A stretch of 64,000 nucleotides of DNA from Mucilaginibacter myungsuensis (GTDB lineage: Bacteria > Bacteroidota > Bacteroidia > Sphingobacteriales > Sphingobacteriaceae), in NCBI RefSeq assembly GCF_015222005.1, contig NZ_JADFFL010000003.1, positions 558,001 to 622,000 of the forward strand. Reading direction: 5' to 3'. Below, in pieces: positions 1-64,000 of this stretch (position 1 is its first letter; every line of letters begins with the position of its first letter). Below the pieces are notes generated by a model. That model saw nothing but the letters and a program-made list of their open reading frames with translations, was not told the origin of the DNA and made no database searches. A program made the position numbers and the translations under genes.

Positions 1-1411
1 TATCGTCATTGACCGCACGATCAGGTAGCACGCCCCGCCCGTCGCATTTGCCGCATGCTAATAGGAAACGCCTGTCGGATATAGCTACATCAAGTTTTGT
101 ATTGGGCAACACCACGCTTACCCAATCGCCGGTAAAGCAGGTCGGCTCGCCTGTTTCCTGTCCCACTATTGCCCCTAATTGATAGCACTTGAAAGCTGCG
201 GCAAATATCGCGGCGGACGAGTACGTACTATTACCGGTCAGCAAATAGATGTCGCCCTTAAATAAAAGATCGTTCTTAGGTGGCGTGACGGGCTGAAAAG
301 TTTGCGTTACCATAGTGCCATTTCGCGCCGTCAACAACAATTTTCGCCCTGCTTCCAGCCTGATATAAATTGGGTAATACAGGTAATGATACCATTTGAA
401 CCAACCGGCAAATTTGCGGTTAGCCTGTATCAGGTCTCGTTTCGACTCTTTACTTACCTTGATATCGACCTGTGTATATTGCGCTACAGGTTTATCGGTG
501 ATATACTCATAAAGTATCTGGTTAAGCCGGGTGGTCCCGCCATCATTATTCCTGATATCAATGATCAGATCTTTTAACCCCGCCTTCCTGATCCTGGTAA
601 ATACGCTATCGCAAAACGGCCTGAAATTTTCCAGATCGGCACAGGCTTTGTATTCAAGTACTCCTATTCGCTGGTCGGGTAATTCATAGTAAGCATAGTT
701 AGGATACCTGATCAGATAGTTCTTGGCTTCGCTTTGTGGTTTGGCGCGCAGCTGATCTACTTGTTCCAATTTTGCTCCCGTCATCACAATTTCTTTTACA
801 GCGTCGCCATCAGCGTAAGTGATCTTAAACTGCTTCATCATCCCGTAACTCACCCAAAACATCCTGCTAAAGTCTCCCGAACAATAACTCTCTTCGTAGC
901 GGTCATTTTCCGGATTGTAGCTGCCTAATATTTTATCAACAATATCCTGAGCCGGTACGCCATTGATGCTTTTGATCTGGGTATTATAAGGCAGATCCGC
1001 CTTTCTCGAATTAACGAACAACATCCTTTTGTATATCCTAACGGGCAGCGGAAAAAACAGACCGTCCCTATCAATATATTGCTGTATTTCCTCGCCCGGC
1101 GCATTGACGTAATTATGCCCGTCTTTGATCACATCGAACACCATCGGCGCAAACATATTCATAAAGTCCATGCGGTTAAGTGGTTTGGTTATCCGGGCTT
1201 TGAGCTGTTCGTAGCGTTTAAGGACAGTATCCCTTGGTGTCTCTTTAAAATAATTGGGGTGGATCTCCTCAAACTTCTTCAGCAGCGCATCCAGATCCTG
1301 ATGTAGTTGAGCTACTGGGTACTTTTTGTAATAGCTGACGGTATCAAAGACCTGCGCTAACGAGGTGTTGGTGATCAATGTCAGGACGAGGAAAAGGAGT
1401 TTGACTTTCAT
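1..1411 (-). CDS. S41-family (tail-specific) peptidase, exported; C-terminus cut by window edge
   Basis: Reading leftward from an ATG at 1411 the frame is open to base 1 (470 codons), so the gene is partial at its 3' end. The start encodes a signal peptide (MKVKLLFLVLTLITNTSLAQ). Two S41 hallmarks are visible: IRNNDGGTTR near residue 285-295 (the glycine-rich strand) and GNSTYSSAAIFA near residue 398-410, which holds the candidate catalytic serine in the TxSSA context; GQETGEP follows about ten residues later. Such proteins cleave periplasmic or secreted peptides at a C-terminal side. The catalytic lysine and the end of the domain cannot be assessed fully because of the edge. No gene neighbour on the left is visible; the right neighbour is dnaK, with a terminator and a repeat between. 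Confidence 0.85.
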   Translation of the reverse strand, partial: MKVKLLFLVLTLITNTSLAQVFDTVSYYKKYPVAQLHQDLDALLKKFEEIHPNYFKETPRDTVLKRYEQLKARITKPLNRMDFMNMFAPMVFDVIKDGHNYVNAPGEEIQQYIDRDGLFFPLPVRIYKRMLFVNSRKADLPYNTQIKSINGVPAQDIVDKILGSYNPENDRYEESYCSGDFSRMFWVSYGMMKQFKITYADGDAVKEIVMTGAKLEQVDQLRAKPQSEAKNYLIRYPNYAYYELPDQRIGVLEYKACADLENFRPFCDSVFTRIRKAGLKDLIIDIRNNDGGTTRLNQILYEYITDKPVAQYTQVDIKVSKESKRDLIQANRKFAGWFKWYHYLYYPIYIRLEAGRKLLLTARNGTMVTQTFQPVTPPKNDLLFKGDIYLLTGNSTYSSAAIFAAAFKCYQLGAIVGQETGEPTCFTGDWVSVVLPNTKLDVAISDRRFLLACGKCDGRGVLPDRAVNDD

Positions 1412-1505
1412 GGTGACACGGGTTTAGTACAAGTTCAGCACTTGATAAGGGAATTGCAATGCTCATCTACTTATTTAACATCTTTTAACCTTCGATCTGC
1501 CGGAT

Positions 1506-1603
1506 CCGTCATTGCGAGGAACGAAGCAATCTCTGCACCCAAAGGTCGTCCTTGCATAGCCACTCTGCTAACGTAGAGATTGCTTCGTTCCTCGCTATGA
1601 CGG
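1506..1603. repeat. Intergenic inverted repeat, family A (CATTGCGAGGAACGAAGCAA)
   Basis: The left arm (1506-1535) reads GTCATTGCGAGGAACGAAGC and the right arm (1576-1603) is its near-perfect reverse complement, with about 40 bases between. Related copies lie at 40745-40823 and, more diverged, at 38648-38739. It lies between the S41 peptidase and dnaK, outside any gene. It can form a long hairpin in RNA; whether it is a mobile palindromic unit is inference. Confidence 0.85.
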
Positions 1604-1628
1604 TTGGTAAAGGTTTATTTAAACGCAC

Positions 1629-1660
1629 AAAGCCCCAATGGATCTCTCCATCGGGGCTTT
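1629..1660 (-). terminator. Rho-independent-type hairpin after dnaK
   Basis: AAAGCCCC and GGGGCTTT form a perfect stem, extended inside by GATGG/CCATC-type pairs, 20 bases past the dnaK stop. The stem is flanked by A/T runs on both sides, so it could stop transcription from either side. Confidence 0.8.
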
Positions 1661-1679
1661 GCTTTATATATTGATCTGA

Positions 1680-3584
1680 CTATTTTACTTCTTCAAAATC
1701 AACATCGGTCACGCTATCAGCGCCGCCTTGTGGTTGGCCACCACCTTGCTGACCTGCATCCGGACCTGGTGCGCCGCCTTCGGCAGATGCTTTGTACATA
1801 TCCTCAGATGCTGCCTGCCATGCAGCGTTCAACGCGGTTTGAGCAGTTTCGATATCGCCTAAGTTTTTGGCAGCGTAAGCTTCTTTCAACTTGGTCAGGC
1901 CTTCTTCGATCGGTGCTTTTTTGTCAGCAGGGATCTTATCACCGTACTCTTTCAATTGTTTCTCGGTCGAGAAGATCAGCGCGTCAGCCGAGTTCAGTTT
2001 CTCAACTTCTTCTTTAGCTATACGGTCGGCATCAGCGTTAGCTTCAGCTTCTTCTTTCATCTTCTTGATCTCGGCATCAGTTAAGCCTGACGAAGCCTCG
2101 ATACGGATCTTTTGCTCTTTACCGGTAGCTTTATCTTTTGCAGATACGTGCAGGATACCGTTAGCATCGATATCGAAGGTAACTTCTACCTGTGGTACAC
2201 CGCGAGGTGCAGGTGGGATACCATCTAAGTGGAAACGGCCGATCGTACGGTTACCCGCTGCCATTGGGCGCTCACCTTGTAAAATGTGGATCTCTACAGA
2301 TGGCTGACTGTCAGACGCGGTAGAGAACACTTCCGATTTTTTGGTCGGGATGGTCGTGTTAGATTCGATCAGTTTGGTCATTACACCACCCATAGTTTCG
2401 ATACCTAATGATAACGGGGTAACGTCTAACAACAATACGTCCTTAACCTCACCTGTCATTACACCACCTTGTATAGCAGCACCGATCGCTACAACCTCAT
2501 CCGGGTTAACACCTTTTGACGGCGCTTTACCAAAGAATTTTTGTACAGCTTCCTGGATAGCAGGGATACGGGTAGAACCACCAACCAAGATCACTTCGTC
2601 GATATCAGACACGCTGTAACCTGCATTTTTCAATGCGGTACGGCAAGGCTCAATGGTACGTTTGATCAGGCTGTCAGCCAATTGCTCAAATTTAGCACGG
2701 GTCAAAGTTTTAACCAAGTGCTTAGGCATACCGTCAACAGCGGTGATGTATGGTAAGTTGATCTCGCTCTGGGTAGTGCTCGATAACTCGATCTTAGCTT
2801 TCTCAGCAGCTTCTTTTAAACGTTGCAAGCCCATAGGGTCTTTACGCAGGTCAATACCTTCGTCATTCTTAAATTCGTCTGCCAACCAGTCAATAATAAC
2901 CTGGTCAAAGTCGTCACCACCTAAGTGCGTGTCACCATCGGTAGATTTTACTTCGAAGATACCATCACCTAACTCCAGTACAGATACGTCATGCGTACCA
3001 CCACCGCAGTCAAATACAGCTATCTTCATGTCCTTATGCGCTTTGTCCAGGCCGTAAGCAAGGGCAGCAGCAGTAGGCTCGTTAATGATACGTTTAACTA
3101 CCAAACCTGCGATCTCGCCTGCTTCTTTAGTAGCCTGACGTTGCGCATCGTTAAAGTAAGCCGGAACGGTGATAACCGCTTCAGTAACTTCGTGACCCAA
3201 AAAGTCCTCAGCGGTTTTCTTCATTTTTTGAAGCACCATTGCTGATATCTCTTGCGGGGTATATTTACGGTCGCCTATCTCTACACGTGGGGTGTTGTTG
3301 TCACCTTTAACCACTTTGTAAGGCACGCGGCCGGCTTCAGCAGTAACCTCGTTATATTGGTTACCCATAAAGCGCTTAATTGAATAAATGGTTTTTGTAG
3401 GGTTTGTGATCGCCTGACGTTTTGCAGGATCACCTACTTTACGCTCGCCGTTGTCCACAAACGCCACTACCGACGGCGTGGTACGTTTACCCTCGCTGTT
3501 AGCAATTACTACCGGCTCGTTACCTTCCATTACTGCTACGCAGGAGTTTGTTGTTCCTAAGTCGATTCCTATGATCTTTGACAT
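1680..3584 (-). CDS. dnaK: Chaperone protein DnaK (Hsp70)
   Basis: Cytoplasmic ATP-dependent chaperone that binds unfolded peptides and works with DnaJ and GrpE. The 634-residue length is standard. The N-terminal nucleotide-binding domain (about 1-380) begins with the phosphate loop GIDLGTTNS at 6-14; the second phosphate motif is [11 protein letters not shown] at 191-201, where most Hsp70s have a D-[LI]-GGGTFD form, so Cys193 and His198 are variant. The interdomain linker [13 protein letters not shown] and the substrate-binding domain follow, then a helical lid and a Gly/Gln-rich stretch ending in DVDFEEVK, close to the usual EEVD-like tail. No dnaJ or grpE sits next to it here. Upstream at 3634-3650 there is a sigma-54-like sequence. 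Confidence 0.98.
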
Positions 3585-3633
3585 AATATGATTGATATTT
3601 CTTTTTTACTCGTTTGTCTTACTCCCCTATATT

Positions 3634-3650
3634 AACAATGCTTGTGCCAA
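3634..3650 (-). promoter_or_regulatory. Sigma-54-like promoter candidate for dnaK
   Basis: On the minus strand the sequence is TTGGCACAAGCATTGTT, ending 50 bases before the dnaK ATG. It matches the -24/-12 form TTGGCAC-N5-TTGC with exactly 10 bases between GG and the second dinucleotide, except that the invariant C of GC is T. No good TAnnTTTG box was seen in this gap. This is a pattern match only. Confidence 0.4.
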
Positions 3651-3670
3651 TATTTGTTTGGCGTAAATTG

Positions 3671-3710
3671 TCAGGTAAAAGGCGAAAGGTGAAAGGCAAA
3701 AGGTCAAAAA
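3671..3710. repeat. Short-word tandem repeat AAAGGCGAAAGGTGAAAGG
   Basis: Five or so imperfect copies of a 7-8 base word of the form AAAGGTG/AAAGGCA run in tandem upstream of dnaK. The same word, with its complement forming a hairpin, occurs at 19257-19327 after rpsN. Confidence 0.75.
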
Positions 3711-3873
3711 ACGTCAGGTTTGGCTGACTTATCGATGACAGGTTGACAGAAATTGAAGATGTGCAGATATTCCCCCCAGTCATCATGAGTAGTTTCTAAC
3801 AGCGACGTGGCAATCCCCGATAAGCAGAGCAGTCTTATAAGTACTTTGAAAAAGAACGGTCTGTCACGTTTCA

Positions 3874-3950
3874 GTACCGGTAGCCCCGTCATCCGCTACA
3901 GATCCTCGCTCGTTCCTCGCTGTGGGTTTTCCGCTCCTACCGGGTTTAGG
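3874..3950. repeat. Dispersed GC-rich repeat, family C
   Basis: The stretch contains CATCCGCTACAGATCCTCGC, then CGCTGTGGGTTTTCCGCTCC and a CGGGTTTAGG end; CGGTAG/CTACCG form short inverted ends. A second copy is at 34590-34675 (CTATCCACTACAACTCCTCGC ... CGGGGTTTCCG ... TCAGGTTTGG). The block is much richer in GC than the flanking DNA and encodes nothing. Together with the promoter and word repeat it fills the gap between dnaK and the next gene. Confidence 0.7.
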
Positions 3951-4012
3951 TTGATAAGTAGGTGCATAAATATAACTATTTATTTAGTTCAAAGGTGTAT
4001 CTTCACATTATT

Positions 4013-4513
4013 TTGAAAAAGGTCGTTATCATTTTAACGTTATTGTTCCCATTGATCGTTTACACACAATCTGTCCCCACCAAAAAAGAACAATACGACT
4101 TCCTAAAATGGGCCATCAAAAGCGAAGACCTAAGATACATGATCATGGAGACCGACCTGTTCACTATAACTGATCTGGGTACCGGAGACAAGACGACCCT
4201 GGATTACCTAAAAGTGAACAGTAAGGAGAAAGCCTATTTTGCCAAACAGATAAAGTATAATGCGGCGCACCGGGTGTTAGACTCGACAATGTTACCGGGG
4301 ATCCATTTACAAGAAGCATTATCCGATGAAACGAGGTTTACCCGAATAGCTATGCCGATCTTCTCTACCAACAAGCGAATGATCTTCCTTAAATATTACT
4401 ACAGATCGGGAGGCAGCGAACGTGCCCGGATAAACATCTATTTGACAGACAAGAACGGCAAATGGTTCTACAGCCACATCCAGGCCTTTCCTACGATGGA
4501 TGGTATGGAATAA
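4013..4513 (+). CDS. Small exported protein of unknown function
   Basis: I do not recognise the family. From a TTG at 4013 the product is 166 residues and starts with a good signal peptide, MKKVVIILTLLFPLIVYTQS; an upstream in-frame GTG at 3962 would add 17 residues in front of that signal and is less likely. The mature part is about 148 residues, mixed alpha/beta in look, with no membrane segment, cysteine pair or known motif. It ends 74 bases before the next lipoprotein gene and reads in the same direction as the LVIVD pair. Base use is like the neighbours. Function cannot be stated. Confidence 0.65.
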   Translation: MKKVVIILTLLFPLIVYTQSVPTKKEQYDFLKWAIKSEDLRYMIMETDLFTITDLGTGDKTTLDYLKVNSKEKAYFAKQIKYNAAHRVLDSTMLPGIHLQEALSDETRFTRIAMPIFSTNKRMIFLKYYYRSGGSERARINIYLTDKNGKWFYSHIQAFPTMDGME

Positions 4514-4586
4514 TGAAAGCCCCCTTCACAAAACCTTAACACCTCCACCCCTTGCCCAATTAAAACCTGCTGCTTATCTTAGGCAA

Positions 4587-5084
4587 ATGAAACCTTATCA
4601 TTTACTGCTCTTACTGGTCCTGATCAGTGGCTGCCGCAGAGACGAGCAAGATCCGCAGACCAACTACTTCCCCGTGCTGTTAAGTCGTGAATCGTTAGAA
4701 CGGTCTATTACTTTCCATGGTCCTGTACCAATCGAGATACCTGCCAAGGTTTATTATAAGGACAATTTTATCCTCATTAGCGAGCGTTTTAAAGGCGTCC
4801 ACGTTATTGATAATACCGACCCGGCCAAACCCGTTAACCGCGGCTACATCAATGTGCCGGGTTGTGTAGATATGGCCGTTAAAGGGAATGTGCTGTATGT
4901 AGACAACGCGGTTGATATGCTGGCGATAGACCTTAGCAGCATCGGCAACACGGTCATCAATGTTTTATCGCGTACTAAGAATGCATTCCCCGAGCTTACC
5001 CCGCCCGATGGCGGATCAGTGCCGGATAAATACAAACCAGAGAACCGTCCACCGAATACCATACTTGTAGGCTGGGAGAAATAA
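4587..5084 (+). CDS. LVIVD repeat lipoprotein (short member of a pair)
   Basis: An ATG at 4587 gives MKPYHLLLLLVLISGCRR, a lipoprotein signal with lipobox LISGC, so this start is preferred to the longer frame opening at 4500. The 165-residue product contains LVIVD-type strands (FKGVHVIDNTDPAKPVNRG, then VKGNVLYVDNAVDMLAIDLSS), which in larger family members form a beta-propeller on the cell surface or in the periplasm. It ends with GWEK and its stop overlaps the start of the next gene (TAATG), so the two are translationally coupled. The protein has too few repeats for a full propeller by itself; it may work with the next gene product. Confidence 0.8.
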   Translation: MKPYHLLLLLVLISGCRRDEQDPQTNYFPVLLSRESLERSITFHGPVPIEIPAKVYYKDNFILISERFKGVHVIDNTDPAKPVNRGYINVPGCVDMAVKGNVLYVDNAVDMLAIDLSSIGNTVINVLSRTKNAFPELTPPDGGSVPDKYKPENRPPNTILVGWEK

Positions 5085-5827
5085 TGATGAACGACCTGAA
5101 AAAAACCTTAAGTCTGGCGGTACTGATCTTGCTTTTTACAGCATGCGGTAAAGACTATGTTGGCCCTAACAATACCGGCACCAATGCGGGCATTGGTGGT
5201 TCGCTGGCCCGTTTCGCAGTGGCGGGTAATACGCTATATACCGTAACACCCAACCGGTTAAATACCTACGATATCACCAACGCCGCGCTGCCGGTGTACC
5301 GCGCCACCAGTTACCTGAACGCCAATAGCGAAAGCATTTTTGCTACACCCAAATTCCTGTATATCGGCGCTCAAACGGGCATGTCCATATTCGACGCCGC
5401 CGACCCGTTCAACCCCAAGTACCTGGGAGGTTACTCGCATGCCCGCGCTTGCGACCCGGTAGTAGCGAATGACAAATACGCTTTCGCATCGTTAAGGAGC
5501 AGTTCGGTCTGTACGATCGGGCAAAATCAGATCGATGTAATTGATATTACAGTACCGACCGCGCCAAAATTTCTGCTCAGCTACCCTATGACCGAACCTT
5601 ACGGTTTGGGCCTGGATGGTAACTACCTATTCGTGTGCGACCGCGGCCTGAAGCTTTATGATATTACCGACGTGGCCAAACCTGTGCTGAAACAAACTAT
5701 CAACATTGGCGCCCGCGATGTGATCTTGCAGAGCGGGAAACTCATTTGCATAGCTACAGACGGCCTTTATCAGTTCAATTATGCAGGTGGCACTCTGGTG
5801 CAGATCAGCAAGCTTAACCTTAACTAA
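5084..5827 (+). CDS. LVIVD repeat lipoprotein (long member of a pair)
   Basis: The 247-residue product starts with a signal and lipobox (LILLFTACGKD), so it is probably anchored in an outer or inner membrane. At least four LVIVD blades can be read: NTLYTVTPNRLNTYDITN, KFLYIGAQTGMSIFDAAD, the block with NQIDVIDITVPTAPKFL, and NYLFVCDRGLKLYDITD, each ending in a DI[TA]xxxxP turn. The family folds as a beta-propeller of unknown ligand. Its ATG overlaps the stop of the preceding LVIVD gene by one base; a second ATG three bases on is an alternative start. The next gene begins eight bases after its stop, so all three are probably one transcript. Confidence 0.85.
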   Translation: MMNDLKKTLSLAVLILLFTACGKDYVGPNNTGTNAGIGGSLARFAVAGNTLYTVTPNRLNTYDITNAALPVYRATSYLNANSESIFATPKFLYIGAQTGMSIFDAADPFNPKYLGGYSHARACDPVVANDKYAFASLRSSSVCTIGQNQIDVIDITVPTAPKFLLSYPMTEPYGLGLDGNYLFVCDRGLKLYDITDVAKPVLKQTINIGARDVILQSGKLICIATDGLYQFNYAGGTLVQISKLNLN

Positions 5828-5834
5828 CCCCGCC

Positions 5835-6584
5835 TTGTACAAGTTCCTTATCACCCTCGCTTTATTGTTCATATGTTTGGACAGCATGGCCCAAAGGCGG
5901 CCCTTACCGCCGTTGTTCCCTCCGCATCCATCGCGCCGCGATCCGGCCCGAGACTCTGCGCTTATCCGAAAAAGGGACAGCTTGATAGAGGCCCATCGCG
6001 ATACAACCGCTTTCACCAACGCCGGGTTGATGACCATTGGCTTGGAACCGATATTCCATTTTAATAATGCCCTTAAGTTTGATCTGGCCTACAAGTTTCC
6101 GGGCAAAAAATTTGGTTTGGAACTAACTCCCGAGATCTATACCGGCCAGCGTTTATTTTCTTTCAACGGCGACCGGATCGACGGTTTTGGCATTGGTCTT
6201 TACCATCAAAGCTATATTACAAATGGCAAAAGCAAACCCATTATCACCAGCTTGGGGTTGACCTACCGCGCCGTAAATGTAAAATATAACGACGAAGGTT
6301 TTATCCCCGAACAACGTAACGGCCTTACATATTACCGCTACCGCGAATTTGAGGATGTGGTTAAGGCACAGAACATCATGATCAACGCCACCGTGGCCGG
6401 TCGGCTAACAAACAACAGAAGTCCTGTATTTTTGGATATTTACTGCGGAGTAGGTTACAAATTCGGCTCAGAAAGTGCTACTTATCCGGGCAACCGTAAC
6501 TATAAAAATTACATGTGGGACTTTGGCTATAACGGGGCTACGTTGCTTGCCGGCGTAAAATTTGGTCCGAGTGTGGTATTTTAA
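5835..6584 (+). CDS. Probable outer-membrane beta-barrel protein
   Basis: From a TTG at 5835 the product is 249 residues with a signal peptide (MYKFLITLALLFICLDSMAQ). A start at an in-frame ATG 54 bases upstream would overlap the LVIVD gene and put a charged leader before the signal, so TTG is preferred. After a Pro/Arg-rich linker (RRPLPPLFPPHPSRRDPARD), alternating strands rich in Tyr/Phe/Gly (LAYKFPGKKFGLELTPEIYTG, FGIGLYHQSY, YCGVGYKFG) and a final aromatic residue (GPSVVF) point to a beta-barrel. The family is not recognised. It closes the LVIVD cluster and could be the membrane partner of those lipoproteins. Confidence 0.7.
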   Translation: MYKFLITLALLFICLDSMAQRRPLPPLFPPHPSRRDPARDSALIRKRDSLIEAHRDTTAFTNAGLMTIGLEPIFHFNNALKFDLAYKFPGKKFGLELTPEIYTGQRLFSFNGDRIDGFGIGLYHQSYITNGKSKPIITSLGLTYRAVNVKYNDEGFIPEQRNGLTYYRYREFEDVVKAQNIMINATVAGRLTNNRSPVFLDIYCGVGYKFGSESATYPGNRNYKNYMWDFGYNGATLLAGVKFGPSVVF

Positions 6585-6671
6585 GCCTGATCTGTGATCG
6601 TTCATCGCCGCTTTGTTCACGGCACATTTTTCAATACTGAATATCAATAAGTTACAAAACCCAACAAGCGT

Positions 6672-6753
6672 GTTCACGCGTGAACATGAACACACCCATG
6701 AACACCACTGAATATCAACCTGTTATAGCCAAAATTGATCATTCACGCGTGAA
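6672..6753. promoter_or_regulatory. Two palindromes TTCACGCGTGAA upstream of the AraC gene
   Basis: A perfect 14-base palindrome GTTCACGCGTGAAC lies at 6672-6685, and its 12-base core recurs at 6742-6753 inside a larger near-palindrome (GATC-A-core-C-GATC). Centre-to-centre distance is about 69 bases. Between them are extra half sites of the form TGAACA. Pairs of identical dyads before a regulator gene suggest operators, but the run of TGAACA words also resembles the short-word repeats elsewhere in this window. They fill the 254-base gap before the promoter. Confidence 0.55.
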
Positions 6754-6804
6754 CGATCAACTTAATTAGCGTACGCCTTGCTAACCGACAGCAGAAGACC
6801 CCAA

Positions 6805-6834
6805 TTTGTATATAGTTTGATTTCTGTAACTTTG
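6805..6834 (+). promoter_or_regulatory. Bacteroidota-type promoter of the AraC gene
   Basis: TTTG at 6805-6808 and TAACTTTG at 6827-6834 (fits TAnnTTTG) are 18 bases apart, the usual spacing of the -33 and -7 boxes. The ATG starts only four bases after the -7 box, so the transcript start would fall on or next to the start codon, giving a leaderless mRNA. Confidence 0.75.
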
Positions 6835-6838
6835 CATC

Positions 6839-7741
6839 ATGCAAACCACAGAAACGTTAGAAGATTTTTACGCCCATAAGTTCGGTACCACACCCCCGCC
6901 TACGGCAAACGGCGTCGGGGCGTTCAATGTGTTCCGTTTAGAGGATTGCTGGAATGGCGGCAAAGTGGTTACGCCTTACTCCCGTCGCGATTTCTATAAG
7001 ATCACGCTCATCCGTGGCAAACACCGCTACCATTATGCCGATAAAAGCATCGAGGTGGACGGCACTACGCTGATCTTCTTTAACCCGCAGGTGCCTTATC
7101 GATTCGAACCTTTGGACGAAACGACCACCGGTTTCTTTTGCATTTTTAAGGACTCCTTCTTTACAGAAAGCATGCGCGGCAATATCCATGACCTGCCGAT
7201 GTTCATGCTTGGCGGCAAGCCTGCCTATACCTTGAATGAAACCCAGGAAACACAAGCTATTACGCTGTTTCAAAAGATGTTTGACGAGATCGAGTCAGAT
7301 TATCGATTTAAATATGACCTGCTGCGCAACTACGTGACCGAGATGATCCACTTCGCCATGAAGATGCAGCCTACCGAAACACTTTACCAACATCCTGATG
7401 CTAACTCCCGCATCACAGCAGTCTTTACCGAATTGTTGGAACGCCAATTTCCTATCGAGAATCCAGGGCAACGCTTTACGCTAAGATCTGCAAGTGATTT
7501 TGCAGAGCAGTTATCTGTACACGTCAATCACCTGAACAGGGCAGTGCGCTCAACCACGGGCAAGACCACTACAGCACACATAGCCGAACGTATCACAGCC
7601 GAGGCCACCGCCCTATTAAAGCATACCAGCTGGAACGTAGCTGAGATCAGCTATAGCCTTGGCTTTGAAGAACCGGCCCATTTCAATAACTTTTTTAAAA
7701 AGCATACTAACTTTACCCCTACCGCCATACGAGTTGTTTGA
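6839..7741 (+). CDS. AraC-family transcriptional regulator
   Basis: A 300-residue DNA-binding regulator. The N-terminal half (about 20-160) is a cupin-like effector domain, seen in the strand pattern around YKITLIRGKHRYHYADKS and FFNPQVPYRFEP. The C-terminal part (about 200-300) is the double helix-turn-helix: FAEQLSVHVNHLNRAVRSTT is the first motif, and VAEISYSLGFEEPAHFNNFF followed by FTPTAIR is the second, the AraC signature. It is followed after 79 bases by two short-chain dehydrogenase genes on the same strand, which are likely targets. Its own upstream region has two palindromes and a promoter that leaves no leader. Confidence 0.93.
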   Translation: MQTTETLEDFYAHKFGTTPPPTANGVGAFNVFRLEDCWNGGKVVTPYSRRDFYKITLIRGKHRYHYADKSIEVDGTTLIFFNPQVPYRFEPLDETTTGFFCIFKDSFFTESMRGNIHDLPMFMLGGKPAYTLNETQETQAITLFQKMFDEIESDYRFKYDLLRNYVTEMIHFAMKMQPTETLYQHPDANSRITAVFTELLERQFPIENPGQRFTLRSASDFAEQLSVHVNHLNRAVRSTTGKTTTAHIAERITAEATALLKHTSWNVAEISYSLGFEEPAHFNNFFKKHTNFTPTAIRVV

Positions 7742-7793
7742 ATTTCGCAAGCATTGGTTTGATTGATGTAAACGCTTCCCCTCATTGCCGCCA

Positions 7794-7801
7794 TACCTTT
7801 G
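7794..7801 (+). promoter_or_regulatory. -7 box candidate for the SDR pair
   Basis: TACCTTTG fits TAnnTTTG and lies 19 bases before the first SDR start codon. A TTTG at 7758-7761 is too far for the normal spacing, so the -33 box is not clear. Confidence 0.5.
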
Positions 7802-7820
7802 ACCTATCAAGTCAAACGAT

Positions 7821-8654
7821 ATGGAAAAGCAAAAAATATGGTTCATTACAGGCGCATCCAAAGGCCTGGGACTTTCATTAGTCAAACAATTATTAAAAGC
7901 AGGTGCTAAAGTAGCAGCCACTTCGCGAAACACTGCAGATCTTATTAAAGCCGTCGACTTTACCGGCGACGCTTTCCTACCCCTACAGGCAGATCTTGCA
8001 AGCGATAGCAGCGTTGCCGCCGCTATCGAACAAACTCACCAAACCTTTGGCGGTATAGACGTTGTGGTCAACAACGCAGGTTACGGCATTGGTGGTAGCC
8101 TGGAAGAGTTGACCGATAAAGAGGTAAAGGATAGTTTCGACATTAACGTCTTCGGTACTATCAATGTCATCCGCCACGCCCTACCTATCCTGAGGGCACA
8201 GTCATCGGGGCACATCATCAATATCTCTTCTATCGCTGGTATCGCACCGGCCACGGGTTGGTCGGTTTACGGCGCGGCAAAACATGCTGTGATCGGCCTG
8301 AGCGAAGTATTGGCCGACGATGTAAAAGCCTTAGGCATCAAAGTGACCGTGGTAGCACCGGGGGCATTCCGTACTAATTTCCTTAATGCCGATTCATTAG
8401 TGCTATCAAAAAACAAGATCAATGCTTATGCTGATATCCGCGCCTCTCACGAGCGCTACACCAAAATGAGCGGACAGCAAGCTGGCGACCCTGAGAAGGC
8501 AGTAGAAGCCATGATCGGTATTACAGAGATGACGGAACCTCCTTTGTACCTCCTATTAGGTTCGGATGCCTACGCACGAGCTTTTAGTAAGCTGGAGCTA
8601 TTGGCCAACACCTACCACCAATGGGAAGACCTCACCAAATCTACCGACTATTAA
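7821..8654 (+). CDS. Short-chain dehydrogenase/reductase (SDR)
   Basis: A cytoplasmic 277-residue NAD(P)-dependent oxidoreductase of the classical SDR fold. The cofactor loop ITGASKGLG is at about residues 9-17, the NNAG motif is NNAGYGIGG near 90, the catalytic Ser is in INISSIAG near 140, and the Tyr/Lys pair is YGAAK near 153-157. PGAFRT follows, as in fungal-type/YkvO-like SDRs. The substrate cannot be read from sequence. The next gene, 36 bases downstream, is a clear paralogue, and the AraC gene upstream is a likely controller. Confidence 0.93.
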   Translation: MEKQKIWFITGASKGLGLSLVKQLLKAGAKVAATSRNTADLIKAVDFTGDAFLPLQADLASDSSVAAAIEQTHQTFGGIDVVVNNAGYGIGGSLEELTDKEVKDSFDINVFGTINVIRHALPILRAQSSGHIINISSIAGIAPATGWSVYGAAKHAVIGLSEVLADDVKALGIKVTVVAPGAFRTNFLNADSLVLSKNKINAYADIRASHERYTKMSGQQAGDPEKAVEAMIGITEMTEPPLYLLLGSDAYARAFSKLELLANTYHQWEDLTKSTDY

Positions 8655-8690
8655 TTCATTTCACACACAACAATTAAATATCAAAACATC

Positions 8691-9527
8691 ATGAGCACTC
8701 AAAAAGTATGGTTCGTAACAGGCGCATCCAAAGGGTTCGGCCTGGAATTCGTTAAACAATTATTAGCACAAGGCGATAAAGTAGCTGCCACCTCACGTAA
8801 GGTTGCCGACCTGTCAGCAGCAGTTGAAGCTTCAGACAACTTCGTGCCCCTGGCTATGGATATTACATCTGAGGACAGCGTAACCGAAGCTATCGACAGA
8901 ACAGTTAAGCAATTTGGCAAGCTGGATGTGGTTGTCAACAATGCGGGTTATGGTCTCATCGGTGCGCTGGAAGAGCTTAGTTACGACGAAGCAAAAGGCA
9001 ACTTTGAAGTGAATGTATACGGCTCATTGAACGTGATCCGTGCTGCGATGCCGCATCTGCGCCAACAAGGGTCGGGCCATATCTTCAATATCTCTTCTAT
9101 CGGTGGCTATTCGTCTGCCTTCCCAGGATGGGGTATCTATTGCGCCACCAAATTTGCGGTGCAAGGATTTACCGGTTCGTTAGCTGAGGAGGTAAAAGAT
9201 CTGGGTATTAAAGTGACCGCTGTTTATCCGGGTTATTTCCGCACCGAGTTTCTGACCAGTGGCTCGGTAGCCATACCTAAGAACCCGATCGATGCCTACC
9301 AGGCAGTAAGGGATTCGCAAGAGGCACACCAGAACGCTATCAACGGTAACCAACCCGGCGATCCGGAGAAAGGTGTAGCAGCAATCATCAAATTAGCTTC
9401 GGAAGAAAACCCACCGGTGCACTTCTTTTTAGGTGAGGATGCTTATAATTTGGCTAATCAGCAAATGGGCGCTATCAAAGCGGAGCTGGAGGAATGGAAA
9501 GAATTGACGGTGAATACTAATTTTTAA
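8691..9527 (+). CDS. Short-chain dehydrogenase/reductase (SDR), paralogue of the preceding gene
   Basis: The 278-residue product is collinear with its upstream neighbour over its whole length. Motifs: VTGASKGFGLEF (cofactor loop), NNAGYGLIG, NISSIGG (catalytic Ser), YCATK (Tyr/Lys pair) and PGYFRTEF. The C-terminal part differs more than the N-terminal part between the two copies, as expected if the substrates differ. Tandem duplication is the simplest origin. A bidirectional terminator follows at 9551-9588. Confidence 0.93.
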   Translation: MSTQKVWFVTGASKGFGLEFVKQLLAQGDKVAATSRKVADLSAAVEASDNFVPLAMDITSEDSVTEAIDRTVKQFGKLDVVVNNAGYGLIGALEELSYDEAKGNFEVNVYGSLNVIRAAMPHLRQQGSGHIFNISSIGGYSSAFPGWGIYCATKFAVQGFTGSLAEEVKDLGIKVTAVYPGYFRTEFLTSGSVAIPKNPIDAYQAVRDSQEAHQNAINGNQPGDPEKGVAAIIKLASEENPPVHFFLGEDAYNLANQQMGAIKAELEEWKELTVNTNF

Positions 9528-9550
9528 ATAAGTCGCAACAAACATCTATT

Positions 9551-9588
9551 AATAAATGCTCCGGTCAATTTGGTCGGGGCATTTATTA
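9551..9588. terminator. Bidirectional terminator between the SDR pair and a leftward gene
   Basis: AATAAATGCTCCGG pairs with CGGGGCATTTATT around a nine-base loop; the arms are A/T-rich outside, so the hairpin serves both converging genes. Its right edge overlaps the stop codon of the leftward gene at 9586-9588. Confidence 0.8.
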
Positions 9589-10122
9589 TTTAGCATTTTT
9601 CAATTGGGATCTAAGTGTTTTAATGTGGTCCAAGACCCCTTCTTTCAGTTCACTAAACGTTTCAGTTGAGTTATTCCCGTAAACACCCTTCCCCTTGCTC
9701 ATCAATTCAACGATCTTCTCATTATCTAAATAATACCTACGTTCTGACGATGGAATAAGCTTAGTGTGATCCAAATCAACAGTAGTGTCGTTAGCAGCAT
9801 ATCTTTCTTCCTTTATATAAACGAAGAACAACTTATCGTTCTTTAAATAATATTCTTGTTGAAGTACCCTATTGGAAAGCCCGACCCAGACCTTGATCTT
9901 TCCTATTTTACTACCTTCAAAATAACCAACAAGCTCCTGCCCGCCGTTAGTTGCCGGTCCGGAGATCTCTTCGTTTTCCAAACTGACCCGTTTAAAATTC
10001 GTGTCAGAATTGATACTTTGAAATTCGAGCCGAATGCCCGACATCAACACGTCTTTAGATTGGCCATAAATTGAGCGCGAGCAGAGGATCGAGAATAGGA
10101 TAATGATATAGGTTTTTAGCAT
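9586..10122 (-). CDS. Exported protein of unknown function
   Basis: I do not recognise the family. The 178-residue product begins with a signal peptide (MLKTYIIILFSILCSRSIYGQ) and is otherwise soluble and strand-rich, with an acidic/basic mix and a C-terminal helix (ELKEGVLDHIKTLRSQLKNAK). It has no paired cysteines beyond the signal and no enzyme motif. It stands alone between a terminator and the end of the ribosomal block (the rplQ terminator is at 10174-10203). Confidence 0.75.
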   Translation of the reverse strand: MLKTYIIILFSILCSRSIYGQSKDVLMSGIRLEFQSINSDTNFKRVSLENEEISGPATNGGQELVGYFEGSKIGKIKVWVGLSNRVLQQEYYLKNDKLFFVYIKEERYAANDTTVDLDHTKLIPSSERRYYLDNEKIVELMSKGKGVYGNNSTETFSELKEGVLDHIKTLRSQLKNAK

Positions 10123-10173
10123 AAGATCATTCAGCTACATCTAAGATAACCCCAATATCCATACGAACAAAAA

Positions 10174-10203
10174 AACGCCCCAATCAAACTGACCGGGGCG
10201 TTC
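10174..10203 (-). terminator. Terminator after rplQ
   Basis: AACGCCCC and GGGGCGTT form an eight-base stem, with TCAAACTGA-type pairs inside, followed on the minus strand by a run of T (AAAAA on the plus strand). It ends the alpha operon 25 bases past the rplQ stop. Confidence 0.88.
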
Positions 10204-10227
10204 TTGTTATGCTTAAAAGCGGATAAA

Positions 10228-10785
10228 TTATTCGCCTTTTTCTGCGTTCTCTTCGTTAGCAGCAGGTGCTTCCGGAGCTGCTTCAACTGCTGGTGCAGCT
10301 TCTTCAGCAACTGGGGTTTCTTCTGCAACAGCGGCAACAGGAGCAGCTTCAGCAGCTTTACCTTTACCACCACGACGGCGAGTAGTTTTCTTAGCGGCAG
10401 CAGCTTCACCGGTTTTGTTGTAAACTGTGTTGTAATCTACCAACTCAATGATAGCCATCTCGGCGTTGTCACCCAAACGGTTCTCTAATTTGATGATACG
10501 AGTGTAACCACCCGGGCGGTTAGCAACTTTCTCAGCTATCTCGCGGAACAGGATGTTTGTAGAATCCTTGTCTTGCAAGTAGCTAAATACAGTACGACGA
10601 GAGTGCGTAGTATCGCTTTTTGATTTTGTGATCAGTGGTTCAACATAACCGCGTAAAGCTTTAGCTTTAGCAAGTGTAGTTGTGATACGCTTGTGCAGTA
10701 TCAGTGAAGTAGCCATGTTGCTCAACATCGCCTTACGGTGACTGTCGGTACGGCCTAAGTGATTAACTTTTTTTCCGTGTCTCAT
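10228..10785 (-). CDS. rplQ: 50S ribosomal protein L17 with Ala/Glu-rich tail
   Basis: Large-subunit protein near the peptide exit. The first 125 residues are a standard L17 ([20 protein letters not shown], then [18 protein letters not shown]). The 185-residue total is about 60 longer than the E. coli protein; the extra part is [13 protein letters not shown] followed by an Ala/Glu/Pro-rich low-complexity tail (for example [19 protein letters not shown]). Such tails are known in several Bacteroidota ribosomal proteins. It is the last gene of the alpha operon, with 190 bases and a hairpin between it and rpoA. Confidence 0.96.
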
Positions 10786-10854
10786 TGTTTTGTTGTTTGT
10801 GGCACGTGCATACCGTCGGGCGGCCTTTCGGTCAAGCCTTCGGAATTACGCGTT

Positions 10855-10972
10855 CGTCAGTGACTGGTTAATTAGTGATCAGTGATTAGTCACTGTATTC
10901 TCGCTGATCAAGTTCTTATAAAAAGAAAAGAGGTTAAAGACTGATTAACCGGTCTCTAACCTCTGATCACTA
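10855..10972 (-). repeat. Short-word repeat and hairpin between rpoA and rplQ
   Basis: One side (10857-10890) has TCAGTGACTGG, AGTGATCAGTGATTAGTCAC-type words; the other (10955-10972) has CTCTGATCACT. Inside, AGAGGTTAGAGAC pairs with GTCTTTAACCTCT (10929-10968) and, on the minus strand, is followed by TTTTCTTTTT. It looks like a terminator or attenuator just after rpoA. TGATCACTGATCA also occurs at 13311-13327. Confidence 0.75.
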
Positions 10973-10975
10973 AAA

Positions 10976-11968
10976 TTATTCTTCGTCTAACTTAAATTTA
11001 GACAGGTTCATACCAAAAGATAAGCCTTTTGATTTAACCAGGTCCTGGATCTCAGTTAATGATTTTTTACCAAAGTTCCTGAACTTTAACATGTCAGCAA
11101 CGTCGTAAGATACCAGATCAGCTAAACTGCGGATATCAGCTGCTTTTAAGCAGTTCAACGCACGTACAGAAAGGTCAAGGTCAACCAATTCGGTTTTCAG
11201 GATCTTGCGCATGTGCAGGATCTCTTCGTCAACCTCTTTGGTTTCTTCTTTAGCTTGTGCTTCCAGCATCATGTTCTCGTCGCTGAATAACATAAAGTGC
11301 TGGATAAGGATCTTAGCAGCCTCTTTTAATGCTTCTTCTGGATGGATAGAACCGTCTGTAGCGATATCCAGAACCAATTTCTCGTAGTCGGTCTTTTGCT
11401 CAACACGATAGTTCTCGATAGTATATTTTACGTTCTTGATCGGGGTGTAGATAGAATCGATAGCGATAACTCCTACAGCAGCGTCAGGATTTTTGTTCTC
11501 TTCGCTGGCAATGTAACCACGGCCTTTGTTCACGGTCAACTCAACTTCCAAAGTAACCGAAGGATCCATGTTGCAGATCACCAGGTCAGGGTTCAGAATA
11601 GTAAAGTTGTTAGAGAATTTGGTGATATCACCGGCTTTGAAACTATCTTGACCATTGATGATAACGAATACTTTTTCGCTATCGCCAGAGTCACCTGTTT
11701 TTTTCAGGCGAACTTGTTTAAGGTTCAGGATGATCTCGGTAACGTCTTCAACAACACCTTTGATGGTCGAAAACTCATGCGTAACACCTGACAAACGAAC
11801 AGAAGTGATCGCATAACCTTCAAGCGATGAAAGTAAGATACGACGTAAAGCATTACCAATGGTTACACCAAAGCCTGGCTCTAACGGACGGAACTCGAAT
11901 GTGCCCTCAAAGTCAGTCGACTTTTGCATGATAACCTTGTCTGGTTTCTGAAATGCTAATATTGCCAT
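10976..11968 (-). CDS. rpoA: DNA-directed RNA polymerase subunit alpha
   Basis: The 330-residue alpha subunit. The N-terminal domain (about 1-235) holds the dimer and assembly regions, including [20 protein letters not shown] near 38-57. The C-terminal domain (about 255-325) is the DNA- and activator-binding helix-hairpin-helix: [19 protein letters not shown] and [16 protein letters not shown]. It sits in the usual place between rpsD and rplQ, but with a 171-base repeat-filled gap on the rpsD side. Confidence 0.98.
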
Positions 11969-11997
11969 TTATATCCTTTTAATTGGTTGTTTAATAG

Positions 11998-12138
11998 ATG
12001 TGAGACTTTAGATATGAGATGTGAGACCAATATACAGATCAATTATCTCATTTCGTGTTCTCGTATTTGATTTATCTTAAATGCCAAATCTGAGACCCCG
12101 AAAAAGGGGTCTCAGATCTCACATCTCAATGCTCATAT
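11998..12138 (-). repeat. Short-word repeat (GATATGAGATGTGAGA) with nested hairpin between rpsD and rpoA
   Basis: Words of the type AGATATGAGATGTGAGACC (12009-12030) on one side are complementary to words such as CAGATCTCACATCTCAATGC on the other (12112-12131), so the gap folds into a long stem. A tighter hairpin inside (12091-12117) pairs GAGACCCC with GGGGTCTC. The same words occur at 14146-14277 and 21911-22060. Confidence 0.85.
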
Positions 12139-12139
12139 C

Positions 12140-12748
12140 TTATTTAGAGTATAACTCGACGATCAGGTTCTCCTTGATGTTCTCAGGGATCTCATCGCGG
12201 TTAGGGTAGTTAAGCAATTTGCCTGTTAAGCTATTTGCATCCCACTCTATCCAGCTATACTTGCTGATCCTACGACCTGCAACTGATGCTGTGATAGCCT
12301 CTAATGACTTAGATTTCTCACGAACAGAGATCACGTCACCCGGTTTAACCTGGTAAGAAGCGATGTTAACCACTTCGCCGTTAACGTTGATGTGTTTGTG
12401 ACCTACCAACTGACGTGCGCCAGAACGGGTAGGAGCGATACCTAAACGATAAACTACGTTATCTAAACGAGCTTCTAAGAATTTTAACAAGTTCTCGCCA
12501 GTGATACCTTCTTTAGCAGAAGCACGGTGAAACAAGTTCTCGAAGTAACGCTCTAATACACCGTAAGTGTATTTAACTTTTTGCTTCTCTTTCAATTGCA
12601 CAGAGTACTCTGACTCTTTACCACGTCTTTTAGACGGTCCGTGCATACCCGGTGGGTAGTTCTTTCTTTCTAACACTTTGTCCGGGCCAAAAATTGGCTC
12701 ACGGAATTTACGTGCGATCTTTGATTTGGGGCCTGTATATCTTGCCAT
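12140..12748 (-). CDS. rpsD: 30S ribosomal protein S4
   Basis: Small-subunit assembly protein that nucleates the 16S rRNA 5' domain; 202 residues, the usual length. It starts [15 protein letters not shown], has the S4 RNA-binding domain around [13 protein letters not shown] and [19 protein letters not shown], and lacks the CxxC zinc motifs, so it is the zinc-free form. It lies between rpsK (65 bases) and rpoA as in the standard alpha operon. In other bacteria S4 represses this operon. Confidence 0.98.
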
Positions 12749-12813
12749 TGTTGTTGCTTTTAAAGTATCGACCGGCCCGCAGCCGGCGAATCTTAGCTTT
12801 AAAAATTAATTGA

Positions 12814-13203
12814 TTAAACTCTTCTGCGTTTTGCTGGACGGCAACCGTTGTGCGGAAGCGGGGTGATGTCCTTAATGGTGGTAACCTCGATACCGGTAGT
12901 TTGCAAAGTACGGATAGCTGACTCGCGACCTGAACCCGGGCCTTTAACAAACACCTCTACTTTACGCAAACCTAAGTCATAAGCAACTTTACCGCAATCG
13001 GCTGCTGCTTGACCTGCTGCATAAGGAGTGTTCTTTTTAGAACCTTTAAAACCCATTTTACCTGCAGACGACCAAGAAATTGCTTGACCGCTGTTGTTGG
13101 TAAGGGTGATGATGATGTTGTTAAAAGTAGCGTTGATGTGAGCCTGACCTACAGCCTCGATAACAACGATACGTTTTTTGGTTACTTTTTTAGCTTTTGC
13201 CAT
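12814..13203 (-). CDS. rpsK: 30S ribosomal protein S11
   Basis: Small-subunit platform protein that helps shape the mRNA channel; 129 residues as expected. Recognised by [48 protein letters not shown] and the end [14 protein letters not shown]. In order between rpsM and rpsD. The 128-base gap before it (toward rpsM) contains a hairpin. Confidence 0.98.
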
Positions 13204-13280
13204 TGTCTTTTTTGATCTTGCTAAGAATTACTCAGTTAACGAATAACCCGGACCCTTAGCCGTTTTTAATTTGTTCCCAA

Positions 13281-13328
13281 CGACCAAAGACCGAAGCACT
13301 GTTGCTTTGGTCCCTGATCACTGATCAT
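13281..13328 (-). repeat. Hairpin with TGATCACTGATCA words between rpsM and rpsK
   Basis: GACCAAAGACCGAAGC pairs with GC-TTTGGTC (13281-13311), and CTGATCACTGATCA follows at 13312-13326, the word family also present beside rpoA. It starts only a few bases after the rpsM stop on the transcribed strand. Confidence 0.65.
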
Positions 13329-13331
13329 TTA

Positions 13332-13709
13332 TTACTTAGTAGCTTTTTTCTTGTTAGCAACTGTCTTACGTTTACCTTTACGAGTACGTGAGTTGTTCTT
13401 AGTACGCTGACCACGTAAAGGAAGACCTTTACGGTGACGGGTACCACGGTAGCAACCGATATCCATTAAACGTTTGATGTTCAGTTGTACTTCAGAACGT
13501 AAAGCACCTTCTACTTTGATCTGCTCGTTGATGATGGTACGGATGGCAGTTAACTGCTCATCTGTCCAGTCCTGTACTTTTGTATTCAAGTCGATACCGG
13601 CTTGAGTCAAAATGTTTACAGCTGTGGTGTGACCGATACCGTAAATATAGGTAAGTCCTATTTCGCCACGCTTGTTTCTTGGTAAATCAATACCTGCTAT
13701 CCTTGCCAT
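13332..13709 (-). CDS. rpsM: 30S ribosomal protein S13
   Basis: Small-subunit head protein that contacts the large subunit and P-site tRNA; 125 residues. Starts [20 protein letters not shown], with the helix-hairpin-helix region [14 protein letters not shown] and the basic end [22 protein letters not shown]. Follows rpmJ by 75 bases in the standard order. Confidence 0.98.
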
Positions 13710-13784
13710 ATTTTTAGTTTGGTTTTAAATGCTGACCGAACGGCGGCTACCGTTGTACGGAATTCAGCACAATTTCTGTTTTAA

Positions 13785-13901
13785 TTATCCTTGACGCTGC
13801 TTGAACTTTGGGTTCTTTTTGTTGATCACATAAAGTTTTCCGTTACGACGGATAATTTTGCAATCAGCGCTGCGTTTTTTGATGGATGCTCTAACTTTCA
13901 T
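13785..13901 (-). CDS. rpmJ: 50S ribosomal protein L36, zinc-free form
   Basis: A 38-residue protein read from ATG at 13901: it begins [20 protein letters not shown] and ends [10 protein letters not shown]. The ordering infA-rpmJ-rpsM is standard. Of the usual C-x2-C...C...H zinc ligands only one cysteine (Cys14) is kept, so this is the type that does not bind zinc. It starts 17 bases after infA ends. Confidence 0.96.
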
Positions 13902-13918
13902 CGCTTTATATTAATAAA

Positions 13919-14137
13919 TTATTTATATCTGTAGGTGATCCTGCCTTTGGTCAGATCATACGGGCTCATTTCCAATTTCACTCTATCGCCAGGTAAGATC
14001 TTGATGTAGTGCATCCTCATCTTGCCCGAAATATGCGCAATAATTTCGTGCCCGTTCTCTAACTCAACCCTAAACATAGCGTTTGACAATGCTTCTCTTA
14101 TTGTGCCGTCTTGCTCGATCGAGGACTGTTTAGCCAT
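13919..14137 (-). CDS. infA: Translation initiation factor IF-1
   Basis: A 72-residue S1/OB-fold factor that occupies the ribosomal A site during initiation. Recognised by [40 protein letters not shown] and [18 protein letters not shown]. It is the first gene after map and is separated from it by about 200 bases with a word-repeat hairpin, a terminator-like stem and a -7 box, so it may start its own transcript. Confidence 0.98.
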
Positions 14138-14145
14138 ATTGTTAC

Positions 14146-14277
14146 TTTGATATGAGATGTTAGATATGAGATTTGAGACATTTCAACCCTCAACCTAAAC
14201 TCAACTGCTTTATCTTCTTTTTGTCGATATGATCATTTTGGCGCTTATCTCGCGTCTCAAATCTCACATCTATTGTC
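14146..14277 (-). repeat. Short-word repeat (GATGTGAGATTTGAGA) between map and infA
   Basis: GATATGAGATGTTAGATATG and GATTTGAGAC at 14148-14179 are complementary to CGTCTCAAATCTCACATCTA at 14251-14272, forming a stem with an approximately 70-base loop. Same word family as 11998-12138 and 21911-22060. Confidence 0.82.
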
Positions 14278-14286
14278 TGTTACGAT

Positions 14287-14311
14287 AAAAAATCCGCCCC
14301 TAAAGCGGGAC
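14287..14311 (-). terminator. Short GC stem followed by T run after map
   Basis: On the minus strand the order is CCCGCTTTAGGGGCGG then TTTTTTAT. The four- to five-base GC stem plus T run looks like a weak intrinsic terminator for the secY-map transcript, and it lies immediately downstream of a possible -7 box at 14313-14320. Confidence 0.5.
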
Positions 14312-14312
14312 G

Positions 14313-14320
14313 CAAAATTA
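14313..14320 (-). promoter_or_regulatory. -7 box candidate for infA and the alpha operon
   Basis: TAATTTTG on the minus strand fits TAnnTTTG, in a very A/T-rich stretch just after the map stop. A start near 14308 would give a leader of about 170 bases carrying the word-repeat hairpin. No clear -33 box was seen. Confidence 0.45.
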
Positions 14321-14339
14321 ACAAAATAATTTGTAATTT

Positions 14340-15122
14340 TTATTTTTCTTTTAAAATTTCTTCTATGTAAGAAAAAGTCGATAATATATCAGCTTTGCCT
14401 TTTTTTATGGCTACCGTATGCTCAAAATGAGCCGAAGGTTTACCATCTATAGTAGACACCGTCCATCCATCGTCCCAAAACTTCACTCCTGCCCTGCCTC
14501 CGTTGATCATTGGCTCGATCGCGATCACCATACCTTCTTCAAGTTTGGTGCCGCTGCCGCGTTTACCGTAATTAGGAACCTCCGGCTTCTCGTGCAGGCG
14601 TTTGCCTACACCATGGCCAACCAGTTCTCTCACTACGCCAAAACCGTTCTTTTCGGCATGTTCCTGTACGGCGTAGGCGATATCGCCTATGCGCATACCA
14701 ACAACCGCTTTCTCGATGCCTTTATCTAAACACTCTTTGGTCACTTGCATCAGCTTCTTAGCTTCCGCGCTTACTTCGCCAATGGCAAAGGTATAAGCCG
14801 AGTCACCGTAGAATTTGTTTTTAAGGACACCGCAATCAACCGATATGATATCACCTTCCTTAAGCTCGTATTTGCCCGGGAAACCATGTACCACGTGGTC
14901 GTTAACAGAAATGCAAAGGGTATAAGGGAAACCGCCGTAGTTTAAAAAGGCAGGGACCCCTCCGTTGTCACGGATAAAGGTCTCTGCCAATTTATCAAGG
15001 TCTATTGTTTTAACACCCGGCCCGATGATCTTGGCGATCTCGGCGTGTGTTTTGGAAACCAGCAAAGAACTTTCTCTTATTAGTTCTATCTCTTCGATAG
15101 ACTTATAAACGATCTTTGACAT
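14340..15122 (-). CDS. map: Methionine aminopeptidase, type I
   Basis: Removes the initiator methionine from new proteins; a cytoplasmic dinuclear metalloenzyme. The 260-residue product carries the five metal ligands in their usual contexts: ISVDCGVLKNKFYGDSAY (two Asp), GHGVGKRLHEKP (His), AIEPMINGG (Glu) and HFEHTVAI (Glu region), with VNDHVVHG for the substrate-side His. It has no N-terminal zinc-finger extension. It follows secY by 21 bases, the classical secY-map-infA order. Confidence 0.98.
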   Translation of the reverse strand: MSKIVYKSIEEIELIRESSLLVSKTHAEIAKIIGPGVKTIDLDKLAETFIRDNGGVPAFLNYGGFPYTLCISVNDHVVHGFPGKYELKEGDIISVDCGVLKNKFYGDSAYTFAIGEVSAEAKKLMQVTKECLDKGIEKAVVGMRIGDIAYAVQEHAEKNGFGVVRELVGHGVGKRLHEKPEVPNYGKRGSGTKLEEGMVIAIEPMINGGRAGVKFWDDGWTVSTIDGKPSAHFEHTVAIKKGKADILSTFSYIEEILKEK

Positions 15123-15143
15123 TAGTTTTTATTCCTCTTTCAA

Positions 15144-16493
15144 TTAGATAGCAGGCGGGGTAGTACCTGCAGCAGTCGGAACTGCGCTACGGCCTTTTAT
15201 CCTGCCTGTTTTCATTAAGCCATCATAATGGCGCATTAACAAGTGACTTTCGATCTGTTGCAACGTATCTAAAACAACACCCACCAAAATGATCAGTGAG
15301 GTACCGCCGAAGAAACGTGCGAACTGGCTATTCACATGGAACAAGCCTGCAAATGCCGGGATGATAGCAATGATCGCCAGGAAGATAGATCCCGGTAAAG
15401 TGATCTTTGATATTACACCACCAATGTAGCTTGATGTAGCCTGACCTGGTTTAACACCCGGGATAAAGCCACCATTCTTTTTCATATCATCGCTCATTTG
15501 GGTAGGGTTTACCGTAATAGCGGTGTAGAAGAAAGTGAAAATGATGATCAATAATGCGAACACAAGATTATGCTGCCAAGATGTGTAATTAGATAAAGCC
15601 ATTAGCACGCTATTGGTCGACATCTTAGGGAAGAATTGACCAACAGTAGCCGGGATGAACATCAAAGCCTGAGCAAAGATGATAGGCATAACACCTGCAG
15701 CAGTAACTTTTAACGGGATGTACTGACGTACGCCACCATATTGTTTGTTACCAACTACACGTTTAGCATACTGCACTGCGATCTTGCGCACACCTTGTAC
15801 AACAAGGATAGTGAACATAACCACCAGCATCAGGGCTACTATCTCTACGATAAAGATGATAGGGCCACCGCCACCGCTGATCACACGTGAGCTGAACTCA
15901 TCGATAATTGCACCTGGCAATTGAGCGATGATACCCACCATAATGATCAGGGAGATACCGTTACCGATACCTTTGTCGGTGATCTTCTCGCCCAGCCACA
16001 TTACAAATAATGTACCCGAGGTTAAAGCCAACATAGTGATGAGGTTGAACATGAAAGCGTTAGTGATCAGCTGAGCGTTTTCCGGTACTTGCGAGTGTAC
16101 ATAACCATAAGCTTGCGCAAAGGTGATAGCAACTGTCAAGTAACGGGTCCACTGGTTAAGCTTATTACGGCCGCTCTCACCTTCTTTTTGCATTTTAGTG
16201 AAATAAGGCACCGCAATACCCAATAACTGCACCACGATAGAGGCAGATATATAAGGCATCACACCTAATGCAAAAATTGATGCGCGGGAGAATGAACCAC
16301 CGGCAAACATATTAAGCAAGCCCAACAAACCGTCTTTGTTTTTCTGCAAGTCGAGCACGTTAGCGTCAACCCCGGGCAAAACAACGTATGAGCCTACGCG
16401 GTAGATCAAAAGAAATAAGAGTGTGTTTATGATACGCACTCTTAGATCTTCGATCTTCCAGATATTGGATAATGTTGTGAAAAATTTCTTCAT
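15144..16493 (-). CDS. secY: Protein translocase subunit SecY
   Basis: The 449-residue channel subunit of the Sec translocon in the inner membrane. About ten hydrophobic segments can be read; the first is IINTLLFLLIYRVGSYVVLP, where the short helix and plug (GLLGLLNMFAGGSFSRASIFALG) follow. The RYLTVAITFAQAYG segment and the cytoplasmic loop VRKIAVQYAKRVVGNKQYGG are typical, and the C-terminal half has VNPTQMSDDMKKNGGFIPG. It starts six bases after rplO. Confidence 0.98.
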   Translation of the reverse strand: MKKFFTTLSNIWKIEDLRVRIINTLLFLLIYRVGSYVVLPGVDANVLDLQKNKDGLLGLLNMFAGGSFSRASIFALGVMPYISASIVVQLLGIAVPYFTKMQKEGESGRNKLNQWTRYLTVAITFAQAYGYVHSQVPENAQLITNAFMFNLITMLALTSGTLFVMWLGEKITDKGIGNGISLIIMVGIIAQLPGAIIDEFSSRVISGGGGPIIFIVEIVALMLVVMFTILVVQGVRKIAVQYAKRVVGNKQYGGVRQYIPLKVTAAGVMPIIFAQALMFIPATVGQFFPKMSTNSVLMALSNYTSWQHNLVFALLIIIFTFFYTAITVNPTQMSDDMKKNGGFIPGVKPGQATSSYIGGVISKITLPGSIFLAIIAIIPAFAGLFHVNSQFARFFGGTSLIILVGVVLDTLQQIESHLLMRHYDGLMKTGRIKGRSAVPTAAGTTPPAI

Positions 16494-16499
16494 CGAAAT

Positions 16500-16946
16500 T
16501 TACAGTTTTACGATAGATCCGCCGGCTGCTTCAATAGCTGCTTGTGCAGTGGCCGAAAAAGCGTGTGCTTTAACTTCTAATTTAGCTTTCAGCTCGCCAC
16601 GACCTAAAACTTTAACAAGGTCGTTACGTGATGCCAGACCGTACTCTTTCAACACTTCAAAATCAATAGAAGTTAATGAGTGAGTATCGGCCAGGATCTG
16701 TAAAGCATCCAGGTTTAAGCTTACGTACTCTACACGGTTAGGGTTTTTGAAACCTACCTTAGGTACACGACGTTGCAATGGCATCTGGCCACCCTCAAAA
16801 CCTACCTTAGTAGATGTACCAGAGCGTGAGCCTGCACCTTTATGACCACGGGTTGATGTACCGCCACGGCCTGAACCGGTACCACGACCGATCCTTTTTC
16901 TATTTTTAGTAGAACCTTCTGCAGGTTTTAAATTACTTAAGTTCAT
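16500..16946 (-). CDS. rplO: 50S ribosomal protein L15
   Basis: Large-subunit assembly protein, 148 residues. Recognised by the N-terminal Gly/Arg-rich segment (RIGRGTGSGRGGTSTRGHKG) and GFEGGQMPLQRRVPKVGF. Standard place between rpmD and secY; it begins four bases after the rpmD stop. Confidence 0.98.
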   Translation of the reverse strand: MNLSNLKPAEGSTKNRKRIGRGTGSGRGGTSTRGHKGAGSRSGTSTKVGFEGGQMPLQRRVPKVGFKNPNRVEYVSLNLDALQILADTHSLTSIDFEVLKEYGLASRNDLVKVLGRGELKAKLEVKAHAFSATAQAAIEAAGGSIVKL

Positions 16947-16950
16947 GATA

Positions 16951-17130
16951 TTAAATATTTTCTACTGCTACCAAATGATTTACTTTACGCACCATGCCAA
17001 TAATAGCAGGTGTAGCTTCAACCTCCACGCTGTGATTGATCTTTTTAAGACCTAACGCTTCAACAGTTTTTTTCTGGCGCTCACTTCTATCGATCACGCT
17101 TTTTATCTGAGTTATTTTGATCTTAGCCAT
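16951..17130 (-). CDS. rpmD: 50S ribosomal protein L30
   Basis: A 59-residue protein read from ATG at 17130, between rpsE and rplO. It begins [20 protein letters not shown], continues [18 protein letters not shown] and ends [14 protein letters not shown], a full-length bacterial L30. It starts five bases after the rpsE stop. Confidence 0.97.
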
Positions 17131-17135
17131 GATGA

Positions 17136-17654
17136 TTATCCGTTAAATACTTTGTTTAAATTAACACCGCGTTGTTGTGCTACTGTGTAGGCATCGCGCA
17201 GTTGCGCTAATGCAGATACAGTTGCTTTAACCACGTTGTGCGGGTTAGACGAACCTTTTGACTTTGCCAGTACGTTATGTACACCGGCACTCTCTAATAC
17301 AGCACGCATCGCACCACCGGCAATTACACCGGTACCGTTAGCAGCTGGTTTCAGGAATACAAAACCGCCTGAGTATTTACCGATCTGCTCGTGAGGGATA
17401 GTTTGGTTGATGATCGGAACTTTTACCAAGTTCTTTTTAGCATCATCCACACCTTTAGCGATAGCCTCGGTAACTTCTTTTGCTTTACCTAAACCGTAAC
17501 CTACTACACCATTCTCATCGCCCACTACCACAATGGCACTGAAGCTGAAAGTACGGCCACCTTTGGTTACTTTGGCCACACGTTGTATGCTTACCAAGCG
17601 GTCTTTTAATTCGATCTCGCTTGTTTTTACTCTTTTTACGTTGATTGTTGACAT
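17136..17654 (-). CDS. rpsE: 30S ribosomal protein S5
   Basis: Small-subunit protein involved in decoding accuracy and mRNA unwinding; 172 residues. Recognised by [37 protein letters not shown] and the C-terminal domain with [18 protein letters not shown]. It has a short N-terminus. It starts 12 bases after rplR in the usual spc order. Confidence 0.98.
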
Positions 17655-17666
17655 CTCTTGTTGTGT

Positions 17667-18017
17667 TTAGAAAATTAAACCACCTTCACGTGCACCGTCG
17701 GCCAATGATTTGATACGGCCATGGTATAAATAACCATTACGATCGAACACTACTGAAGTTATACCGGCCGCGATAGCTTTTTGAGCTACCAGTTTACCTA
17801 CAGCTACAGATAATTCTGATTTGCTGCCTTTATCGGTAAAGTCTTTGGCCATAGATGATGTCGAAACTAATGTTTTACCAGTTACATCGTCAATGATCTG
17901 TGCATAGATGCCTTTGTTGCTTCTGTACACTGATAAGCGCGGGCGCTCGGCAGATCCTGCAATACGTTTGCGGATGCCTTTTTTTATTCTCTCTCTTCTT
18001 GATAGTTTAGCTGCCAT
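17667..18017 (-). CDS. rplR: 50S ribosomal protein L18
   Basis: Binds 5S rRNA; 116 residues. Recognised by [38 protein letters not shown] and [20 protein letters not shown]. It starts five bases after the rplF stop. Confidence 0.98.
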
Positions 18018-18022
18018 GACGA

Positions 18023-18580
18023 TTATTTTTTAGATGCTGATTTACCTGCTTTTCTTCTCAATACCTCGCCTGCAAACTTGATACCTTTACCTTTGTAAGG
18101 CTCTGGTGCACGTAACGAGCGGATCTTAGCGGCTACCTGGCCAAGCAATTGCTTGTCGATAGACTCCAGGATGATAGTAGGGTTTTTACCTTTATCAGCA
18201 GTTGTTGTAACTTTAATTTCTTTTGGTAATTCAAACACGTAGTGGTGAGAGTAACCTAACACTAAGTCTAAAGTATTACCTGTGTTAGTAGCACGGTAAC
18301 CCACACCTACTAACTCTTGAGTTGTTTTGTAACCTTCGGTAACGCCAACAACCATGTTGTTAAGCAATGCGCGGTATAAACCGTGTAATGCTCTGTGACG
18401 TTTCTGGTCAGACGGGCGCTGTACCAGCACGTTTCCGTCTTCCTGAGCTATCGTGATATCGCTATCAACTGCTTGCTCTAATTGTCCCTTAGGGCCTTTT
18501 ACAGTTACCACGTTATCCGAAGATACAGTAACAGTAACGCCTGCAGGGATAGCTATAGGTGCTTTTCCTATTCTTGACAT
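18023..18580 (-). CDS. rplF: 50S ribosomal protein L6
   Basis: Large-subunit protein near the factor-binding site; 185 residues. Two related beta domains are seen, starting [17 protein letters not shown] and with the second containing [16 protein letters not shown]; the C-terminal signature is [20 protein letters not shown]. It begins 21 bases after rpsH. Confidence 0.98.
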
Positions 18581-18601
18581 TGTTTGTTTGCTTTTAAACT
18601 A

Positions 18602-19000
18602 TTAATAAACGTAGCACAATACCTCGCCACCAACATTTTGCTGACGTGCTTCTTTGTCAGACATAACGCCTTTTGAAGTTGATAAGATGGCGATACCTAA
18701 ACCATTAAGTACACGTGGCATGTTCTCCATACCTGCATATGTCCTTAAGCCTGGTTTACTGATGCGTGTTAACGTGCGGATAGCCGATACTTTAGTGATC
18801 GGATGGTATTTCAAAGCAACTTTGATGATGCCTTGAGGACCGTTATCCTCAAATTTAAAATTAGCAATGTAACCTTTGTCGAAAAGCACTTTCGTGATCT
18901 CCTTCTTAAGATTTGATGCAGGAATTTCGACAACCCGGTGGTTGGCCTTAATGGCATTCCTTACTCGTGTAAGATAATCTGCGATTGGATCTGTATTCAT
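18602..19000 (-). CDS. rpsH: 30S ribosomal protein S8
   Basis: Central-domain 16S rRNA-binding protein and, in E. coli, the translational repressor of the spc operon. Start chosen at ATG 19000 (MNTDPIADYLTRVRNAIKAN), giving 132 residues; an in-frame ATG 27 bases upstream would add MKPPPQLNK, not found in the family. The C-terminal signature STSKGVMSDKEARQQNVGGE is intact. It is preceded by its own promoter and a leader of about 85 bases, so it heads a separate transcript. Confidence 0.97.
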   Translation of the reverse strand: MNTDPIADYLTRVRNAIKANHRVVEIPASNLKKEITKVLFDKGYIANFKFEDNGPQGIIKVALKYHPITKVSAIRTLTRISKPGLRTYAGMENMPRVLNGLGIAILSTSKGVMSDKEARQQNVGGEVLCYVY

Positions 19001-19025
19001 TTTATTGAGCTGTGGCGGCGGTTTC

Positions 19026-19093
19026 ATCCCCGTAACATCCGGGGCGACCTACTGCCGGTTAAAATTCTTTATAAAAACCGAGGCGCAAAGATA
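19026..19093 (-). promoter_or_regulatory. rpsH promoter -7 box and leader hairpin
   Basis: TATCTTTG at 19086-19093 (minus strand) is a perfect TAnnTTTG box in an A/T-rich upstream region. The leader then contains a GC hairpin in which GCCCCGGATGTTACGGGG folds (19026-19046), 26 bases before the rpsH ATG. This stem could be the target of a ribosomal protein repressor; that is inference. Confidence 0.8.
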
Positions 19094-19223
19094 CAAAAAA
19101 ATTAAAAACATAACTCATATGTTTTGAACCTTTTAGCAACTATTTTTTCGGGTAGGTAAAAGCTGAATGGCGAAGGGTTAAAGGTAATTATTTAACGGAT
19201 CTGCCACATCGGCCTTATTACAT

Positions 19224-19249
19224 AAAAAATGGGTGCTTATCACCCATCC
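19224..19249 (-). terminator. Intrinsic terminator after rpsN
   Basis: On the minus strand GGATGGGTGATAAGCACCCA is a tight eight-base stem with a four-base loop followed by TTTTTTAT. It lies about 90 bases past the rpsN stop, and separates rplC-rpsN from rpsH-rplQ. Confidence 0.9.
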
Positions 19250-19256
19250 TCTACTT

Positions 19257-19327
19257 AAAAGAGAAAAGGTGAAAGATCAAAGCCGAGGGGTGTTTTATCA
19301 CCTTTCGCCTTTTACCTTTCACCTTTA
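19257..19327 (-). repeat. Short-word repeat (AAAGGTGAAAGG) hairpin after rpsN
   Basis: GAGAAAAGGTGAAAGATCAA on one side and CACCTTTCGCC, TTTTACCTTTCACCTTTAAG on the other are complementary, giving a long stem beginning 12 bases past the rpsN stop. Words match those upstream of dnaK at 3671-3710. With the terminator and the rpsH promoter it fills the 338-base gap. Confidence 0.85.
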
Positions 19328-19338
19328 AGCTTAACTGA

Positions 19339-19608
19339 TTACCAGCTTGCTTTCTTCACTCCCGGGATCTTACCGGCCAAAGCCATCTCGCGGAAAGTTA
19401 CCCTTGAGATACCGAATTGGCGCATGTAACCGCGTGGGCGACCTGTTAATTTGCAACGGTTGTGCAATTTTACAGGTGAAGCAGCTTTAGGCAATTTATC
19501 TAAACCTTCGTAGTCGCCTGCTGCTTTTAAAGCGGCACGTTTCTCAGCATATTTTGCAACTAACGCAGCGCGTTTTACTTCGCGTGCTTTTAAACCTTCC
19601 TTAGCCAT
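19339..19608 (-). CDS. rpsN: 30S ribosomal protein S14, zinc-free long form
   Basis: Start chosen at ATG 19608 ([20 protein letters not shown]), giving 89 residues, the length of the long bacterial S14. The zinc-binding CxxC pair is absent ([20 protein letters not shown]), so it is the C-minus type. Its first eight bases overlap the end of rplE, which supports translational coupling. It is the last gene before an intrinsic terminator. Confidence 0.97.
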
Positions 19609-20164
19609 TGTTATTTTGATTTTTAAATGGTAAACCAAATTGTTTAAGCAACTCTAATGCCTCAACGTCGTTAGTTGCCGAGGTTACGAATGTGATATCC
19701 ATACCCATGATCTTGTTGATCTTGTCGATATTGATCTCAGGGAAAATGATCTGCTCGGTAATACCTAAGGTATAGTTACCGTTGCCATCAAAACCTTTAT
19801 CGTTGATACCTTTAAAGTCGCGGATACGTGGCAGAGCTACAGCGATCAAACGATCAAGGAACTCGTACATGGTATTGTCGCGCAGCGTTACACGTACACC
19901 TACAGGCATACCTTTACGCAATTTAAAGTTAGAGATATCTTTCTTTGATTTAGAAGCAACAGCTTGCTGACCGGTAATGGTGGTCAGCTCGTTGATCGCA
20001 ACGTCGATCAGTTTTTTATCAGTAGTAGCGGCACCAACACCTTGGTTGATAGCTATTTTCTGCAGTTTCGGAACTTGCATGATCGTTTTGTACTGAAATT
20101 TCTCTTTCAGTGCAGTACGTATCTCTTCCGAATACTTGGTCTTTAATCTTGGCGTGTAAGTCAT
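19601..20164 (-). CDS. rplE: 50S ribosomal protein L5
   Basis: 5S rRNA-binding central protuberance protein; 187 residues. Recognised by [36 protein letters not shown], and [16 protein letters not shown] with the end [20 protein letters not shown]. Its ATG overlaps the rplX stop by one base. Confidence 0.98.
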
Positions 20165-20505
20165 TACTTAATTTCCTCCCCTGATTTTTTTGATACCCTA
20201 ACCAATTTACCATCGGCGTTAAGCTTGCGGCCTACGCGGGTAGTTGAGCCTGTTTTAGGATCAACCAAAGCCAGGTTCGAAATATGAATAGCAGCTTCTT
20301 GCTTAATGATACCACCGTTAGGGTTAGCAGCATTAGGCTTAGTGTGCTTAGATACCATGTTGGCACCTTCAACTATCGCTCTGTTCTTTGCAATGATAAC
20401 TTCAACTATTTTGCCTTGTGTACCTTTAGAGTCACCGGCAATCACCTTAACCAGATCACCTTTTTTGATCTTTAGTTTGGCAGGTTTGTTTACTTTCTTT
20501 TCCAT
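20164..20505 (-). CDS. rplX: 50S ribosomal protein L24
   Basis: Early large-subunit assembly protein; 113 residues. The KOW motif is [20 protein letters not shown] (about 13-32), followed by [20 protein letters not shown]. It has a Lys-rich N-terminus. It follows rplN by one base. Confidence 0.98.
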
Positions 20506-20506
20506 A

Positions 20507-20875
20507 TTATAATACCTCCGGTGCTAATGATACGATCTTCATGAATTGTTTTTCACGCAATTCCCTTGCAACCGGGCCAAAAATACGGGTACCCCTTGGC
20601 TCGTCCTGGTTGTTTAACAAAACTGCTGCGTTGTCGTCAAAACGGATGTACGAACCATCTTTACGACGGATCTCTTTCTTGGTTCTAACAACTACGGCTT
20701 TAGATACAGTACCTTTTTTAACGTTGCCTGATGGCAAAGCGCTTTTTACGGTAACTACGATCTTATCGCCAATTGATGCATACCTTTTACCGGTACCACC
20801 TAATACGCGGATAACTAAAACTTCTTTAGCACCACTGTTGTCGGCTACGTTAAGCCTTGATTCCTGTTGTACCAT
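20507..20875 (-). CDS. rplN: 50S ribosomal protein L14
   Basis: Large-subunit protein in the intersubunit bridge region; 122 residues. [20 protein letters not shown] and the end [20 protein letters not shown] are diagnostic. It starts one base after the rpsQ stop. Confidence 0.98.
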
Positions 20876-20876
20876 C

Positions 20877-21131
20877 TTATTTAGCCCTCTCTAAAATTTG
20901 TACTAACCTCCAGTTCTTACTCTTGCTCAAAGGGCGAGTTTCCATGATCAACACGGTATCACCAATACCGCAGGTATTAGCTTCGTCATGAGCCATAAAT
21001 TTGGTAGTCTTCTTAACGAATTTACCATAGATAGGGTGCTTCACCTTACGTTCAACGGCCACAACGATAGATTTTTCCATCTTGTTGCTTACTACCAGGC
21101 CGGTACGGGTTTTTCTTAAATTTCTTTCCAT
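20877..21131 (-). CDS. rpsQ: 30S ribosomal protein S17
   Basis: OB-fold 16S rRNA-binding protein; 84 residues. [20 protein letters not shown] and [20 protein letters not shown] are typical. It follows rpmC by 14 bases. Confidence 0.98.
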
Positions 21132-21145
21132 TTCCTGCTTGATGA

Positions 21146-21355
21146 TTATGCTTCAGCTACTACTGCTGCCGCTTTACGTTTGGTTAATTCTGTAGTTAAA
21201 CGGGCGATATCCTTACGTATCTTAGTGATACGGCTTGGATTTTCGATAGCTGAGACCGCGTGAGCGAATTTCAACTTGGTAAGGTTTTTCTTTTCCTCGC
21301 CTACCCGGGCTGTCAACTCTTCAGTTGATAACGCAGCAATTTCTGAGTACTTCAT
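21146..21355 (-). CDS. rpmC: 50S ribosomal protein L29
   Basis: Two-helix protein at the peptide exit that helps bind trigger factor and SRP. The start at 21355 ([20 protein letters not shown]) gives 69 residues; the frame is open a further 24 bases but those codons are not part of the family. [17 protein letters not shown] is the conserved part. A 129-base gap with a word-repeat hairpin separates it from rplP, where most bacteria have none. Confidence 0.96.
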
Positions 21356-21364
21356 TTTACTTTG

Positions 21365-21422
21365 TTTGTTAAGTTGCAAGTTGGGTATGTAAGAATTACC
21401 TCACAACTATACAACTTACAGG
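21365..21422 (-). repeat. Short-word repeat (AAGTTGCAAGTTG) between rplP and rpmC
   Basis: TAAGTTGCAAGTTGGG (21369-21384) and CACAACTATACAACTTACAG (21402-21421) are imperfect reverse complements built of the word AAGTTG, forming a stem directly upstream of the rpmC start. The rest of the gap shows no feature. Confidence 0.7.
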
Positions 21423-21484
21423 GTTTGATATTACACTGCAGGTATTCATCCTATGATGTTTACCACCTACAGCAACCATTATTT

Positions 21485-21907
21485 TTAAGCTTCGGCGTAG
21501 TCGTTACGAACGATGAACCTTGTTTGTACCGGCAATTTTTGGGCTGCCAAACGTAGTGCTTCTTTAGCAACTTCCAGTGGTACACCTTCGGCTTCGAAGA
21601 TGATCCTACCCGGGCGTACAACTGCTACCCAGTATTCTGGGGCACCTTTACCTTTACCCATACGTACCTCTGCTGGTTTTTTAGTAACCGGCTTGTCAGG
21701 GAATATCCTGATCCACACCTGGCCTTCACGTTTCATGAAACGTGTTACAGCGATACGTGCAGACTCGATCTGACGGCTGGTGATCCAAGCCGCTTCGAGT
21801 GATTTTATACCGAATGAACCGAAAGACAATTCAGTACCGCGAGAGGCATTACCCTTCATACGGCCTTTTTGCATCTTCCTGAACTTGGTTCTTTTTGGCT
21901 GTAGCAT
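21485..21907 (-). CDS. rplP: 50S ribosomal protein L16
   Basis: Large-subunit protein near the A-site tRNA elbow. Start chosen at ATG 21907 ([20 protein letters not shown]), giving 140 residues; the open frame upstream comes from the repeat region. Diagnostic segments: [20 protein letters not shown] and [20 protein letters not shown]. Separated from rpsC by 160 bases of repeat. Confidence 0.97.
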
Positions 21908-21910
21908 TTT

Positions 21911-22060
21911 ATTTTTAAGATTTGAGATCTGAGGTGTGAGATATGAGACCGAAGCCTCACATCTCAACTCTCATATATCTTTGTTAAACGATCCTATTCT
22001 TTACTCGATGTCTGGTGATGTGATCCATATCCCATATCTCACATCTAACATCTCATATTT
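21911..22060 (-). repeat. Short-word repeat (TGAGATGTGAGATATGAGA) between rpsC and rplP
   Basis: Two stems can be drawn. The inner one pairs GATTTGAGATCTGAGGTGTG, GAGATATGAGACCGAAGC with GCCTCACATCTCAACTCTCA (21920-21979). Further words at 22029-22060 (CCCATATCTCACATCTAACA) are complementary to the same set. Same family as 11998-12138 and 14146-14277. Confidence 0.85.
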
Positions 22061-22067
22061 AAGTTAA

Positions 22068-22922
22068 TTATCTCCTGCCACCTTGGCCGCCACCACGGTT
22101 TCCACCGCCTTGGCCACCACGATTGCCACCTTGACCTGGGCCACCACGACGGTCGCCACCTGGGCCACCACGGCGGTCACCACCTTGACGACGATCGCCA
22201 CCGCGCTCGTTACGGTCGCCAAAACCACCACCCTCTGGGCGGCCGCCTTTAGCGCTTGCGCTGCTTGCTGCACCAATGTTAGGTGACAGATCACGTTTGC
22301 CGTAAACCTCGCCTTTGCAGATCCAAACTTTAACACCTATTTTACCATAAGTAGTTAAAGCTTCGGCCAAAGCGTAGTCGATATCAGCACGGAAAGTGTG
22401 CAATGGGATACGTCCTTCTTTGTATTGCTCGGTACGTGCCATCTCAGCGCCACCTAAACGGCCTGATGTCATAATCTTGATACCTTCGGCACCCATTCTC
22501 ATGGTCGACGCGATGGTAGTTTTCATTGCACGACGGAAAGAGATACGCGCCTCTAATTGCTTAGCAACGCTCTCTGCAACTAATTGTGCATCAAGCTCAG
22601 GGCGTTTGATCTCGAAGATGTTAATTTGAACGTCTTTTTTGGTCAGTTTCTTTAACTCTTCTTTGATCTTATCAACCTCCTGGCCGCCTTTACCGATAAC
22701 GATACCCGGGCGGGCAGTGTGGATAGTGATAGTGATACGTTTTAAAGTACGCTCGATAACTACTTTAGATACACCACCTTTTGCGATACGTGCAGCGATG
22801 TACTTGCGGATCTTTTCGTCTTCAACTAATTTGTCGGCATAATGATTTCCACCGAACCAGTTAGAATCCCATCCTCTGATGATACCTAACCTATTTCCTA
22901 TTGGATGTGCTTTTTGTCCCAT
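22068..22922 (-). CDS. rpsC: 30S ribosomal protein S3 with Arg/Gly-rich tail
   Basis: mRNA-entry and helicase-site protein. The first 215 residues are standard S3: [20 protein letters not shown], the KH domain with [19 protein letters not shown], and [20 protein letters not shown]. The 284-residue total is about 50-60 longer than E. coli S3: from about residue 222 the protein is a repeat of Gly/Arg/Asp/Gln words such as [16 protein letters not shown] and [10 protein letters not shown], resembling an RGG box. It is the gene after rplV by six bases. Confidence 0.97.
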
Positions 22923-22928
22923 TTCAAA

Positions 22929-23357
22929 TTAATTGTTAACGTTTTTACTATCCACCACTAAAGTAATGTGGTTAGAGCGTTTACGGATACGGTATCCACG
23001 GCCTTGTGGGGCCGGGCGTAACCTTTTTAACTGACGGCCACCGCCTACACTAATTTCTTTAACAAATAAGCCACTCTCGTCGGCACGTTTGCCTTCGTTC
23101 TTAGCTTCCCAGTTATTGATAGCCGAGAACAGCAGTTTCTCAACGCGGATAGCGGCTTCTTTGTTAGTGAATTTAAGGATGCTTAATGCAGCAAATACCT
23201 CTTTACCGCGGATCAGATCAACCACTAAGCGCATTTTACGCGGAGAGGTTGGGCAGTCATTCAACTTGGCAACCGCAGCGCCGCCTTGAATGGCTTTTGC
23301 TTCGTCTTTTTGCTGTCTTACCAGCACAGACTTTTTAATTTTTGTTGTTGCTTCCAT
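22929..23357 (-). CDS. rplV: 50S ribosomal protein L22
   Basis: Lines the peptide exit tunnel; 142 residues with an N-terminal extension of about 25 residues. Core: [20 protein letters not shown] and the tunnel loop region [20 protein letters not shown]. It follows rpsS by three bases. Confidence 0.98.
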
Positions 23358-23360
23358 TGC

Positions 23361-23627
23361 TTATTTTTTCTTTTCTGCGTGACCACGGAAAGTACGGGTT
23401 GGTGCAAATTCACCTAACTTATGACCTACCATGTTCTCGGTTACGTAAACAGGGATAAATTTATTGCCGTTGTGCACAGCAAATGTGTGACCCACGAAAT
23501 CAGGAGAGATCATGGAACGGCGTGACCATGTTTTCACAACCGATTTTTTATTTGATTCATTCAGGACAAGTACTTTTTTATCCAGGTTATGATCAATATA
23601 AGGTCCTTTTTTAATTGAACGAGCCAT
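23361..23627 (-). CDS. rpsS: 30S ribosomal protein S19
   Basis: Small-subunit head protein that forms a pair with S13; 88 residues. [40 protein letters not shown] and the end [15 protein letters not shown] are diagnostic. Its ATG overlaps the rplB stop by one base. Confidence 0.98.
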
Positions 23628-24454
23628 TATTTCTTCCTTCTTTCAATGATGTAACGATCTGATGCTTTTTTCTTGTCGCGGGTTTTGTAGCCTTTAGCTA
23701 ATAAACCTTTACGAGAGCGTGGGTGACCACCTGATGCACGGCCCTCGCCACCACCCATAGGGTGATCTACCGGGTTCATCGCAACACCACGTACTCTTGG
23801 GCGACGGCCTAACCAACGTTTACGGCCTGCTTTACCCAATACTTCATTGGCTTTTTCAGCATTAGAAACTGTACCGATCGTAGCCAAGCAAGTTGACAAG
23901 ATCATACGGGTCTCACCTGAAGGTAATTTAATAACTGCGTATTTACCATCACGTGCAGCAAGCTGAGCGTAAGTACCTGCCGAGCGGGCAATTACACCAC
24001 CTTGACCCGGGTTCAACTCGATGTTGTAGATCAAAGAACCCAAAGGGATGCTTTTTAATGGTAAAGTATTTCCGATCTCAGGAGCAACTGCATCACCAGA
24101 TATTACGGTCATGCCTACTGTTAATCCTGCCGGAGCGATCATGTATCTTTTTTCACCATCTACAAAGTGTAGCAATGCGATACGGGCCGAACGGTTCGGG
24201 TCATACTCAATAGTTGCAACCTTTGCAGGGATGTCAAATTTGTTACGTTTAAAATCAATTAAACGATATGCTTGTTTGTGACCACCACCTAAGTAGCGCA
24301 TGGTCATTTTACCACTGTGGTTACGACCACCTGACCTGGTGTTTACATTTACCACCAACGACTTTTCAGGAACGTTGGTTGTAACGTCAGAATAATCGGC
24401 ACCTACTCTAAAGCGGGTACCCGGGGTAACTGGTTTAAATCTTTTAACTGCCAT
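23627..24454 (-). CDS. rplB: 50S ribosomal protein L2
   Basis: Peptidyl-transferase-centre protein; 275 residues. [38 protein letters not shown] and the C-terminal signature [20 protein letters not shown] are intact. It follows rplW by eight bases. Confidence 0.98.
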
Positions 24455-24462
24455 TTCCCTGA

Positions 24463-24753
24463 TTATAAAGTGTTATAAAAATCAATTGACTCACCGTCTT
24501 TTAACGTTATCACTGCTTTTTTGTAAGTAGCGATACGGCCGGTCACAACACCAGCTTTAGTAGAACGGCTTTTTAATTTACCGGCGTATTTCATTGTATT
24601 TACGGCAACTACAGTTACACCATACATTTCTTCTACAGCGGCTTTAATTTGTATCTTATTAGCTCTGTGATCAACTTTGAAAACAAAGCGGTTAAGTTTC
24701 TCAGTTAACTGAGCTACTTTTTCTGTAAGTAAGGGCTTCTTTAAAATTTCCAT
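24463..24753 (-). CDS. rplW: 50S ribosomal protein L23
   Basis: Exit-tunnel protein and docking site for trigger factor and SRP; 96 residues. [20 protein letters not shown] and [20 protein letters not shown] are typical. It follows rplD by two bases. Confidence 0.98.
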
Positions 24754-24755
24754 AA

Positions 24756-25388
24756 TTACTTAGCGAAAGCTTCCTCCAAAGTTTTAACAGCACCTGTAGT
24801 TAACAGTAATTTGCCGGCGTTCAACACATCATAAGTGTTCAATTGCTCAACAGAAATTACCTTAGTTTTCTTCAGGTTACGGCTTGATAAATACACATTG
24901 TTATTTTCGGCACCGGCAATTACTAATAACGTTTTGTCGTTAGTAACGTTCAGATCTGCCTGCAGCTTAACATAACTCTTAGTTTTGATGGTATCAAAGC
25001 TGAAATCCTCAATAACTAAGATGTTGTTATCCTGAGCTTTGTAAGTTAAAGCTGACCTACGGGCCAATGATTTTAACTTCTTGTTCAGTTTAAAGCTGTA
25101 ATCGCGAGGCTGAGGACCGAAAACACGGCCACCACCATTGAACAATGGCGATTTAACACTACCTGCACGGGCACCGCCTGTACCTTTTTGTTTGTATAGT
25201 TTACGAGTTGAACCAGCTATCTCGTTACGCTGTTTAGCTTTGTGAGTACCTTGACGTTGGTTAGCTAAAAATTGCTTAACATCAAGATAGATAGCGTGAT
25301 CATTCGGCTCTATAGCGAAGATCGATTCAGGAAGCTGCACCTTGGCACCTGTTTCTTTACCTGAAACATTTAATACTTTAACTTCCAT
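24756..25388 (-). CDS. rplD: 50S ribosomal protein L4
   Basis: Exit-tunnel constriction protein, in E. coli also the repressor of the S10 operon; 210 residues. [20 protein letters not shown] and [20 protein letters not shown] form the extended loop. It follows rplC by one base. Confidence 0.98.
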
Positions 25389-25389
25389 C

Positions 25390-26007
25390 TTATTTATCCA
25401 CTATAACAAATGAACCTTTAGCTCCTGGGATAGAGCCCTTAACTACTAACAGGTTTTGCTCAGCGAAGATCTTCACTACCTCAAGGTTTTGAACCTTTAC
25501 ACGTACATTACCTGTTTGACCGGCCATGCGCATGCCTTTGAATACGCGTGATGGCCATGATGAAGCACCCAATGAACCTGGTGCACGTAAACGGTTGTGC
25601 TGACCGTGAGTTTGCATACCCACACCGCCGAAACCGTGACGTTTTACAACACCTTGAAAACCTTTACCTTTTGAAGTACCCGCAACGTCAACAAAATCAC
25701 CCACGGCGAAGATATCAACAGCAACAGTGTCGCCTAATGATTTTTCGTCCTCGAATGATTTGAATTCAACCAGCTTACGTTTTGGCGTAGTGCCGGCTTT
25801 TGCGAAATGGCCTTTTAAAGGTGCGGTAGTGTTTTTTTCCTTTTTTTCATCGTATGCAAGCTGAACAGCTGCATAACCGTCTGTTTCTACAGACTTAACG
25901 TGAGTAACCACGCAAGGCCCAGCCTCGATCACAGTACAAGGAATGTTCTTCCCTGTCTCGTCGAAGATGCTGGTCATACCTACTTTTTTACCAATTAATC
26001 CTGACAT
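25390..26007 (-). CDS. rplC: 50S ribosomal protein L3
   Basis: Early large-subunit assembly protein near the peptidyl-transferase centre. The start at 26007 ([20 protein letters not shown]) gives 205 residues and fits the family; an ATG at 26031 would add eight residues (MDANKKKK). [20 protein letters not shown] and [17 protein letters not shown] are diagnostic. It is the first gene of the block: no rpsJ precedes it, and a strong promoter lies 75-105 bases upstream. A hairpin CGAAGC-CCTACT-GCTTCG lies just upstream at 26032-26049. Confidence 0.97.
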
Positions 26008-26081
26008 TTTCTTTTTTTTGTTTGCGTCCATCGAAGCAGTAGGGCTTCGTTCAAGACAATTTATCCCGCTTTAAGGGACGG

Positions 26082-26112
26082 CAAAGATAGCAACTTTGAA
26101 TTAACTCTCAAA
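26082..26112 (-). promoter_or_regulatory. Promoter of the rplC ribosomal operon
   Basis: On the minus strand TTTG (26109-26112) is followed after 19 bases by TATCTTTG (26082-26089), the ideal -33/-7 pair of the Bacteroidota. The leader to the rplC ATG is about 70 bases and contains the CGAAGC/GCTTCG hairpin at 26032-26049. Confidence 0.9.
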
Positions 26113-26464
26113 TAGTTATGCAATAATTTTTTCATAAATATTTGCGGCGCGATCCTGCTGATCCATTGCAAGTTAGGTAGGCACCGGGCGGGTGGTAAAA
26201 GCGGGGCTTAGTGTATGCGCTCAAAGGTGCGTTTTGGACGGCGCGAAAAGTGAAAAGAGGGCGAAAAGATCTTAAAGAATTGGAATATGAAATGCACTTA
26301 GATCAAGACATCGGCCATCCTATTCGATCGTGATACACATCCGGAGGTTCCATTTACACATCTCCATTTGACCGGAATAAATTATTGTAGTATTTTGGTA
26401 GTATCAAATCAGTTATAGCATGCCACAACAAGACCGACCTATTAAAAGCGTCACTATATTTACC
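26113..26464. other. Intergenic region with no recognised feature
   Basis: This gap between the rplC promoter and the TlpA-type gene holds no ORF, repeat or hairpin that I could support. A sequence GTAGTATTTTGGTAG near 26388-26402 is only a partial match to TAnnTTTG. Confidence 0.6.
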
Positions 26465-27979
26465 ATGAAAAAACTGACCCTTATCCTATCCATCATCCTT
26501 GCGCCTTTCGCCTTGATCGCTCAGCAAAAAGCCAAACCACTGCCGCTGATCATTAAAGGCAAACTTACTAACTGCCCGGAGAGTAAACTTGTGATCTATT
26601 TTAGGGATAAAAACGAACTGATCTTGTCTGACACGATCAAGGTGGATAAGGAGGGCAATTTTTACTTAAAAACTTACAAGGTAACCGGTCCGCAAAAGAC
26701 TCGCATCGTACAGAACAATATCCAGATCAACGATCTTTATGTAGCGCCGGGATATCAACTTAATATTACAGCGGATGCACCCAATACGTTAACGCTGATC
26801 ACCACCATTAAGATCACCGGGCATGGCGCGCAAAGTAACAAGTATGATATCAAGTTTGATTCTGTGAATTTTGCCAGGAAGAACTTTACCGAAGTTTACA
26901 AATTAAATGAAGCAGAGCTTATCGCGTATATTAAACAACGGAAAAAGCTAAGAGATTCACTATTAAAGGTAGTATTTGGCGCGCCAAACGCGCCGAAACA
27001 GCTTTCCATCAACCGGGCCGGCATAATAGATCTAACAAACAATACACTCGCTCAAGCGGATAAATACCTTTTCCACTTTGGTAAAATGATCACTTATGAT
27101 AATGCATTCTCTGATCTGAGTCTCTTACTGCAATACGTGCAGTTGAACAACCTGGATCGAGAAAGTTCGATGAATCTGATCCGTAACAACGTTGATCAGG
27201 ATATATGGACAAATATGTTCAGACCTGAATACTTCATTTCAAAAGAATACAAAGACATTATGACCTCCCGATACCTGAGTTTCCTTACCCGAATGGACAG
27301 GTTGAGGGATACCACGTTAAAAACACGTAAAAATTACGGCTTAGAAAAAGTGCGCGACACTTACAAAGGACCGATAAAAGAGTTCACCTTTTATAACCTG
27401 ATAGATGACAAGACCTATTTTGCAAAGTCATTAGATGAGTTGAGCACCTTAGTCGAAGATACCAAACCATTTGTTGCAAGCATAAGTAATGATCAACTGA
27501 AAAAAGCTATCACCAAAAATTTTGCCGACAAAGAAACCGACCTAATGAAGACCCAGATCGGTAAACCGGCCCCTAATTTTACTGCGATATCAAATTTAGG
27601 TAAGCCCTACAAGATAGCTGATTTTAAAGGCAAAGTTGTTTATATCGACTTGTGGGCCAGCTGGTGTGGCCCCTGCCGTGCCGAAACACCAGCCTTCAGA
27701 AGCCTTTATACCAAGTACAAAGATGATGACCGGATAGCCTTCATTAGCATAGCGGTAAGCGATGGCATTAACGAATGGAAAAAAGCTATTAAAGAAGATA
27801 AACCCGAGTGGCTGCAATTGCTGGACAAAGACGGCAAAGTATACAAAAGCTATGCGGCCAATTTTATACCCAAGTTTATTGTAGTAGACAAGCAAGGCAA
27901 CATCGTCAGCTTTGACGCTTCGCGCCCAAGCGATGGCAAGCAGACGGAGGATATGTTGCTGGCAGAAATGGCGAAGTAG
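26465..27979 (+). CDS. TlpA-like thioredoxin-domain protein with DUF4369-like N-terminus, exported
   Basis: Likely periplasmic thiol-disulfide oxidoreductase. The start at ATG 26465 gives 504 residues with a signal peptide (MKKLTLILSIILAPFALIAQ); an upstream ATG at 26420 would add a 15-residue leader. Residues about 25-130 form a strand-rich domain (LIIKGKLTNCPESKLVIYF) like the DUF4369 domain often found ahead of TlpA domains in Bacteroidota. A long helical middle follows, then the AhpC/TSA-TlpA domain from about 355: IGKPAPNFTAISNLGKPY and the redox centre WASWCGPCRAETPAF, with the cis-Pro region FIPKFIVVD. Its stop is one base from the stop of the opposite gene, with no terminator between. 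No partner gene is adjacent. Confidence 0.9.
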   Translation: MKKLTLILSIILAPFALIAQQKAKPLPLIIKGKLTNCPESKLVIYFRDKNELILSDTIKVDKEGNFYLKTYKVTGPQKTRIVQNNIQINDLYVAPGYQLNITADAPNTLTLITTIKITGHGAQSNKYDIKFDSVNFARKNFTEVYKLNEAELIAYIKQRKKLRDSLLKVVFGAPNAPKQLSINRAGIIDLTNNTLAQADKYLFHFGKMITYDNAFSDLSLLLQYVQLNNLDRESSMNLIRNNVDQDIWTNMFRPEYFISKEYKDIMTSRYLSFLTRMDRLRDTTLKTRKNYGLEKVRDTYKGPIKEFTFYNLIDDKTYFAKSLDELSTLVEDTKPFVASISNDQLKKAITKNFADKETDLMKTQIGKPAPNFTAISNLGKPYKIADFKGKVVYIDLWASWCGPCRAETPAFRSLYTKYKDDDRIAFISIAVSDGINEWKKAIKEDKPEWLQLLDKDGKVYKSYAANFIPKFIVVDKQGNIVSFDASRPSDGKQTEDMLLAEMAK

Positions 27980-27980
27980 C

Positions 27981-28883
27981 TTAGCGCCTCGCCCGCTGCT
28001 TAACAAACCGTACCACCCTTTGCCATAATGTACCCTTACGGTGTTTCAGAAATTTCCAGATGGCGTGGTAGGCCGTAGCATCCTCCGCTATCACATCCGG
28101 GAACTGCTTTACAGGCTTCTGGGCTACTTGCACGCTGTACATGTGCTCGTTATTAGAATGTGTGCCCGAGCCATCGTTACCGATATTGTGGACCAGTGAG
28201 TGCGAGGGGTTAAGCGTCAACCCGCCTTTTAGGAATATCGAGGCGTACCAGCGGATAGCCCAGGAGTTATTTTTGCCCGCTTTGAAACCCTGGATCTGCT
28301 TCCAAAAGTTCATCGTATGCTGGATGGAGAACGCACTTATCTTTTCTTTATTAAACTGGGCTAAGAGCAGGTCAACATCCGGCTCAAAGTTTTTCCAGGC
28401 ACGTGCCCAAGTGGCCCAGCCCCAGCTGGTGGCGGCACGCCAAAAGAAGGTCTCGGGGAGGGTACGGTCTTTCAGATCGTACATATAGGCGCCGATGTGC
28501 ATTACCTTTTCTTCGTCGGCGTAACGGGTCAGTGCCTCGTTAAAGTATTCTAAGGTGTATGGTGACGACAGCAGGTCATCCTCAAAAACGATGGCTGTGC
28601 CGTATTCGGCTACTAATTGGGTAACGCCGTCGATAATAGAAGCAGCCAATCCCATATTTTGCTTACGCTCAATAACCTTTACCAACTTAAATCCAGTTAC
28701 ATTTTTGATCACCTCGCGCACTTCGTCCACCTTATCCTCATCGGCAGAGGTTTTGGCCGCATCCGAAAAAATGTATAGCCGCGACTCATCGGCCAAAACA
28801 TTTTTTTGCAGGTAGGTCAGCGTCCGGCGGGTATGGTCCGGGCGATTGTATACGAATAGGGCTATGGGGGCAAGTTTTTGCAT
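27981..28883 (-). CDS. Glycosyltransferase, GT-A fold (GT2-like)
   Basis: A 300-residue cytoplasmic or membrane-associated sugar transferase. It begins APIALFVYNRPDHTRRTL, the nucleotide-sugar strand of GT-A enzymes; SDAAKTSADEDKVDEVREV and NMGLAASIIDGVTQL follow, and the metal-binding acidic motif is VFEDDLLSS near residue 98-106. WRAATSWGWATWARAWKNF is a conserved acceptor-side segment seen in family members from lipopolysaccharide and capsule clusters. The tail is basic (VRFVKQRARR). It is the last of four leftward genes (flippase, two methyltransferases, this gene), after a 177-base gap with a palindromic repeat. Confidence 0.85.
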   Translation of the reverse strand: MQKLAPIALFVYNRPDHTRRTLTYLQKNVLADESRLYIFSDAAKTSADEDKVDEVREVIKNVTGFKLVKVIERKQNMGLAASIIDGVTQLVAEYGTAIVFEDDLLSSPYTLEYFNEALTRYADEEKVMHIGAYMYDLKDRTLPETFFWRAATSWGWATWARAWKNFEPDVDLLLAQFNKEKISAFSIQHTMNFWKQIQGFKAGKNNSWAIRWYASIFLKGGLTLNPSHSLVHNIGNDGSGTHSNNEHMYSVQVAQKPVKQFPDVIAEDATAYHAIWKFLKHRKGTLWQRVVRFVKQRARR

Positions 28884-28923
28884 TGGTTATGCAGAACTGT
28901 TAATACGTTTCTTTTCACTGAAC

Positions 28924-29042
28924 GGGTGTCATGCTGAGCCCGTCGAAGCATGGTGTGAGGGGCCTCTCGAATATGCAAGTGGCGAACTTGCATAGTGGTA
29001 AGCCTCCCCGCGCACCCTTCGACAAGCTCAGGATGACACCCC
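28924..29042. repeat. Intergenic inverted repeat, family B (TCATGCTGAGC...TCGAAGCA)
   Basis: The left arm GGGTGTCATGCTGAGCCCGT (28924-28953 with CGAAGCATG after it) is complementary to the right arm CACCCTTCGACAAGCTCAGG and ATGACACCC (29013-29042). CATGCTGAGC-TCGAAGCA palindromes of this kind are common in Sphingobacteriaceae genomes as I remember them. The middle has a smaller dyad, GCAAGTGGCGAACTTGC. It lies between a methyltransferase and a glycosyltransferase gene. Confidence 0.85.
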
Positions 29043-29060
29043 ATTATGGTTTGATGACTG

Positions 29061-29834
29061 TTAAAACACCCCTAACTGCTCATCCGACCTTTTGCAAAGT
29101 ACAGTATAAGCATTGGCCAATTCTTCGCGTTTCTTTTTACCCATCACGCCTACTATGAAGTTCTTTACCGCGTATTCGGCACCGATCTTAAAGTCGGTCA
29201 CCAAACTTTTGGCTTTCTTTTGGTTGATGTAAGTGTTGAACTTAGTTACCTCCGGTTCTATCATCGAGGTAAGGTCGGTCACCACTTCAAAGCCTTCGGT
29301 ACGCAATAAATATCTTAGCGATGTTGGGGTATAAACGTTAATGTGTCCGTAGGCAAGGAAATGCTTGATACGGGTATCCACGTTAGCCTTGTAGTCTCGC
29401 GGCACTTCTATCACGAACATCTTGGCCACGCGTTTTAACTCGCGTAGTAAAAGGCGCTCATGCTCCACATGCTCTAACACGTGCGACAGGATGATCAGAT
29501 CAAAGCTATCATCGGCAAAAGGTAAACGGTAACCATCAAACTCCTGCGCCGAACGCAGGTTGGTGATCCCGGCCTTTTTGATCATCTCTACACCACTATC
29601 TGATATCTCGACAGCATCGTAGCTGGGGGCGAAGTTCTGCTCTGATAATAGCTTTAAGATACTGCCATCGCCTGCGCCAACTTCCAGTACGGTTTTAAAT
29701 TGTTGGCCTTTACATACATCAATGATGTGCTGGGCCTTATATTTTGCGCCAAGCATTCGCCAGGCCACATCATGTTTTTGGTAAAATTCGTCGTACGCGG
29801 TCTTTACGTCCGCGCTCACCATCTTTTCTTCCAT
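29061..29834 (-). CDS. Class I SAM-dependent methyltransferase
   Basis: The 257-residue product has the Rossmann motifs of a methyltransferase: [15 protein letters not shown] (motif I, about 48-62), [18 protein letters not shown] (motif II, acidic end of strand 2), and [20 protein letters not shown] (motif IV and following helix). It ends in a basic region ([15 protein letters not shown]). The substrate is unknown; placement between another methyltransferase and a glycosyltransferase gene suggests a sugar or glycan lipid. The next gene upstream ends four bases before its start. Confidence 0.88.
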
Positions 29835-29838
29835 CCGC

Positions 29839-30486
29839 TTATATCCCTAAACAATTATCAGCCCTGTAAAATACCGAGGTAGCTTTAGGGTAAAATAACC
29901 CCGGCGATATCCCTGAAAAAGGCAATTGTTTAAATCCTCTATCTTTTAAAAAGTTTACCCCTTCGCTATAAAAATCGCGTTCCGAATCGTCAAGCACTAC
30001 CACACCACTTGGCGTTAGTGCATCAACGGCTTGCTTGCAGCAGTTCACGCGGTCGCGGCCATCTACTATAATGATATCGTATTTCTCGCCACGGGTAACA
30101 GGGACACGGCAGTAATCACCGTCGGTCTTTAGTTCAGTAAATACCAGCTCTGAGTTGGCGGCCTTACCGTCCTGTATCTTATCGAACCAGGCTCTATCAT
30201 GCTCTACCGATACTACTCTACCCGCATACTTGGCGTAAAAGTGCGTAGAGTTACCCGAGCCAAATTCAAATACCGAATGCTCTTTGGTGAGGCGTTCTTT
30301 AATAAAGTCGATGAATGAGTAGGTCACCCAGGGGATAGGACTGCCATATTTATCTACCGGCGATCTGCTCTCGGCCGATGCGAACCAACCGATCTCTTTC
30401 AGATAGCCTTTTTTATTGAATGACAATATCGAACGCAACCTGGCCGGTCGCGCTAATAACTCTAATATGGTGGAAAAGTTGCTCAA
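29839..30486 (-). CDS. Methyltransferase-like protein of a glycan cluster
   Basis: A 215-residue protein with a class I methyltransferase fold: [19 protein letters not shown] (motif I), [15 protein letters not shown] (motif II) and [20 protein letters not shown] (motif IV). [20 protein letters not shown] is near the end. It resembles FkbM/TylF-type O-methyltransferases without being assignable to either. Its ATG overlaps the stop of the flippase gene by four bases (ATGA), so the two are co-translated. The substrate is not known. Confidence 0.8.
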
Positions 30487-31799
30487 CGTTTGGTGATCTT
30501 TTGAAAAAGTGAAATTAGGAATAATGACCTTAACATCATAATGCCTTGCTTATTTACTTTGGGGATGAACAGGATGAAGAAGGTAGCACTGGCGTATGCT
30601 GCCAATGTTGCGTATGCCGCCCCCATCATGCCCATTTTTGGTATGAGTATTAAATTGAGGCCGATATTGACCAAGGCACCAAAGCCCGTCCTCACAAAGG
30701 TCAGTTTGTTGTAACCTTCGGCAATTAGATACTGACTGCTTGCTGCCCCCAAATACACAAATATACCCGACCAGATATGCACGGCTAAAGTTGGCGCGGC
30801 GTGGGCGTATTGTGTTTTGTATAACATGTACACTATCGGCGCAGCAAATGTGATGCAGATCGCTATAGGCAGGCTGATGTAAACCATCAGGTCGTACAAG
30901 TTCTGTATCCTTTTTTTATAGCGCTCGGGGTCGTCGCGCTTGGCGTTCAATATAGCCGGGAACAATGAGGTTACAATAATAGAAGGAATGAAGTTCCAGG
31001 CCTCGCTTAAATTGGCAGCTGTAGAGTAAGCACCGGCTTCGGCAGGGCCACAAATGTTTTGCAGCATGATCTGGTCTATCTTCATATACAGCACCACCAT
31101 GATGCCCGATATGATCAGCGGCCACGAATGATGGAGCAGCTTTTTGCCAAGCGACCAATTGAACGCCCAATTAAAAACGCTCCTACCCTCGCGCTGATAA
31201 GTAAAATAGTAACCGGCCGATATCAGCACAAAATCGAACGTGAACGCGTACACAAAAGCTACGCGGTGCGCGTGCAAATAGATCAGCGCCAGTTTAATAA
31301 TGGCCGATATGATATTTCCCGTCACCTGCACCTGCATAATGTATTTAGACCTAACCTGCGACTGAAAATAAGAGTCGACCACGGTAAATGCCTGAATGAC
31401 GCCTATCGCCGAAAAGATCAAAACGTATTTATAGGGTGTACCCTCGGGCGGGTAAAGTTGGTAAGCTATCCAAATGAGTGGGAAGCAAGCAAACCCTGCA
31501 CAGATCTTCATCCAAAAAGATGTGCCCAGTATCTGATCCCGATTCTCGGGAAATTGATGAAGCTCTTTTACAATGAACTGGTCTAAGCCTAAGGAGGCAA
31601 TAGCCGAGAACAGATAAATAAAAACAGTACCGCCGTAAACAATACCATTATTCTCGGGCAGCAGATAGTTAGCCACCTGTATGCTCACCAGCATCTTGAT
31701 AAGCAAACCACCTACCTTGCCGATAAATAACCACCCCGTATTCTTAAAATACTTCTCGAGTGCCTGCTGATCAAAACCGGGGATACTGGGTATGCGCAT
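30483..31799 (-). CDS. Polysaccharide flippase (Wzx/RfbX-like, MOP superfamily)
   Basis: Inner-membrane lipid-linked oligosaccharide transporter. Start placed at ATG 31799 (MRIPSIPGFDQQALEKYFKN), giving 438 residues; an ATG 18 bases upstream is possible. About twelve hydrophobic segments run along the length, for example GGLLIKMLVSIQVANYLLPE, FIYLFSAIASLGLDQFIVKE and WPLIISGIMVVLYMKIDQIM, the last being the conserved DQIM region of the second half. The C-terminus is basic. It is the first gene of the four-gene leftward glycan operon and implies assembly of a surface glycan, though no polymerase or ligase gene is in view. Confidence 0.9.
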   Translation of the reverse strand: MRIPSIPGFDQQALEKYFKNTGWLFIGKVGGLLIKMLVSIQVANYLLPENNGIVYGGTVFIYLFSAIASLGLDQFIVKELHQFPENRDQILGTSFWMKICAGFACFPLIWIAYQLYPPEGTPYKYVLIFSAIGVIQAFTVVDSYFQSQVRSKYIMQVQVTGNIISAIIKLALIYLHAHRVAFVYAFTFDFVLISAGYYFTYQREGRSVFNWAFNWSLGKKLLHHSWPLIISGIMVVLYMKIDQIMLQNICGPAEAGAYSTAANLSEAWNFIPSIIVTSLFPAILNAKRDDPERYKKRIQNLYDLMVYISLPIAICITFAAPIVYMLYKTQYAHAAPTLAVHIWSGIFVYLGAASSQYLIAEGYNKLTFVRTGFGALVNIGLNLILIPKMGMMGAAYATLAAYASATFFILFIPKVNKQGIMMLRSLFLISLFQKITKR

Positions 31800-31814
31800 A
31801 TTATTTAACGGGGC

Positions 31815-31990
31815 CAAGATAAGAGAAAAGAGTCAAGAGTATAGAGTCAGGGATCAAGAGAAAAAAAGGAAGGATAGAGTCAAGAATATAGATTCAAGAA
31901 TCAAGACCATACGATAGCCAGCTCTATAAACAAAAAAAGTCAGGAGCAAAACTTCTGTCTTGCATCCTGACTCTATATTCTTGACTCTCC
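31815..31990 (-). repeat. Short-word repeat (AGAGTCAAGAATCAAGA) between typA and the flippase
   Basis: AGAAAAGAGTCAAGAGTATA, GAGTCAGGGATCAAGAG and GAGTCAAGAATATAGATTCA run from 31818 to 31905; on the other side CCTGACTCTATATTCTTGAC (31966-31985) is their complement. The word AGTCAAGAAT is repeated about six times. A shorter piece of the same kind is at 37324-37354. One part of the stem is a terminator (31932-31971). Confidence 0.88.
31932..31971 (-). terminator. Intrinsic terminator after typA built from the word repeat
   Basis: On the minus strand GTCAGGATGCAAGACAGAAG, TTTTGCTCCTGAC folds with GTCAGGA/TCCTGAC and GCAA/TTGC stems, then TTTTTTTG. It lies 27 bases past the typA stop and sits inside the AGTCAAGA repeat. 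Confidence 0.85.
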
Positions 31991-31997
31991 TACCTAA

Positions 31998-33809
31998 TTA
32001 CTGGCTGGTGAATTTTTTAGCGTTGATCTTACGCTCGCCCTCGTTAAGATAGATCTTACGGATACGGATGCTTTGCGGCGTAACCTCAATGTACTCATCA
32101 GCCTGGATGTACTCCATAGATTCCTCTAACGAGAACTTGATAGCCGGAGCGATACGCACGTTGGTATCGCTACCTGATGCACGCATGTTGGTTAACTGCT
32201 TGCCTTTGGTTAAGTTTATAACCAAATCGTTATCGCGGATGTGCTCGCCTAAAACCTGACCTTCGTAGATATCAACTCCCGGATCGATGTGGAAACGACC
32301 ACGATCTTGTAGTTTATCAATAGCGAAAGCAGTGGTTTTACCGGTATCCATAGATACCAATACACCGTTTGCACGACCAGGGATAGTGCCTTTCCAAGGC
32401 TCGTATGCTTTAAAGCGGTGAGCCATGATAGCCTCGCCACCGGTAGCGGTCAGTACGTTGTTACGTAAGCCGATGATACCACGTGCAGGGATCTCGAATT
32501 CTAAGTGTTGCAGGTCGCCTTTAGGCTCCATTACCAACAGGTCGCCTTTACGTTGTGTTACCAATTCAATTACCTTACCGGCAACATCACCAGGAACGTC
32601 AACGGTTAGAACCTCGATAGGCTCGCATTTAACGCCGTCAATAACTTTAACGATAACTTGCGGTTGACCTACCTGTAACTCGTAACCTTCGCGACGCATG
32701 GTCTCGATCAGTACAGACAAGTGAAGGATACCACGACCGTAAACTAAGTACGAATCCGGCGATTCGGTCTCCACAACCTTCAGTGCCAGGTTTTTCTCCA
32801 TCTCTTTGTACAAACGATCACGTAAGTGACGTGAGGTTACAAATTTACCCTCTTTACCAAAGAAAGGTGAAGTGTTGATGGTGAACAACATGTTCATGGT
32901 AGGCTCGTCGATATGGATAACCGCTAATTGCTCAGGGTTCTCAAAATCGGCAATGGTATCGCCAATATCAAAACCATCGATACCTACAACAGCGCAAATA
33001 TCGCCGGCCGATACCGAGGTAGCTTTAACTTTACCCAATCCTTCAAAAGTGTAAAGCTCTTTAATACGTGATTTTTGGATCGAACCATCGCGTTTAACCA
33101 AAGATACCGGTTGGTTCTCTTTGATAGTACCACGGGCAACACGACCGATAGCGATACGACCAACGAAAGATGAGTAATCTAACGATGTGATCTGCATTTG
33201 CAGCGTACCCTCATTGATAGGTGCCGGTGGGATGTTCTCCAAAATAGCATCCATCAACGGGAAGATATCCGTAGTTGGTACTTTATAATCGGTGCTCATC
33301 CAACCTTGTTTAGACGAACCGTAAATAACCGGGAAATCCAGCTGATCTTCAGTAGCCTCTAAGTTGAAGAACAATTCAAAGATCTGCTCGTAAACCTCTT
33401 CAGGGCGGCAGTTCTCTTTATCGACTTTGTTTACAACCACAATTGGTTTCAAACCTAAAGCCAAAGCTTTTTGCGTTACGAAACGTGTTTGTGGCATGGC
33501 GCCCTCAAATGCATCACACAAAAGCAACACACCATCAGCCATTTTCAATACACGCTCAACCTCGCCGCCAAAGTCGGCGTGACCAGGGGTATCAATGATG
33601 TTGATCTTAACATCTTTATACATTACCGAAACGTTCTTTGATACGATGGTGATACCACGTTCACGTTCCAGGTCGTTATTATCCAAAATCAACTCACCAG
33701 TTTCCTGGCCGTCGCGGAAAATTGCACAACTGTGCAAGATCTTGTCAACCAAAGTAGTTTTGCCGTGGTCAACGTGAGCGATGATCGCTATGTTTCTAAT
33801 TTTTTGCAT
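31998..33809 (-). CDS. typA: Ribosome-associated GTPase TypA/BipA
   Basis: Translational GTPase of the EF-G family that acts in ribosome assembly and stress adaptation; 603 residues. The G domain has [14 protein letters not shown] (P-loop), RERGITI (switch I), [12 protein letters not shown] (G3) and [13 protein letters not shown] (G4). Domains II, III and V and the TypA-specific C-terminal domain ([21 protein letters not shown]) follow. It is monocistronic, with two possible -7 boxes upstream and the repeat-embedded terminator downstream. Confidence 0.98.
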
Positions 33810-33834
33810 TGAAATGCGCCTCTTAAATTTTGCG

Positions 33835-33882
33835 CAAAGATACGGTTAATATCTTAGAATAAAAAGTATTAACGCAAAGGTA
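33835..33882 (-). promoter_or_regulatory. Two -7 boxes upstream of typA
   Basis: TATCTTTG (33835-33842) and TACCTTTG (33875-33882), both on the minus strand, fit TAnnTTTG. They lie about 26 and 66 bases before the typA ATG. -33 boxes are not clear for either, so tandem promoters are likely but unproven. Confidence 0.6.
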
Positions 33883-33903
33883 ATGTAGGGAAGGGATTAA
33901 GAT

Positions 33904-34288
33904 TTACCAGATCAGGTTAACTCCGTATGCAGGAAAAGCACCATCTGTAGACACCAAGTTTAAATTTTCGGTGATCGCTTGAGCGATCATCATGCGATCA
34001 AATGGATCATCATGATGCCTTGGCAAATGCAATAGAGTATTCAGATGACTGAAGTCTACTGGCAATATTTCTATCTTGCTTACTTCTAAAAAGTAGTAGA
34101 GCTCGCCTAACGAGACATCAAAGCCAGGCTTTTTCTTGGTTAACTTTATCGTGATCTCCCATAGCGATGCAATGCTGATAAAATCTTTCGTTCTCAGCAT
34201 TAGCAATGATCTCGGCGGCTTTCTTTGATAACCTCTTGTCATCTTCAGTAAACCAAATAAGCGAATGCGTATCGAGCAGTACTCTCAT
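33904..34288 (-). pseudogene. PIN-domain (VapC-type) toxin, frameshifted
   Basis: From ATG 34288 the frame reads MRVLLDTHSLIWFTEDDKRL and SKKAAEIIANAENE, a normal PIN N-terminus with the first metal-binding Asp. At about 34181-34190 (in GAAAGA) the family sequence continues in the +1 frame: DFISIASLWEITIKLTKKKP ... HHDDPFDRMMIAQAITENL ... LVSTDGAFPAYGVNLIW, with the other conserved Asp residues. Skipping one A joins the two into a full-length toxin of about 128 residues. Read as it stands, the first frame stops after roughly 20 further codons, so the RNase is probably dead, or the base is a sequencing error. It begins five bases after the antitoxin gene. Confidence 0.85.
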
Positions 34289-34293
34289 TCGGA

Positions 34294-34512
34294 TCACATG
34301 TAAGGCTTCATTTCGGGTAAAGGCTCATCAAAGTCATCGGGTAACTCACCAAAAATACCCTTACCACCCCCTAAACCGGGTTTAATGTGCGGATACATTT
34401 TTGCCTTCTCCTCCAAATTTTTTGAAAGCAGAAAGGCCGTAAAATCCTTCACTTCCTTTTGCTTATCAGCAGGAAGCTTCTCGATCATTTCTATCAATTC
34501 GATGGTACTCAT
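34294..34512 (-). CDS. DUF2281-type antitoxin of a PIN toxin pair
   Basis: A 72-residue small protein. The N-terminal helix MSTIELIEMIEKLPADKQKE and EVKDFTAFLLSKNLEEKAKM are the DUF2281 part, and the acidic end GIFGELPDDFDEPLPEMKPY resembles the toxin-binding tail of such antitoxins (GxFxxxDDFDEPL form). The frameshifted PIN gene begins five bases after its stop, the usual antitoxin-toxin order. With a dead toxin the antitoxin would be a remnant or could guard against related toxins. Confidence 0.85.
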   Translation of the reverse strand: MSTIELIEMIEKLPADKQKEVKDFTAFLLSKNLEEKAKMYPHIKPGLGGGKGIFGELPDDFDEPLPEMKPYM

Positions 34513-34589
34513 GATATGCTAATATACAAAATATCGTACAATTATAATGCCTTTTTTAAAAGCAAAGACACTGCTACTATCAACGTTTC

Positions 34590-34675
34590 TTCCTGCTATC
34601 CACTACAACTCCTCGCCTGTCCTGATGCTCACTCCCGCCGCGCGCTTCGGGGTTTCCGTTACTATCAGGTTTGGG
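34590..34675. repeat. Dispersed GC-rich repeat, family C, second copy
   Basis: CTATCCACTACAACTCCTCGC, then TGATGCTCACTCCCGC, GCGCTTCGGGGTTTCCG and TATCAGGTTTGG in order; compare 3874-3950. The copies share the ATCC-CTAC-CTCCTCGC start and the GGGTTTCCG...GGTTT end but differ in length in the middle. It fills the gap between the antitoxin and a lipoprotein gene. Confidence 0.7.
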
Positions 34676-34697
34676 GTGAGCGGTTGTGTATAGACGA

Positions 34698-35288
34698 TCA
34701 AATATCATCGTCATCTGCTATAGCGTTTTTATTGACATCATAAAAAAGATTCCAAACATTGCTGTAATACCAGCCGTGCACTCCATTGATCCAATGATAT
34801 CTAAACATCTTTATTAAATTCTGAGGATCTTGACGAAAGTCTACAAACTGTACTCTTATAATTCGGGTTCCCTTTTTTGTCACGTAACCCAAATACTGTC
34901 GATCGTAGTAAGCGTAGTTCTTCTGCAAATTAAAGCAGGCCAACCTTCCAAAAGCCGAACCACCTTTTGAATTAGATAACAATTCGCAATACTTCGATAG
35001 AAACTCTTTAGAAATTTTACTGATCAAAGTACTATCAGGCATAAAGAAGTCCATTTCTTTAAAGTCCGTTGCATTTTCGAACATTTCTCGACCGAACGAA
35101 GCAGGAAAGATAACGCAAGTCGCACCCTCAAAGCTGATGACCTTTACTCCAGGACCAACGCTATCCGTTGAACTTATCGACTGTCTTTGTTCAATAATAA
35201 AAGGTTGCTTTCTTTTAACCGAACAGCTACTACCACAGCATGTAAAAACAATTAAAATAAGTCCTAATACTAACGCATATCTTTTCAT
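34698..35288 (-). CDS. Probable lipoprotein of unknown function
   Basis: I do not recognise the family. Start placed at ATG 35288 (MKRYALVLGLILIVFTCCGS), which gives 196 residues and puts the signal at the very N-terminus; a longer frame opens 51 bases upstream. Cysteines at 17-18 and 22 (FTCCGSSCSV) could be the lipidated residue. The mature part has KKGTRIIRVQFVDFRQDP and a tryptophan/tyrosine-rich end (WINGVHGWYYSNVWNLFYDV) with an acidic terminus (NAIADDDDI). The gene stands alone, between a dispersed repeat and the esterase remnant. Confidence 0.72.
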   Translation of the reverse strand: MKRYALVLGLILIVFTCCGSSCSVKRKQPFIIEQRQSISSTDSVGPGVKVISFEGATCVIFPASFGREMFENATDFKEMDFFMPDSTLISKISKEFLSKYCELLSNSKGGSAFGRLACFNLQKNYAYYDRQYLGYVTKKGTRIIRVQFVDFRQDPQNLIKMFRYHWINGVHGWYYSNVWNLFYDVNKNAIADDDDI

Positions 35289-35341
35289 CTTAAACAAGAT
35301 GCAACTCAGGCCAAGATCCCACATGAGAAAATTAAACATTT

Positions 35342-35440
35342 TTATTTCCCAATAACCTTAAGCATGGCTATAGCCCGAGTGGCCGGAGTTATGTTCGCGC
35401 CCATAACTCCAAGTTAAGCAATATCATCAAGGACCCGGTT
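35342..35440 (-). pseudogene. Decayed 3' end of an esterase gene
   Basis: Reading the minus strand, the end of this stretch translates as GANITPATRAIAMLKVIGK-stop, collinear with GGEHNPATWAKAMPKFLVKVFGK-stop of the intact esterase at 35585. At DNA level the match runs over about 90 bases: AGCCCGAGTGGCCGGAGTTA versus AGCCCAGGTGGCCGGGTTAT, and TATGTTCGCGCCC versus TATGTTCGCCGCC, with small indels that break the frame upstream. It lies about 160-240 bases from the intact stop, so it is a leftover of a tandem duplicate or of recombination at this spot. The remaining 144 bases up to the esterase stop show nothing. Confidence 0.75.
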
Positions 35441-35584
35441 AATGCTTTTTTATGTTAACACACATCAATCGACTTTATATAAATAATTGACAATCAATTA
35501 TTTGTATAAAGTCACCGTTAAAAATGTTAACCTTTGTAAACTTTCGCTAAAGTTAAATCCTGATACGCTCAATAAAAGCGCAGC

Positions 35585-36397
35585 CTACTTCCCAAAAACC
35601 TTCACCAAAAACTTAGGCATCGCTTTAGCCCAGGTGGCCGGGTTATGTTCGCCGCCAACCATTTCTACGTAGGTGATGTCATCGCGGGTGTAGCCTTTGG
35701 CTTGGAGTTCTTTGATCAGGTCAGTGGTGTCATCGATCGCGTCGATAATGCCGTTGCCGTTACGGTCTGATGTCTCGTCTTTGGTACCTGTTTGGAACCA
35801 GAATTTCAAGTTGGGTTTGCCTTTTGTTTCGCGGATAACGCGGTGCATAATGCGATCGGCCTCGGTATAGCCTTTGCCAATGTCCTTGCTCCTCCACCAT
35901 AGCGAGCCGGAGAATACGCCTGCTACGTCAAAAATCTCCGGATTATTCCAGGCGATATCTAAAGCTGATAATCCACCTAATGAAAAACCTGCAAAGCCGA
36001 CCGTCTCAAATGTATCGCTATCAAGCTGTTTTTTAATTTGTGGCAAAAGCTCTTTGATGATGAAGGCGGTGTAGAGATCGGCTTTAGCGCCGCGCTTTTT
36101 AAAATCGGGGTTACCAGCTACGCCGTATTCCTGTATGCGGTCATCGCCACAGTTAATGGCCACCACAGCCGTTGGCTTTAGGCGGTTGGCATCATAAAGT
36201 TCTTGCAACGTTTGCTTTAAGTTCAAAGCTTCTGCATCCTGCCCATCGTTCATCAACAGCAGGTTCACCGGCCCTCCGTTAAGGTCGCCTTCGGGCAAAA
36301 ATATCGTATAAGTAACCTCGCGACCGAGGTTGGTTGAAGCAATAATATAGGTGGTTTGGGTAACGTCCATCTCTAATTCAGGCCAGCACAAATTCAT
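35585..36397 (-). CDS. Esterase of the alpha/beta hydrolase fold (COG2819/enterochelin-esterase-like)
   Basis: A serine hydrolase, 270 residues from the ATG at 36397. GFAGFSLGGLSALDIAWNNP contains the GFSLGG nucleophile elbow; KFWFQTGTKDETSDRNGNGI holds the acid and an EF-hand-like DRNGNGIIDAIDD loop; EMVGGEHNPATWAKAMPKFL gives the catalytic histidine. The frame stays open to 36532, and that longer form would start with a hydrophobic signal-like stretch (YIICLLITLGQAVPLIA). I prefer the shorter one because family members begin near TYIIASTNLGREVTYTIFLP, and a perfect TAnnTTTG box (TATTTTTG, 36505-36512) lies inside the extra part. The true start is open. It is divergent from the amidoligase cluster. 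Confidence 0.85.
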   Translation of the reverse strand: MNLCWPELEMDVTQTTYIIASTNLGREVTYTIFLPEGDLNGGPVNLLLMNDGQDAEALNLKQTLQELYDANRLKPTAVVAINCGDDRIQEYGVAGNPDFKKRGAKADLYTAFIIKELLPQIKKQLDSDTFETVGFAGFSLGGLSALDIAWNNPEIFDVAGVFSGSLWWRSKDIGKGYTEADRIMHRVIRETKGKPNLKFWFQTGTKDETSDRNGNGIIDAIDDTTDLIKELQAKGYTRDDITYVEMVGGEHNPATWAKAMPKFLVKVFGK

Positions 36398-36504
36398 CTC
36401 AATAGTATTAATATTCGCTATCAGGGGTACAGCTTGCCCAAGGGTTATCAGCAAGCAAATTATATATCTTACGTATTTGATAGCGCAAATAGTTTTAAAG
36501 GGCA

Positions 36505-36512
36505 CAAAAATA
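36505..36512 (-). promoter_or_regulatory. -7 box candidate for the esterase
   Basis: TATTTTTG on the minus strand fits TAnnTTTG. It lies 107 bases upstream of the preferred ATG at 36397 but inside the longest open frame. No -33 box is clear. Confidence 0.4.
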
Positions 36513-36613
36513 AGTTTTATCTGTTTAAACACCGAGAGATGAAACCTTTAATTTACATACGGTTGTCATTTTGACTTAAAGATATTATCTTACCATCATA
36601 AACACATCACCTA

Positions 36614-37321
36614 TTGAAAGAACAATATCACCGTTGGTATTCGCACAACCTGGGCACAGACCTGGAGATGCTGGTTTTTGGCGACCGCGGTTACCCGCTT
36701 ATCCTGTTCCCGACCACAAAAGGCCGCTATTATCAAAACAAGGATGAAGGCCTGATCGAGAGCGCCCGCTGGTTCATTGAACAAGGCCTGGTAAAGATCT
36801 ATTGCCCGGACAGTATAGATCACCTCACCTGGTACAATAAAGACGTCCACCCGGCAGCCCGTGCCTACAATCACCAATGGTACGATCGCATGCTGAACGA
36901 GGAATTAGCTCCTTGGGCCATGCACGAGACCGGCGTAGGTAAAGTAGCCGTGGCAGGTTGCAGTTTTGGTGGATATCAAGCAGGCAACTTCGCTTTTAAG
37001 CATCCGGATAAGGTGAGCAATTTGTTCAGCATGAGTGGCGCATTCGACATTAAACAATTTACCGACGGCTTTTATAACGACGATATTTTTTATAACAACC
37101 CGGTAGATTATATGCCCGGCGCGAATGACCCTAACCTTTGGCAGATGAATATCATCCTGGGCACGTCGGAGTGGGATATCTGCAAGGGTTATAATATCAT
37201 TATGTCAAACATTTTAAAGGCCAAGAACATTAACCATTGGCTCGACATCCGCCCTCAGGCTAAGCACGATTGGCCGGTTTGGCGACAGATGTTCCCGCAT
37301 TATCTGAGCACTATAAAATAA
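36614..37321 (+). CDS. Esterase, alpha/beta hydrolase fold (COG4947-like), first gene of amidoligase cluster
   Basis: A 235-residue cytoplasmic serine hydrolase that starts with TTG at 36614 (MKEQYHRWYSHNLGTDLEML). The nucleophile elbow is VAGCSFGGYQAGN with Ser117; Asp188 in GTSEWDICKGY and His218 in AKHDWPVWRQMFPHYL complete a plausible triad. LILFPTTKGRYYQNKDEGLI is a conserved N-terminal loop of the family. No signal peptide or membrane segment is present. It precedes, by 162 bases, an ATP-grasp ligase gene, and then a COG2170 ligase, an amidotransferase-like protein and another ATP-grasp gene, suggesting it hydrolyses or transfers the product of those enzymes. The reaction is not known. 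Confidence 0.85.
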   Translation: MKEQYHRWYSHNLGTDLEMLVFGDRGYPLILFPTTKGRYYQNKDEGLIESARWFIEQGLVKIYCPDSIDHLTWYNKDVHPAARAYNHQWYDRMLNEELAPWAMHETGVGKVAVAGCSFGGYQAGNFAFKHPDKVSNLFSMSGAFDIKQFTDGFYNDDIFYNNPVDYMPGANDPNLWQMNIILGTSEWDICKGYNIIMSNILKAKNINHWLDIRPQAKHDWPVWRQMFPHYLSTIK

Positions 37322-37323
37322 AA

Positions 37324-37354
37324 ACAAGAGTATAGAGTCAAGAATCAAGACATG
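37324..37354. repeat. Short-word repeat AGTCAAGAATCAAGA after the esterase
   Basis: AACAAGAGTATAGAGTCAAG and AATCAAGAC match the words of the typA repeat at 31815-31990. Only one arm is present, so no hairpin forms here. Confidence 0.7.
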
Positions 37355-37410
37355 ATATCATCTGATCATTAAAAAGAATGATCGAATTATTGAAGCACCG
37401 AATTAATAGC

Positions 37411-37448
37411 ACCTTAGCGCTAAGGTAAAATGCAAAGCTTTATTTGCA
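37411..37448. promoter_or_regulatory. Palindromes upstream of the first ATP-grasp gene
   Basis: ACCTTAGCGCTAAGGT (37411-37426) is a perfect 16-base palindrome, and TGCAAA-GCTTTA-TTTGCA (37431-37448) is a second dyad five bases later. They lie 36-73 bases before the ATP-grasp ATG. They could be an operator, or a weak terminator for the esterase message. There is no clear TAnnTTTG box. Confidence 0.5.
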
Positions 37449-37483
37449 ATTAAACAGACATCACTCCAAAGAAATAACACACT

Positions 37484-38638
37484 ATGAAAAAAATTGGCAT
37501 CCTTTTCGGACAAGAGAATTCATTCCCGCAAGCATTTGTCGACCGGGTGAATCAAAAGACAGGGGGCAAAGACATCATTGCCGAATTTGTCCGCATTGAT
37601 AAAGTACTACAGGCCGAGTCGCTGGGCTATTCGGTGATCATCGACCGTATCTCCCAGGACGTTCCGTTCTATCGTGCGGCCTTGAAGAACGCCGCCATGT
37701 GCGGAACTGCCGTCATCAACAATCCATTTTGGTGGAGCGCGGATGAAAAATTTTTTAATAACGCCTTAGCGGTGAAGATCGGTGTACCGGTACCAAAAAC
37801 CGTGATCTTACCATCTAAAGAATTGCCGGATGATACTACTGAAAAGTCGTTCCGTAACTTGGCTTACCCGCTGGATTGGGAAGGTATTTTCAGTTACGTG
37901 GGTTTCCCGGCCTATATGAAACCGTTTGACGGTGGGGGCTGGAAAGAAGTGTACCAGATCAACAGTCTTGATGACCTGTGGGACAAATACAACCAGACCA
38001 AGCAATACGTAATGATGCTGCAGGAAGAGATCATTTTTGAGGATTACTTCCGTTGCTATTGCATTGGCGGCAAACACGTACGCATAATGCAGTACGAGCC
38101 ACGCAATCCGCACCACCTGCGTTACGAGCACGGTAAACCACCGGCATCAAAAGAGCTTTTAGATACCATTACCGAGTACGTATTAAAGCTGAACCAATAT
38201 TTAGGTTACGATTTTAATACCGTAGAGTTTGCGGTACGCGATGGGATTCCTTATGCGATAGATTTCTGCAACCCTGCCCCTGATGCTGAAGTGACCAGCG
38301 TAGGTCAGGAGAACTTTGAGTGGGTAGTGGAGACTGCCGCCGAATACGCCATCGAACGTGCCAAAGCACAGAAAGATGGTGCCGACAACCTTACATGGGG
38401 CGAATTTGTCAAGACCGGCGCAGCAGGCAAACCGCTGATCGCGTCTGCAAAAGCGGTCAAAGCCGCTGATGTTAGCGTTGGTACCTTAGAACAACCAGTA
38501 GTTACAGAGAAAAAGGTTGCTAAAGCTAAAGCGCCGGCCACTAAGAAAGCGCCGGCGAAAAAAGCTGCCGAAGCGAAAGAGACAGTAAAAAAAGAGCCGA
38601 TTAAGAAGGCGGCAGCTCCAAAAGCACCGAAGAAATAA
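37484..38638 (+). CDS. ATP-grasp ligase with Lys/Ala-rich histone-H1-like tail
   Basis: ATP-grasp enzymes join a carboxylate to an amine or thiol through an acyl phosphate. The 384-residue protein has a Rossmann-like N-terminal domain (MKKIGILFGQENSFPQAFVD), then the ATP-grasp core: Lys146 in AYMKPFDGGGWKEV with glycine loop 150-152, QEEIIFEDYFRCYCIGGKHV (hinge/second half), and the metal site Glu248...Asp260...Asn263 in VEFAVRDG and IDFCNPAPDAE. From about residue 342 it switches to 43 residues with 16 Lys and 13 Ala (KAPATKKAPAKKAAEAKE), resembling a histone H1 or DNA-binding tail, outside the catalytic fold. The substrate is unknown. It sits between an esterase and a COG2170 ligase gene on the same strand. 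Confidence 0.88.
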   Translation: MKKIGILFGQENSFPQAFVDRVNQKTGGKDIIAEFVRIDKVLQAESLGYSVIIDRISQDVPFYRAALKNAAMCGTAVINNPFWWSADEKFFNNALAVKIGVPVPKTVILPSKELPDDTTEKSFRNLAYPLDWEGIFSYVGFPAYMKPFDGGGWKEVYQINSLDDLWDKYNQTKQYVMMLQEEIIFEDYFRCYCIGGKHVRIMQYEPRNPHHLRYEHGKPPASKELLDTITEYVLKLNQYLGYDFNTVEFAVRDGIPYAIDFCNPAPDAEVTSVGQENFEWVVETAAEYAIERAKAQKDGADNLTWGEFVKTGAAGKPLIASAKAVKAADVSVGTLEQPVVTEKKVAKAKAPATKKAPAKKAAEAKETVKKEPIKKAAAPKAPKK

Positions 38639-38647
38639 AAAAAACCA

Positions 38648-38739
38648 ACGTCATGCGAGGGACAAAGCAATCCTCGGAAGGAAGAACCGCTTTGCCGAGG
38701 ATCGCTTCGTCGCTGATAGAAGCTCCTCGCGATGACGTA
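38648..38739. repeat. Diverged family A inverted repeat inside the amidoligase cluster
   Basis: ACGTCATGCGAGGGACAAAG, CAATCCTCGG (38648-38677) pairs with CCGAGGATCGCTTCGTCG ... CCTCGCGATGACGT (38695-38739). It resembles the repeats at 1506-1603 and 40745-40823, and forms a hairpin in the message between the first ATP-grasp gene and the COG2170 gene. Confidence 0.8.
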
Positions 38740-38782
38740 CTGGATTGAAAGAAAGAGAGAGAGAAGAAAACCCGAACCAATT

Positions 38783-39880
38783 ATGAACGAATTTACCTTA
38801 GGCGTTGAAGAAGAATTTATGGTGGTAGACCCGGTGACCCGGGAGCTAACATCGCACGATCAAAAGATCGTTGAGGCCGCGCAAAAGATCCACGAGGATC
38901 AGGTGAAAGCCGAAATGCACCAGGCCGTTGTGGAGGTGGGCACCCACATTTGCCGCAATACCGATGAGGCACATAAAGAAGTATCCAAACTTCGGCTTAC
39001 GGTGGCGCAATTGGCAGGAGATATCGGTCTGCGTATTGGCGCAGCGGGTACGCACCCGTTCTCGCATTGGCAGCACCAGCTGATCACCGATCACCCAAGG
39101 TATTTTGACATTGTGGACGAGTTGCAGGAGGCCGCCCGTAGTAATCTCATCTTCGGTCTGCATGTGCATGTGGGCATACAATCGCGCGAGATGGCGATAC
39201 ATATCGCTAATCAGGTGCGTTACTTTTTGCCGCACGTGTATGCGCTGAGCACCAACTCGCCGTTTTGGGAAGGTCGTAATACTGGCTATAAATCTTTCCG
39301 CACTAAGGTTTTTGATAAGTTCCCGCGGACGGGCATCCCCGACTTTTTCAACAGCATCGAGGATTACGATAATTACGTCAAGCTGCTGGTAAAGACCAAT
39401 TGTATCGATAATGCTAAAAAGATCTGGTGGGATATCCGGGTGCATCCGTTCTTCGAGACCATCGAGTTCCGCATTTGCGATTGCCCGATGTTGGTGGAGG
39501 AAACGATGGCATTCACGGCCTTGTTCCAGGCGCTTTGTGCTAAGTTGTACAAACTGCGTCAGCAGAATATGAGCTTTATCACCTATAACCGTGCCCTGAT
39601 CAACGAGAACAAATGGCGTGCGGCCCGCTATGGTATAGATGGTAAGATGATCGACTTTGGTAAAGAGATGGAGGTAAACACCCGCGCCCTGATCATGGAG
39701 CTATTGGACTTTGTGGATGACGTGGTTGATGATCTGGGTAGCCGTCACCACTTAAATTATGTGTTAAAGATCTTAGAACATGGCACCGGGGCCGACAGAC
39801 AGCTGGCCGTTTACCAGCAAAATAATAACTTTGCAGATGTGGTAGATTTTATCACCTCGCAAACATTGAAGGGATTATAA
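38783..39880 (+). CDS. Carboxylate-amine ligase, GCS2/YbdK family (COG2170)
   Basis: A glutamine-synthetase-fold ligase related to gamma-glutamylcysteine synthetase 2, which makes amide bonds with ATP. The start at ATG 38783 (MNEFTLGVEEEFMVVDPVTR) gives 365 residues; a frame open from 38732 would add a Lys/Arg-rich leader from the repeat. The family motifs are in order: GVEEEF at 7-12, EMHQAVVEVGTHIC at 44-57, IGAAGTHPFSHW near 85-96, FGLHVHVGI at 124-132 and STNSPFWEGRNTGYKSFR near 156-173. The substrate is unknown. The next gene begins two bases after its stop, so it is translationally coupled to the amidotransferase-like protein. Confidence 0.93.
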   Translation: MNEFTLGVEEEFMVVDPVTRELTSHDQKIVEAAQKIHEDQVKAEMHQAVVEVGTHICRNTDEAHKEVSKLRLTVAQLAGDIGLRIGAAGTHPFSHWQHQLITDHPRYFDIVDELQEAARSNLIFGLHVHVGIQSREMAIHIANQVRYFLPHVYALSTNSPFWEGRNTGYKSFRTKVFDKFPRTGIPDFFNSIEDYDNYVKLLVKTNCIDNAKKIWWDIRVHPFFETIEFRICDCPMLVEETMAFTALFQALCAKLYKLRQQNMSFITYNRALINENKWRAARYGIDGKMIDFGKEMEVNTRALIMELLDFVDDVVDDLGSRHHLNYVLKILEHGTGADRQLAVYQQNNNFADVVDFITSQTLKGL

Positions 39881-39882
39881 AA

Positions 39883-40731
39883 ATGACGCAAGAAGCGCCG
39901 ATCAAAGTAGCAATTTTAGACCTCTATGCCGGCATGGCCAACCAGGGCATGCGGGGTTTCAAAGATATATTAAAGCGATATCGGGAAAAACATGGCCTTG
40001 ACTTGGAATATAAGGTCTATGATACCCGTGGAGCAAATGAATTGCCGGACACCAGCTACGATATCTACATCTGCAGCGGTGGCCCCGGCGATCCGTTAAG
40101 CAGCGAGGCCGAAGATTGGGATATCAACTTTATGAAGTTGGTTGGCGACTTAGAAGCTCACAATGCCTCTGACGCGACGGATAAAAAACACGTATTCTTT
40201 GTTTGCCATTCGTTCCAAATGATGTGCCGCAGGTACAAATTGGGACTGATCAATAAACGCCGTTCGCCATCGTTCGGGATATTGCCGGTACACTTGACCG
40301 ACGCGGGCAAACACGAGCCTGTGCTGCAAGATCTGTCCGACCCGTTCTATACCGTTGATTCGCGTAGTTGGCAAGTGATCCATGCTGATGAAAAACGCTT
40401 CACTGAGTTGGGCATGCAATTGCTGATCATTGAGAAAGAACGCCCTTATGTTGACCTGCCCCGTGCTATGATGGCCATCCGCTTTAGCGACTATTTCATC
40501 GGCACACAATTTCACCCCGAGGCCGACGCCATGGGTATGAAATATCATTTAGAGCAGGATGAGCGTAAGAATGAAGTAATAGCCGAGCACGGCAAAGACA
40601 AATACAATGACATGATCGAACGGTTAGAAGATCCCGACAAGATCATGCATACCCAAAACACGCTGATCCCTAATTTTTTGGATCAGGCGGTGAAGAATAT
40701 TGCGAAAGGCGAAATGCCAATTGCGAAATGA
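39883..40731 (+). CDS. Class I glutamine amidotransferase-like protein
   Basis: A 282-residue cytoplasmic protein with a class I GATase fold. SGGPGDPLS near residue 65-73 is the oxyanion strand, the nucleophile is Cys108 in FFVCHSFQM (the usual form is GICxGHQ), and the His/Glu pair is His211-Glu213 in GTQFHPEADAM. FGILPV and the substrate-side WQVIHADEKRF are also typical. A C-terminal acidic extension (DERKNEVIAEHGKDKYNDMI) follows. It has no fused synthase domain. With the GCS2-like gene two bases upstream and ATP-grasp genes on either side, it could supply ammonia or, by analogy with PuuD, hydrolyse a gamma-glutamyl bond; neither can be chosen from sequence. Confidence 0.87.
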   Translation: MTQEAPIKVAILDLYAGMANQGMRGFKDILKRYREKHGLDLEYKVYDTRGANELPDTSYDIYICSGGPGDPLSSEAEDWDINFMKLVGDLEAHNASDATDKKHVFFVCHSFQMMCRRYKLGLINKRRSPSFGILPVHLTDAGKHEPVLQDLSDPFYTVDSRSWQVIHADEKRFTELGMQLLIIEKERPYVDLPRAMMAIRFSDYFIGTQFHPEADAMGMKYHLEQDERKNEVIAEHGKDKYNDMIERLEDPDKIMHTQNTLIPNFLDQAVKNIAKGEMPIAK

Positions 40732-40744
40732 ACCTAATCCCAAC

Positions 40745-40823
40745 GTCATTGCGAGGAACGAAGCAACCGCACACCCAAAGAGCCGCTTTGCTTATTCGCG
40801 GTTGCTTCGTTCCTCGCAATGAC
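40745..40823. repeat. Family A inverted repeat, near-perfect copy
   Basis: GTCATTGCGAGGAACGAAGC, AACCGC (40745-40770) is the exact reverse complement of GCGGTTGCTTCGTTCCTCGC, AATGAC (40798-40823), with a 27-base loop. This is the best preserved of the three copies in the window and lies between the amidotransferase-like gene and the second ATP-grasp gene. Confidence 0.9.
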
Positions 40824-40842
40824 AAAAACCCAATAGGTTAAT

Positions 40843-42036
40843 ATGGATCCATCAGCACGCGCAGCGTTCAACGCTAATTTTACCGATGAAAAATATCAGC
40901 AGTTCCTGACCGATATCAAGGCCGGAGTGGATCATCCTATCCATTTCAGGTTGGCAGAGACCCCAATATTTATTTCGGATGATTTCTATGCCAAGCTGCA
41001 ACAAGCAGGCGCTGATGTGATCGGTACCATTCTTCAACCCGATTTTAAGGAGCTGACCGAACGCGCTATCCCCGACCAATGGCGGGTAGCTAAAGAGAAC
41101 GGTCATGCCCACATGATCGCTTTAGATTTTGGTGTATGTAAGGATGATAACGGAGATCTGGTGCCAAAACTGATCGAGTTACAGGGCTTTCCTTCCCTGT
41201 ATGGCTTCCAGTCTTATGCGAGCGAACATTACAAAAAAAGCTTCGACATCGCGGAGGAATGGACAGGGCACTTGAATGGCTTGGATGAAGTAAGCTATAT
41301 CGAATTATTAAAAAAGACCATCATCGGTCCGCATCAGCCAGATGAAGTGGTATTGATGGACGTTAACGCCCCCGAACAAAAAACCTCCGTCGACTTTTAT
41401 ATCACCCAGCAATATCTTGGTATACCGGTGGTATCGTTAGAGGGTCTTGTGCAAAAAGGAGATCAGCTATATTACCCAGCCGATGGTCAGCTAAAGCCGA
41501 TCAAACGCATCTACAACCGTTTGATATTTGACGAGATAGCCGGTGATCCCGATATCTTCAACAAAGCGGTCGACATCCGTAAGCCGCTGAATGTGGAATG
41601 GTTGCCGCATCCAAACTGGTTCTATCGTATCAGCAAGTTCACGATGCCTTTCTTTAAAGGCGATTTTGTGCCTAAAACCCAATTTCTACATCAGGTAAAT
41701 CCTATCCCTGCCGATCTGGAAAGTTATGTACTGAAACCCTTGTTCTCTTTTGCCGGTCAGGGTGTGATCATTGATGTTAAGCCCGAAGATATCAGCGCTA
41801 TCAAAGATCCCGAGAACTGGATACTGCAAGAGAAAGTGAATTACGAGCCTGCTATACAGTCGCCGGATGGTGGTGTGAAAGCAGAAATACGCTTGCTTTA
41901 CTTATGGCCCGATGGTGACGCGGAGCCTACGTTGGCTATTACTTTGGCTCGTTTAAGTCGTGGTAAAATGATCGGGGTGCGGTATAATAAAGACTTTGAT
42001 TGGGTGGGCGGTACGGTGGCTTTGGTTAGGAAATAA
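40843..42036 (+). CDS. ATP-grasp domain protein, distinct from the first one
   Basis: A 397-residue protein. A C-terminal ATP-grasp half is visible: Lys298 in SYVLKPLFSFAGQGVII (303-308 glycine-rich loop), Glu330 in WILQEKVNYEPAI and an acidic strand AEIRLLYLW near 348-356. Upstream, LIELQGFPSLYGFQSYA near 110-126 resembles the metal-binding ExQ/ExN strand that in circularly permuted ATP-grasps (glutathionylspermidine-synthase type) comes before the ATP lysine. The middle contains RIYNRLIFDEIAGD. I infer a permuted ATP-grasp, but not with certainty. It ends the cluster of ligases. Confidence 0.8.
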   Translation: MDPSARAAFNANFTDEKYQQFLTDIKAGVDHPIHFRLAETPIFISDDFYAKLQQAGADVIGTILQPDFKELTERAIPDQWRVAKENGHAHMIALDFGVCKDDNGDLVPKLIELQGFPSLYGFQSYASEHYKKSFDIAEEWTGHLNGLDEVSYIELLKKTIIGPHQPDEVVLMDVNAPEQKTSVDFYITQQYLGIPVVSLEGLVQKGDQLYYPADGQLKPIKRIYNRLIFDEIAGDPDIFNKAVDIRKPLNVEWLPHPNWFYRISKFTMPFFKGDFVPKTQFLHQVNPIPADLESYVLKPLFSFAGQGVIIDVKPEDISAIKDPENWILQEKVNYEPAIQSPDGGVKAEIRLLYLWPDGDAEPTLAITLARLSRGKMIGVRYNKDFDWVGGTVALVRK

Positions 42037-42101
42037 CCCTCGCTCTGTCATTAGCCTATACTATTCACCAAAACTTCACGTATTATCTATTACATAATAC
42101 T

Positions 42102-42109
42102 TAAATTTG
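42102..42109 (+). promoter_or_regulatory. -7 box of the FeoB-associated small gene
   Basis: TAAATTTG fits TAnnTTTG and stands four bases before the ATG at 42114, the same spacing as in the AraC promoter. The transcript would start at or beside the ATG and so lack a leader. No convincing -33 box is seen. Confidence 0.6.
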
Positions 42110-42113
42110 TGAC

Positions 42114-42272
42114 ATGGTACAAGGAATTATCATAGCAGTTGTTTTTGCGTTAGCTGTGGCTTACATCGGCAGGATGTTCTACAAGCAGCTATTTACCAAA
42201 AAAAGCTGTGGCGGTAATTGCAAGTGCGAGGTCGACTTTTCTAACATCGGCCCGGGCAAAACTGTATCTTAG
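42114..42272 (+). CDS. FeoB-associated Cys-rich membrane protein
   Basis: A 52-residue protein: one membrane helix at the start (MVQGIIIAVVFALAVAYIGR), then a basic stretch (FYKQLFTKK) and a CGGNCKC cluster (three cysteines of SCGGNCKCEV), ending in GPGKTVS. This is the layout of the small Cys-rich proteins that accompany FeoB iron transporters in many bacteria, where they are thought to help in ferrous iron passage. No feoA or feoB is in this window, so the function is by family likeness only. It begins 77 bases after the ATP-grasp gene. Confidence 0.8.
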   Translation: MVQGIIIAVVFALAVAYIGRMFYKQLFTKKSCGGNCKCEVDFSNIGPGKTVS

Positions 42273-42336
42273 TGAACCATCTTCGTTGCTGACCGTTCTT
42301 AGGCAGCGCACGAACGCCTAAATTTATATTCCGTTA

Positions 42337-45300
42337 ATGGCTGCAAAACAGGTTTTTCAAACTGATACCCCAAGCAGGTGGAACCGTTTTAAGTGGCTCA
42401 GCCGGGGGCTGCTGATCTTCCTGTTGCTGGGTATTGCCGCCGTTGTTATTACCATCCGTTCTACTCGTTACCCTACCTTGCCGAGCTTTGACCAGGCCCC
42501 CAAACGCTTGACCGTAAAAGAACTCGACCTGATCAAAAAGAGCCGCAAATACGGCGAATTCAAGGTCGATACCGAAGAACTGGCGAAGCTACGCCACCGC
42601 ATGCACCTGCACCAGTTGCAGCACCCGAATAACAAAATGCGCATCAACTTCGGGTTCTATCGCGCGTGGGAACCACAGGCCTATACCTCGCTGTCCGATC
42701 ATATCAACAAAATGGATGTCATCATTACCGAAGGCTTTTCCATTACCCCCAACCAAGATACTGTCACCGTCCGTTTGGATACCGGTTTGACCAACGTTAA
42801 CCGCTGGCACAAAAAGCAGGTGTTGATGTCGTTGAGTAACTACATCAACATCGATAACGTTAGCGGCTACATGGACACCAAAACGGTGGAGCGTATTGTT
42901 AAGGATAAAAAAGCCCGCCAAAAGCTGATCAATGATATCGCGGCCAAGCTCACCAAATACAAATTCCGTGGCTTGAATATGGAGCTGGTGGATGTGCAAC
43001 GAACCACTAAAGACTATCACGAGTTTGAGAAAGAACTTTACGAGACCCTCCACGCCCGGGGCTTTATGGTAACACAGAACGTAATGCCGAGCGATGACTC
43101 GTACGATCTGAAACACCTTCAAAAATACAACGACTTCCTGTTAGTATTTGCTACCGATCAGCATACCTATAATACCCTCCCCGGCGATATTGCCCATCAA
43201 CGCTGGGTGGAGGAATTGTTAGATCACGTATGCGCCATTGTGCCCAGCAATAAAGTAGTGCTTGTATTAACGGCAGGCGGCTACGATTGGCCCGAGAATA
43301 GCGAGGGGGCATCCGTCGGTTACCAGCAGGCCATTAGCGTGGCGCAGGAAAATAAGTCGAAGGTCACGTTCGATAAAGGGTCGGCCAATTTGCATTATAA
43401 ATACACCGCGCTAGATAGCAGCAAGCACACCGTTTATTTTATGGATGCTGCGGCCAACTTTAACATCATGCGCATGGCCGATGATTGGGGCGTTGGTGGT
43501 ATTGCGCTATGGCGTTTAGGTTACGAGGATCCGCGTTTGTGGTCTTTCTTCTCTAAAAGTTTGGCGTTGGATTCCTTAAAACGTACCGGCATCGACGAAG
43601 AACATCTGACCCGCGTTGGCCTGAATAACCATATCGACTATACCGGCGACGGCGAGGTGTTAGATCTGATCACGCAGCCCGAAATGGGAGAGATCAGTAT
43701 CAACATCGATAAAACCAACTTCACGGTCACCGATCAGGAATATAAAAAGCTACCTACCAAGTATGTGATCCGTAAGTACGGTTACAAAGCAAAAAAAGTA
43801 GTGCTGACCTTCGATGATGGTCCTGACCCGGCCTACACGCCGCGCATACTGGACATTTTAGAGAAAGAAAAAGTACCGGGGTCATTCTTCATTGTCGGGT
43901 CGATGGCCGAGAAGGCGATACCAATTGTTAAACGCATTTACGATTCGGGGTACGAGATAGGTAACCATACGTATTACCACCCCGATATCTCCACCATCAG
44001 CATGATGCGGGTAAAGCTGGAATTGAATGCTACGCGCAAGCTGATCGAATCTATTACGGGCAGGAGCACCATCCTTTTCCGCCCGCCATTTAATGCTGAT
44101 GCCGAACCACGTACACTGGCCGAGGTCATCCCCGTGGCCGAAAGCCGAAAGCAGAACTACATCAACATTGGCGAATCTATCGACCCGCACGATTGGCAAC
44201 CAGGCGTTACGGCCGACAGCATTGTAGCACGCACCATCCGCATGGCTAACGATGGCTCGATGATACTATTGCACGACGCCGGCGGTGATACACGCGAGGA
44301 GACCGTAAAAGCCCTCCCGCGCATTATCCATTACTTTAAAACCCACGGCTACCAGTTCACCACCATCGGCGATATTTTGGATAAGACCCGCGAAGAGCTG
44401 ATGCCCGAGATCAAGGAAGATGCCGAAACCACTGTCACGGATCGGATCTATGATGCCTTTATCAACGGCTATTTTTATGGCGGATTTGTACTCAACTACA
44501 TCTTCTACACGGCCATATTTTTGGCCGTCGGGCGGATCTTTTTGATCGGTGTGCTGGCTACCCGCCAATACTTTATCAACAAACGCGAAAAGCGTGACAT
44601 GCCCAATGCTGCTACCCTGCCGCCGGTCAGTATCATCGTCCCCGGATATAATGAGGAGGTGACAGCCGTCAAGACCATCCTAAGCCTACTACAAACCGAC
44701 TATCCATCATTCGAGGTCATTTTTGTGGATGACGGTTCTAAAGACAACACCTACCAAATGGTGACCGATGCTTACGGTGACCATTCATCGGTCAAGGTAC
44801 TCACCAAACCCAACGGCGGCAAAGCATCAGCTCTGAATTTTGGCATCCAGCATTCGCAGTATGACCATGTGATCTGTATCGACGCGGATACCCAACTAAA
44901 GACCGATGCCGTTCATCACCTGATGCGTTACTTTACCGATGCCGAAATAGGTGCCGTTGCAGGTACGGTCAAAGTGGGTAACGCTCACAACCTGCTTACC
45001 AATTGGCAGGCGATCGAGTATATCACCGCACAAAATATGGACAGGCGGGCATTCGATCTGTTGAACAGCATTACCGTAGTCCCCGGCGCTATCGGGGCGT
45101 TTAAAAAGCAAGCCATTGCCGAGGCGGGCGGATTTACTACCGATACACTTGCCGAGGATTGCGACCTCACGATGCGCATCCTTAAACTGGGCTACATTGT
45201 CCGCAATTGTGACGATGCGATCGCTTATACAGAAGCACCTGAAACCTTGAGCGGGCTACTTAAACAACGTTTCCGCTGGAGTTTTGGGGTAATTCAGAGC

Positions 45301-45705
45301 TTTTGGAAAAACCGCGACGCGTTGTTCAATAAAAAATATAACTTCTTTGGCATGGTCGGCATGCCTAATATCTTGCTGTTCCAGATCATCCTGCCGCTGT
45401 TCTCGCCATTAGCAGATCTGATGATGCTGGTCGGTTTCCTTGGCGATAACCCTTATAAGATATTGTGGTTCTATCTGGCCTTTATCATTATCGACCTCAT
45501 TGTATCTGCCCTGGCTTTCTGGATGGAGAAAGAACGGGACTATCACCGGTTGCTGTACATCATCCCGCAACGTTTCATTTGGCGCCAACTGATGTATTGG
45601 GTATTATTCAAATCGATCCGCAGGGCATTAAAAGGCGAATTGAGCGGTTGGGGAGTATTGAAACGTACGGGGAGTGTGAAAGTGATCGACGAAGCAGATC
45701 GGTAG
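42337..45705 (+). CDS. Trifunctional envelope glycan protein: GH18-like, NodB deacetylase, GT2 synthase
   Basis: A 1122-residue membrane protein. It has an N-terminal membrane anchor (about 22-44: LLIFLLLGIAAVVITI). Residues about 85-430 are a glycoside hydrolase family 18-type domain; the DxxDxDxE region reads FRGLNMELVD, so the catalytic Glu is kept but the preceding Asp is Asn. About 480-690 is a polysaccharide deacetylase: TFDDGPD at 490, the metal pair in NHTYYHPD, RPPFNAD and ILLHDAGGDT. A membrane segment follows (about 705-735), then a processive GT2 domain: FVDDGSKDN near 798, DADT near 848, EDCD near 938 and QRFRW near 978, and further membrane helices at the end. Such fusions could hydrolyse, deacetylate and extend a beta-linked GlcNAc-type polymer; the product is inferred. 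Confidence 0.93.
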   Translation: MAAKQVFQTDTPSRWNRFKWLSRGLLIFLLLGIAAVVITIRSTRYPTLPSFDQAPKRLTVKELDLIKKSRKYGEFKVDTEELAKLRHRMHLHQLQHPNNKMRINFGFYRAWEPQAYTSLSDHINKMDVIITEGFSITPNQDTVTVRLDTGLTNVNRWHKKQVLMSLSNYINIDNVSGYMDTKTVERIVKDKKARQKLINDIAAKLTKYKFRGLNMELVDVQRTTKDYHEFEKELYETLHARGFMVTQNVMPSDDSYDLKHLQKYNDFLLVFATDQHTYNTLPGDIAHQRWVEELLDHVCAIVPSNKVVLVLTAGGYDWPENSEGASVGYQQAISVAQENKSKVTFDKGSANLHYKYTALDSSKHTVYFMDAAANFNIMRMADDWGVGGIALWRLGYEDPRLWSFFSKSLALDSLKRTGIDEEHLTRVGLNNHIDYTGDGEVLDLITQPEMGEISINIDKTNFTVTDQEYKKLPTKYVIRKYGYKAKKVVLTFDDGPDPAYTPRILDILEKEKVPGSFFIVGSMAEKAIPIVKRIYDSGYEIGNHTYYHPDISTISMMRVKLELNATRKLIESITGRSTILFRPPFNADAEPRTLAEVIPVAESRKQNYINIGESIDPHDWQPGVTADSIVARTIRMANDGSMILLHDAGGDTREETVKALPRIIHYFKTHGYQFTTIGDILDKTREELMPEIKEDAETTVTDRIYDAFINGYFYGGFVLNYIFYTAIFLAVGRIFLIGVLATRQYFINKREKRDMPNAATLPPVSIIVPGYNEEVTAVKTILSLLQTDYPSFEVIFVDDGSKDNTYQMVTDAYGDHSSVKVLTKPNGGKASALNFGIQHSQYDHVICIDADTQLKTDAVHHLMRYFTDAEIGAVAGTVKVGNAHNLLTNWQAIEYITAQNMDRRAFDLLNSITVVPGAIGAFKKQAIAEAGGFTTDTLAEDCDLTMRILKLGYIVRNCDDAIAYTEAPETLSGLLKQRFRWSFGVIQSFWKNRDALFNKKYNFFGMVGMPNILLFQIILPLFSPLADLMMLVGFLGDNPYKILWFYLAFIIIDLIVSALAFWMEKERDYHRLLYIIPQRFIWRQLMYWVLFKSIRRALKGELSGWGVLKRTGSVKVIDEADR

Positions 45706-45789
45706 GCTTTTGATATGGACCTAAAATATTTTCAAGGAATTATGGAATACGGTCTGGTAAGGCATCATACTAACAACCAATTACCCATT

Positions 45790-46185
45790 ATGAAGACCTC
45801 GTTAGTTATTCTTTCCTTGCTGACCTTTTCGGCATCCGTCAATGCACAAAATACAGCAACAAAACCGACCGATACTCCTCAAGCCGGATCGCGCGGTACG
45901 GTCAGAATATGCACGGCATCTCGTCACAGGCTACTATCGCCACCCTTGTATGTCGTTTATGCGCGTGATAAGATCATCTATCGCAGTGATTCATCCAATA
46001 TCAAAAAGTCGCCGTTAGATGTTATCCAACAACAGGATATCGCCTCGATGGAAATTTTGAAGGACAGTACCGCGAATGCTCAATTTGGGGCGGCCGCTAA
46101 AAATGGAGTGGTCATCATCCGCATTACCGAAAAGGCATCGGTAAACAGGGAACTGATTAAGGCACTAATTAAAGATAAACCCTGA
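45790..46185 (+). CDS. Exported stand-alone TonB-plug-like domain protein
   Basis: Start placed at ATG 45790, giving 131 residues with a signal peptide (MKTSLVILSLLTFSASVNAQ); an in-frame ATG at 45715 would add 25 residues ahead of it. PLYVVYARDKIIYRSD and QQDIASMEILKDSTANAQFG, AAAKNGVVIIRI match the plug domain of TonB-dependent receptors, in which the usual form is PLYVVDG..I.SIEVLKDASATALYG..GANGVV. It has no barrel or carboxypeptidase-like domain, so it is not a receptor by itself. Its stop abuts the stop of ispF on the other strand. Confidence 0.82.
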   Translation: MKTSLVILSLLTFSASVNAQNTATKPTDTPQAGSRGTVRICTASRHRLLSPPLYVVYARDKIIYRSDSSNIKKSPLDVIQQQDIASMEILKDSTANAQFGAAAKNGVVIIRITEKASVNRELIKALIKDKP

Positions 46186-46668
46186 TCAGATCTTCTCGAT
46201 CAAACAAACGGCGTAAGCCACGACACCTTCTTCGCGGCCAATAAAGCCCATTTGCTCATTAGTAGTGGCTTTAATAGAGATATCATCCGGATCGATCTGG
46301 GCAGCCTGAGCGATATGGGCCGTCATGGCAGGGATATGCGGGTTGATCTTTGGCGCTTCCAGGCAGATCATGGCATCAATGTTACCGATCGCCCAACCTT
46401 TTTCTTTCAGCATTTCCATCACGTGCTGTAGCAGGATCAGGCTGCTGATACCTTTCCAGCGGTCGTCAGTATTTTTAAAATGAAAACCGATATCTCGCAG
46501 GTTGGCCGCACCTAATAAGGCATCGCAAATAGCATGTAATAACACATCAGCATCAGAGTGACCATACGCACCTGATGTATGCTCTAATTTTACACCACCC
46601 ATCACAAACGGGTGACCATCGCGCAGTTGATGCACGTCGAACCCGAAACCTACCCTTATTTTAGCCAT
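46186..46668 (-). CDS. ispF: 2-C-methyl-D-erythritol 2,4-cyclodiphosphate synthase
   Basis: Fifth step of the non-mevalonate isoprenoid pathway, turning a CDP-methylerythritol phosphate into the cyclic diphosphate. The 160-residue trimeric enzyme begins MAKIRVGFGFDVHQLRDGHP; the metal ligands are in GFDVHQL and GHSDADVLLHAICDAL, and NTDDRWKGISS and EQMGFIGREEGV are typical. It starts three bases after porV on the same strand. Confidence 0.97.
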   Translation of the reverse strand: MAKIRVGFGFDVHQLRDGHPFVMGGVKLEHTSGAYGHSDADVLLHAICDALLGAANLRDIGFHFKNTDDRWKGISSLILLQHVMEMLKEKGWAIGNIDAMICLEAPKINPHIPAMTAHIAQAAQIDPDDISIKATTNEQMGFIGREEGVVAYAVCLIEKI

Positions 46669-46671
46669 TTT

Positions 46672-47874
46672 TTAGAATTGTTGTTTGCCGGTGGCACCAA
46701 AGTTAACCAACAACGAGAAACGGAGCGTGTTAGATAGCGGGCTACGTTGCTGACTGGCCGCTAAATAAGAAAAATCGATATTGAAGATATCATATTTAAA
46801 GCCCGCGCCAAGCGTTAGGTACTGGCGTGCGCCTTTGTTAGGGTTCTCGTAAAAATAACCTGCACGCAGGGCAAATTGCTTGTTATACCAATACTCCAAA
46901 CCCGGCGAGTAAGTGATCTCGCGCATTTCTTCGCCAAAACCTCCCGGTGCATCACTGAAAGAACCGAATATTCCTGAAACGACAGAACGGTCATCACTTT
47001 TGCCGCTGATAATAGCACCTGTATTATCGCGCAATGGCGGTGTCGGCACTAACAATTTATTGATATCAAAGGCAAGCGTAAACTCGTTATACTCGTCTAT
47101 CATCCAGGTATTGGCGGCACCGATCCTTAGGTTGGTCGGTAAAAAGTATTTTACGCCATTGTCTGAATAGCTGATCTTGGTACCGATGTTAGATATATTA
47201 ACACCGAAAGCAAATATCGCGTCCTTACCAAATTGCTGGGTCGGATTGCGATAGTACATGCTGGCATCGGCAGCTACAGCGTTGGCCGCGCGGGTTTGTT
47301 GCCCGGCCGTGAAAGCGCCGTTAGATAAATTAGAATGGATGAACCTACCTGTCAACCCCAACGAAAAATTCTCGCCGAACTGACGAGCCAACGTTACGTC
47401 AAGTGAAAGCTCGGTAGGGCGGTAAGTACCCTGATCGTTCTGATTGGCATCCACTAATTGTATGGATCCCAGGTTAAAATATCTTAAGGATGCTCCGATG
47501 GTATTGCGATCATCAACCTTCTTTGCAAAAGAAAGATAAGCCAGATCAACATCCGGCACTAAACGCCGTAACCAAGGGCTATATGACAAAGCGAAATGCG
47601 TGCCCTCACCTATAAAAGCTAACTTGGATGGATTCCAATAATTGGCATTCACATCGGTAGATAACGCTACACCGGCATCGCCCATGGCACCCGAACGCGA
47701 ATCCGGAGCGATGGACAAAAAAGGGACACCTGTAATAATAGGATTATCCTGCGCCGCACTGCCTGTGGTAGTGGTACCACCCGGGCCAATTACCTGTGCA
47801 GATGCTGCCAGGGGCAGCAAAGCCACCATCAGCGAACTTATCTTTATGATAGCTTTAGGGAAAAGTCTTGTCAT
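46672..47874 (-). CDS. porV: Type IX secretion outer-membrane channel protein PorV (LptO)
   Basis: Outer-membrane beta-barrel of the FadL fold that takes part in type IX secretion and carries cargo to the cell-surface attachment complex. The start at ATG 47874 (MTRLFPKAIIKISSLMVALL) gives a 400-residue product with a signal peptide ending around ASA-Q; an ATG 30 bases upstream is a less likely start. PFLSIAPDSRSGAMGDAGVA, LSTDVNANYWNPSKLAF and FALRAGYFYENPNKGARQYL are typical of the PorV family. gldJ is divergently transcribed next to it, and ispF follows it in an operon; porU, the usual neighbour, is not in the window. Confidence 0.93.
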   Translation of the reverse strand: MTRLFPKAIIKISSLMVALLPLAASAQVIGPGGTTTTGSAAQDNPIITGVPFLSIAPDSRSGAMGDAGVALSTDVNANYWNPSKLAFIGEGTHFALSYSPWLRRLVPDVDLAYLSFAKKVDDRNTIGASLRYFNLGSIQLVDANQNDQGTYRPTELSLDVTLARQFGENFSLGLTGRFIHSNLSNGAFTAGQQTRAANAVAADASMYYRNPTQQFGKDAIFAFGVNISNIGTKISYSDNGVKYFLPTNLRIGAANTWMIDEYNEFTLAFDINKLLVPTPPLRDNTGAIISGKSDDRSVVSGIFGSFSDAPGGFGEEMREITYSPGLEYWYNKQFALRAGYFYENPNKGARQYLTLGAGFKYDIFNIDFSYLAASQQRSPLSNTLRFSLLVNFGATGKQQF

Positions 47875-48102
47875 CAGTTTGTTCAGATCGTGTGCAACAT
47901 GCACATATCAATGCGAAATTAACGTATTATTATAAAATAACTTATCGGGTGGCGAAATTATTCAATTAAATATAACATCCACCGTTAATTTACGTTAAAA
48001 GGGTATTTATAAACATTTTATTTTCTGAAAATAACCATACATTAGCGTTAGTTACAGATCTGAAAATTTTACTAAATTTACGCTCTGATCAATTTGAATT
48101 GC

Positions 48103-49824
48103 ATGAAGATGAATTTTACCAGGTATGCTTTAGTGCTGTTGGGTGCGGGATCTTTGTTAGTTGGTTGTTCAAAACCATCATCTCCAAAGACAGGGATGCG
48201 GTATAACGACAAGTATAACGGCGGTTTCCAGGTATTTAGAAAGACACATCCGGCGCCGGGCCCGGGCCTGATCGCTATTGAAGGCGGTACCTTTGTACAA
48301 GGTGGCAGCGCCGGCGAGGACGTTACTTACGAGTATAACAACACGCGCAAGCGCAAATCCATCTCGACGTTCTACATGGACGAGACCGAGGTTTCTAATA
48401 ACGATTGGCGCGAATACCTGTACTGGTTACAAAGCAATTTCCCTGATGACCGCGAGCTTTACTATAATGCCATCCCTGATACCCTGGTTTGGCGTAGCGC
48501 TCTTTCATACAACGAGCCTTATGTAGATAACTATCTGCGTGGTGCTGCATTTCAAGACTATCCGGTTGTTGGTGTTAGTTGGAGCCAGACTCAAGATTAT
48601 TGCGATTGGCGTACACAACGCATGAACGAGAACATCCTGCGCGAGCGCGGTCAGTTAGCGTCATGGAAAGATAGATCTGCCACCGTGGGCAGTGCTGGCG
48701 GCGTTGCCAGTACAGGCATTACCGCCCCGGTCACTGCACCTACAGGCACCACTGCAACCGCAACAGCCGCAGATCCTAAACAGCCCTTTAATACCGAGAT
48801 CTACCTGAACGGTCAGTACAAAGGCCAGGGTATCGACGGTAAGAAAATGATGCCCGATCTTAACCCGCGTAACAACCCGGGTGGTTCCGGCAAAGTTACT
48901 CGTCCGGTGCGTCGCGAGGATGGTGTTTTGAAATCGGCCTACCGTTTGCCAACCGAAGCTGAATGGGAGTATGCAGCATTAGGCCTGATCGGTAATACGC
49001 AATTTGAGAATATTGACGATAACAAGATCTACCCATGGAATGGCATGGGCGTTCGTTCGCCCAGATCACGTACCCGTGGTTTGATCATGGCCAACTTTAA
49101 ACGTACCAGTGGTGATAACGCCGGTGTAGGTGGTTACCTGAATGATAAAGCCGACATTACAGCCCCGGTGCGTATGTATGAGCCTAACGATTTTGGCTTA
49201 TTCAACATGGCCGGTAACGTTAACGAATGGGTACAGGATACTTATCGCCAAACCTCGTTCGAGGAATCTGACGACTTTAACCCTTTCCGTGGTAACCAGT
49301 TCACTAACAAAAGCTACGCTGATGCCGAAAAAGGTCTGTACGCAAAAGATAAATACGGCCGCCCTGTAAAAACTGCTGCCGTAGCTCAAAAGAAACAGAC
49401 CTGGGCCGAATTGGTAGCTGCGCAACAAGCGGCCGCTAATCCAAATGCTAATACCACCAATCCGCCTGCTAACGCAGGTAACCCTGCCAATCCTGCTTTA
49501 CCGGCCGGTTTGCAACCTCAAGATAATGCACTGGCAGGTAAACCTTATTCTGCTGACCAACGTGGCGCAAGGGATCCTGAAACCGCTTTATATGGCATAA
49601 CCACTTTGGTAAATGACCGCTCTAAGGTTTACAAAGGCGGATCTTGGAATGACCGTGCACAGTGGTTAAACCCTGCTGCACGTCGCTTTAAAGACCAGGA
49701 CGATGTGAGTGCCGAGATTGGCTTCCGTTGCGCGATGAGCTATGATGGCCCGCCGGAGATCAATCCGAGTGGTAAACCGCACTTCAGCATTAAAAACTCT
49801 AAAAACTTTAATCCTAAAAAATAA
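48103..49824 (+). CDS. gldJ: Gliding motility lipoprotein GldJ (SUMF1/FGE-like)
   Basis: Lipoprotein needed for gliding and stability of the type IX secretion motor in relatives. The start ATG 48103 (MKMNFTRYALVLLGAGSLLV) gives 573 residues with lipobox LLVGC; the frame is also open from a TTG at 48094. Near residue 55-70, GPGLIAIEGGTFVQGGS matches the GldJ form of the FGE-sulfatase fold, and STFYMDETEVSNNDWREYLY, YPVVGVSWSQTQDYCDW, YRLPTEAEWEYAA and GGSWNDRAQW ... EIGFRCAMS complete it. Two Ala/Pro/Asn/Thr-rich linkers (about 195-225 and 440-475) interrupt the fold. No gldKLMN is present here. Confidence 0.92.
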   Translation: MKMNFTRYALVLLGAGSLLVGCSKPSSPKTGMRYNDKYNGGFQVFRKTHPAPGPGLIAIEGGTFVQGGSAGEDVTYEYNNTRKRKSISTFYMDETEVSNNDWREYLYWLQSNFPDDRELYYNAIPDTLVWRSALSYNEPYVDNYLRGAAFQDYPVVGVSWSQTQDYCDWRTQRMNENILRERGQLASWKDRSATVGSAGGVASTGITAPVTAPTGTTATATAADPKQPFNTEIYLNGQYKGQGIDGKKMMPDLNPRNNPGGSGKVTRPVRREDGVLKSAYRLPTEAEWEYAALGLIGNTQFENIDDNKIYPWNGMGVRSPRSRTRGLIMANFKRTSGDNAGVGGYLNDKADITAPVRMYEPNDFGLFNMAGNVNEWVQDTYRQTSFEESDDFNPFRGNQFTNKSYADAEKGLYAKDKYGRPVKTAAVAQKKQTWAELVAAQQAAANPNANTTNPPANAGNPANPALPAGLQPQDNALAGKPYSADQRGARDPETALYGITTLVNDRSKVYKGGSWNDRAQWLNPAARRFKDQDDVSAEIGFRCAMSYDGPPEINPSGKPHFSIKNSKNFNPKK

Positions 49825-49840
49825 GGATGTTGACATAAAC

Positions 49841-49876
49841 AAAGAACGCCCGTGAAGATGATCACGGGCGTTCTTT
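49841..49876. terminator. Bidirectional terminator between gldJ and the biotin carrier gene
   Basis: AAAGAACGCCCGTG pairs perfectly with CACGGGCGTTCTTT over an eight-base loop. A/T runs on both sides allow it to stop both converging messages. Confidence 0.92.
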
Positions 49877-49907
49877 GTTATATAGCATTTTGCGAAGGAC
49901 CGAACAC

Positions 49908-50408
49908 CTAAGCGAAAAGCATCAGCAGTTGTCCCTTTTCGACTTTATCCCCTGGTGTTACCTTAATGCTCTTAACGGTCACATCGGCCGGGGCTTTAAT
50001 GATATTCTCCATTTTCATGGCCTCCAGGGTAAACAGGTTATCGCCTTTCTTAATGGTATCGCCTTCGTTCACAAATATCTTTAATACCAGGCCTGGCATT
50101 GGTGCTTTCAGGTCGGCCACTTTGGCGCTGTCGGCACTGCTCATGCCCAATTTATCTAATAACAGGTCGAATTGGTCCTTGGCTGATACCTGGTAAGTAT
50201 TACCGTTCACTTTTATCTCCGCTGTTTTAGCGGTGTTATCAAAGTTCACCACCTCCACATTATAGGAGCCCGTTCCGTTTATAATATGATAGACACCCGG
50301 AGCGATATTACTGATATCAGGTTGTAAGGCATTGCCTTTAACCGTTAGGCCACCCGGACCATCTCCTACCTCGAAAGCAAGTTTTTCGTTTACTTTGATC
50401 TGATACAT
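49908..50408 (-). CDS. Biotin carboxyl carrier protein domain
   Basis: A 166-residue biotin/lipoyl-attachment protein. The C-terminal swinging domain (about 96-166) has LKAPMPGLVLKIFVNEGDTI and the biotin site EAMKMENII; the lysine is the acceptor. The N-terminal half (MYQIKVNEKLAFEVGDGPGG) is like that of biotin carriers of acyl-CoA carboxylases in Bacteroidota. It is the last gene of a six-gene leftward operon and starts four bases after DUF4159. No carboxylase subunit is in view, so the partner enzyme is unknown. Confidence 0.9.
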   Translation of the reverse strand: MYQIKVNEKLAFEVGDGPGGLTVKGNALQPDISNIAPGVYHIINGTGSYNVEVVNFDNTAKTAEIKVNGNTYQVSAKDQFDLLLDKLGMSSADSAKVADLKAPMPGLVLKIFVNEGDTIKKGDNLFTLEAMKMENIIKAPADVTVKSIKVTPGDKVEKGQLLMLFA

Positions 50409-50412
50409 CGCC

Positions 50413-51072
50413 TTATTGGGTTAATGCAAATTGTATCATATTAGCGCCCATTTTGAGGGCTTTAGCGCGCGATTCCTGCGTATCGCCGGCGTAGGTACCA
50501 AAGTCTTCCCAGCCGTTGCCTAAGTCGCACTCGTAACTGTAAAAGCACACCATACGGCCTTTATATATCAACCCGAAGCCCTGGGCGCGCGTGCCATCAT
50601 GCTCGTGCACTTTGGGTAGCCCGGTGGGGAAATCGTATTTCTGATGATAGATGGGATGGTTCACCGGCAACTCAACAAACTCCAATTCGGGAAATACTCG
50701 TTTCATTTGCGGGCGGATGAATTTATCCAGGCCGTAGTTATCGTCGATATGTAAAAAACCGCCGCCTTGCAGGTACTTGCGCAAGTTCTTCACTTCCACA
50801 TCGCTAAAGATCACGTTGCCATGGCCTGTCAGGAAAACGAATGGATAGTTGAATATCTCGGTGCTACCCACCTCCACCACCTCATCTTCTAACTGGAAGT
50901 TGGTCTTCAAGTTCTCGTTACAGAATTTGATCAGATTGGGCAAAGCCGTACGGTCGCCATACCAATCGCCGCCGCCGTTGTATTTTAACTTAGCCATGCG
51001 GTATGATGGCGGAGCAAAAGCTACGAACAGGCAAAAACATAGCAACGTGGCTATCCCTATCTTCAACTTCAT
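50413..51072 (-). CDS. DUF4159 domain protein, exported
   Basis: A 219-residue protein with a signal peptide (MKLKIGIATLLCFCLFVAFA). It is one domain of the DUF4159 type, a class-I-glutamine-amidotransferase-like fold: RMAKLKYNGGGDWYGDRTAL, FNYPFVFLTGHGNVIFSD, GGGFLHIDDNYGLDKFIRPQ and PVNHPIYHQKYDFPTGLPKV. GHGNVIFSDVEVKNLRKYLQ is the conserved middle. The family has no known biochemical role. It lies in the operon nine bases after rsmE. Confidence 0.85.
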   Translation of the reverse strand: MKLKIGIATLLCFCLFVAFAPPSYRMAKLKYNGGGDWYGDRTALPNLIKFCNENLKTNFQLEDEVVEVGSTEIFNYPFVFLTGHGNVIFSDVEVKNLRKYLQGGGFLHIDDNYGLDKFIRPQMKRVFPELEFVELPVNHPIYHQKYDFPTGLPKVHEHDGTRAQGFGLIYKGRMVCFYSYECDLGNGWEDFGTYAGDTQESRAKALKMGANMIQFALTQ

Positions 51073-51081
51073 AAAATGATA

Positions 51082-51789
51082 TTAGCGGTTTAAAAAGTTC
51101 ACCTCAAAACAAGCCTCTAATGCGGCCGTTTCGGTGCGGAGCCTGCTTTCACCTAAAGTTATGGCTTTATAACCACTTTGTAAAGCATCGGTCACTTCTT
51201 TTTCGGTAAAGTCGCCCTCGGGGCCTATTATCACCAAATAGTTACCTTGTGGTGCGATCAGATCTTTAATAGCCGACTTGGGTCCGTCTATGCAATGTGC
51301 CACAAATTTTTGCCCATCGAATGGCCGCTCCAAAAATTTGTTGAAAGGCACAGCCTCGTTCAGTATGGGGTGATAGGCTTTCAGCGATTGCTTAATAGCC
51401 GATGTGATGATCTTATTCAGGCGCTCAGCTTTGGCTTCCTTACGCTCTGATCGCTGGGTGATGATCAGCGAAACTTCATCAATGCCGATCTCGGTCGCCT
51501 TTTCCAAAAACCATTCCAACCGGTCCAGATTTTTAGTTGGGGCCACGGCCATGTGCAGGTAATGGTTGCGCTTCCCGTATTCGGTGATCACCGAATCGAT
51601 CTTGAGGATAGTGCGTTTTGGATGCGGATCGCTGATGGTTGCAGTGTATAGCCCGCCTTTACCATCGATCAGGCTAACCTGATCGCTCTGGCCCAAACGC
51701 AACACGCGCGCGCAATGTTTGCTCTCCTCCTCTGTCAGGAACCAGGCATCATTTTGTGGGGTGATATTGGGGGTATAAAACAGGTGCAT
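51082..51789 (-). CDS. rsmE: 16S rRNA (uracil-1498-N3)-methyltransferase
   Basis: SPOUT-fold enzyme of 235 residues that methylates U1498. The N-terminal PUA-like domain has EEESKHCARVLRLGQSDQVS and LIDGKGGLYTATI; the C-terminal knot has LVIIGPEGDFTEKEVTDAL and ITLGESRLRTETAALEACF, the SAM-binding trefoil. It lies in the operon 12 bases after the CNNM gene. Confidence 0.97.
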   Translation of the reverse strand: MHLFYTPNITPQNDAWFLTEEESKHCARVLRLGQSDQVSLIDGKGGLYTATISDPHPKRTILKIDSVITEYGKRNHYLHMAVAPTKNLDRLEWFLEKATEIGIDEVSLIITQRSERKEAKAERLNKIITSAIKQSLKAYHPILNEAVPFNKFLERPFDGQKFVAHCIDGPKSAIKDLIAPQGNYLVIIGPEGDFTEKEVTDALQSGYKAITLGESRLRTETAALEACFEVNFLNR

Positions 51790-51801
51790 ACCGGCAAGGG
51801 G

Positions 51802-53142
51802 TTAATGCAGGTCAACGGTATCTTCCTCGTTCAGCAGCAATTCCAGCTTAACCGATTCGATGTTCTGGTCCGATTTCTTCAACACGGTGATGTTGTAGCC
51901 ATCAGCTTCGCGTTGTTCACCAACCTCAGGTATCTTACCAAAGATCTCGCTTACCCAACCACTCACGGTGTCAAAGTCGCCGTCTTCAGGCAGATCGTGT
52001 GGCAGGTGGCTATTCACGTCATAAATAGAAGCTACAGCGTTAACAACAAACTCGCGGTCGCTGATCTTATCAACGATCGGTTTTTCCTCATCGAATTCGT
52101 CCTGTATCTCGCCTACCAATTCTTCTACAATGTCTTCGAGCGTAACCATACCGGCAGTACCACCAAACTCATCTAACACAATAGCGATCTGCATACGCTT
52201 CTGCTGCAACTCGGCCATCAGATCATTGATCTTTTTGGTTTCGGGGATAAAGTACGGCTTGCGGATAATGTCCTTTAATTCAAAGTCGGTGTTACGTGCT
52301 AATAAAGGTAAGATATCTTTAGCATGTACGATACCGATGATCTTATCTACACTATCCTGGTAAACCGGCATACGCGAGTAACCTTCGGTGATGATCAACT
52401 CCAGTAATTCTTCTTTAGAGGTATCGATATCAACACCCGATATCTTGGTACGAGGTACCATGATGTTCTTTACCACGCGCTCGTTAAAATCAAATACGTT
52501 CTTGATCAGTTCGTGCTCGTTGTAATCTAAAGCTCCGCTTTCTTTACCTTGCTCTAATAAGTACTGCAATTCCTCTGAACTATGATGCGCTTCTTCGCCT
52601 ACGTTCTGAATACCTACTAACTTTAAAAGGAAGGTAGCAAAACCATTCAGCAACCAAATACCCGGTTTGAACAGCACAAAAAAGAAACGCAGCGGAGCAG
52701 CCACGGCCAGTGTAGTACGTACCGAGCGCTGGATAGCTATCGACTTGGGCGCCAACTCACCAAACACGATGTGCAAAACCGTGATCACTATAAATGAAAC
52801 GATGTGAGCCGCATTGATAACGACTTGCGAAGTAATGACCAAACCAAAATACGCAAACGTATTAAGCATAATGTTGGTCACTACTTCCTCGCCGAAGGCA
52901 CCAAGTGCCAGGGATGCTATAGTTATGCCCAATTGGGTAGCGGCCAGGTAGCCGTCCATATTGTGCATTATTTTGCGGGCCAGTTTAGCAACTGTGCTGC
53001 CCGATTTGATCTGTAATTCTATTTGCGACCCACGGACACGCACAAGCGCAAATTCCGCTGCAACAAAGAACCCGTTCAGCAGAACGAGGAACAGTGTTAA
53101 AAAAATGTACAGTAAACTGACGGGGTGATCGGGGGGCGCCAT
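51802..53142 (-). CDS. CNNM/CorC-type membrane protein (DUF21, CBS pair, CorC_HlyC)
   Basis: Probable magnesium or cobalt efflux-type transporter of 446 residues. The DUF21 membrane domain (about 1-175) has four hydrophobic segments, e.g. LYIFLTLFLVLLNGFFVAAE and TQLGITIASLALGAFGEEVV. Residues about 205-325 are two CBS domains, linked by VVKNIMVPRTKISGVDIDTS and IIGIVHAKDILPLLA; the CorC_HlyC domain is at about 345-440 (GDFDTVSGWVSEIFGKIPEV). This family is often called hemolysin in automatic annotation. It starts three bases after ppa. Confidence 0.93.
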   Translation of the reverse strand: MAPPDHPVSLLYIFLTLFLVLLNGFFVAAEFALVRVRGSQIELQIKSGSTVAKLARKIMHNMDGYLAATQLGITIASLALGAFGEEVVTNIMLNTFAYFGLVITSQVVINAAHIVSFIVITVLHIVFGELAPKSIAIQRSVRTTLAVAAPLRFFFVLFKPGIWLLNGFATFLLKLVGIQNVGEEAHHSSEELQYLLEQGKESGALDYNEHELIKNVFDFNERVVKNIMVPRTKISGVDIDTSKEELLELIITEGYSRMPVYQDSVDKIIGIVHAKDILPLLARNTDFELKDIIRKPYFIPETKKINDLMAELQQKRMQIAIVLDEFGGTAGMVTLEDIVEELVGEIQDEFDEEKPIVDKISDREFVVNAVASIYDVNSHLPHDLPEDGDFDTVSGWVSEIFGKIPEVGEQREADGYNITVLKKSDQNIESVKLELLLNEEDTVDLH

Positions 53143-53145
53143 TAA

Positions 53146-53697
53146 TTAACCTTCTTGTTCAACTTTGAAAGTGGAATTGTAAAGTTCCAAACTTTCCTTA
53201 ATTACTTTATACGCATAAGGCTTACCTAAAAGGTGCTCTATGGTAACTTTTTTATCTTCTAAAGCCTTATAATCTTTAAAGAAACGTACGATCTCTTTCA
53301 TTGTGTGTGGTGGCAATTCGTTCAGATCGTCGATGTAGTTTACCGACATATCGTTCTTTGCTACCGCGATGATCTTATCGTCCTGCTCGCCGTTATCTAC
53401 CATGTGCATTACACCGATCACTTTAGCCTCTATCATAGACATTGGGTAAACATCAGCAGAACAGATCACTAAGATATCTAAAGGATCCTTATCATCACAA
53501 TAAGTTTGCGGAATAAATCCGTAGTTAGCCGGATACATCACAGACGAAAAAAGGATACGGTCCAGTTTTAGCAAACCAGAGTCTTTATCGATCTCGTATT
53601 TAGCTTTCGAGCCTTTAGGGATCTCGATGATCGCGTTAACAATGTCAGGGATATTGTCGCCCGGCGAAACTTGGTGCCATGGGTGTTGTGTACTCAT
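53146..53697 (-). CDS. ppa: Inorganic pyrophosphatase, family I
   Basis: Soluble enzyme of 183 residues that hydrolyses pyrophosphate to drive biosynthesis. [40 protein letters not shown] and [20 protein letters not shown] hold the Asp cluster that binds magnesium. [12 protein letters not shown]-type loop ([20 protein letters not shown]) follows. It starts 17 bases after the dedA stop. Confidence 0.97.
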
Positions 53698-53714
53698 TCT
53701 TTATCTATTGTGTT

Positions 53715-54371
53715 TTAATTTTTAGTCTTGTCTTTTTCTTCAGGTTCGATAACTCCTTTTCGTTTAAAAAATGCAAAGATCAACGGTATGCTGGTGAGTA
53801 TCACCATGCCAATGATCACATATTGCAGATATTGCTCGATGCGGGGGAAACGGCGGCCAAGGAAAAATCCACTCAACGTGAATAGCGCTACCCAGGCCAC
53901 ACTACCTATTATATTGTAAATACTGAATTTTTTAAAGTCAAGTTTTACAACTCCCGCAAAGATAGGCGCAAAAGTTCGAATTATTGGAAAAAATCTACCT
54001 AAAACCAGCGCCATTCCGCCATGTTTTTTGTAAAAAGCTTCGGCCATGGTCACATAACGCTTCTTAAAGAAAATTGATTCGTTCCGGGTGAATAAAAGTG
54101 GCCCCGTTCGGTACCCGAACCAGTACCCGGTAAAGTTGCCCAGTATGCCTGCTATCATTAACGAGGCGACCAATAAGTAAATGCTGACATCTAATATACC
54201 TGTAGCACAAAGCAGCCCGGCTAAAAACAGCAGATAGTCGCCGGGTAGGAAAAACCCGAAGAACAATCCCGTTTCAGCATAAACCACAATAAGCAACAAG
54301 TAAAAACCGCCTGTACTTATAATGGAGTTGGCATCGGTCAGATTATGCAGGTATTCCCAGAAGCTTTCCAT
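53715..54371 (-). CDS. DedA family membrane protein
   Basis: A 218-residue inner-membrane protein of the VTT/SNARE-associated fold, thought to help lipid carrier flipping or membrane homeostasis. About five hydrophobic segments are present. GLFFGFFLPGDYLLFLAG and the conserved GNFTGYWFGYRTGPLLF, MAEAFYKKHGGMALVLGRFF, PIIRTFAPIFAGVVKLDFKK and IGSVAWVALFTLSGFFLGRR are characteristic of DedA proteins. It is the first gene of the six-gene leftward operon (dedA, ppa, CNNM, rsmE, DUF4159, biotin carrier), which has no obvious shared theme. The 77 bases upstream contain no full TAnnTTTG box. Confidence 0.93.
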   Translation of the reverse strand: MESFWEYLHNLTDANSIISTGGFYLLLIVVYAETGLFFGFFLPGDYLLFLAGLLCATGILDVSIYLLVASLMIAGILGNFTGYWFGYRTGPLLFTRNESIFFKKRYVTMAEAFYKKHGGMALVLGRFFPIIRTFAPIFAGVVKLDFKKFSIYNIIGSVAWVALFTLSGFFLGRRFPRIEQYLQYVIIGMVILTSIPLIFAFFKRKGVIEPEEKDKTKN

Positions 54372-54448
54372 TAGACAAGTAAAACTACAAATATTTATGT
54401 TCTGTTTTATACTTATTAGTTTGCAGGATAACTGCTTGATAGTAAACG

Positions 54449-54476
54449 AAAAAAAGTCAGACCTAAAAGGTCTGAC
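54449..54476 (-). terminator. Intrinsic terminator of the nuo operon
   Basis: On the minus strand GTCAGACCTTTTAGGTCTGA, C makes an eight-base stem around TTTT, followed by TTTTTTT. It lies 27 bases past the nuoN stop. Confidence 0.93.
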
Positions 54477-54503
54477 CTATATCTTTTACCGTCAGGAAAT
54501 AAT

Positions 54504-55889
54504 TTACGGGATCAGGTTCGAAATTAAGTTAGGGTAAACACCGATCACCAAAGTGATCACTACCGATAGGCCAAGCACTACATTTACATAACCCGGGGCA
54601 ACCAATTCGGCGCGCTCTGCATCACGGAAATAAATGGCAATGATCACCTTGAAATAATAGTATATGCTCACGATAGCGTTGATCACCGCAATGATCACCA
54701 TCCAGATCTGCATTTTTGCAACCGCACCGCCGAACATAAAGAATTTGCCCATAAAGCCGGCCGTAAGCGGGATACCTGCCAAGGACAGCATAGCCACCGT
54801 AAGCACAAAAGCCAGGAACGGGTTACGTTTACCTAAGCCGTTAAAGCTCTCAAAGTTATCGTTACCGCTTTGTTGCTGCACCAAGATCAGCACCGCGAAA
54901 GCGATGATAGATGCTACTGTATAAGCCGTAGCATAAACAAATACCGAATTACCCGAATTGATACCTAAAGCCACTATCGCAAACAACAGGTAGCCTGCAT
55001 GTGATATACTGGAGAAAGCCAGCATACGTTTAAAACTTTGCTGATATAATGCCGTAACATTACCCACGCAAAGTGTGATCACGGTGATCACCATTAAGGT
55101 CGGCGTCCAAAGGTCGGCCAGTGATGCGAAACAGGTTGAGAACAATCTTAAGAAGGCGGCAAAACCGGCGGTCTTAACTGTAGTACTCATAAACGCGGTG
55201 ATCAGCGTAGGCGAACCTTCGTAAACGTCCGGCGTCCAGAAGTGGAACGGGGCGGCGCCAACTTTAAAGCACAAACCAACGATCATCAGCATAATACCTG
55301 TATAGAACATCGGGTCGACAGTTTTAGCGGTATGCGTTAAAGCCCAATCGCGGATAACATCCAGATCAAAAGAACCGGACGAACCGTAGATCAGCGTGAT
55401 ACCAAACAAGAGGAAACCGGTAGAGAATGCCCCCATCAGGAAGTATTTTAAAGCAGCCTCGTTCGACGCAAAGTCGGTCTTTTTGATGCCCGCAAGGATA
55501 TATAAACTCACCGACATGATCTCGATACCGATGAACAGCATACTCAGGTTATGGTACGATACCATCACAATGATACCCGCCAAAGCGAATAAGATCACTG
55601 CGTAATATTCGGCCACATGGCTGCTGATACGTTCAAAGTATTCTTTAGATAAAGCCAGGATAAGTATCGTCGACAAGATACTTATGCTCGAAAAAGCGAT
55701 CGCATATTTATCGAACAACATCATACCGCTGAATATCGGCTGTGCATCAACGTTCCATTGAGATACCGCTAAACCAAGCGCTACCAGTAACCCAACAATG
55801 GTTACAGGTAAAAGCGCATTCTTGGCTTTGTACAAGCCCAGGTAAAGCAGCACTATGGGTAAAACAGAAATAACTATAAGGGTATTCAT
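54504..55889 (-). CDS. nuoN: NADH-quinone oxidoreductase subunit N
   Basis: Antiporter-like membrane subunit of complex I, 461 residues with about fourteen hydrophobic segments. MLFDKYAIAFSSISILSTIL, YYAVILFALAGIIVMVSYHN and APFHFWTPDVYEGSPTLITA are typical, with conserved Lys/His in the half-channel (HFWTPDVYEG). It is last of the cluster, separated from nuoM by 28 bases. Confidence 0.97.
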   Translation of the reverse strand: MNTLIVISVLPIVLLYLGLYKAKNALLPVTIVGLLVALGLAVSQWNVDAQPIFSGMMLFDKYAIAFSSISILSTILILALSKEYFERISSHVAEYYAVILFALAGIIVMVSYHNLSMLFIGIEIMSVSLYILAGIKKTDFASNEAALKYFLMGAFSTGFLLFGITLIYGSSGSFDLDVIRDWALTHTAKTVDPMFYTGIMLMIVGLCFKVGAAPFHFWTPDVYEGSPTLITAFMSTTVKTAGFAAFLRLFSTCFASLADLWTPTLMVITVITLCVGNVTALYQQSFKRMLAFSSISHAGYLLFAIVALGINSGNSVFVYATAYTVASIIAFAVLILVQQQSGNDNFESFNGLGKRNPFLAFVLTVAMLSLAGIPLTAGFMGKFFMFGGAVAKMQIWMVIIAVINAIVSIYYYFKVIIAIYFRDAERAELVAPGYVNVVLGLSVVITLVIGVYPNLISNLIP

Positions 55890-55917
55890 CTTTATATTTT
55901 TATACAGTACAGCCTAT

Positions 55918-57408
55918 CTATTTTACCGGAACAGCTGCAGCAGGTGCATGTAAAGCATTCAATTTAGCATTAACCTCGCCAACCAGCTGTGTTACCGAAG
56001 CTTCGGACAAATGCAGGATAGGCTGCGGATAAACACCGATCACAATGATCAGCGCGCATATGATCACCAACACCAGGCGCTCAGTACCGGTAACATCGGT
56101 AAAGGTCAGCGTCAGGTCGTTGGTCGGGCCTTGCATTACGCTTTTATACATCCTCAGCATATACACACCGCCCAAAATAATGGTGGTACCGGCAACTGCC
56201 GCAAGGGTGATGTTATAATAATACACACCATCCAGCAAAAGGAACTCGCCGATAAAACCGTTGGTTAATGGTAAAGCAACCGTGCCTAACGTAATGATCA
56301 GGAACGCTACAGCGAACCATGGGTTATTCTTAGCGATACCGCCTAACTGGCTGAGATCGCGTGTGCCTAATTTACGGCTGATGATATCCCAGATAAAGAA
56401 CAGGCCAACTACGTTGATACCGTGGTTCAGCATTTGGATCATCGCGCCCTGCACACCCGTAACGTTCCAGGCCAGGATAGCCGCAGCGATCAAACCAACG
56501 TGGGCGATAGATGAGTACGCCACTAAACGCTTGCCATCTTTTTGTTTAAAGGCGATGATAGACGCGTAAACGATACCGATAACGGCCAAGGTGATGCAGT
56601 AAGGATAGTACTGATCAAAGCCTTGTGGGACTACCGGGATCATCCAGCGGATAGCGCCGTAGATACCCATCTTCAACATAATACCGGATAACATCATGGT
56701 GCCTGCCGATGGGGCTTCGGTATAAGTATCGGGCTGCCAGGTATGGAAAGGGAACACCGGCATCTTGATAGCAAAAGCCAAAAAGAAAGCCAGGAAGACA
56801 AAACCTTGCTGCTTGGCGGTCATGTTAAAGTTATAGAACTCGTGCAGGTCGAAAGTGTGACTTGGGTTTTGCGTGTACAGATAGATCAGCGCGATCAGCA
56901 TGAACAATGAACCTGCAAACGTATAGATAAAGAACTTCAAGGTCACCTTTATCCTGTTCTCGCCACCCCAAAGTGCCGAGATAAAATAGATCGGGATCAA
57001 TGCTGCTTCCCATCCTACGTAAAACAAGAAACCGTCCAATGCGGTGAACACGACCAATAAACCTGATTGCATGAATAGGATCAGCGCGTAAAAGATATTG
57101 GCTTTAGTATATTCGTGCTTAAAGGTTGTCAGGATGATGATCGGTACCAACAGCGTGGTTAGCATGATCGGGATGATGTTGATGCCATCGATACCCGCGT
57201 TAAAATAGATGCCGAATTGTGGTATCCATGATTGATCAACCAAAAATTGCGTATTGCTACCCGGGATATAATTAGCAAGGAAATAGGCAGAAAGCGCCAA
57301 TTCGACCACTGCAAAGAACAGGGCTGCCAGTTTAGCCACCTCATTCTTAAGGAATACTAAAGCGGCGGCGGCCAGTAATGGTAAAAATATTAATATCGAA
57401 ACCGTCAT
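55918..57408 (-). CDS. nuoM: NADH-quinone oxidoreductase subunit M
   Basis: Antiporter-like membrane subunit of complex I, 496 residues with about fourteen hydrophobic segments. YVGWEAALIPIYFISALWGG, FLAFAIKMPVFPFHTWQPD and YSSIAHVGLIAAAILAWNVT hold the conserved proton-channel residues (Lys/His/Glu). It follows nuoL by a single base. Confidence 0.98.
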   Translation of the reverse strand: MTVSILIFLPLLAAAALVFLKNEVAKLAALFFAVVELALSAYFLANYIPGSNTQFLVDQSWIPQFGIYFNAGIDGINIIPIMLTTLLVPIIILTTFKHEYTKANIFYALILFMQSGLLVVFTALDGFLFYVGWEAALIPIYFISALWGGENRIKVTLKFFIYTFAGSLFMLIALIYLYTQNPSHTFDLHEFYNFNMTAKQQGFVFLAFFLAFAIKMPVFPFHTWQPDTYTEAPSAGTMMLSGIMLKMGIYGAIRWMIPVVPQGFDQYYPYCITLAVIGIVYASIIAFKQKDGKRLVAYSSIAHVGLIAAAILAWNVTGVQGAMIQMLNHGINVVGLFFIWDIISRKLGTRDLSQLGGIAKNNPWFAVAFLIITLGTVALPLTNGFIGEFLLLDGVYYYNITLAAVAGTTIILGGVYMLRMYKSVMQGPTNDLTLTFTDVTGTERLVLVIICALIIVIGVYPQPILHLSEASVTQLVGEVNAKLNALHAPAAAVPVK

Positions 57409-57409
57409 T

Positions 57410-59329
57410 TTATTTATGCAGTATATCAGTTAGTCCCAGGCTGTAAGCCAACACGGCAATAACACCTATTACCATTATGAAAATATAAAAGCCAACATTT
57501 CCGCTTTGCAACAGGCGCAAGCCCTTGCTGCTCTCTAACGGAGCCGAGCCGAACGCGTTAACAATGCCATCGATCCCCATTTTATCCACCACCAGGTAAA
57601 GGAAGTTAGAAGCGGTATCAAGCGGTTTACGGATCAGGAAATCGTATAATTCATCAACATAGAACTTGTTGTATGATAAGGTAGCCAGCAGGCTACGCTC
57701 CTCGCCATCGCGGACAGGTACATGTTTGTTCTTAACATATTTAACCCAAGCGTAGATGAGCGCAAGAACTGCAACACCAACGGATAAGCCCATCAGCATA
57801 AACTCTGTGCTCGCAGGCAATTCCTCTACTTTATTGTGTAACGAAGGATTATCGAATACCGGTTTAAGGAAGTGGGCCAACTCATGATGACCGCCTAATA
57901 CATGCGGCACACCGATCAAACCGCCAACCATCGACAGGATAGCCAACACGATCAGCGGAATGGTCATGCTTGCAGGCGACTCATGCAAGTGATGCTCCTG
58001 CTCATGTGTGCCACGGAACTTACCAAAGAAGGTAAGGAACACCAGGCGGAACATGTAGAAAGAGGTCAACATGGCCGTCAGTACACCAACACCGTACATC
58101 CATTTGCTGTGCTCGTAAGTATGGGCCAGGATCTCGTCCTTAGAAAAGAAACCCGAGAATGGCGGGATACCAGCAATGGCGATCGTACCGATCAGCATGG
58201 TCCAGGCCGTGATAGGTACTTTCTTCCAAAGGCCGCCCATGTTGCGCATATCCTGGTCGCCGCTCATCGCGTGGATAACCGAACCCGCACCCAAGAATAG
58301 TAAGGCTTTAAAGAAAGCGTGTGTGATCACGTGAAAGAAACCACCGGTGAATGCACCAACACCTAAACCTAAAAACATATAGCCTAACTGAGATACAGTA
58401 GAATAAGCCAGTACTTTTTTGATATCCGTTTGCGTCAAAGCGATCAGCGCTGCAAACAAAGCAGTTGCCAGACCGATATAAGCAATGATATCCATCGTAA
58501 CCGGTGCAAAGCTGAACAATGCGTTAGAGCGCGCGATCATGTAGATACCTGCGGTAACCATGGTAGCCGCGTGGATCAGGGCGGATACAGGGGTCGGGCC
58601 GGCCATCGCATCCGGTAACCAGGTGAACAACGGTATTTGTGCCGATTTACCGGTAGCGCCTACAAATAACAATAAGGTGATCACTGTGATAACCCAGAAA
58701 CCAGGCTCCAGCATTTTCACCTTAGCGAAGATGACATTGTATGATGCACTGCCGAATACATTCACCATCACGAAGATGGCTAACAGGAAGCCTAAATCGC
58801 CGATACGGTTCATGATGAAAGCCTTCTTAGCAGCGTCTGCATAATCAGGATTGGTGTACCAGAAACCGATCAGCAAATAAGAGCATAATCCTACACCTTC
58901 CCAACCGATGAACATGATCACATAATTAGATCCCATCACCAGCAATAACATGAAGAATACGAACAGGTTCAAGTAAGCGAAGAACTTACCGAAGCCTTCG
59001 TCATGGCTCATATAGCCTGCAGAGTATAGATGGATCAATGTACCTACCCCGGTTATGATCAGCAGCATAATAGCGCTTAACTGATCTACCAAAAACGCAA
59101 AAGGGATTTTCATTGCCCCGGCGTTGATCCATTGGAACAGCGTCACGTTGATCGCTTTGCCGGTCTCGTGTATCTGCGAAAAGGTCGCGATGCTGATGCC
59201 GAAAGCCGCAAATACTAATAATGTACCTATTAAACCAATGACCGCCTTTGGCAAAAGATTACGCCCAAGCCCGTTGATAACGAACCCGATAAGCGGTAAT
59301 ACAGGAATAAGCCAGATATATTTATCCAT
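57410..59329 (-). CDS. nuoL: NADH-quinone oxidoreductase subunit L
   Basis: Largest antiporter-like subunit of complex I, 639 residues with about sixteen hydrophobic segments and the long amphipathic helix near the end. IGWEGVGLCSYLLIGFWY, GATGKSAQIPLFTWLPDAMA and HAATMVTAGIYMIARSNALF are diagnostic. VQCSTVSQLGY-type segment reads YSTVSQLGYMFLGLGVG. A 98-base gap with a palindromic repeat separates it from nuoK. Confidence 0.98.
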   Translation of the reverse strand: MDKYIWLIPVLPLIGFVINGLGRNLLPKAVIGLIGTLLVFAAFGISIATFSQIHETGKAINVTLFQWINAGAMKIPFAFLVDQLSAIMLLIITGVGTLIHLYSAGYMSHDEGFGKFFAYLNLFVFFMLLLVMGSNYVIMFIGWEGVGLCSYLLIGFWYTNPDYADAAKKAFIMNRIGDLGFLLAIFVMVNVFGSASYNVIFAKVKMLEPGFWVITVITLLLFVGATGKSAQIPLFTWLPDAMAGPTPVSALIHAATMVTAGIYMIARSNALFSFAPVTMDIIAYIGLATALFAALIALTQTDIKKVLAYSTVSQLGYMFLGLGVGAFTGGFFHVITHAFFKALLFLGAGSVIHAMSGDQDMRNMGGLWKKVPITAWTMLIGTIAIAGIPPFSGFFSKDEILAHTYEHSKWMYGVGVLTAMLTSFYMFRLVFLTFFGKFRGTHEQEHHLHESPASMTIPLIVLAILSMVGGLIGVPHVLGGHHELAHFLKPVFDNPSLHNKVEELPASTEFMLMGLSVGVAVLALIYAWVKYVKNKHVPVRDGEERSLLATLSYNKFYVDELYDFLIRKPLDTASNFLYLVVDKMGIDGIVNAFGSAPLESSKGLRLLQSGNVGFYIFIMVIGVIAVLAYSLGLTDILHK

Positions 59330-59334
59330 AGGAT

Positions 59335-59430
59335 CTAAGCCCCCTAACCCCCTAAAGGGGGAACAGAAGTTTTTAATTTATTATATTATTATGAAGCCAT
59401 CCAAACTCCCCGTTAGGGGGCGGGGGCTTA
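59335..59430. repeat. Intergenic inverted repeat, family E (AAGCCCCCTAACCCCC)
   Basis: TAAGCCCCCTAACCCCCTAA, AGGGGGAAC (59335-59364) and CTCCCCGTTAGGGGGCGGGG, GCTTA (59406-59430) form a long GC-rich stem over an A/T-rich 40-base loop. The right end overlaps the nuoK stop codon (59428-59430), as if the element had inserted there. Confidence 0.85.
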
Positions 59431-59757
59431 CCATTTTAATTTATTCAGCACATTAATGTCTATCGAACTTGTGTTACGATAAACCATTACGATAATGGCT
59501 AATCCAACAGCTACTTCGGCAGCGGCAAGGGCCATCACAAAGAACACGAATACCTGTCCGCTTGGATCGTTACGGAATACCGAGAATACTGCTAACAGCA
59601 AGTTCACCGCGTTCAACATCAACTCTACCGACATAAAGATCACGATAGCGTTGCGGCGGGTCAATACACCGATCACACCGATCGAGAACAGGATACAGCT
59701 TAACAAAATGTAATGGTTAAGCGGTACTGATTGTACAATATTAAAAAACTTTTCCAT
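59428..59757 (-). CDS. nuoK: NADH-quinone oxidoreductase subunit K
   Basis: Small membrane subunit of complex I with three hydrophobic segments and the conserved glutamates of the proton path (MSVELMLNAVNLLL, ALAAAEVAVGLAII). The start ATG 59757 (MEKFFNIVQSVPLNHYILLS) gives 109 residues, and overlaps the end of nuoJ by 17 bases; an in-frame ATG farther upstream would lie inside nuoJ. The stop lies at the edge of the family E repeat. Confidence 0.97.
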   Translation of the reverse strand: MEKFFNIVQSVPLNHYILLSCILFSIGVIGVLTRRNAIVIFMSVELMLNAVNLLLAVFSVFRNDPSGQVFVFFVMALAAAEVAVGLAIIVMVYRNTSSIDINVLNKLKW

Positions 59758-60250
59758 CAGGCTGTCTTTCGCGTTTGGCCAATAATACAGCACCCACCAT
59801 TGCTGATAAAAGCAGGATGGACGATATCTCAAATGGCAATAAAAATTCTTTAAATAATACTTTACCCAGGTTCTTTACCAGACCTAAACCCTGATCTTGT
59901 AAAACAACCGGGCTTGATGTAGCAGCCAGTTTCAGCGTACCGAATAGCGTAGCTAACAAGCAGCAACCACCTATCACACCGGCAAACTTTACGATGTTGC
60001 TTTTTACAGGTTCCGACTCTACGTTCAAATTCAGTAACATCAGTACGAAAAGAAACAACACCATAATGGCCCCCATGTAAACAATAAAGTTAACGATGGC
60101 CAAAAACTGGGCGTTCAGTAAAATGTAGTGGATGGTGATGGTAAAGAACGTAAGGATAAGATACAATACGCTATGCACCGGGTTTTTGGCCGTGATCACC
60201 AGCACGGCGAACAGGATAGATAAAAATGCGATGAAGTAAAATATACTCAT
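59741..60250 (-). CDS. nuoJ: NADH-quinone oxidoreductase subunit J
   Basis: Membrane subunit of complex I, 169 residues with five hydrophobic segments. NPVHSVLYLILTFFTITIHY, IVNFIVYMGAIMVLFLFVLM (the bent pi-bulge helix) and SAMVGAVLLAKRERQPDGKV are typical. It overlaps nuoK by 17 bases. Confidence 0.97.
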   Translation of the reverse strand: MSIFYFIAFLSILFAVLVITAKNPVHSVLYLILTFFTITIHYILLNAQFLAIVNFIVYMGAIMVLFLFVLMLLNLNVESEPVKSNIVKFAGVIGGCCLLATLFGTLKLAATSSPVVLQDQGLGLVKNLGKVLFKEFLLPFEISSILLLSAMVGAVLLAKRERQPDGKVF

Positions 60251-60311
60251 GTTTTTATGTCAATTTACCTTAGCGCTCCCCACAAATGCGGGGCAAAGGT
60301 ATAAAACTTCT

Positions 60312-60809
60312 CTATTGATTTAAGGGCGCCTCTACTAATTTGTCCTTACCGTAAATAAAGTCCTTCCGCAAGTTATCCGAAGGGACGATGTCGCCGTCCA
60401 AATAGATCGCCTCTTTAGGGCAAGCCTCTTCACATAATCCGCAAAAAATGCAGCGCAGCATATTGATCTCGTATACCGCAGCGTATTTCTCTTCGCGATA
60501 CAGGTGCTCCTCGCCTTTTTGGCGCTCGGCAGCTGTCATGGTGATCGCTTCCGCCGGGCAAGATAAAGCGCAAAGGCCGCAAGCGGTACAACGCTCGGCA
60601 CCATTCTCATCTCGCTTAAGCGAGTGCATACCACGGAAGTTCTCAGAGAACTCACGCTTTTGCTCAGGATAACGGATAGTAACGTCCTTTTTAAAATAGT
60701 GCTTTATGGTGATGCCCAAACCTTTTACAATAGCAGGCAGGTAAGAGCGCTCGGCCAAGGTAAGTGGCTTAAAATCTAAAACTTTCCGTTTATTACTTAG
60801 TGGTTCCAT
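60312..60809 (-). CDS. nuoI: NADH-quinone oxidoreductase subunit I
   Basis: Iron-sulfur subunit of complex I that carries two [4Fe-4S] clusters (N6a and N6b). The two Cys sets are CTACGLCALSCP and CIFCGLCEEACP in the 165-residue protein. The N-terminal part is membrane-facing and basic (PAIVKGLGITIKHYFKKDVT). It starts 11 bases after the nuoH stop; a 61-base gap separates it from nuoJ. Confidence 0.98.
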   Translation of the reverse strand: MEPLSNKRKVLDFKPLTLAERSYLPAIVKGLGITIKHYFKKDVTIRYPEQKREFSENFRGMHSLKRDENGAERCTACGLCALSCPAEAITMTAAERQKGEEHLYREEKYAAVYEINMLRCIFCGLCEEACPKEAIYLDGDIVPSDNLRKDFIYGKDKLVEAPLNQ

Positions 60810-60820
60810 CTTAGTTCCTC

Positions 60821-61864
60821 TTACTTAAAAAATTTATCATAAACGGTTATCCACACACCTGTTAACACGATGTTACCTATCGCCAATGGGATCAATGATT
60901 TCCAACCCAGATCCATCAACTGATCATAACGGAAACGCGGGATGGTCCAGCGTACCCACATAAAGAAGAAGATGAAAGCGAATATCTTACCGAACAATAC
61001 CGCAGTACCGATCAGTGGACCGATCACCGGGCCAACGTGTGCTGTAACCCAATCCATGCCCGGATAGTTGTAACCACCCCAATAAAGTGTAGCCATTACT
61101 GCCGAAGAGATGAACATGTTGATATACTCAGCGAACAGGTAGAAACCTAATTTCATTGATGAATACTCGGTGTGGTAACCACCTACCAACTCGGTCTCAC
61201 ACTCAGGTAAGTCAAACGGTGAGCGGTTGGTCTCGGCAAAAGAGCAAACCATGAACAGAAGAAAACCGAAAGGCTGATAAAGCACATTCCAATTGGCACC
61301 ATGTTGTTGCTCAGCTATTTCTTTTAAGCTCAAAGTACCGGTGAACATCAGCAAAGCGATGATAGATAGCCCCATTGAAATTTCGTAGCTGATATTTTGA
61401 GATGCTGCACGGATAGCACCTAACAGCGAATATTTGTTATTAGATGCCCAACCACCGATCATTACACCATACACACCCAGCGATACAACGCCAAAAATGT
61501 AAAGGATACCAACATTGATATCGGTAACTTGAAGATCGATCGTTAGCGAACCCGTCTTGATCTCTTGCCCCCAAGGGATAACTGCAGACCCTATACAAGC
61601 CGTCATGATCGCCAAAGCCGGACCTACAATGAACAAGAAAGCATTGGCGCGTGCCGGGATGATCTCTTCTTTCATGAACATTTTGCCACCGTCGGCCAAT
61701 GGTTGTAATATACCCCATGGTCCTGCGCGGTTAGGGCCTACCCTATCTTGTAAGAAAGCGGCTACTTTACGCTCGGCATAGGTGCTGTACATAGCAACAA
61801 CCAAACTAATGGCGAAGATGATCACCACTAAACCTGCTTTAATTCCTATTTGTAATAGATCCAT
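60821..61864 (-). CDS. nuoH: NADH-quinone oxidoreductase subunit H
   Basis: Membrane subunit at the quinone pocket, 347 residues with eight hydrophobic segments. AFLQDRVGPNRAGPWGILQP, FAETNRSPFDLPECETELVG and GGYHTEYSSMKLG form the conserved quinone-channel loops. It overlaps the nuoG stop by one base. Confidence 0.98.
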   Translation of the reverse strand: MDLLQIGIKAGLVVIIFAISLVVAMYSTYAERKVAAFLQDRVGPNRAGPWGILQPLADGGKMFMKEEIIPARANAFLFIVGPALAIMTACIGSAVIPWGQEIKTGSLTIDLQVTDINVGILYIFGVVSLGVYGVMIGGWASNNKYSLLGAIRAASQNISYEISMGLSIIALLMFTGTLSLKEIAEQQHGANWNVLYQPFGFLLFMVCSFAETNRSPFDLPECETELVGGYHTEYSSMKLGFYLFAEYINMFISSAVMATLYWGGYNYPGMDWVTAHVGPVIGPLIGTAVLFGKIFAFIFFFMWVRWTIPRFRYDQLMDLGWKSLIPLAIGNIVLTGVWITVYDKFFK

Positions 61865-62874
61865 TATAAACGTGTGTCTCTTTCAAATTGTTCCTTATTC
61901 GCTTCCAGCAATTGCGGGTTAGTTTTAACCACCGGCAGCGGCTTCATAGTGTCGTAATGGTTCGAGCTGATCACCGACTTGTTAGATATCTTGGTCGGCG
62001 CTTCGATCACCCAATCACTGGTCTGCTTTTTATCAAAGCGACAAGTGTTGCAGATAAACTCTTCAACCTCGCCATACTGATCTTTGCGGGCAGTTACGCG
62101 GATAACTTCTTCACCTTTGTACCAAAGGGTCACTTTACCATTACATTTCTCGTGGTCGCAATCGCGGTGAGCCTGTACCGGCTTAGTGAACCAAACACGG
62201 TTCTTAAAGCGGAAGGTCTTATCGGTCAAAGCACCTACCGGACAAACATCTATCACGTTACCAGAAAAATCGTTATCTATAGCCTTGCTGATGTAAGTTG
62301 ATATCTCGGAGTGGTCACCACGGTTCAATACACCATGTAAACGGGTATTGGTGATCTGATCAGCAGTGAACACGCAACGGTAGCAAAGGATGCAACGCGT
62401 CATGTGCAATTGGATCTTATCGCCAAGGTCAACTTTCTCGAAAGTACGGCGATCAAATTCGTAGCGGGTTTTAGCACGACCGTGCTCATAACCTAAGTCT
62501 TGCAGGTGGCATTCGCCGGCTTGGTCACATACCGGGCAATCCAGCGGGTGGTTAAGCAACAACATCTCTACTACACCCTTACGTGCCTCAACAACCTCAG
62601 GCGAAGTGATGTTCTTTACCTCCATACCATCCATCACCGTGGTGCGGCATGATGCTACCAACTTAGGCATCGGGCGCGGGTCTTTCTCCGAACCTTTGCT
62701 TACCTGCACCAAACAGGTACGGCATTTACCGCCGCTACCTTCCAGCTTAGAGTAATAGCACATCGCAGGCGGAACAATATCACCACCGATCTGCCTTGCG
62801 GCATTCAGGATGCTTGTACCAGCCTCTACCTCTACGGTAATGCCATCAATTGTTACTTTATGTTTATCTGACAT
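61864..62874 (-). CDS. nuoG: NADH-quinone oxidoreductase subunit G, short form
   Basis: Iron-sulfur subunit of complex I. The 336-residue protein covers only the N-terminal part of the family: [2Fe-2S] cysteines in MCYYSKLEGSGGKCRTCLV, the Cys/His set in CPVCDQAGECHLQDLGYEHG and the third cluster in CILCYRCVF (plus VIDVCPVGALTDK). The molybdopterin-oxidoreductase domain found in E. coli NuoG (about 900 residues) is missing, as in other Bacteroidota that I recall. Its C-terminus is in a basic region. It overlaps nuoH by one base. Confidence 0.95.
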   Translation of the reverse strand: MSDKHKVTIDGITVEVEAGTSILNAARQIGGDIVPPAMCYYSKLEGSGGKCRTCLVQVSKGSEKDPRPMPKLVASCRTTVMDGMEVKNITSPEVVEARKGVVEMLLLNHPLDCPVCDQAGECHLQDLGYEHGRAKTRYEFDRRTFEKVDLGDKIQLHMTRCILCYRCVFTADQITNTRLHGVLNRGDHSEISTYISKAIDNDFSGNVIDVCPVGALTDKTFRFKNRVWFTKPVQAHRDCDHEKCNGKVTLWYKGEEVIRVTARKDQYGEVEEFICNTCRFDKKQTSDWVIEAPTKISNKSVISSNHYDTMKPLPVVKTNPQLLEANKEQFERDTRL

Positions 62875-62906
62875 TTTATATTCGTCAAAATCTATTCTTC
62901 TAATTC

Positions 62907-63503
62907 TTACAGCAAGTCTCTGAACACATCATCCATTGCCAATTCAAAACCCGGTAGTATTGGAGTAGTTAAAGTATCACCACCTGTTAGCGCGCGCCCT
63001 TCAGTTGCAAACTTACCGTTAGTATCAAGCACATACCGCACTAACGATTGCTCTGAAGGATATACCACCCAATATTCCTTTACACCGAATTCCTCGTAAA
63101 GGTCATATTTAGTTTTAAGCTCCTTACTACTGTTGCCAGTTGATAAAACCTCGACAATAATATCGGGAGCTCCTAAACAACTCCTTGGATCGGCCATTTT
63201 AGCCATATCGCAAACTACACACACGTCAGGCTGAACAACGTTCTTAACCTTCTTGTCACTTGTCTCGTCCCTTACCAGCCTTACATCAAAAGGAGCCATA
63301 AAAACCTTACAGTTCTGTCCTTTTAAAAAGTGATGCAATTCAGCAAAAATGCTACCTGCGATCAATTGATGATTCCCTGTCGGGGCCGGACTCATCTTGA
63401 ATATCTTACCCTTGATCAGCTCCAAACGCTCCTCAAAACGCCAGGAGTAATAATCCGCGTAGGTGTAAGATTTCGATAAGTCCAGATCATCAATGCTGTT
63501 CAT
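62907..63503 (-). CDS. Uma2 family (DUF820) endonuclease-like protein
   Basis: A 198-residue PD-(D/E)XK-fold protein. SPAPTGNHQLIAGSIFAELH is the N-terminal part; NVVQPDVCVVCDMAKMADPR holds the conserved PDV, and APDIIVEVLSTGNSSKELKT, YDLYEEFGVKEYWVVYPSEQ hold the D...E-x-L and lysine of the active site. The family has no proven role and is often spread by duplication in cyanobacteria and Bacteroidota. Here it sits inside the nuo operon, 12 bases after nuoF and 32 before nuoG, on the same strand. It has no link to complex I that I know. Confidence 0.9.
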   Translation of the reverse strand: MNSIDDLDLSKSYTYADYYSWRFEERLELIKGKIFKMSPAPTGNHQLIAGSIFAELHHFLKGQNCKVFMAPFDVRLVRDETSDKKVKNVVQPDVCVVCDMAKMADPRSCLGAPDIIVEVLSTGNSSKELKTKYDLYEEFGVKEYWVVYPSEQSLVRYVLDTNGKFATEGRALTGGDTLTTPILPGFELAMDDVFRDLL

Positions 63504-63515
63504 ATCCTTTTAAGT

Positions 63516-64000
63516 TTATGCCGCTGTTTCTTCTTTCTTCGGCAACGGGTCAGCATAATGCGCCAATCCAAAATTCCTTGTTGTCGCTTCACTCGGATGC
63601 GTTACGTGCCATTCAAACTCGTCCCTAAAGTGGCGGATAGCACTGGCTACCGGCCATGCCGCCGCGTCACCTAACGGACAAATGGTGTTACCTTCTATCT
63701 TTTTAGATACATCAACCAACAGGTCGATGTCGCTCATCTTGCCATGGCCATGCTCTAAGCGGTGCAATACTTTCTCCATCCAACCGGTACCTTCGCGGCA
63801 AGGAGAACATTGTCCGCAACTTTCGTGATGGTAGAAACGGGTGAAGTTCCAGGTATTGCGTACGATACACTGATCCTCGTCATAAGCGATAAAGCCGCCC
63901 GAACCTAACATGGTACCGGTAGCAAAACCACCGTCAGACAGTGATTCGTAACTCATTAAGCGGGCTTCGCCATTAGCTGTTTTAAAGAACAGGTTATTTG
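63516..64000 (-). CDS. nuoF: NADH-quinone oxidoreductase subunit F, C-terminal part
   Basis: Only the last 161 codons are in the window; the frame is open to base 64000 with no start. SYESLSDGGFATGTMLGSGG and YHHESCGQCSPCREGTGWM hold the [4Fe-4S] N3 ligands CGQCSPC, with the fourth Cys in GNTICPLGDAAAWPVASAI. In the whole protein the N-terminus binds FMN and NADH. It precedes the Uma2 gene by 12 bases. The rest of complex I (nuoA-E) lies outside the window. Confidence 0.95.
   Translation of the reverse strand, partial: NNLFFKTANGEARLMSYESLSDGGFATGTMLGSGGFIAYDEDQCIVRNTWNFTRFYHHESCGQCSPCREGTGWMEKVLHRLEHGHGKMSDIDLLVDVSKKIEGNTICPLGDAAAWPVASAIRHFRDEFEWHVTHPSEATTRNFGLAHYADPLPKKEETAA

Follow-up and report, generated by a model that had tools for sequence, protein, structure and literature searches.

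The window analysed here, a stretch of 64,000 nucleotides from Mucilaginibacter myungsuensis, contains a set of genes for putative amide ligases and hydrolases, the coordinates of which are collected in Table 1. Five of these genes, est, AG1, GCS2, GAT and AG2, had been picked out in an earlier note made from the sequence, and all five reading frames are indeed open, on the forward strand and where they had been placed. They are real, intact and conserved, but a sixth gene, estR, had been overlooked; its serine-hydrolase residues are common to 18 aligned relatives, and its true start probably lies inside the reading frame, the relatives being 261–312 amino acids in length. With regard to the other starts, the TTG of est coincides with the position at which its relatives begin, while for GCS2 the ATG at 38783 is likelier than the previously proposed start at 38732 because homology with relatives begins there (the relatives' starts being the ATG nearest to the match, as chosen by script). 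The coupling proposed for GCS2 and GAT stands, at a gap of 2 bases, but no other pair is so close here; in some other genomes, other gene pairs of the unit overlap by 4 bases. The palindrome between GAT and AG2 is probably a genome repeat that lies outside the pathway, in that its half-sites occur in 33 exact copies genome-wide as against 0 for a reversed control. A second REP-type palindrome was sought between AG1 and GCS2, where none was found with 3 mismatches allowed or as an inverted repeat. Promoter-like sites (10, against 9.4 in shuffles, sd 3.3) and terminator-like sites (8, against 6.2, sd 2.5) give no signal, and the six proteins have 0 matches to PADLOC anti-phage defence models at E ≤ 0.001.

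Table 1. Genes and features of the locus, with positions counted along the window
Feature	Position	Strand	Description
estR	35585..36532	-	PF00756 esterase, divergent; Pfam 97.7 bits; sixth unit member
est	36614..37321	+	alpha/beta-hydrolase, PF00756-type esterase; TTG start
AG1	37484..38638	+	ATP-grasp ligase 1, RimK/Ddl-like; variable Lys/Ala-rich C-terminal tail
GCS2/COG2170	38783..39880	+	PRK13515-type carboxylate-amine ligase (NF010039, 541 bits, and alignment)
GAT	39883..40731	+	free-standing class I glutamine-amidotransferase fold; Cys108/His211/Glu213; PF00117, 34.2 bits
REP-like palindrome	40745..40823	not assigned	between GAT and AG2; 26-base arms, 100% complementary
AG2	40843..42036	+	ATP-grasp ligase 2; YgiC/glutathionylspermidine synthetase/glutathione synthetase fold (predicted model)

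Alignment with relatives bears out nearly all of the catalytic residues that had been listed for these proteins. In est, which scores above the Pfam cut-offs for PF00756 and PF00561, Ser117 and His218 are invariant, together with Asp188, in 14 of 14 rows; the same is true of Lys146, Glu248 and Asn263 of AG1 (18/18 rows) and of the Cys108/His211/Glu213 triad of GAT (23/23), and the GVEEEF and GLHVHVG motifs of GCS2 are kept in 21 of 21 rows save for V/I and F/Y variants. In AG2, Lys298 is invariant in all 26 rows but Glu330, also named as a key residue, is variable (Arg 13, Glu 6, Lys 5, Gln 2), although it sits between an invariant Gln329 and an invariant Lys331. GCS2 is, by its sequence, a clear member of the PRK13515/COG2170 carboxylate-amine ligases, its NF010039 score lying well above the cut-off of 371 and its PF04107 score above that of Pfam. 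Neither AG1 nor AG2 has a Pfam match at E ≤ 1, AG2 having 0 families at that threshold in NCBIfam as well, and a profile comparison of the two finds no relation between them. AG1 reaches 30.1 bits against the RimK model TIGR00768, below the cut-off of 143.4, and by sequence it matches a solved D-Ala-D-Ala ligase (E 0.0022) over residues 132–260 only.

The five genes had been expected to be found together in other genomes, and they are one conserved unit there: they stand in identical order and strand in 49 of 80 related contigs, with estR upstream and divergent in 48 of the 80. AG1, GCS2 and GAT share a stretch with AG2 in 56 of the 66 contigs that have at least 5 kb upstream of AG2, and start and stop codons overlap at the junctions of several gene pairs. 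Among 148 Bacteroidota genomes, in counts uncorrected for relatedness between the genomes, AG1, AG2 and GCS2 occur together in 46, even when far apart (G033, G126 and G137 are examples of separated genes that still co-occur); 48 of the 49 AG2 genomes have AG1 and 47 have GCS2, while all 40 GAT genomes have AG1. In one family (f4) the set is all-or-none, with 3 genomes having all four genes and 11 having none, a weak partial AG1 match in G053 being left out of the count. The constant part of the unit is AG1. A fixed product is not assured, however, because GCS2 and GAT are absent from some AG1 genomes (10/60 and 20/60, respectively). Correlations among the AG1, GCS2 and AG2 distances are 0.70–0.79 over 33 genomes and 0.92–0.93 over the 13 with unlinked genes, values which fit shared function and shared ancestry alike. 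Beyond Bacteroidota, the search covered a single close-range scan with AG2 as the query against species genomes, and a set of plasmid searches. In the latter, AG1 and AG2 queries gave no match, and GCS2 relatives matched 70 records, of which two were examined (Spirosoma and Paracoccus, ca 36% identity), with no annotated partner genes within 8–10 kb of either.

Hydrolases of other kinds are repeatedly found next to the ligases: Amidohydro_3 in 11 loci and an S10 carboxypeptidase in 8. In two genomes without GAT (G055, G093) an M29-type peptidase lies between GCS2 and AG2. PF02073 (M29) has matches in 44 of the 148 genomes, inside the unit by coordinates in these two only, and replacement of GAT by M29 is limited to at most 2 genomes, since some GAT genomes (G031, G066 and G070, for instance) also have an M29 match elsewhere. 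TrpRS with GltX beside AG2 (L217), FloA (L221), MutS (L193) and malic enzyme with DUF3078 (L211) were set aside as unrelated. Histidine ammonia-lyase adjoins AG1 in 7 of 7 genomes of family f22 that have AG1; a link of the pathway to histidine, which this neighbour suggests, was not used because it is confined to that one lineage.

For AG2 the predicted model (pLDDT 90) places the protein in the fold class of YgiC, glutathionylspermidine synthetase and eukaryotic glutathione synthetase, an assignment absent from the earlier reading. In the VIA fold search, where absence of a family is not counted as exclusion, the first 24 rows run from Z 26.5 to 19.9, followed by one at 13.6 and none of the others above 8.4. 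In L220 an SSF transporter reads in frame with AG2; given a Met inside this reading at the usual start of AG2, the two were not regarded as fused. Where AG2 is missing, the place of the second ligase is taken by a circularly permuted ATP-grasp: all 10 genomes that have AG1 and GAT without AG2 carry a CP_ATPgrasp_2-like protein between those two genes. The profile of this replacement ligase matches 3n6x, which is also the best Foldseek match of AG2; a profile comparison of AG2 with the replacement itself (2.4%) does not show the two to be related.

The GAT score against PF00117 exceeds the gathering score of 22.8, and the predicted model (pLDDT 89) points to the class I fold, with a tie among MetA (Z 22.6), the glutamine amidotransferases DnfC (22.4) and TM1158 (22.1), and gamma-glutamyl peptidase 1 (21.9), gamma-glutamyl hydrolase following at 19.2 (all VIA). 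Two explanations of the unit hinge on this protein. In the first, favoured by the earlier note, GCS2 protects an amine with a gamma-glutamyl group, both ATP-grasps elongate, and GAT deprotects, much as gamma-glutamyl is added by a ligase and then removed in the pairs PuuA/PuuD and BtrJ/BtrG. The 2-base GCS2–GAT gap would suit such a scheme, as would the presence of gamma-glutamyl peptidase 1 and gamma-glutamyl hydrolase in the fold class; moreover, glutathione conjugates accumulate in plant GGP1/GGP3 knockouts (PMC11449216). The two enzymes nevertheless occur without each other, GAT lacking GCS2 in 8 of 40 genomes and GCS2 lacking GAT in 20 of 52, and split units either pair GAT with AG2 and GCS2 with AG1 (L058, L059, L064, L065, L067, G091) or keep GCS2 with AG1 and AG2 and leave GAT elsewhere (G031, G035, G116, G124). 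Together with the tie of the GAT fold with MetA and others, this counts against a protecting group and makes the scheme unlikely.

The second explanation takes GAT as a genuine glutaminase supplying an ATP-grasp partner with ammonia, for which CarA/CarB is the precedent, and the product would then carry a primary amide. Consistent with this are the invariant class I triad, the Z scores to DnfC and TM1158, both named glutamine amidotransferases, and the association with AG1, which is present in every GAT genome and overlaps GAT by 4 bases in L209. Canonical glutaminases, however, have a C-x-G nucleophile elbow with Gly two places after the nucleophile, whereas that of GAT is C108-H109-S110 in 23 of 23 rows, an invariant Ser taking the place of the Gly; a peptidase, moreover, occupies the GAT position in 2 genomes. 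Ammonia transfer is, in this light, improbable.

The ligases themselves suggest two further products. The AG2 fold and the GCS2 family are those of the gamma-glutamylcysteine, glutathione and glutathionylspermidine enzymes, such that GCS2 could be a glutamate-cysteine ligase and AG2 a synthetase, the product being a thiol or polyamine conjugate akin to glutathione or glutathionylspermidine. Thioredoxin-fold neighbours add slightly to the odds of this: three loci (cluster c56: L254, L262, L265) have a gene of the Thioredox_DsbH type next to est, and in one family AG2 is adjoined by a redoxin-domain protein in seven loci (cluster c13: L215, L229–L234). The redoxin gene is, however, on the strand opposite AG2, the host possesses a bacillithiol gene of its own, BshC (417.9 bits), and the unit contains one ligase more than glutathione synthesis requires, so that a conjugate of this kind is quite unlikely. 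Alternatively, the ligases might tag proteins with a peptide, as predicted for CP-ATP-grasp/Anbu operons and demonstrated for RimK. The CP_ATPgrasp class of the replacement ligase and the weak likeness of AG1 to RimK (30 bits) lean this way, as do the Lys-rich C-terminal tails of AG1, which recur in several families and are not, as had been considered, restricted to Sphingobacteriaceae. Since many relatives have a short tail or none at all, the tail is not an obligatory substrate; relatives of GCS2 act on free glutamate; and a Pfam search of 50 related-locus proteins, covering part of the neighbours, contained no Anbu, alpha-E or transglutaminase domain. Protein tagging is thus very unlikely.

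The natural reading of the conserved gene set is, as had been proposed, an amide-bond pathway. The unit holds three likely amide-bond-making and three likely bond-cutting enzymes and is conserved as a group across many members of a single large bacterial phylum; therefore, the six genes probably yield a small peptide-like molecule. Our preferred reading, to which we give a probability of about 0.6, is of a Bacteroidota metabolic unit that builds a short amide-linked pseudopeptide, most plausibly of gamma-glutamyl type, by a route free of non-ribosomal peptide synthetases (NRPS) and with an exchangeable trimming hydrolase. It is drawn from gene content, conservation, co-occurrence, catalytic residues, the predicted AG2 and GAT folds and the slot swaps. 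In such a pathway GCS2 would convert the gamma-carboxyl of glutamate to an acyl phosphate and couple it with either an amine or an amino acid; AG1, as a Ddl/RimK-type ATP-grasp, would join a second amino acid; and AG2 would extend the intermediate at its carboxyl end by an amine or amino acid. GAT may trim or recycle by hydrolysing a single amide bond, most likely one that is gamma-glutamyl or belongs to a side product, and est and estR would release or clear the product.

More tentatively, and at somewhat less than even odds, the unit may be a widespread Bacteroidota pathway in which modular amide ligation leads to an undescribed small molecule, with AG1 constant, the glutathione synthetase-fold ligase swappable (AG2 or its circularly permuted counterpart), the gamma-glutamyl ligase optional and the trimming hydrolase swappable. 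If so, about one third of the sampled Bacteroidota (the 46 of 148 with AG1, AG2 and GCS2) would hold a never-seen metabolite of the glutathione class, and AG2 would be a new ligase family. That the genes are clustered, or in the same genome when scattered, indicates a metabolite with a real cellular role. Stand-alone amide ligases give rise to protease inhibitors, osmolytes and thiol cofactors and are wanted as biocatalysts; in this regard AG2 offers a direct assay handle, because it has no family model at E ≤ 1 and yet a confident predicted fold. Amidoligase gene neighbourhoods were reportedly treated by Iyer et al. in 2009, and a full-text literature search, judged on the best-ranked titles and abstract openings, found no published description of the six-gene set.

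Among known systems, gamma-glutamyl protection in the Puu and butirosin pathways follows the same logic of a ligase and a gamma-glutamyl-removing enzyme, but the ligase folds differ and the strict pairing of the enzymes is not seen in the unit. GCS2 belongs with PRK13515/YbdK (COG2170), a family whose name gives no substrate. GGP1, MetA and DnfC have a fold in common with GAT in its predicted model (Z 21.9–22.6) at 13–18% identity, the nucleophile stretch of GAT being C-H-S-F-Q. Cp1B of fungal E-64 biosynthesis shares the glutathione synthetase-type fold with the AG2 model (Z 22.8, 11% identity); it is a stand-alone ATP-grasp and a proven amide ligase of an NRPS-free pathway, in which it uses an epoxy-diacid as its acid substrate and is partnered by an ANL-family ligase (PMC12568646). 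Closest in predicted fold are the E. coli proteins YgiC/YjfC and the glutathionylspermidine synthetase GspS (GSP_synth), which match AG2 over its whole length (YgiC: Z 26.5, 341 aligned, 3.4 Å; GspS: Z 25.2, 347 aligned, 3.7 Å), with human GSS at Z 24.6. The best solved-structure match of AG2 by sequence, at E 0.24, aligns its VLKPLFSFAGQGV loop to VVKPIFSREGANV in the YgiC/GspS type. Against this likeness, AG2 is only 12–15% identical to YgiC and GspS, has no Pfam match at E ≤ 1 and is too short to hold the amidase domain of GspS; and, unlike them, it is accompanied by AG1 in nearly every genome in which it occurs.

The five genes that the earlier note had claimed, encoding an esterase (est), two ATP-grasp ligases (AG1 and AG2), a COG2170 carboxylate-amine ligase (GCS2) and a class I amidotransferase-like protein (GAT), are colinear and intact in the window, which spans positions 558001-622000 of contig 3, and they are found together in other genomes: est-AG1-GCS2-GAT-AG2, in the same order and on the same strand, occurs in 49 of the best 80 of 91 relatives from an AG2 scan of species genomes, which covers close relatives only. 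The start codon of est is TTG, and for GCS2 the sequence makes a start at 38783 more likely, since homology begins there. The divergent PF00756 esterase estR, upstream of the five genes in 48 of the 80 relatives, is part of the same set; in five Chitinophagaceae loci (L058, L059, L064, L065, L067), where AG1 and GCS2 are turned against GAT and AG2, it still adjoins AG1 and GCS2.

Coordinates of the unit and of neighbouring features in the window
Feature	Position	Strand
REP-like pair	1509-1600	
estR, divergent PF00756 esterase	35585-36532	-
est, PF00756-type esterase	36614-37321	+
AG1, ATP-grasp ligase 1	37484-38638	+
AG1, Lys/Ala-rich tail	38390-38635	+
GCS2, COG2170 ligase (more likely start)	38783-39880	+
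GAT, amidotransferase-like protein	39883-40731	+
REP-like palindrome	40745-40823	
AG2, ATP-grasp ligase 2	40843-42036	+
Cys-rich 52-aa protein	42114-42272	
GH18-like/deacetylase/GT2 fusion	42337-45705	

Neighbourhoods were judged in the 66 of 80 contigs that extend 5 kb or more beyond AG2 on its upstream side, 14 that end too early being left out. AG1, GCS2 and GAT all lie within this upstream stretch in 56 of them, the other ten having AG2 alone (L010, L023, L028, L078, L080), GAT only (three) or GCS2 with GAT (two). Four-base overlaps are found at least once each, in the loci read, for GAT-AG2, AG1-GCS2, GCS2-AG2, AG1-GAT, Amidohydro_3-AG2 and GCS2-S10, many other junctions being tens of bases long and some more than 100. 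Every AG2 relative whose record title names a taxon is from Bacteroidota, with Mucilaginibacter, Pedobacter, Lacibacter, Flavihumibacter, Sediminibacterium, Arcicella and other Cytophagales represented; most of the contigs nearest to the window carry the name Mucilaginibacter. Locus L189 has, upstream and in the same orientation, a 196-aa ECF-sized gene with sigma-70 regions 2 and 4, which hints at stress control for this one lineage.

In an even sample of 148 genomes across the phylum, AG1 has a match at E<=0.001 in 61, GCS2 in 52, AG2 in 50 and GAT in 41; at least one gene is present in 62 and none in 86. With weak partial matches left out (AG2 in G047, AG1 in G053, GAT in G050), 28 of the 62 have all four genes and 18 lack GAT only; AG1 and GAT without AG2 occur in ten (four with GCS2), AG1, AG2 and GAT in two, AG1 only in two (both distant matches), GCS2 only in one, and AG2 with GCS2 in one. 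Fisher tests of co-occurrence give 1e-10 to 1e-30, values which ignore relatedness; this caveat of shared kinship is eased because family f4 is all-or-none (three genomes with four genes, 11 with none) and because several genomes (G033, G126, G137 and family f22) keep the genes at distant places. The distances of AG1, GCS2 and AG2 correlate at 0.70-0.79 over 33 genomes, as joint inheritance predicts. AG1 is the constant element of the unit: of its 60 retained genomes, 58 have at least one partner.

Around this core, parts are exchanged. All ten genomes with AG1 and GAT and without AG2 have a CP_ATPgrasp_2-like ligase between the two genes (37.3 bits against a Pfam cut-off of 32, for the one protein of the set scanned). 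A profile from six such aligned ligases finds 3n6x at E 4.5e-9, which is the best Foldseek match of AG2 too; set directly against AG2, the profile gives no clear relation (2.4%). At E<=0.001 this ligase has matches in 36 genomes, of which, beyond the ten, 25 are weak and partial and one is strong (G137, 37% identity, with AG2 also present). In two genomes without GAT (G055, G093) an M29-type peptidase lies between GCS2 and AG2, GAT's place elsewhere. All eight f22 genomes have an Amidohydro_3 enzyme directly upstream of AG2, which is also within the unit in Flavihumibacter and G115, and an S10 carboxypeptidase-like gene downstream of GCS2; all seven with AG1 (L197, L214, L238, L239, L240, L242, L243) have a histidine ammonia-lyase-like gene downstream of it, which may hint, for this one family, at histidine as a shared substrate. 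These f22 neighbours are sequence clusters, of which single members were checked against Pfam (Amidohydro_3 confirmed at L215, L216, L060 and L259; S10 checked at one locus, the lyase at two). In L220 (4637-7237) AG2 follows a sodium:solute symporter in frame (867 aa), with a Met inside the reading frame at AG2's usual start, such that a fusion and a lost stop are both possible.

The predicted GAT model (pLDDT 89) has the class I fold, its matches being tied between MetA (Z 22.6), DnfC (22.4), TM1158 (22.1) and gamma-glutamyl peptidase 1 (21.9). The catalytic triad is invariant, and the residue two places after the nucleophile is Ser; glutaminases usually have Gly there. Because hydrolases of different families accompany the ligases, a hydrolase role is likelier for GAT than one as ammonia donor. 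The earlier suggestion that GCS2 adds a group which GAT removes is, as a strict pair, spoken against by GAT tracking AG1 (40 of 40 genomes) better than GCS2 (32 of 40). Serine-hydrolase residues are kept in est and estR; estR also has an Asp-rich loop (DRNGNGIIDAIDD) of EF-hand/dockerin calcium-binding look, with Asp positions common to 18 aligned relatives.

The palindrome between GAT and AG2 is REP-like (TCATTGCGAGGAACGAAGCAAC/T arms), and the genome has 33 exact half-sites, which often stand in inverted pairs with a spacing of 54-69 bases. Downstream of AG2 is a Cys-rich single-helix protein (CGGNCKC), presumably a FeoB-associated small membrane protein from its appearance, with similar reading frames extracted from 52 of 80 related contigs (best 80 of 91). 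The 1122-aa fusion of GH18-like, polysaccharide deacetylase and GT2 (PgaC-like) domains adjoins the unit in most Mucilaginibacter relatives.

As to the ligases, GCS2 is firmly placed by its sequence as a PRK13515-type COG2170 enzyme. AG1 keeps its ATP-grasp residues intact but matches families only weakly (RimK 30 bits; Ddl E 0.0022); its C-terminal Lys/Ala-rich, Histone-H1-like tail, of variable length, is found in most Sphingobacteriaceae relatives and in other families (e.g. L192, L195, L206, L210), the end being short in Chitinophagaceae, Arcicella and many other relatives. In the pathway envisaged, three acyl-phosphate-type ligases (AG1, GCS2, AG2) would build an amide-linked chain, with glutamate, from family knowledge, the likely acyl donor of GCS2, and with AG2, or the circularly permuted ligase in its stead, in the second ligase slot. 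That the unit makes a glutathione substitute is less likely, because the host carries BshC and hence a bacillithiol gene already, although some lineages have thioredoxin-fold genes close to the unit.

AG2 itself has no family at E<=1 in Pfam and NCBIfam. Over the full chain, its predicted model (pLDDT 90) resembles YgiC (Z 26.5), YjfC (26.4), glutathionylspermidine synthetase (25.2), human glutathione synthetase (24.6) and Cp1B (22.8), the ranking then having one row at Z 13.6 before a drop to 8.4. Lys298 lies opposite the matching lysine of YgiC in a weak sequence alignment (E 0.24). Glu330, previously taken as a key residue, is not conserved among aligned relatives; Glu112 and Gln114 are invariant and may stand in for the metal site that glutathione synthetase forms with Glu-x-Asn. 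A description of this gene set was not found among the matches listed in the open-access full-text literature. ATP-grasp and COG2170 amide pathways as a kind are already known as a prediction; the apparent novelty lies in AG2 and in the swapped architecture.
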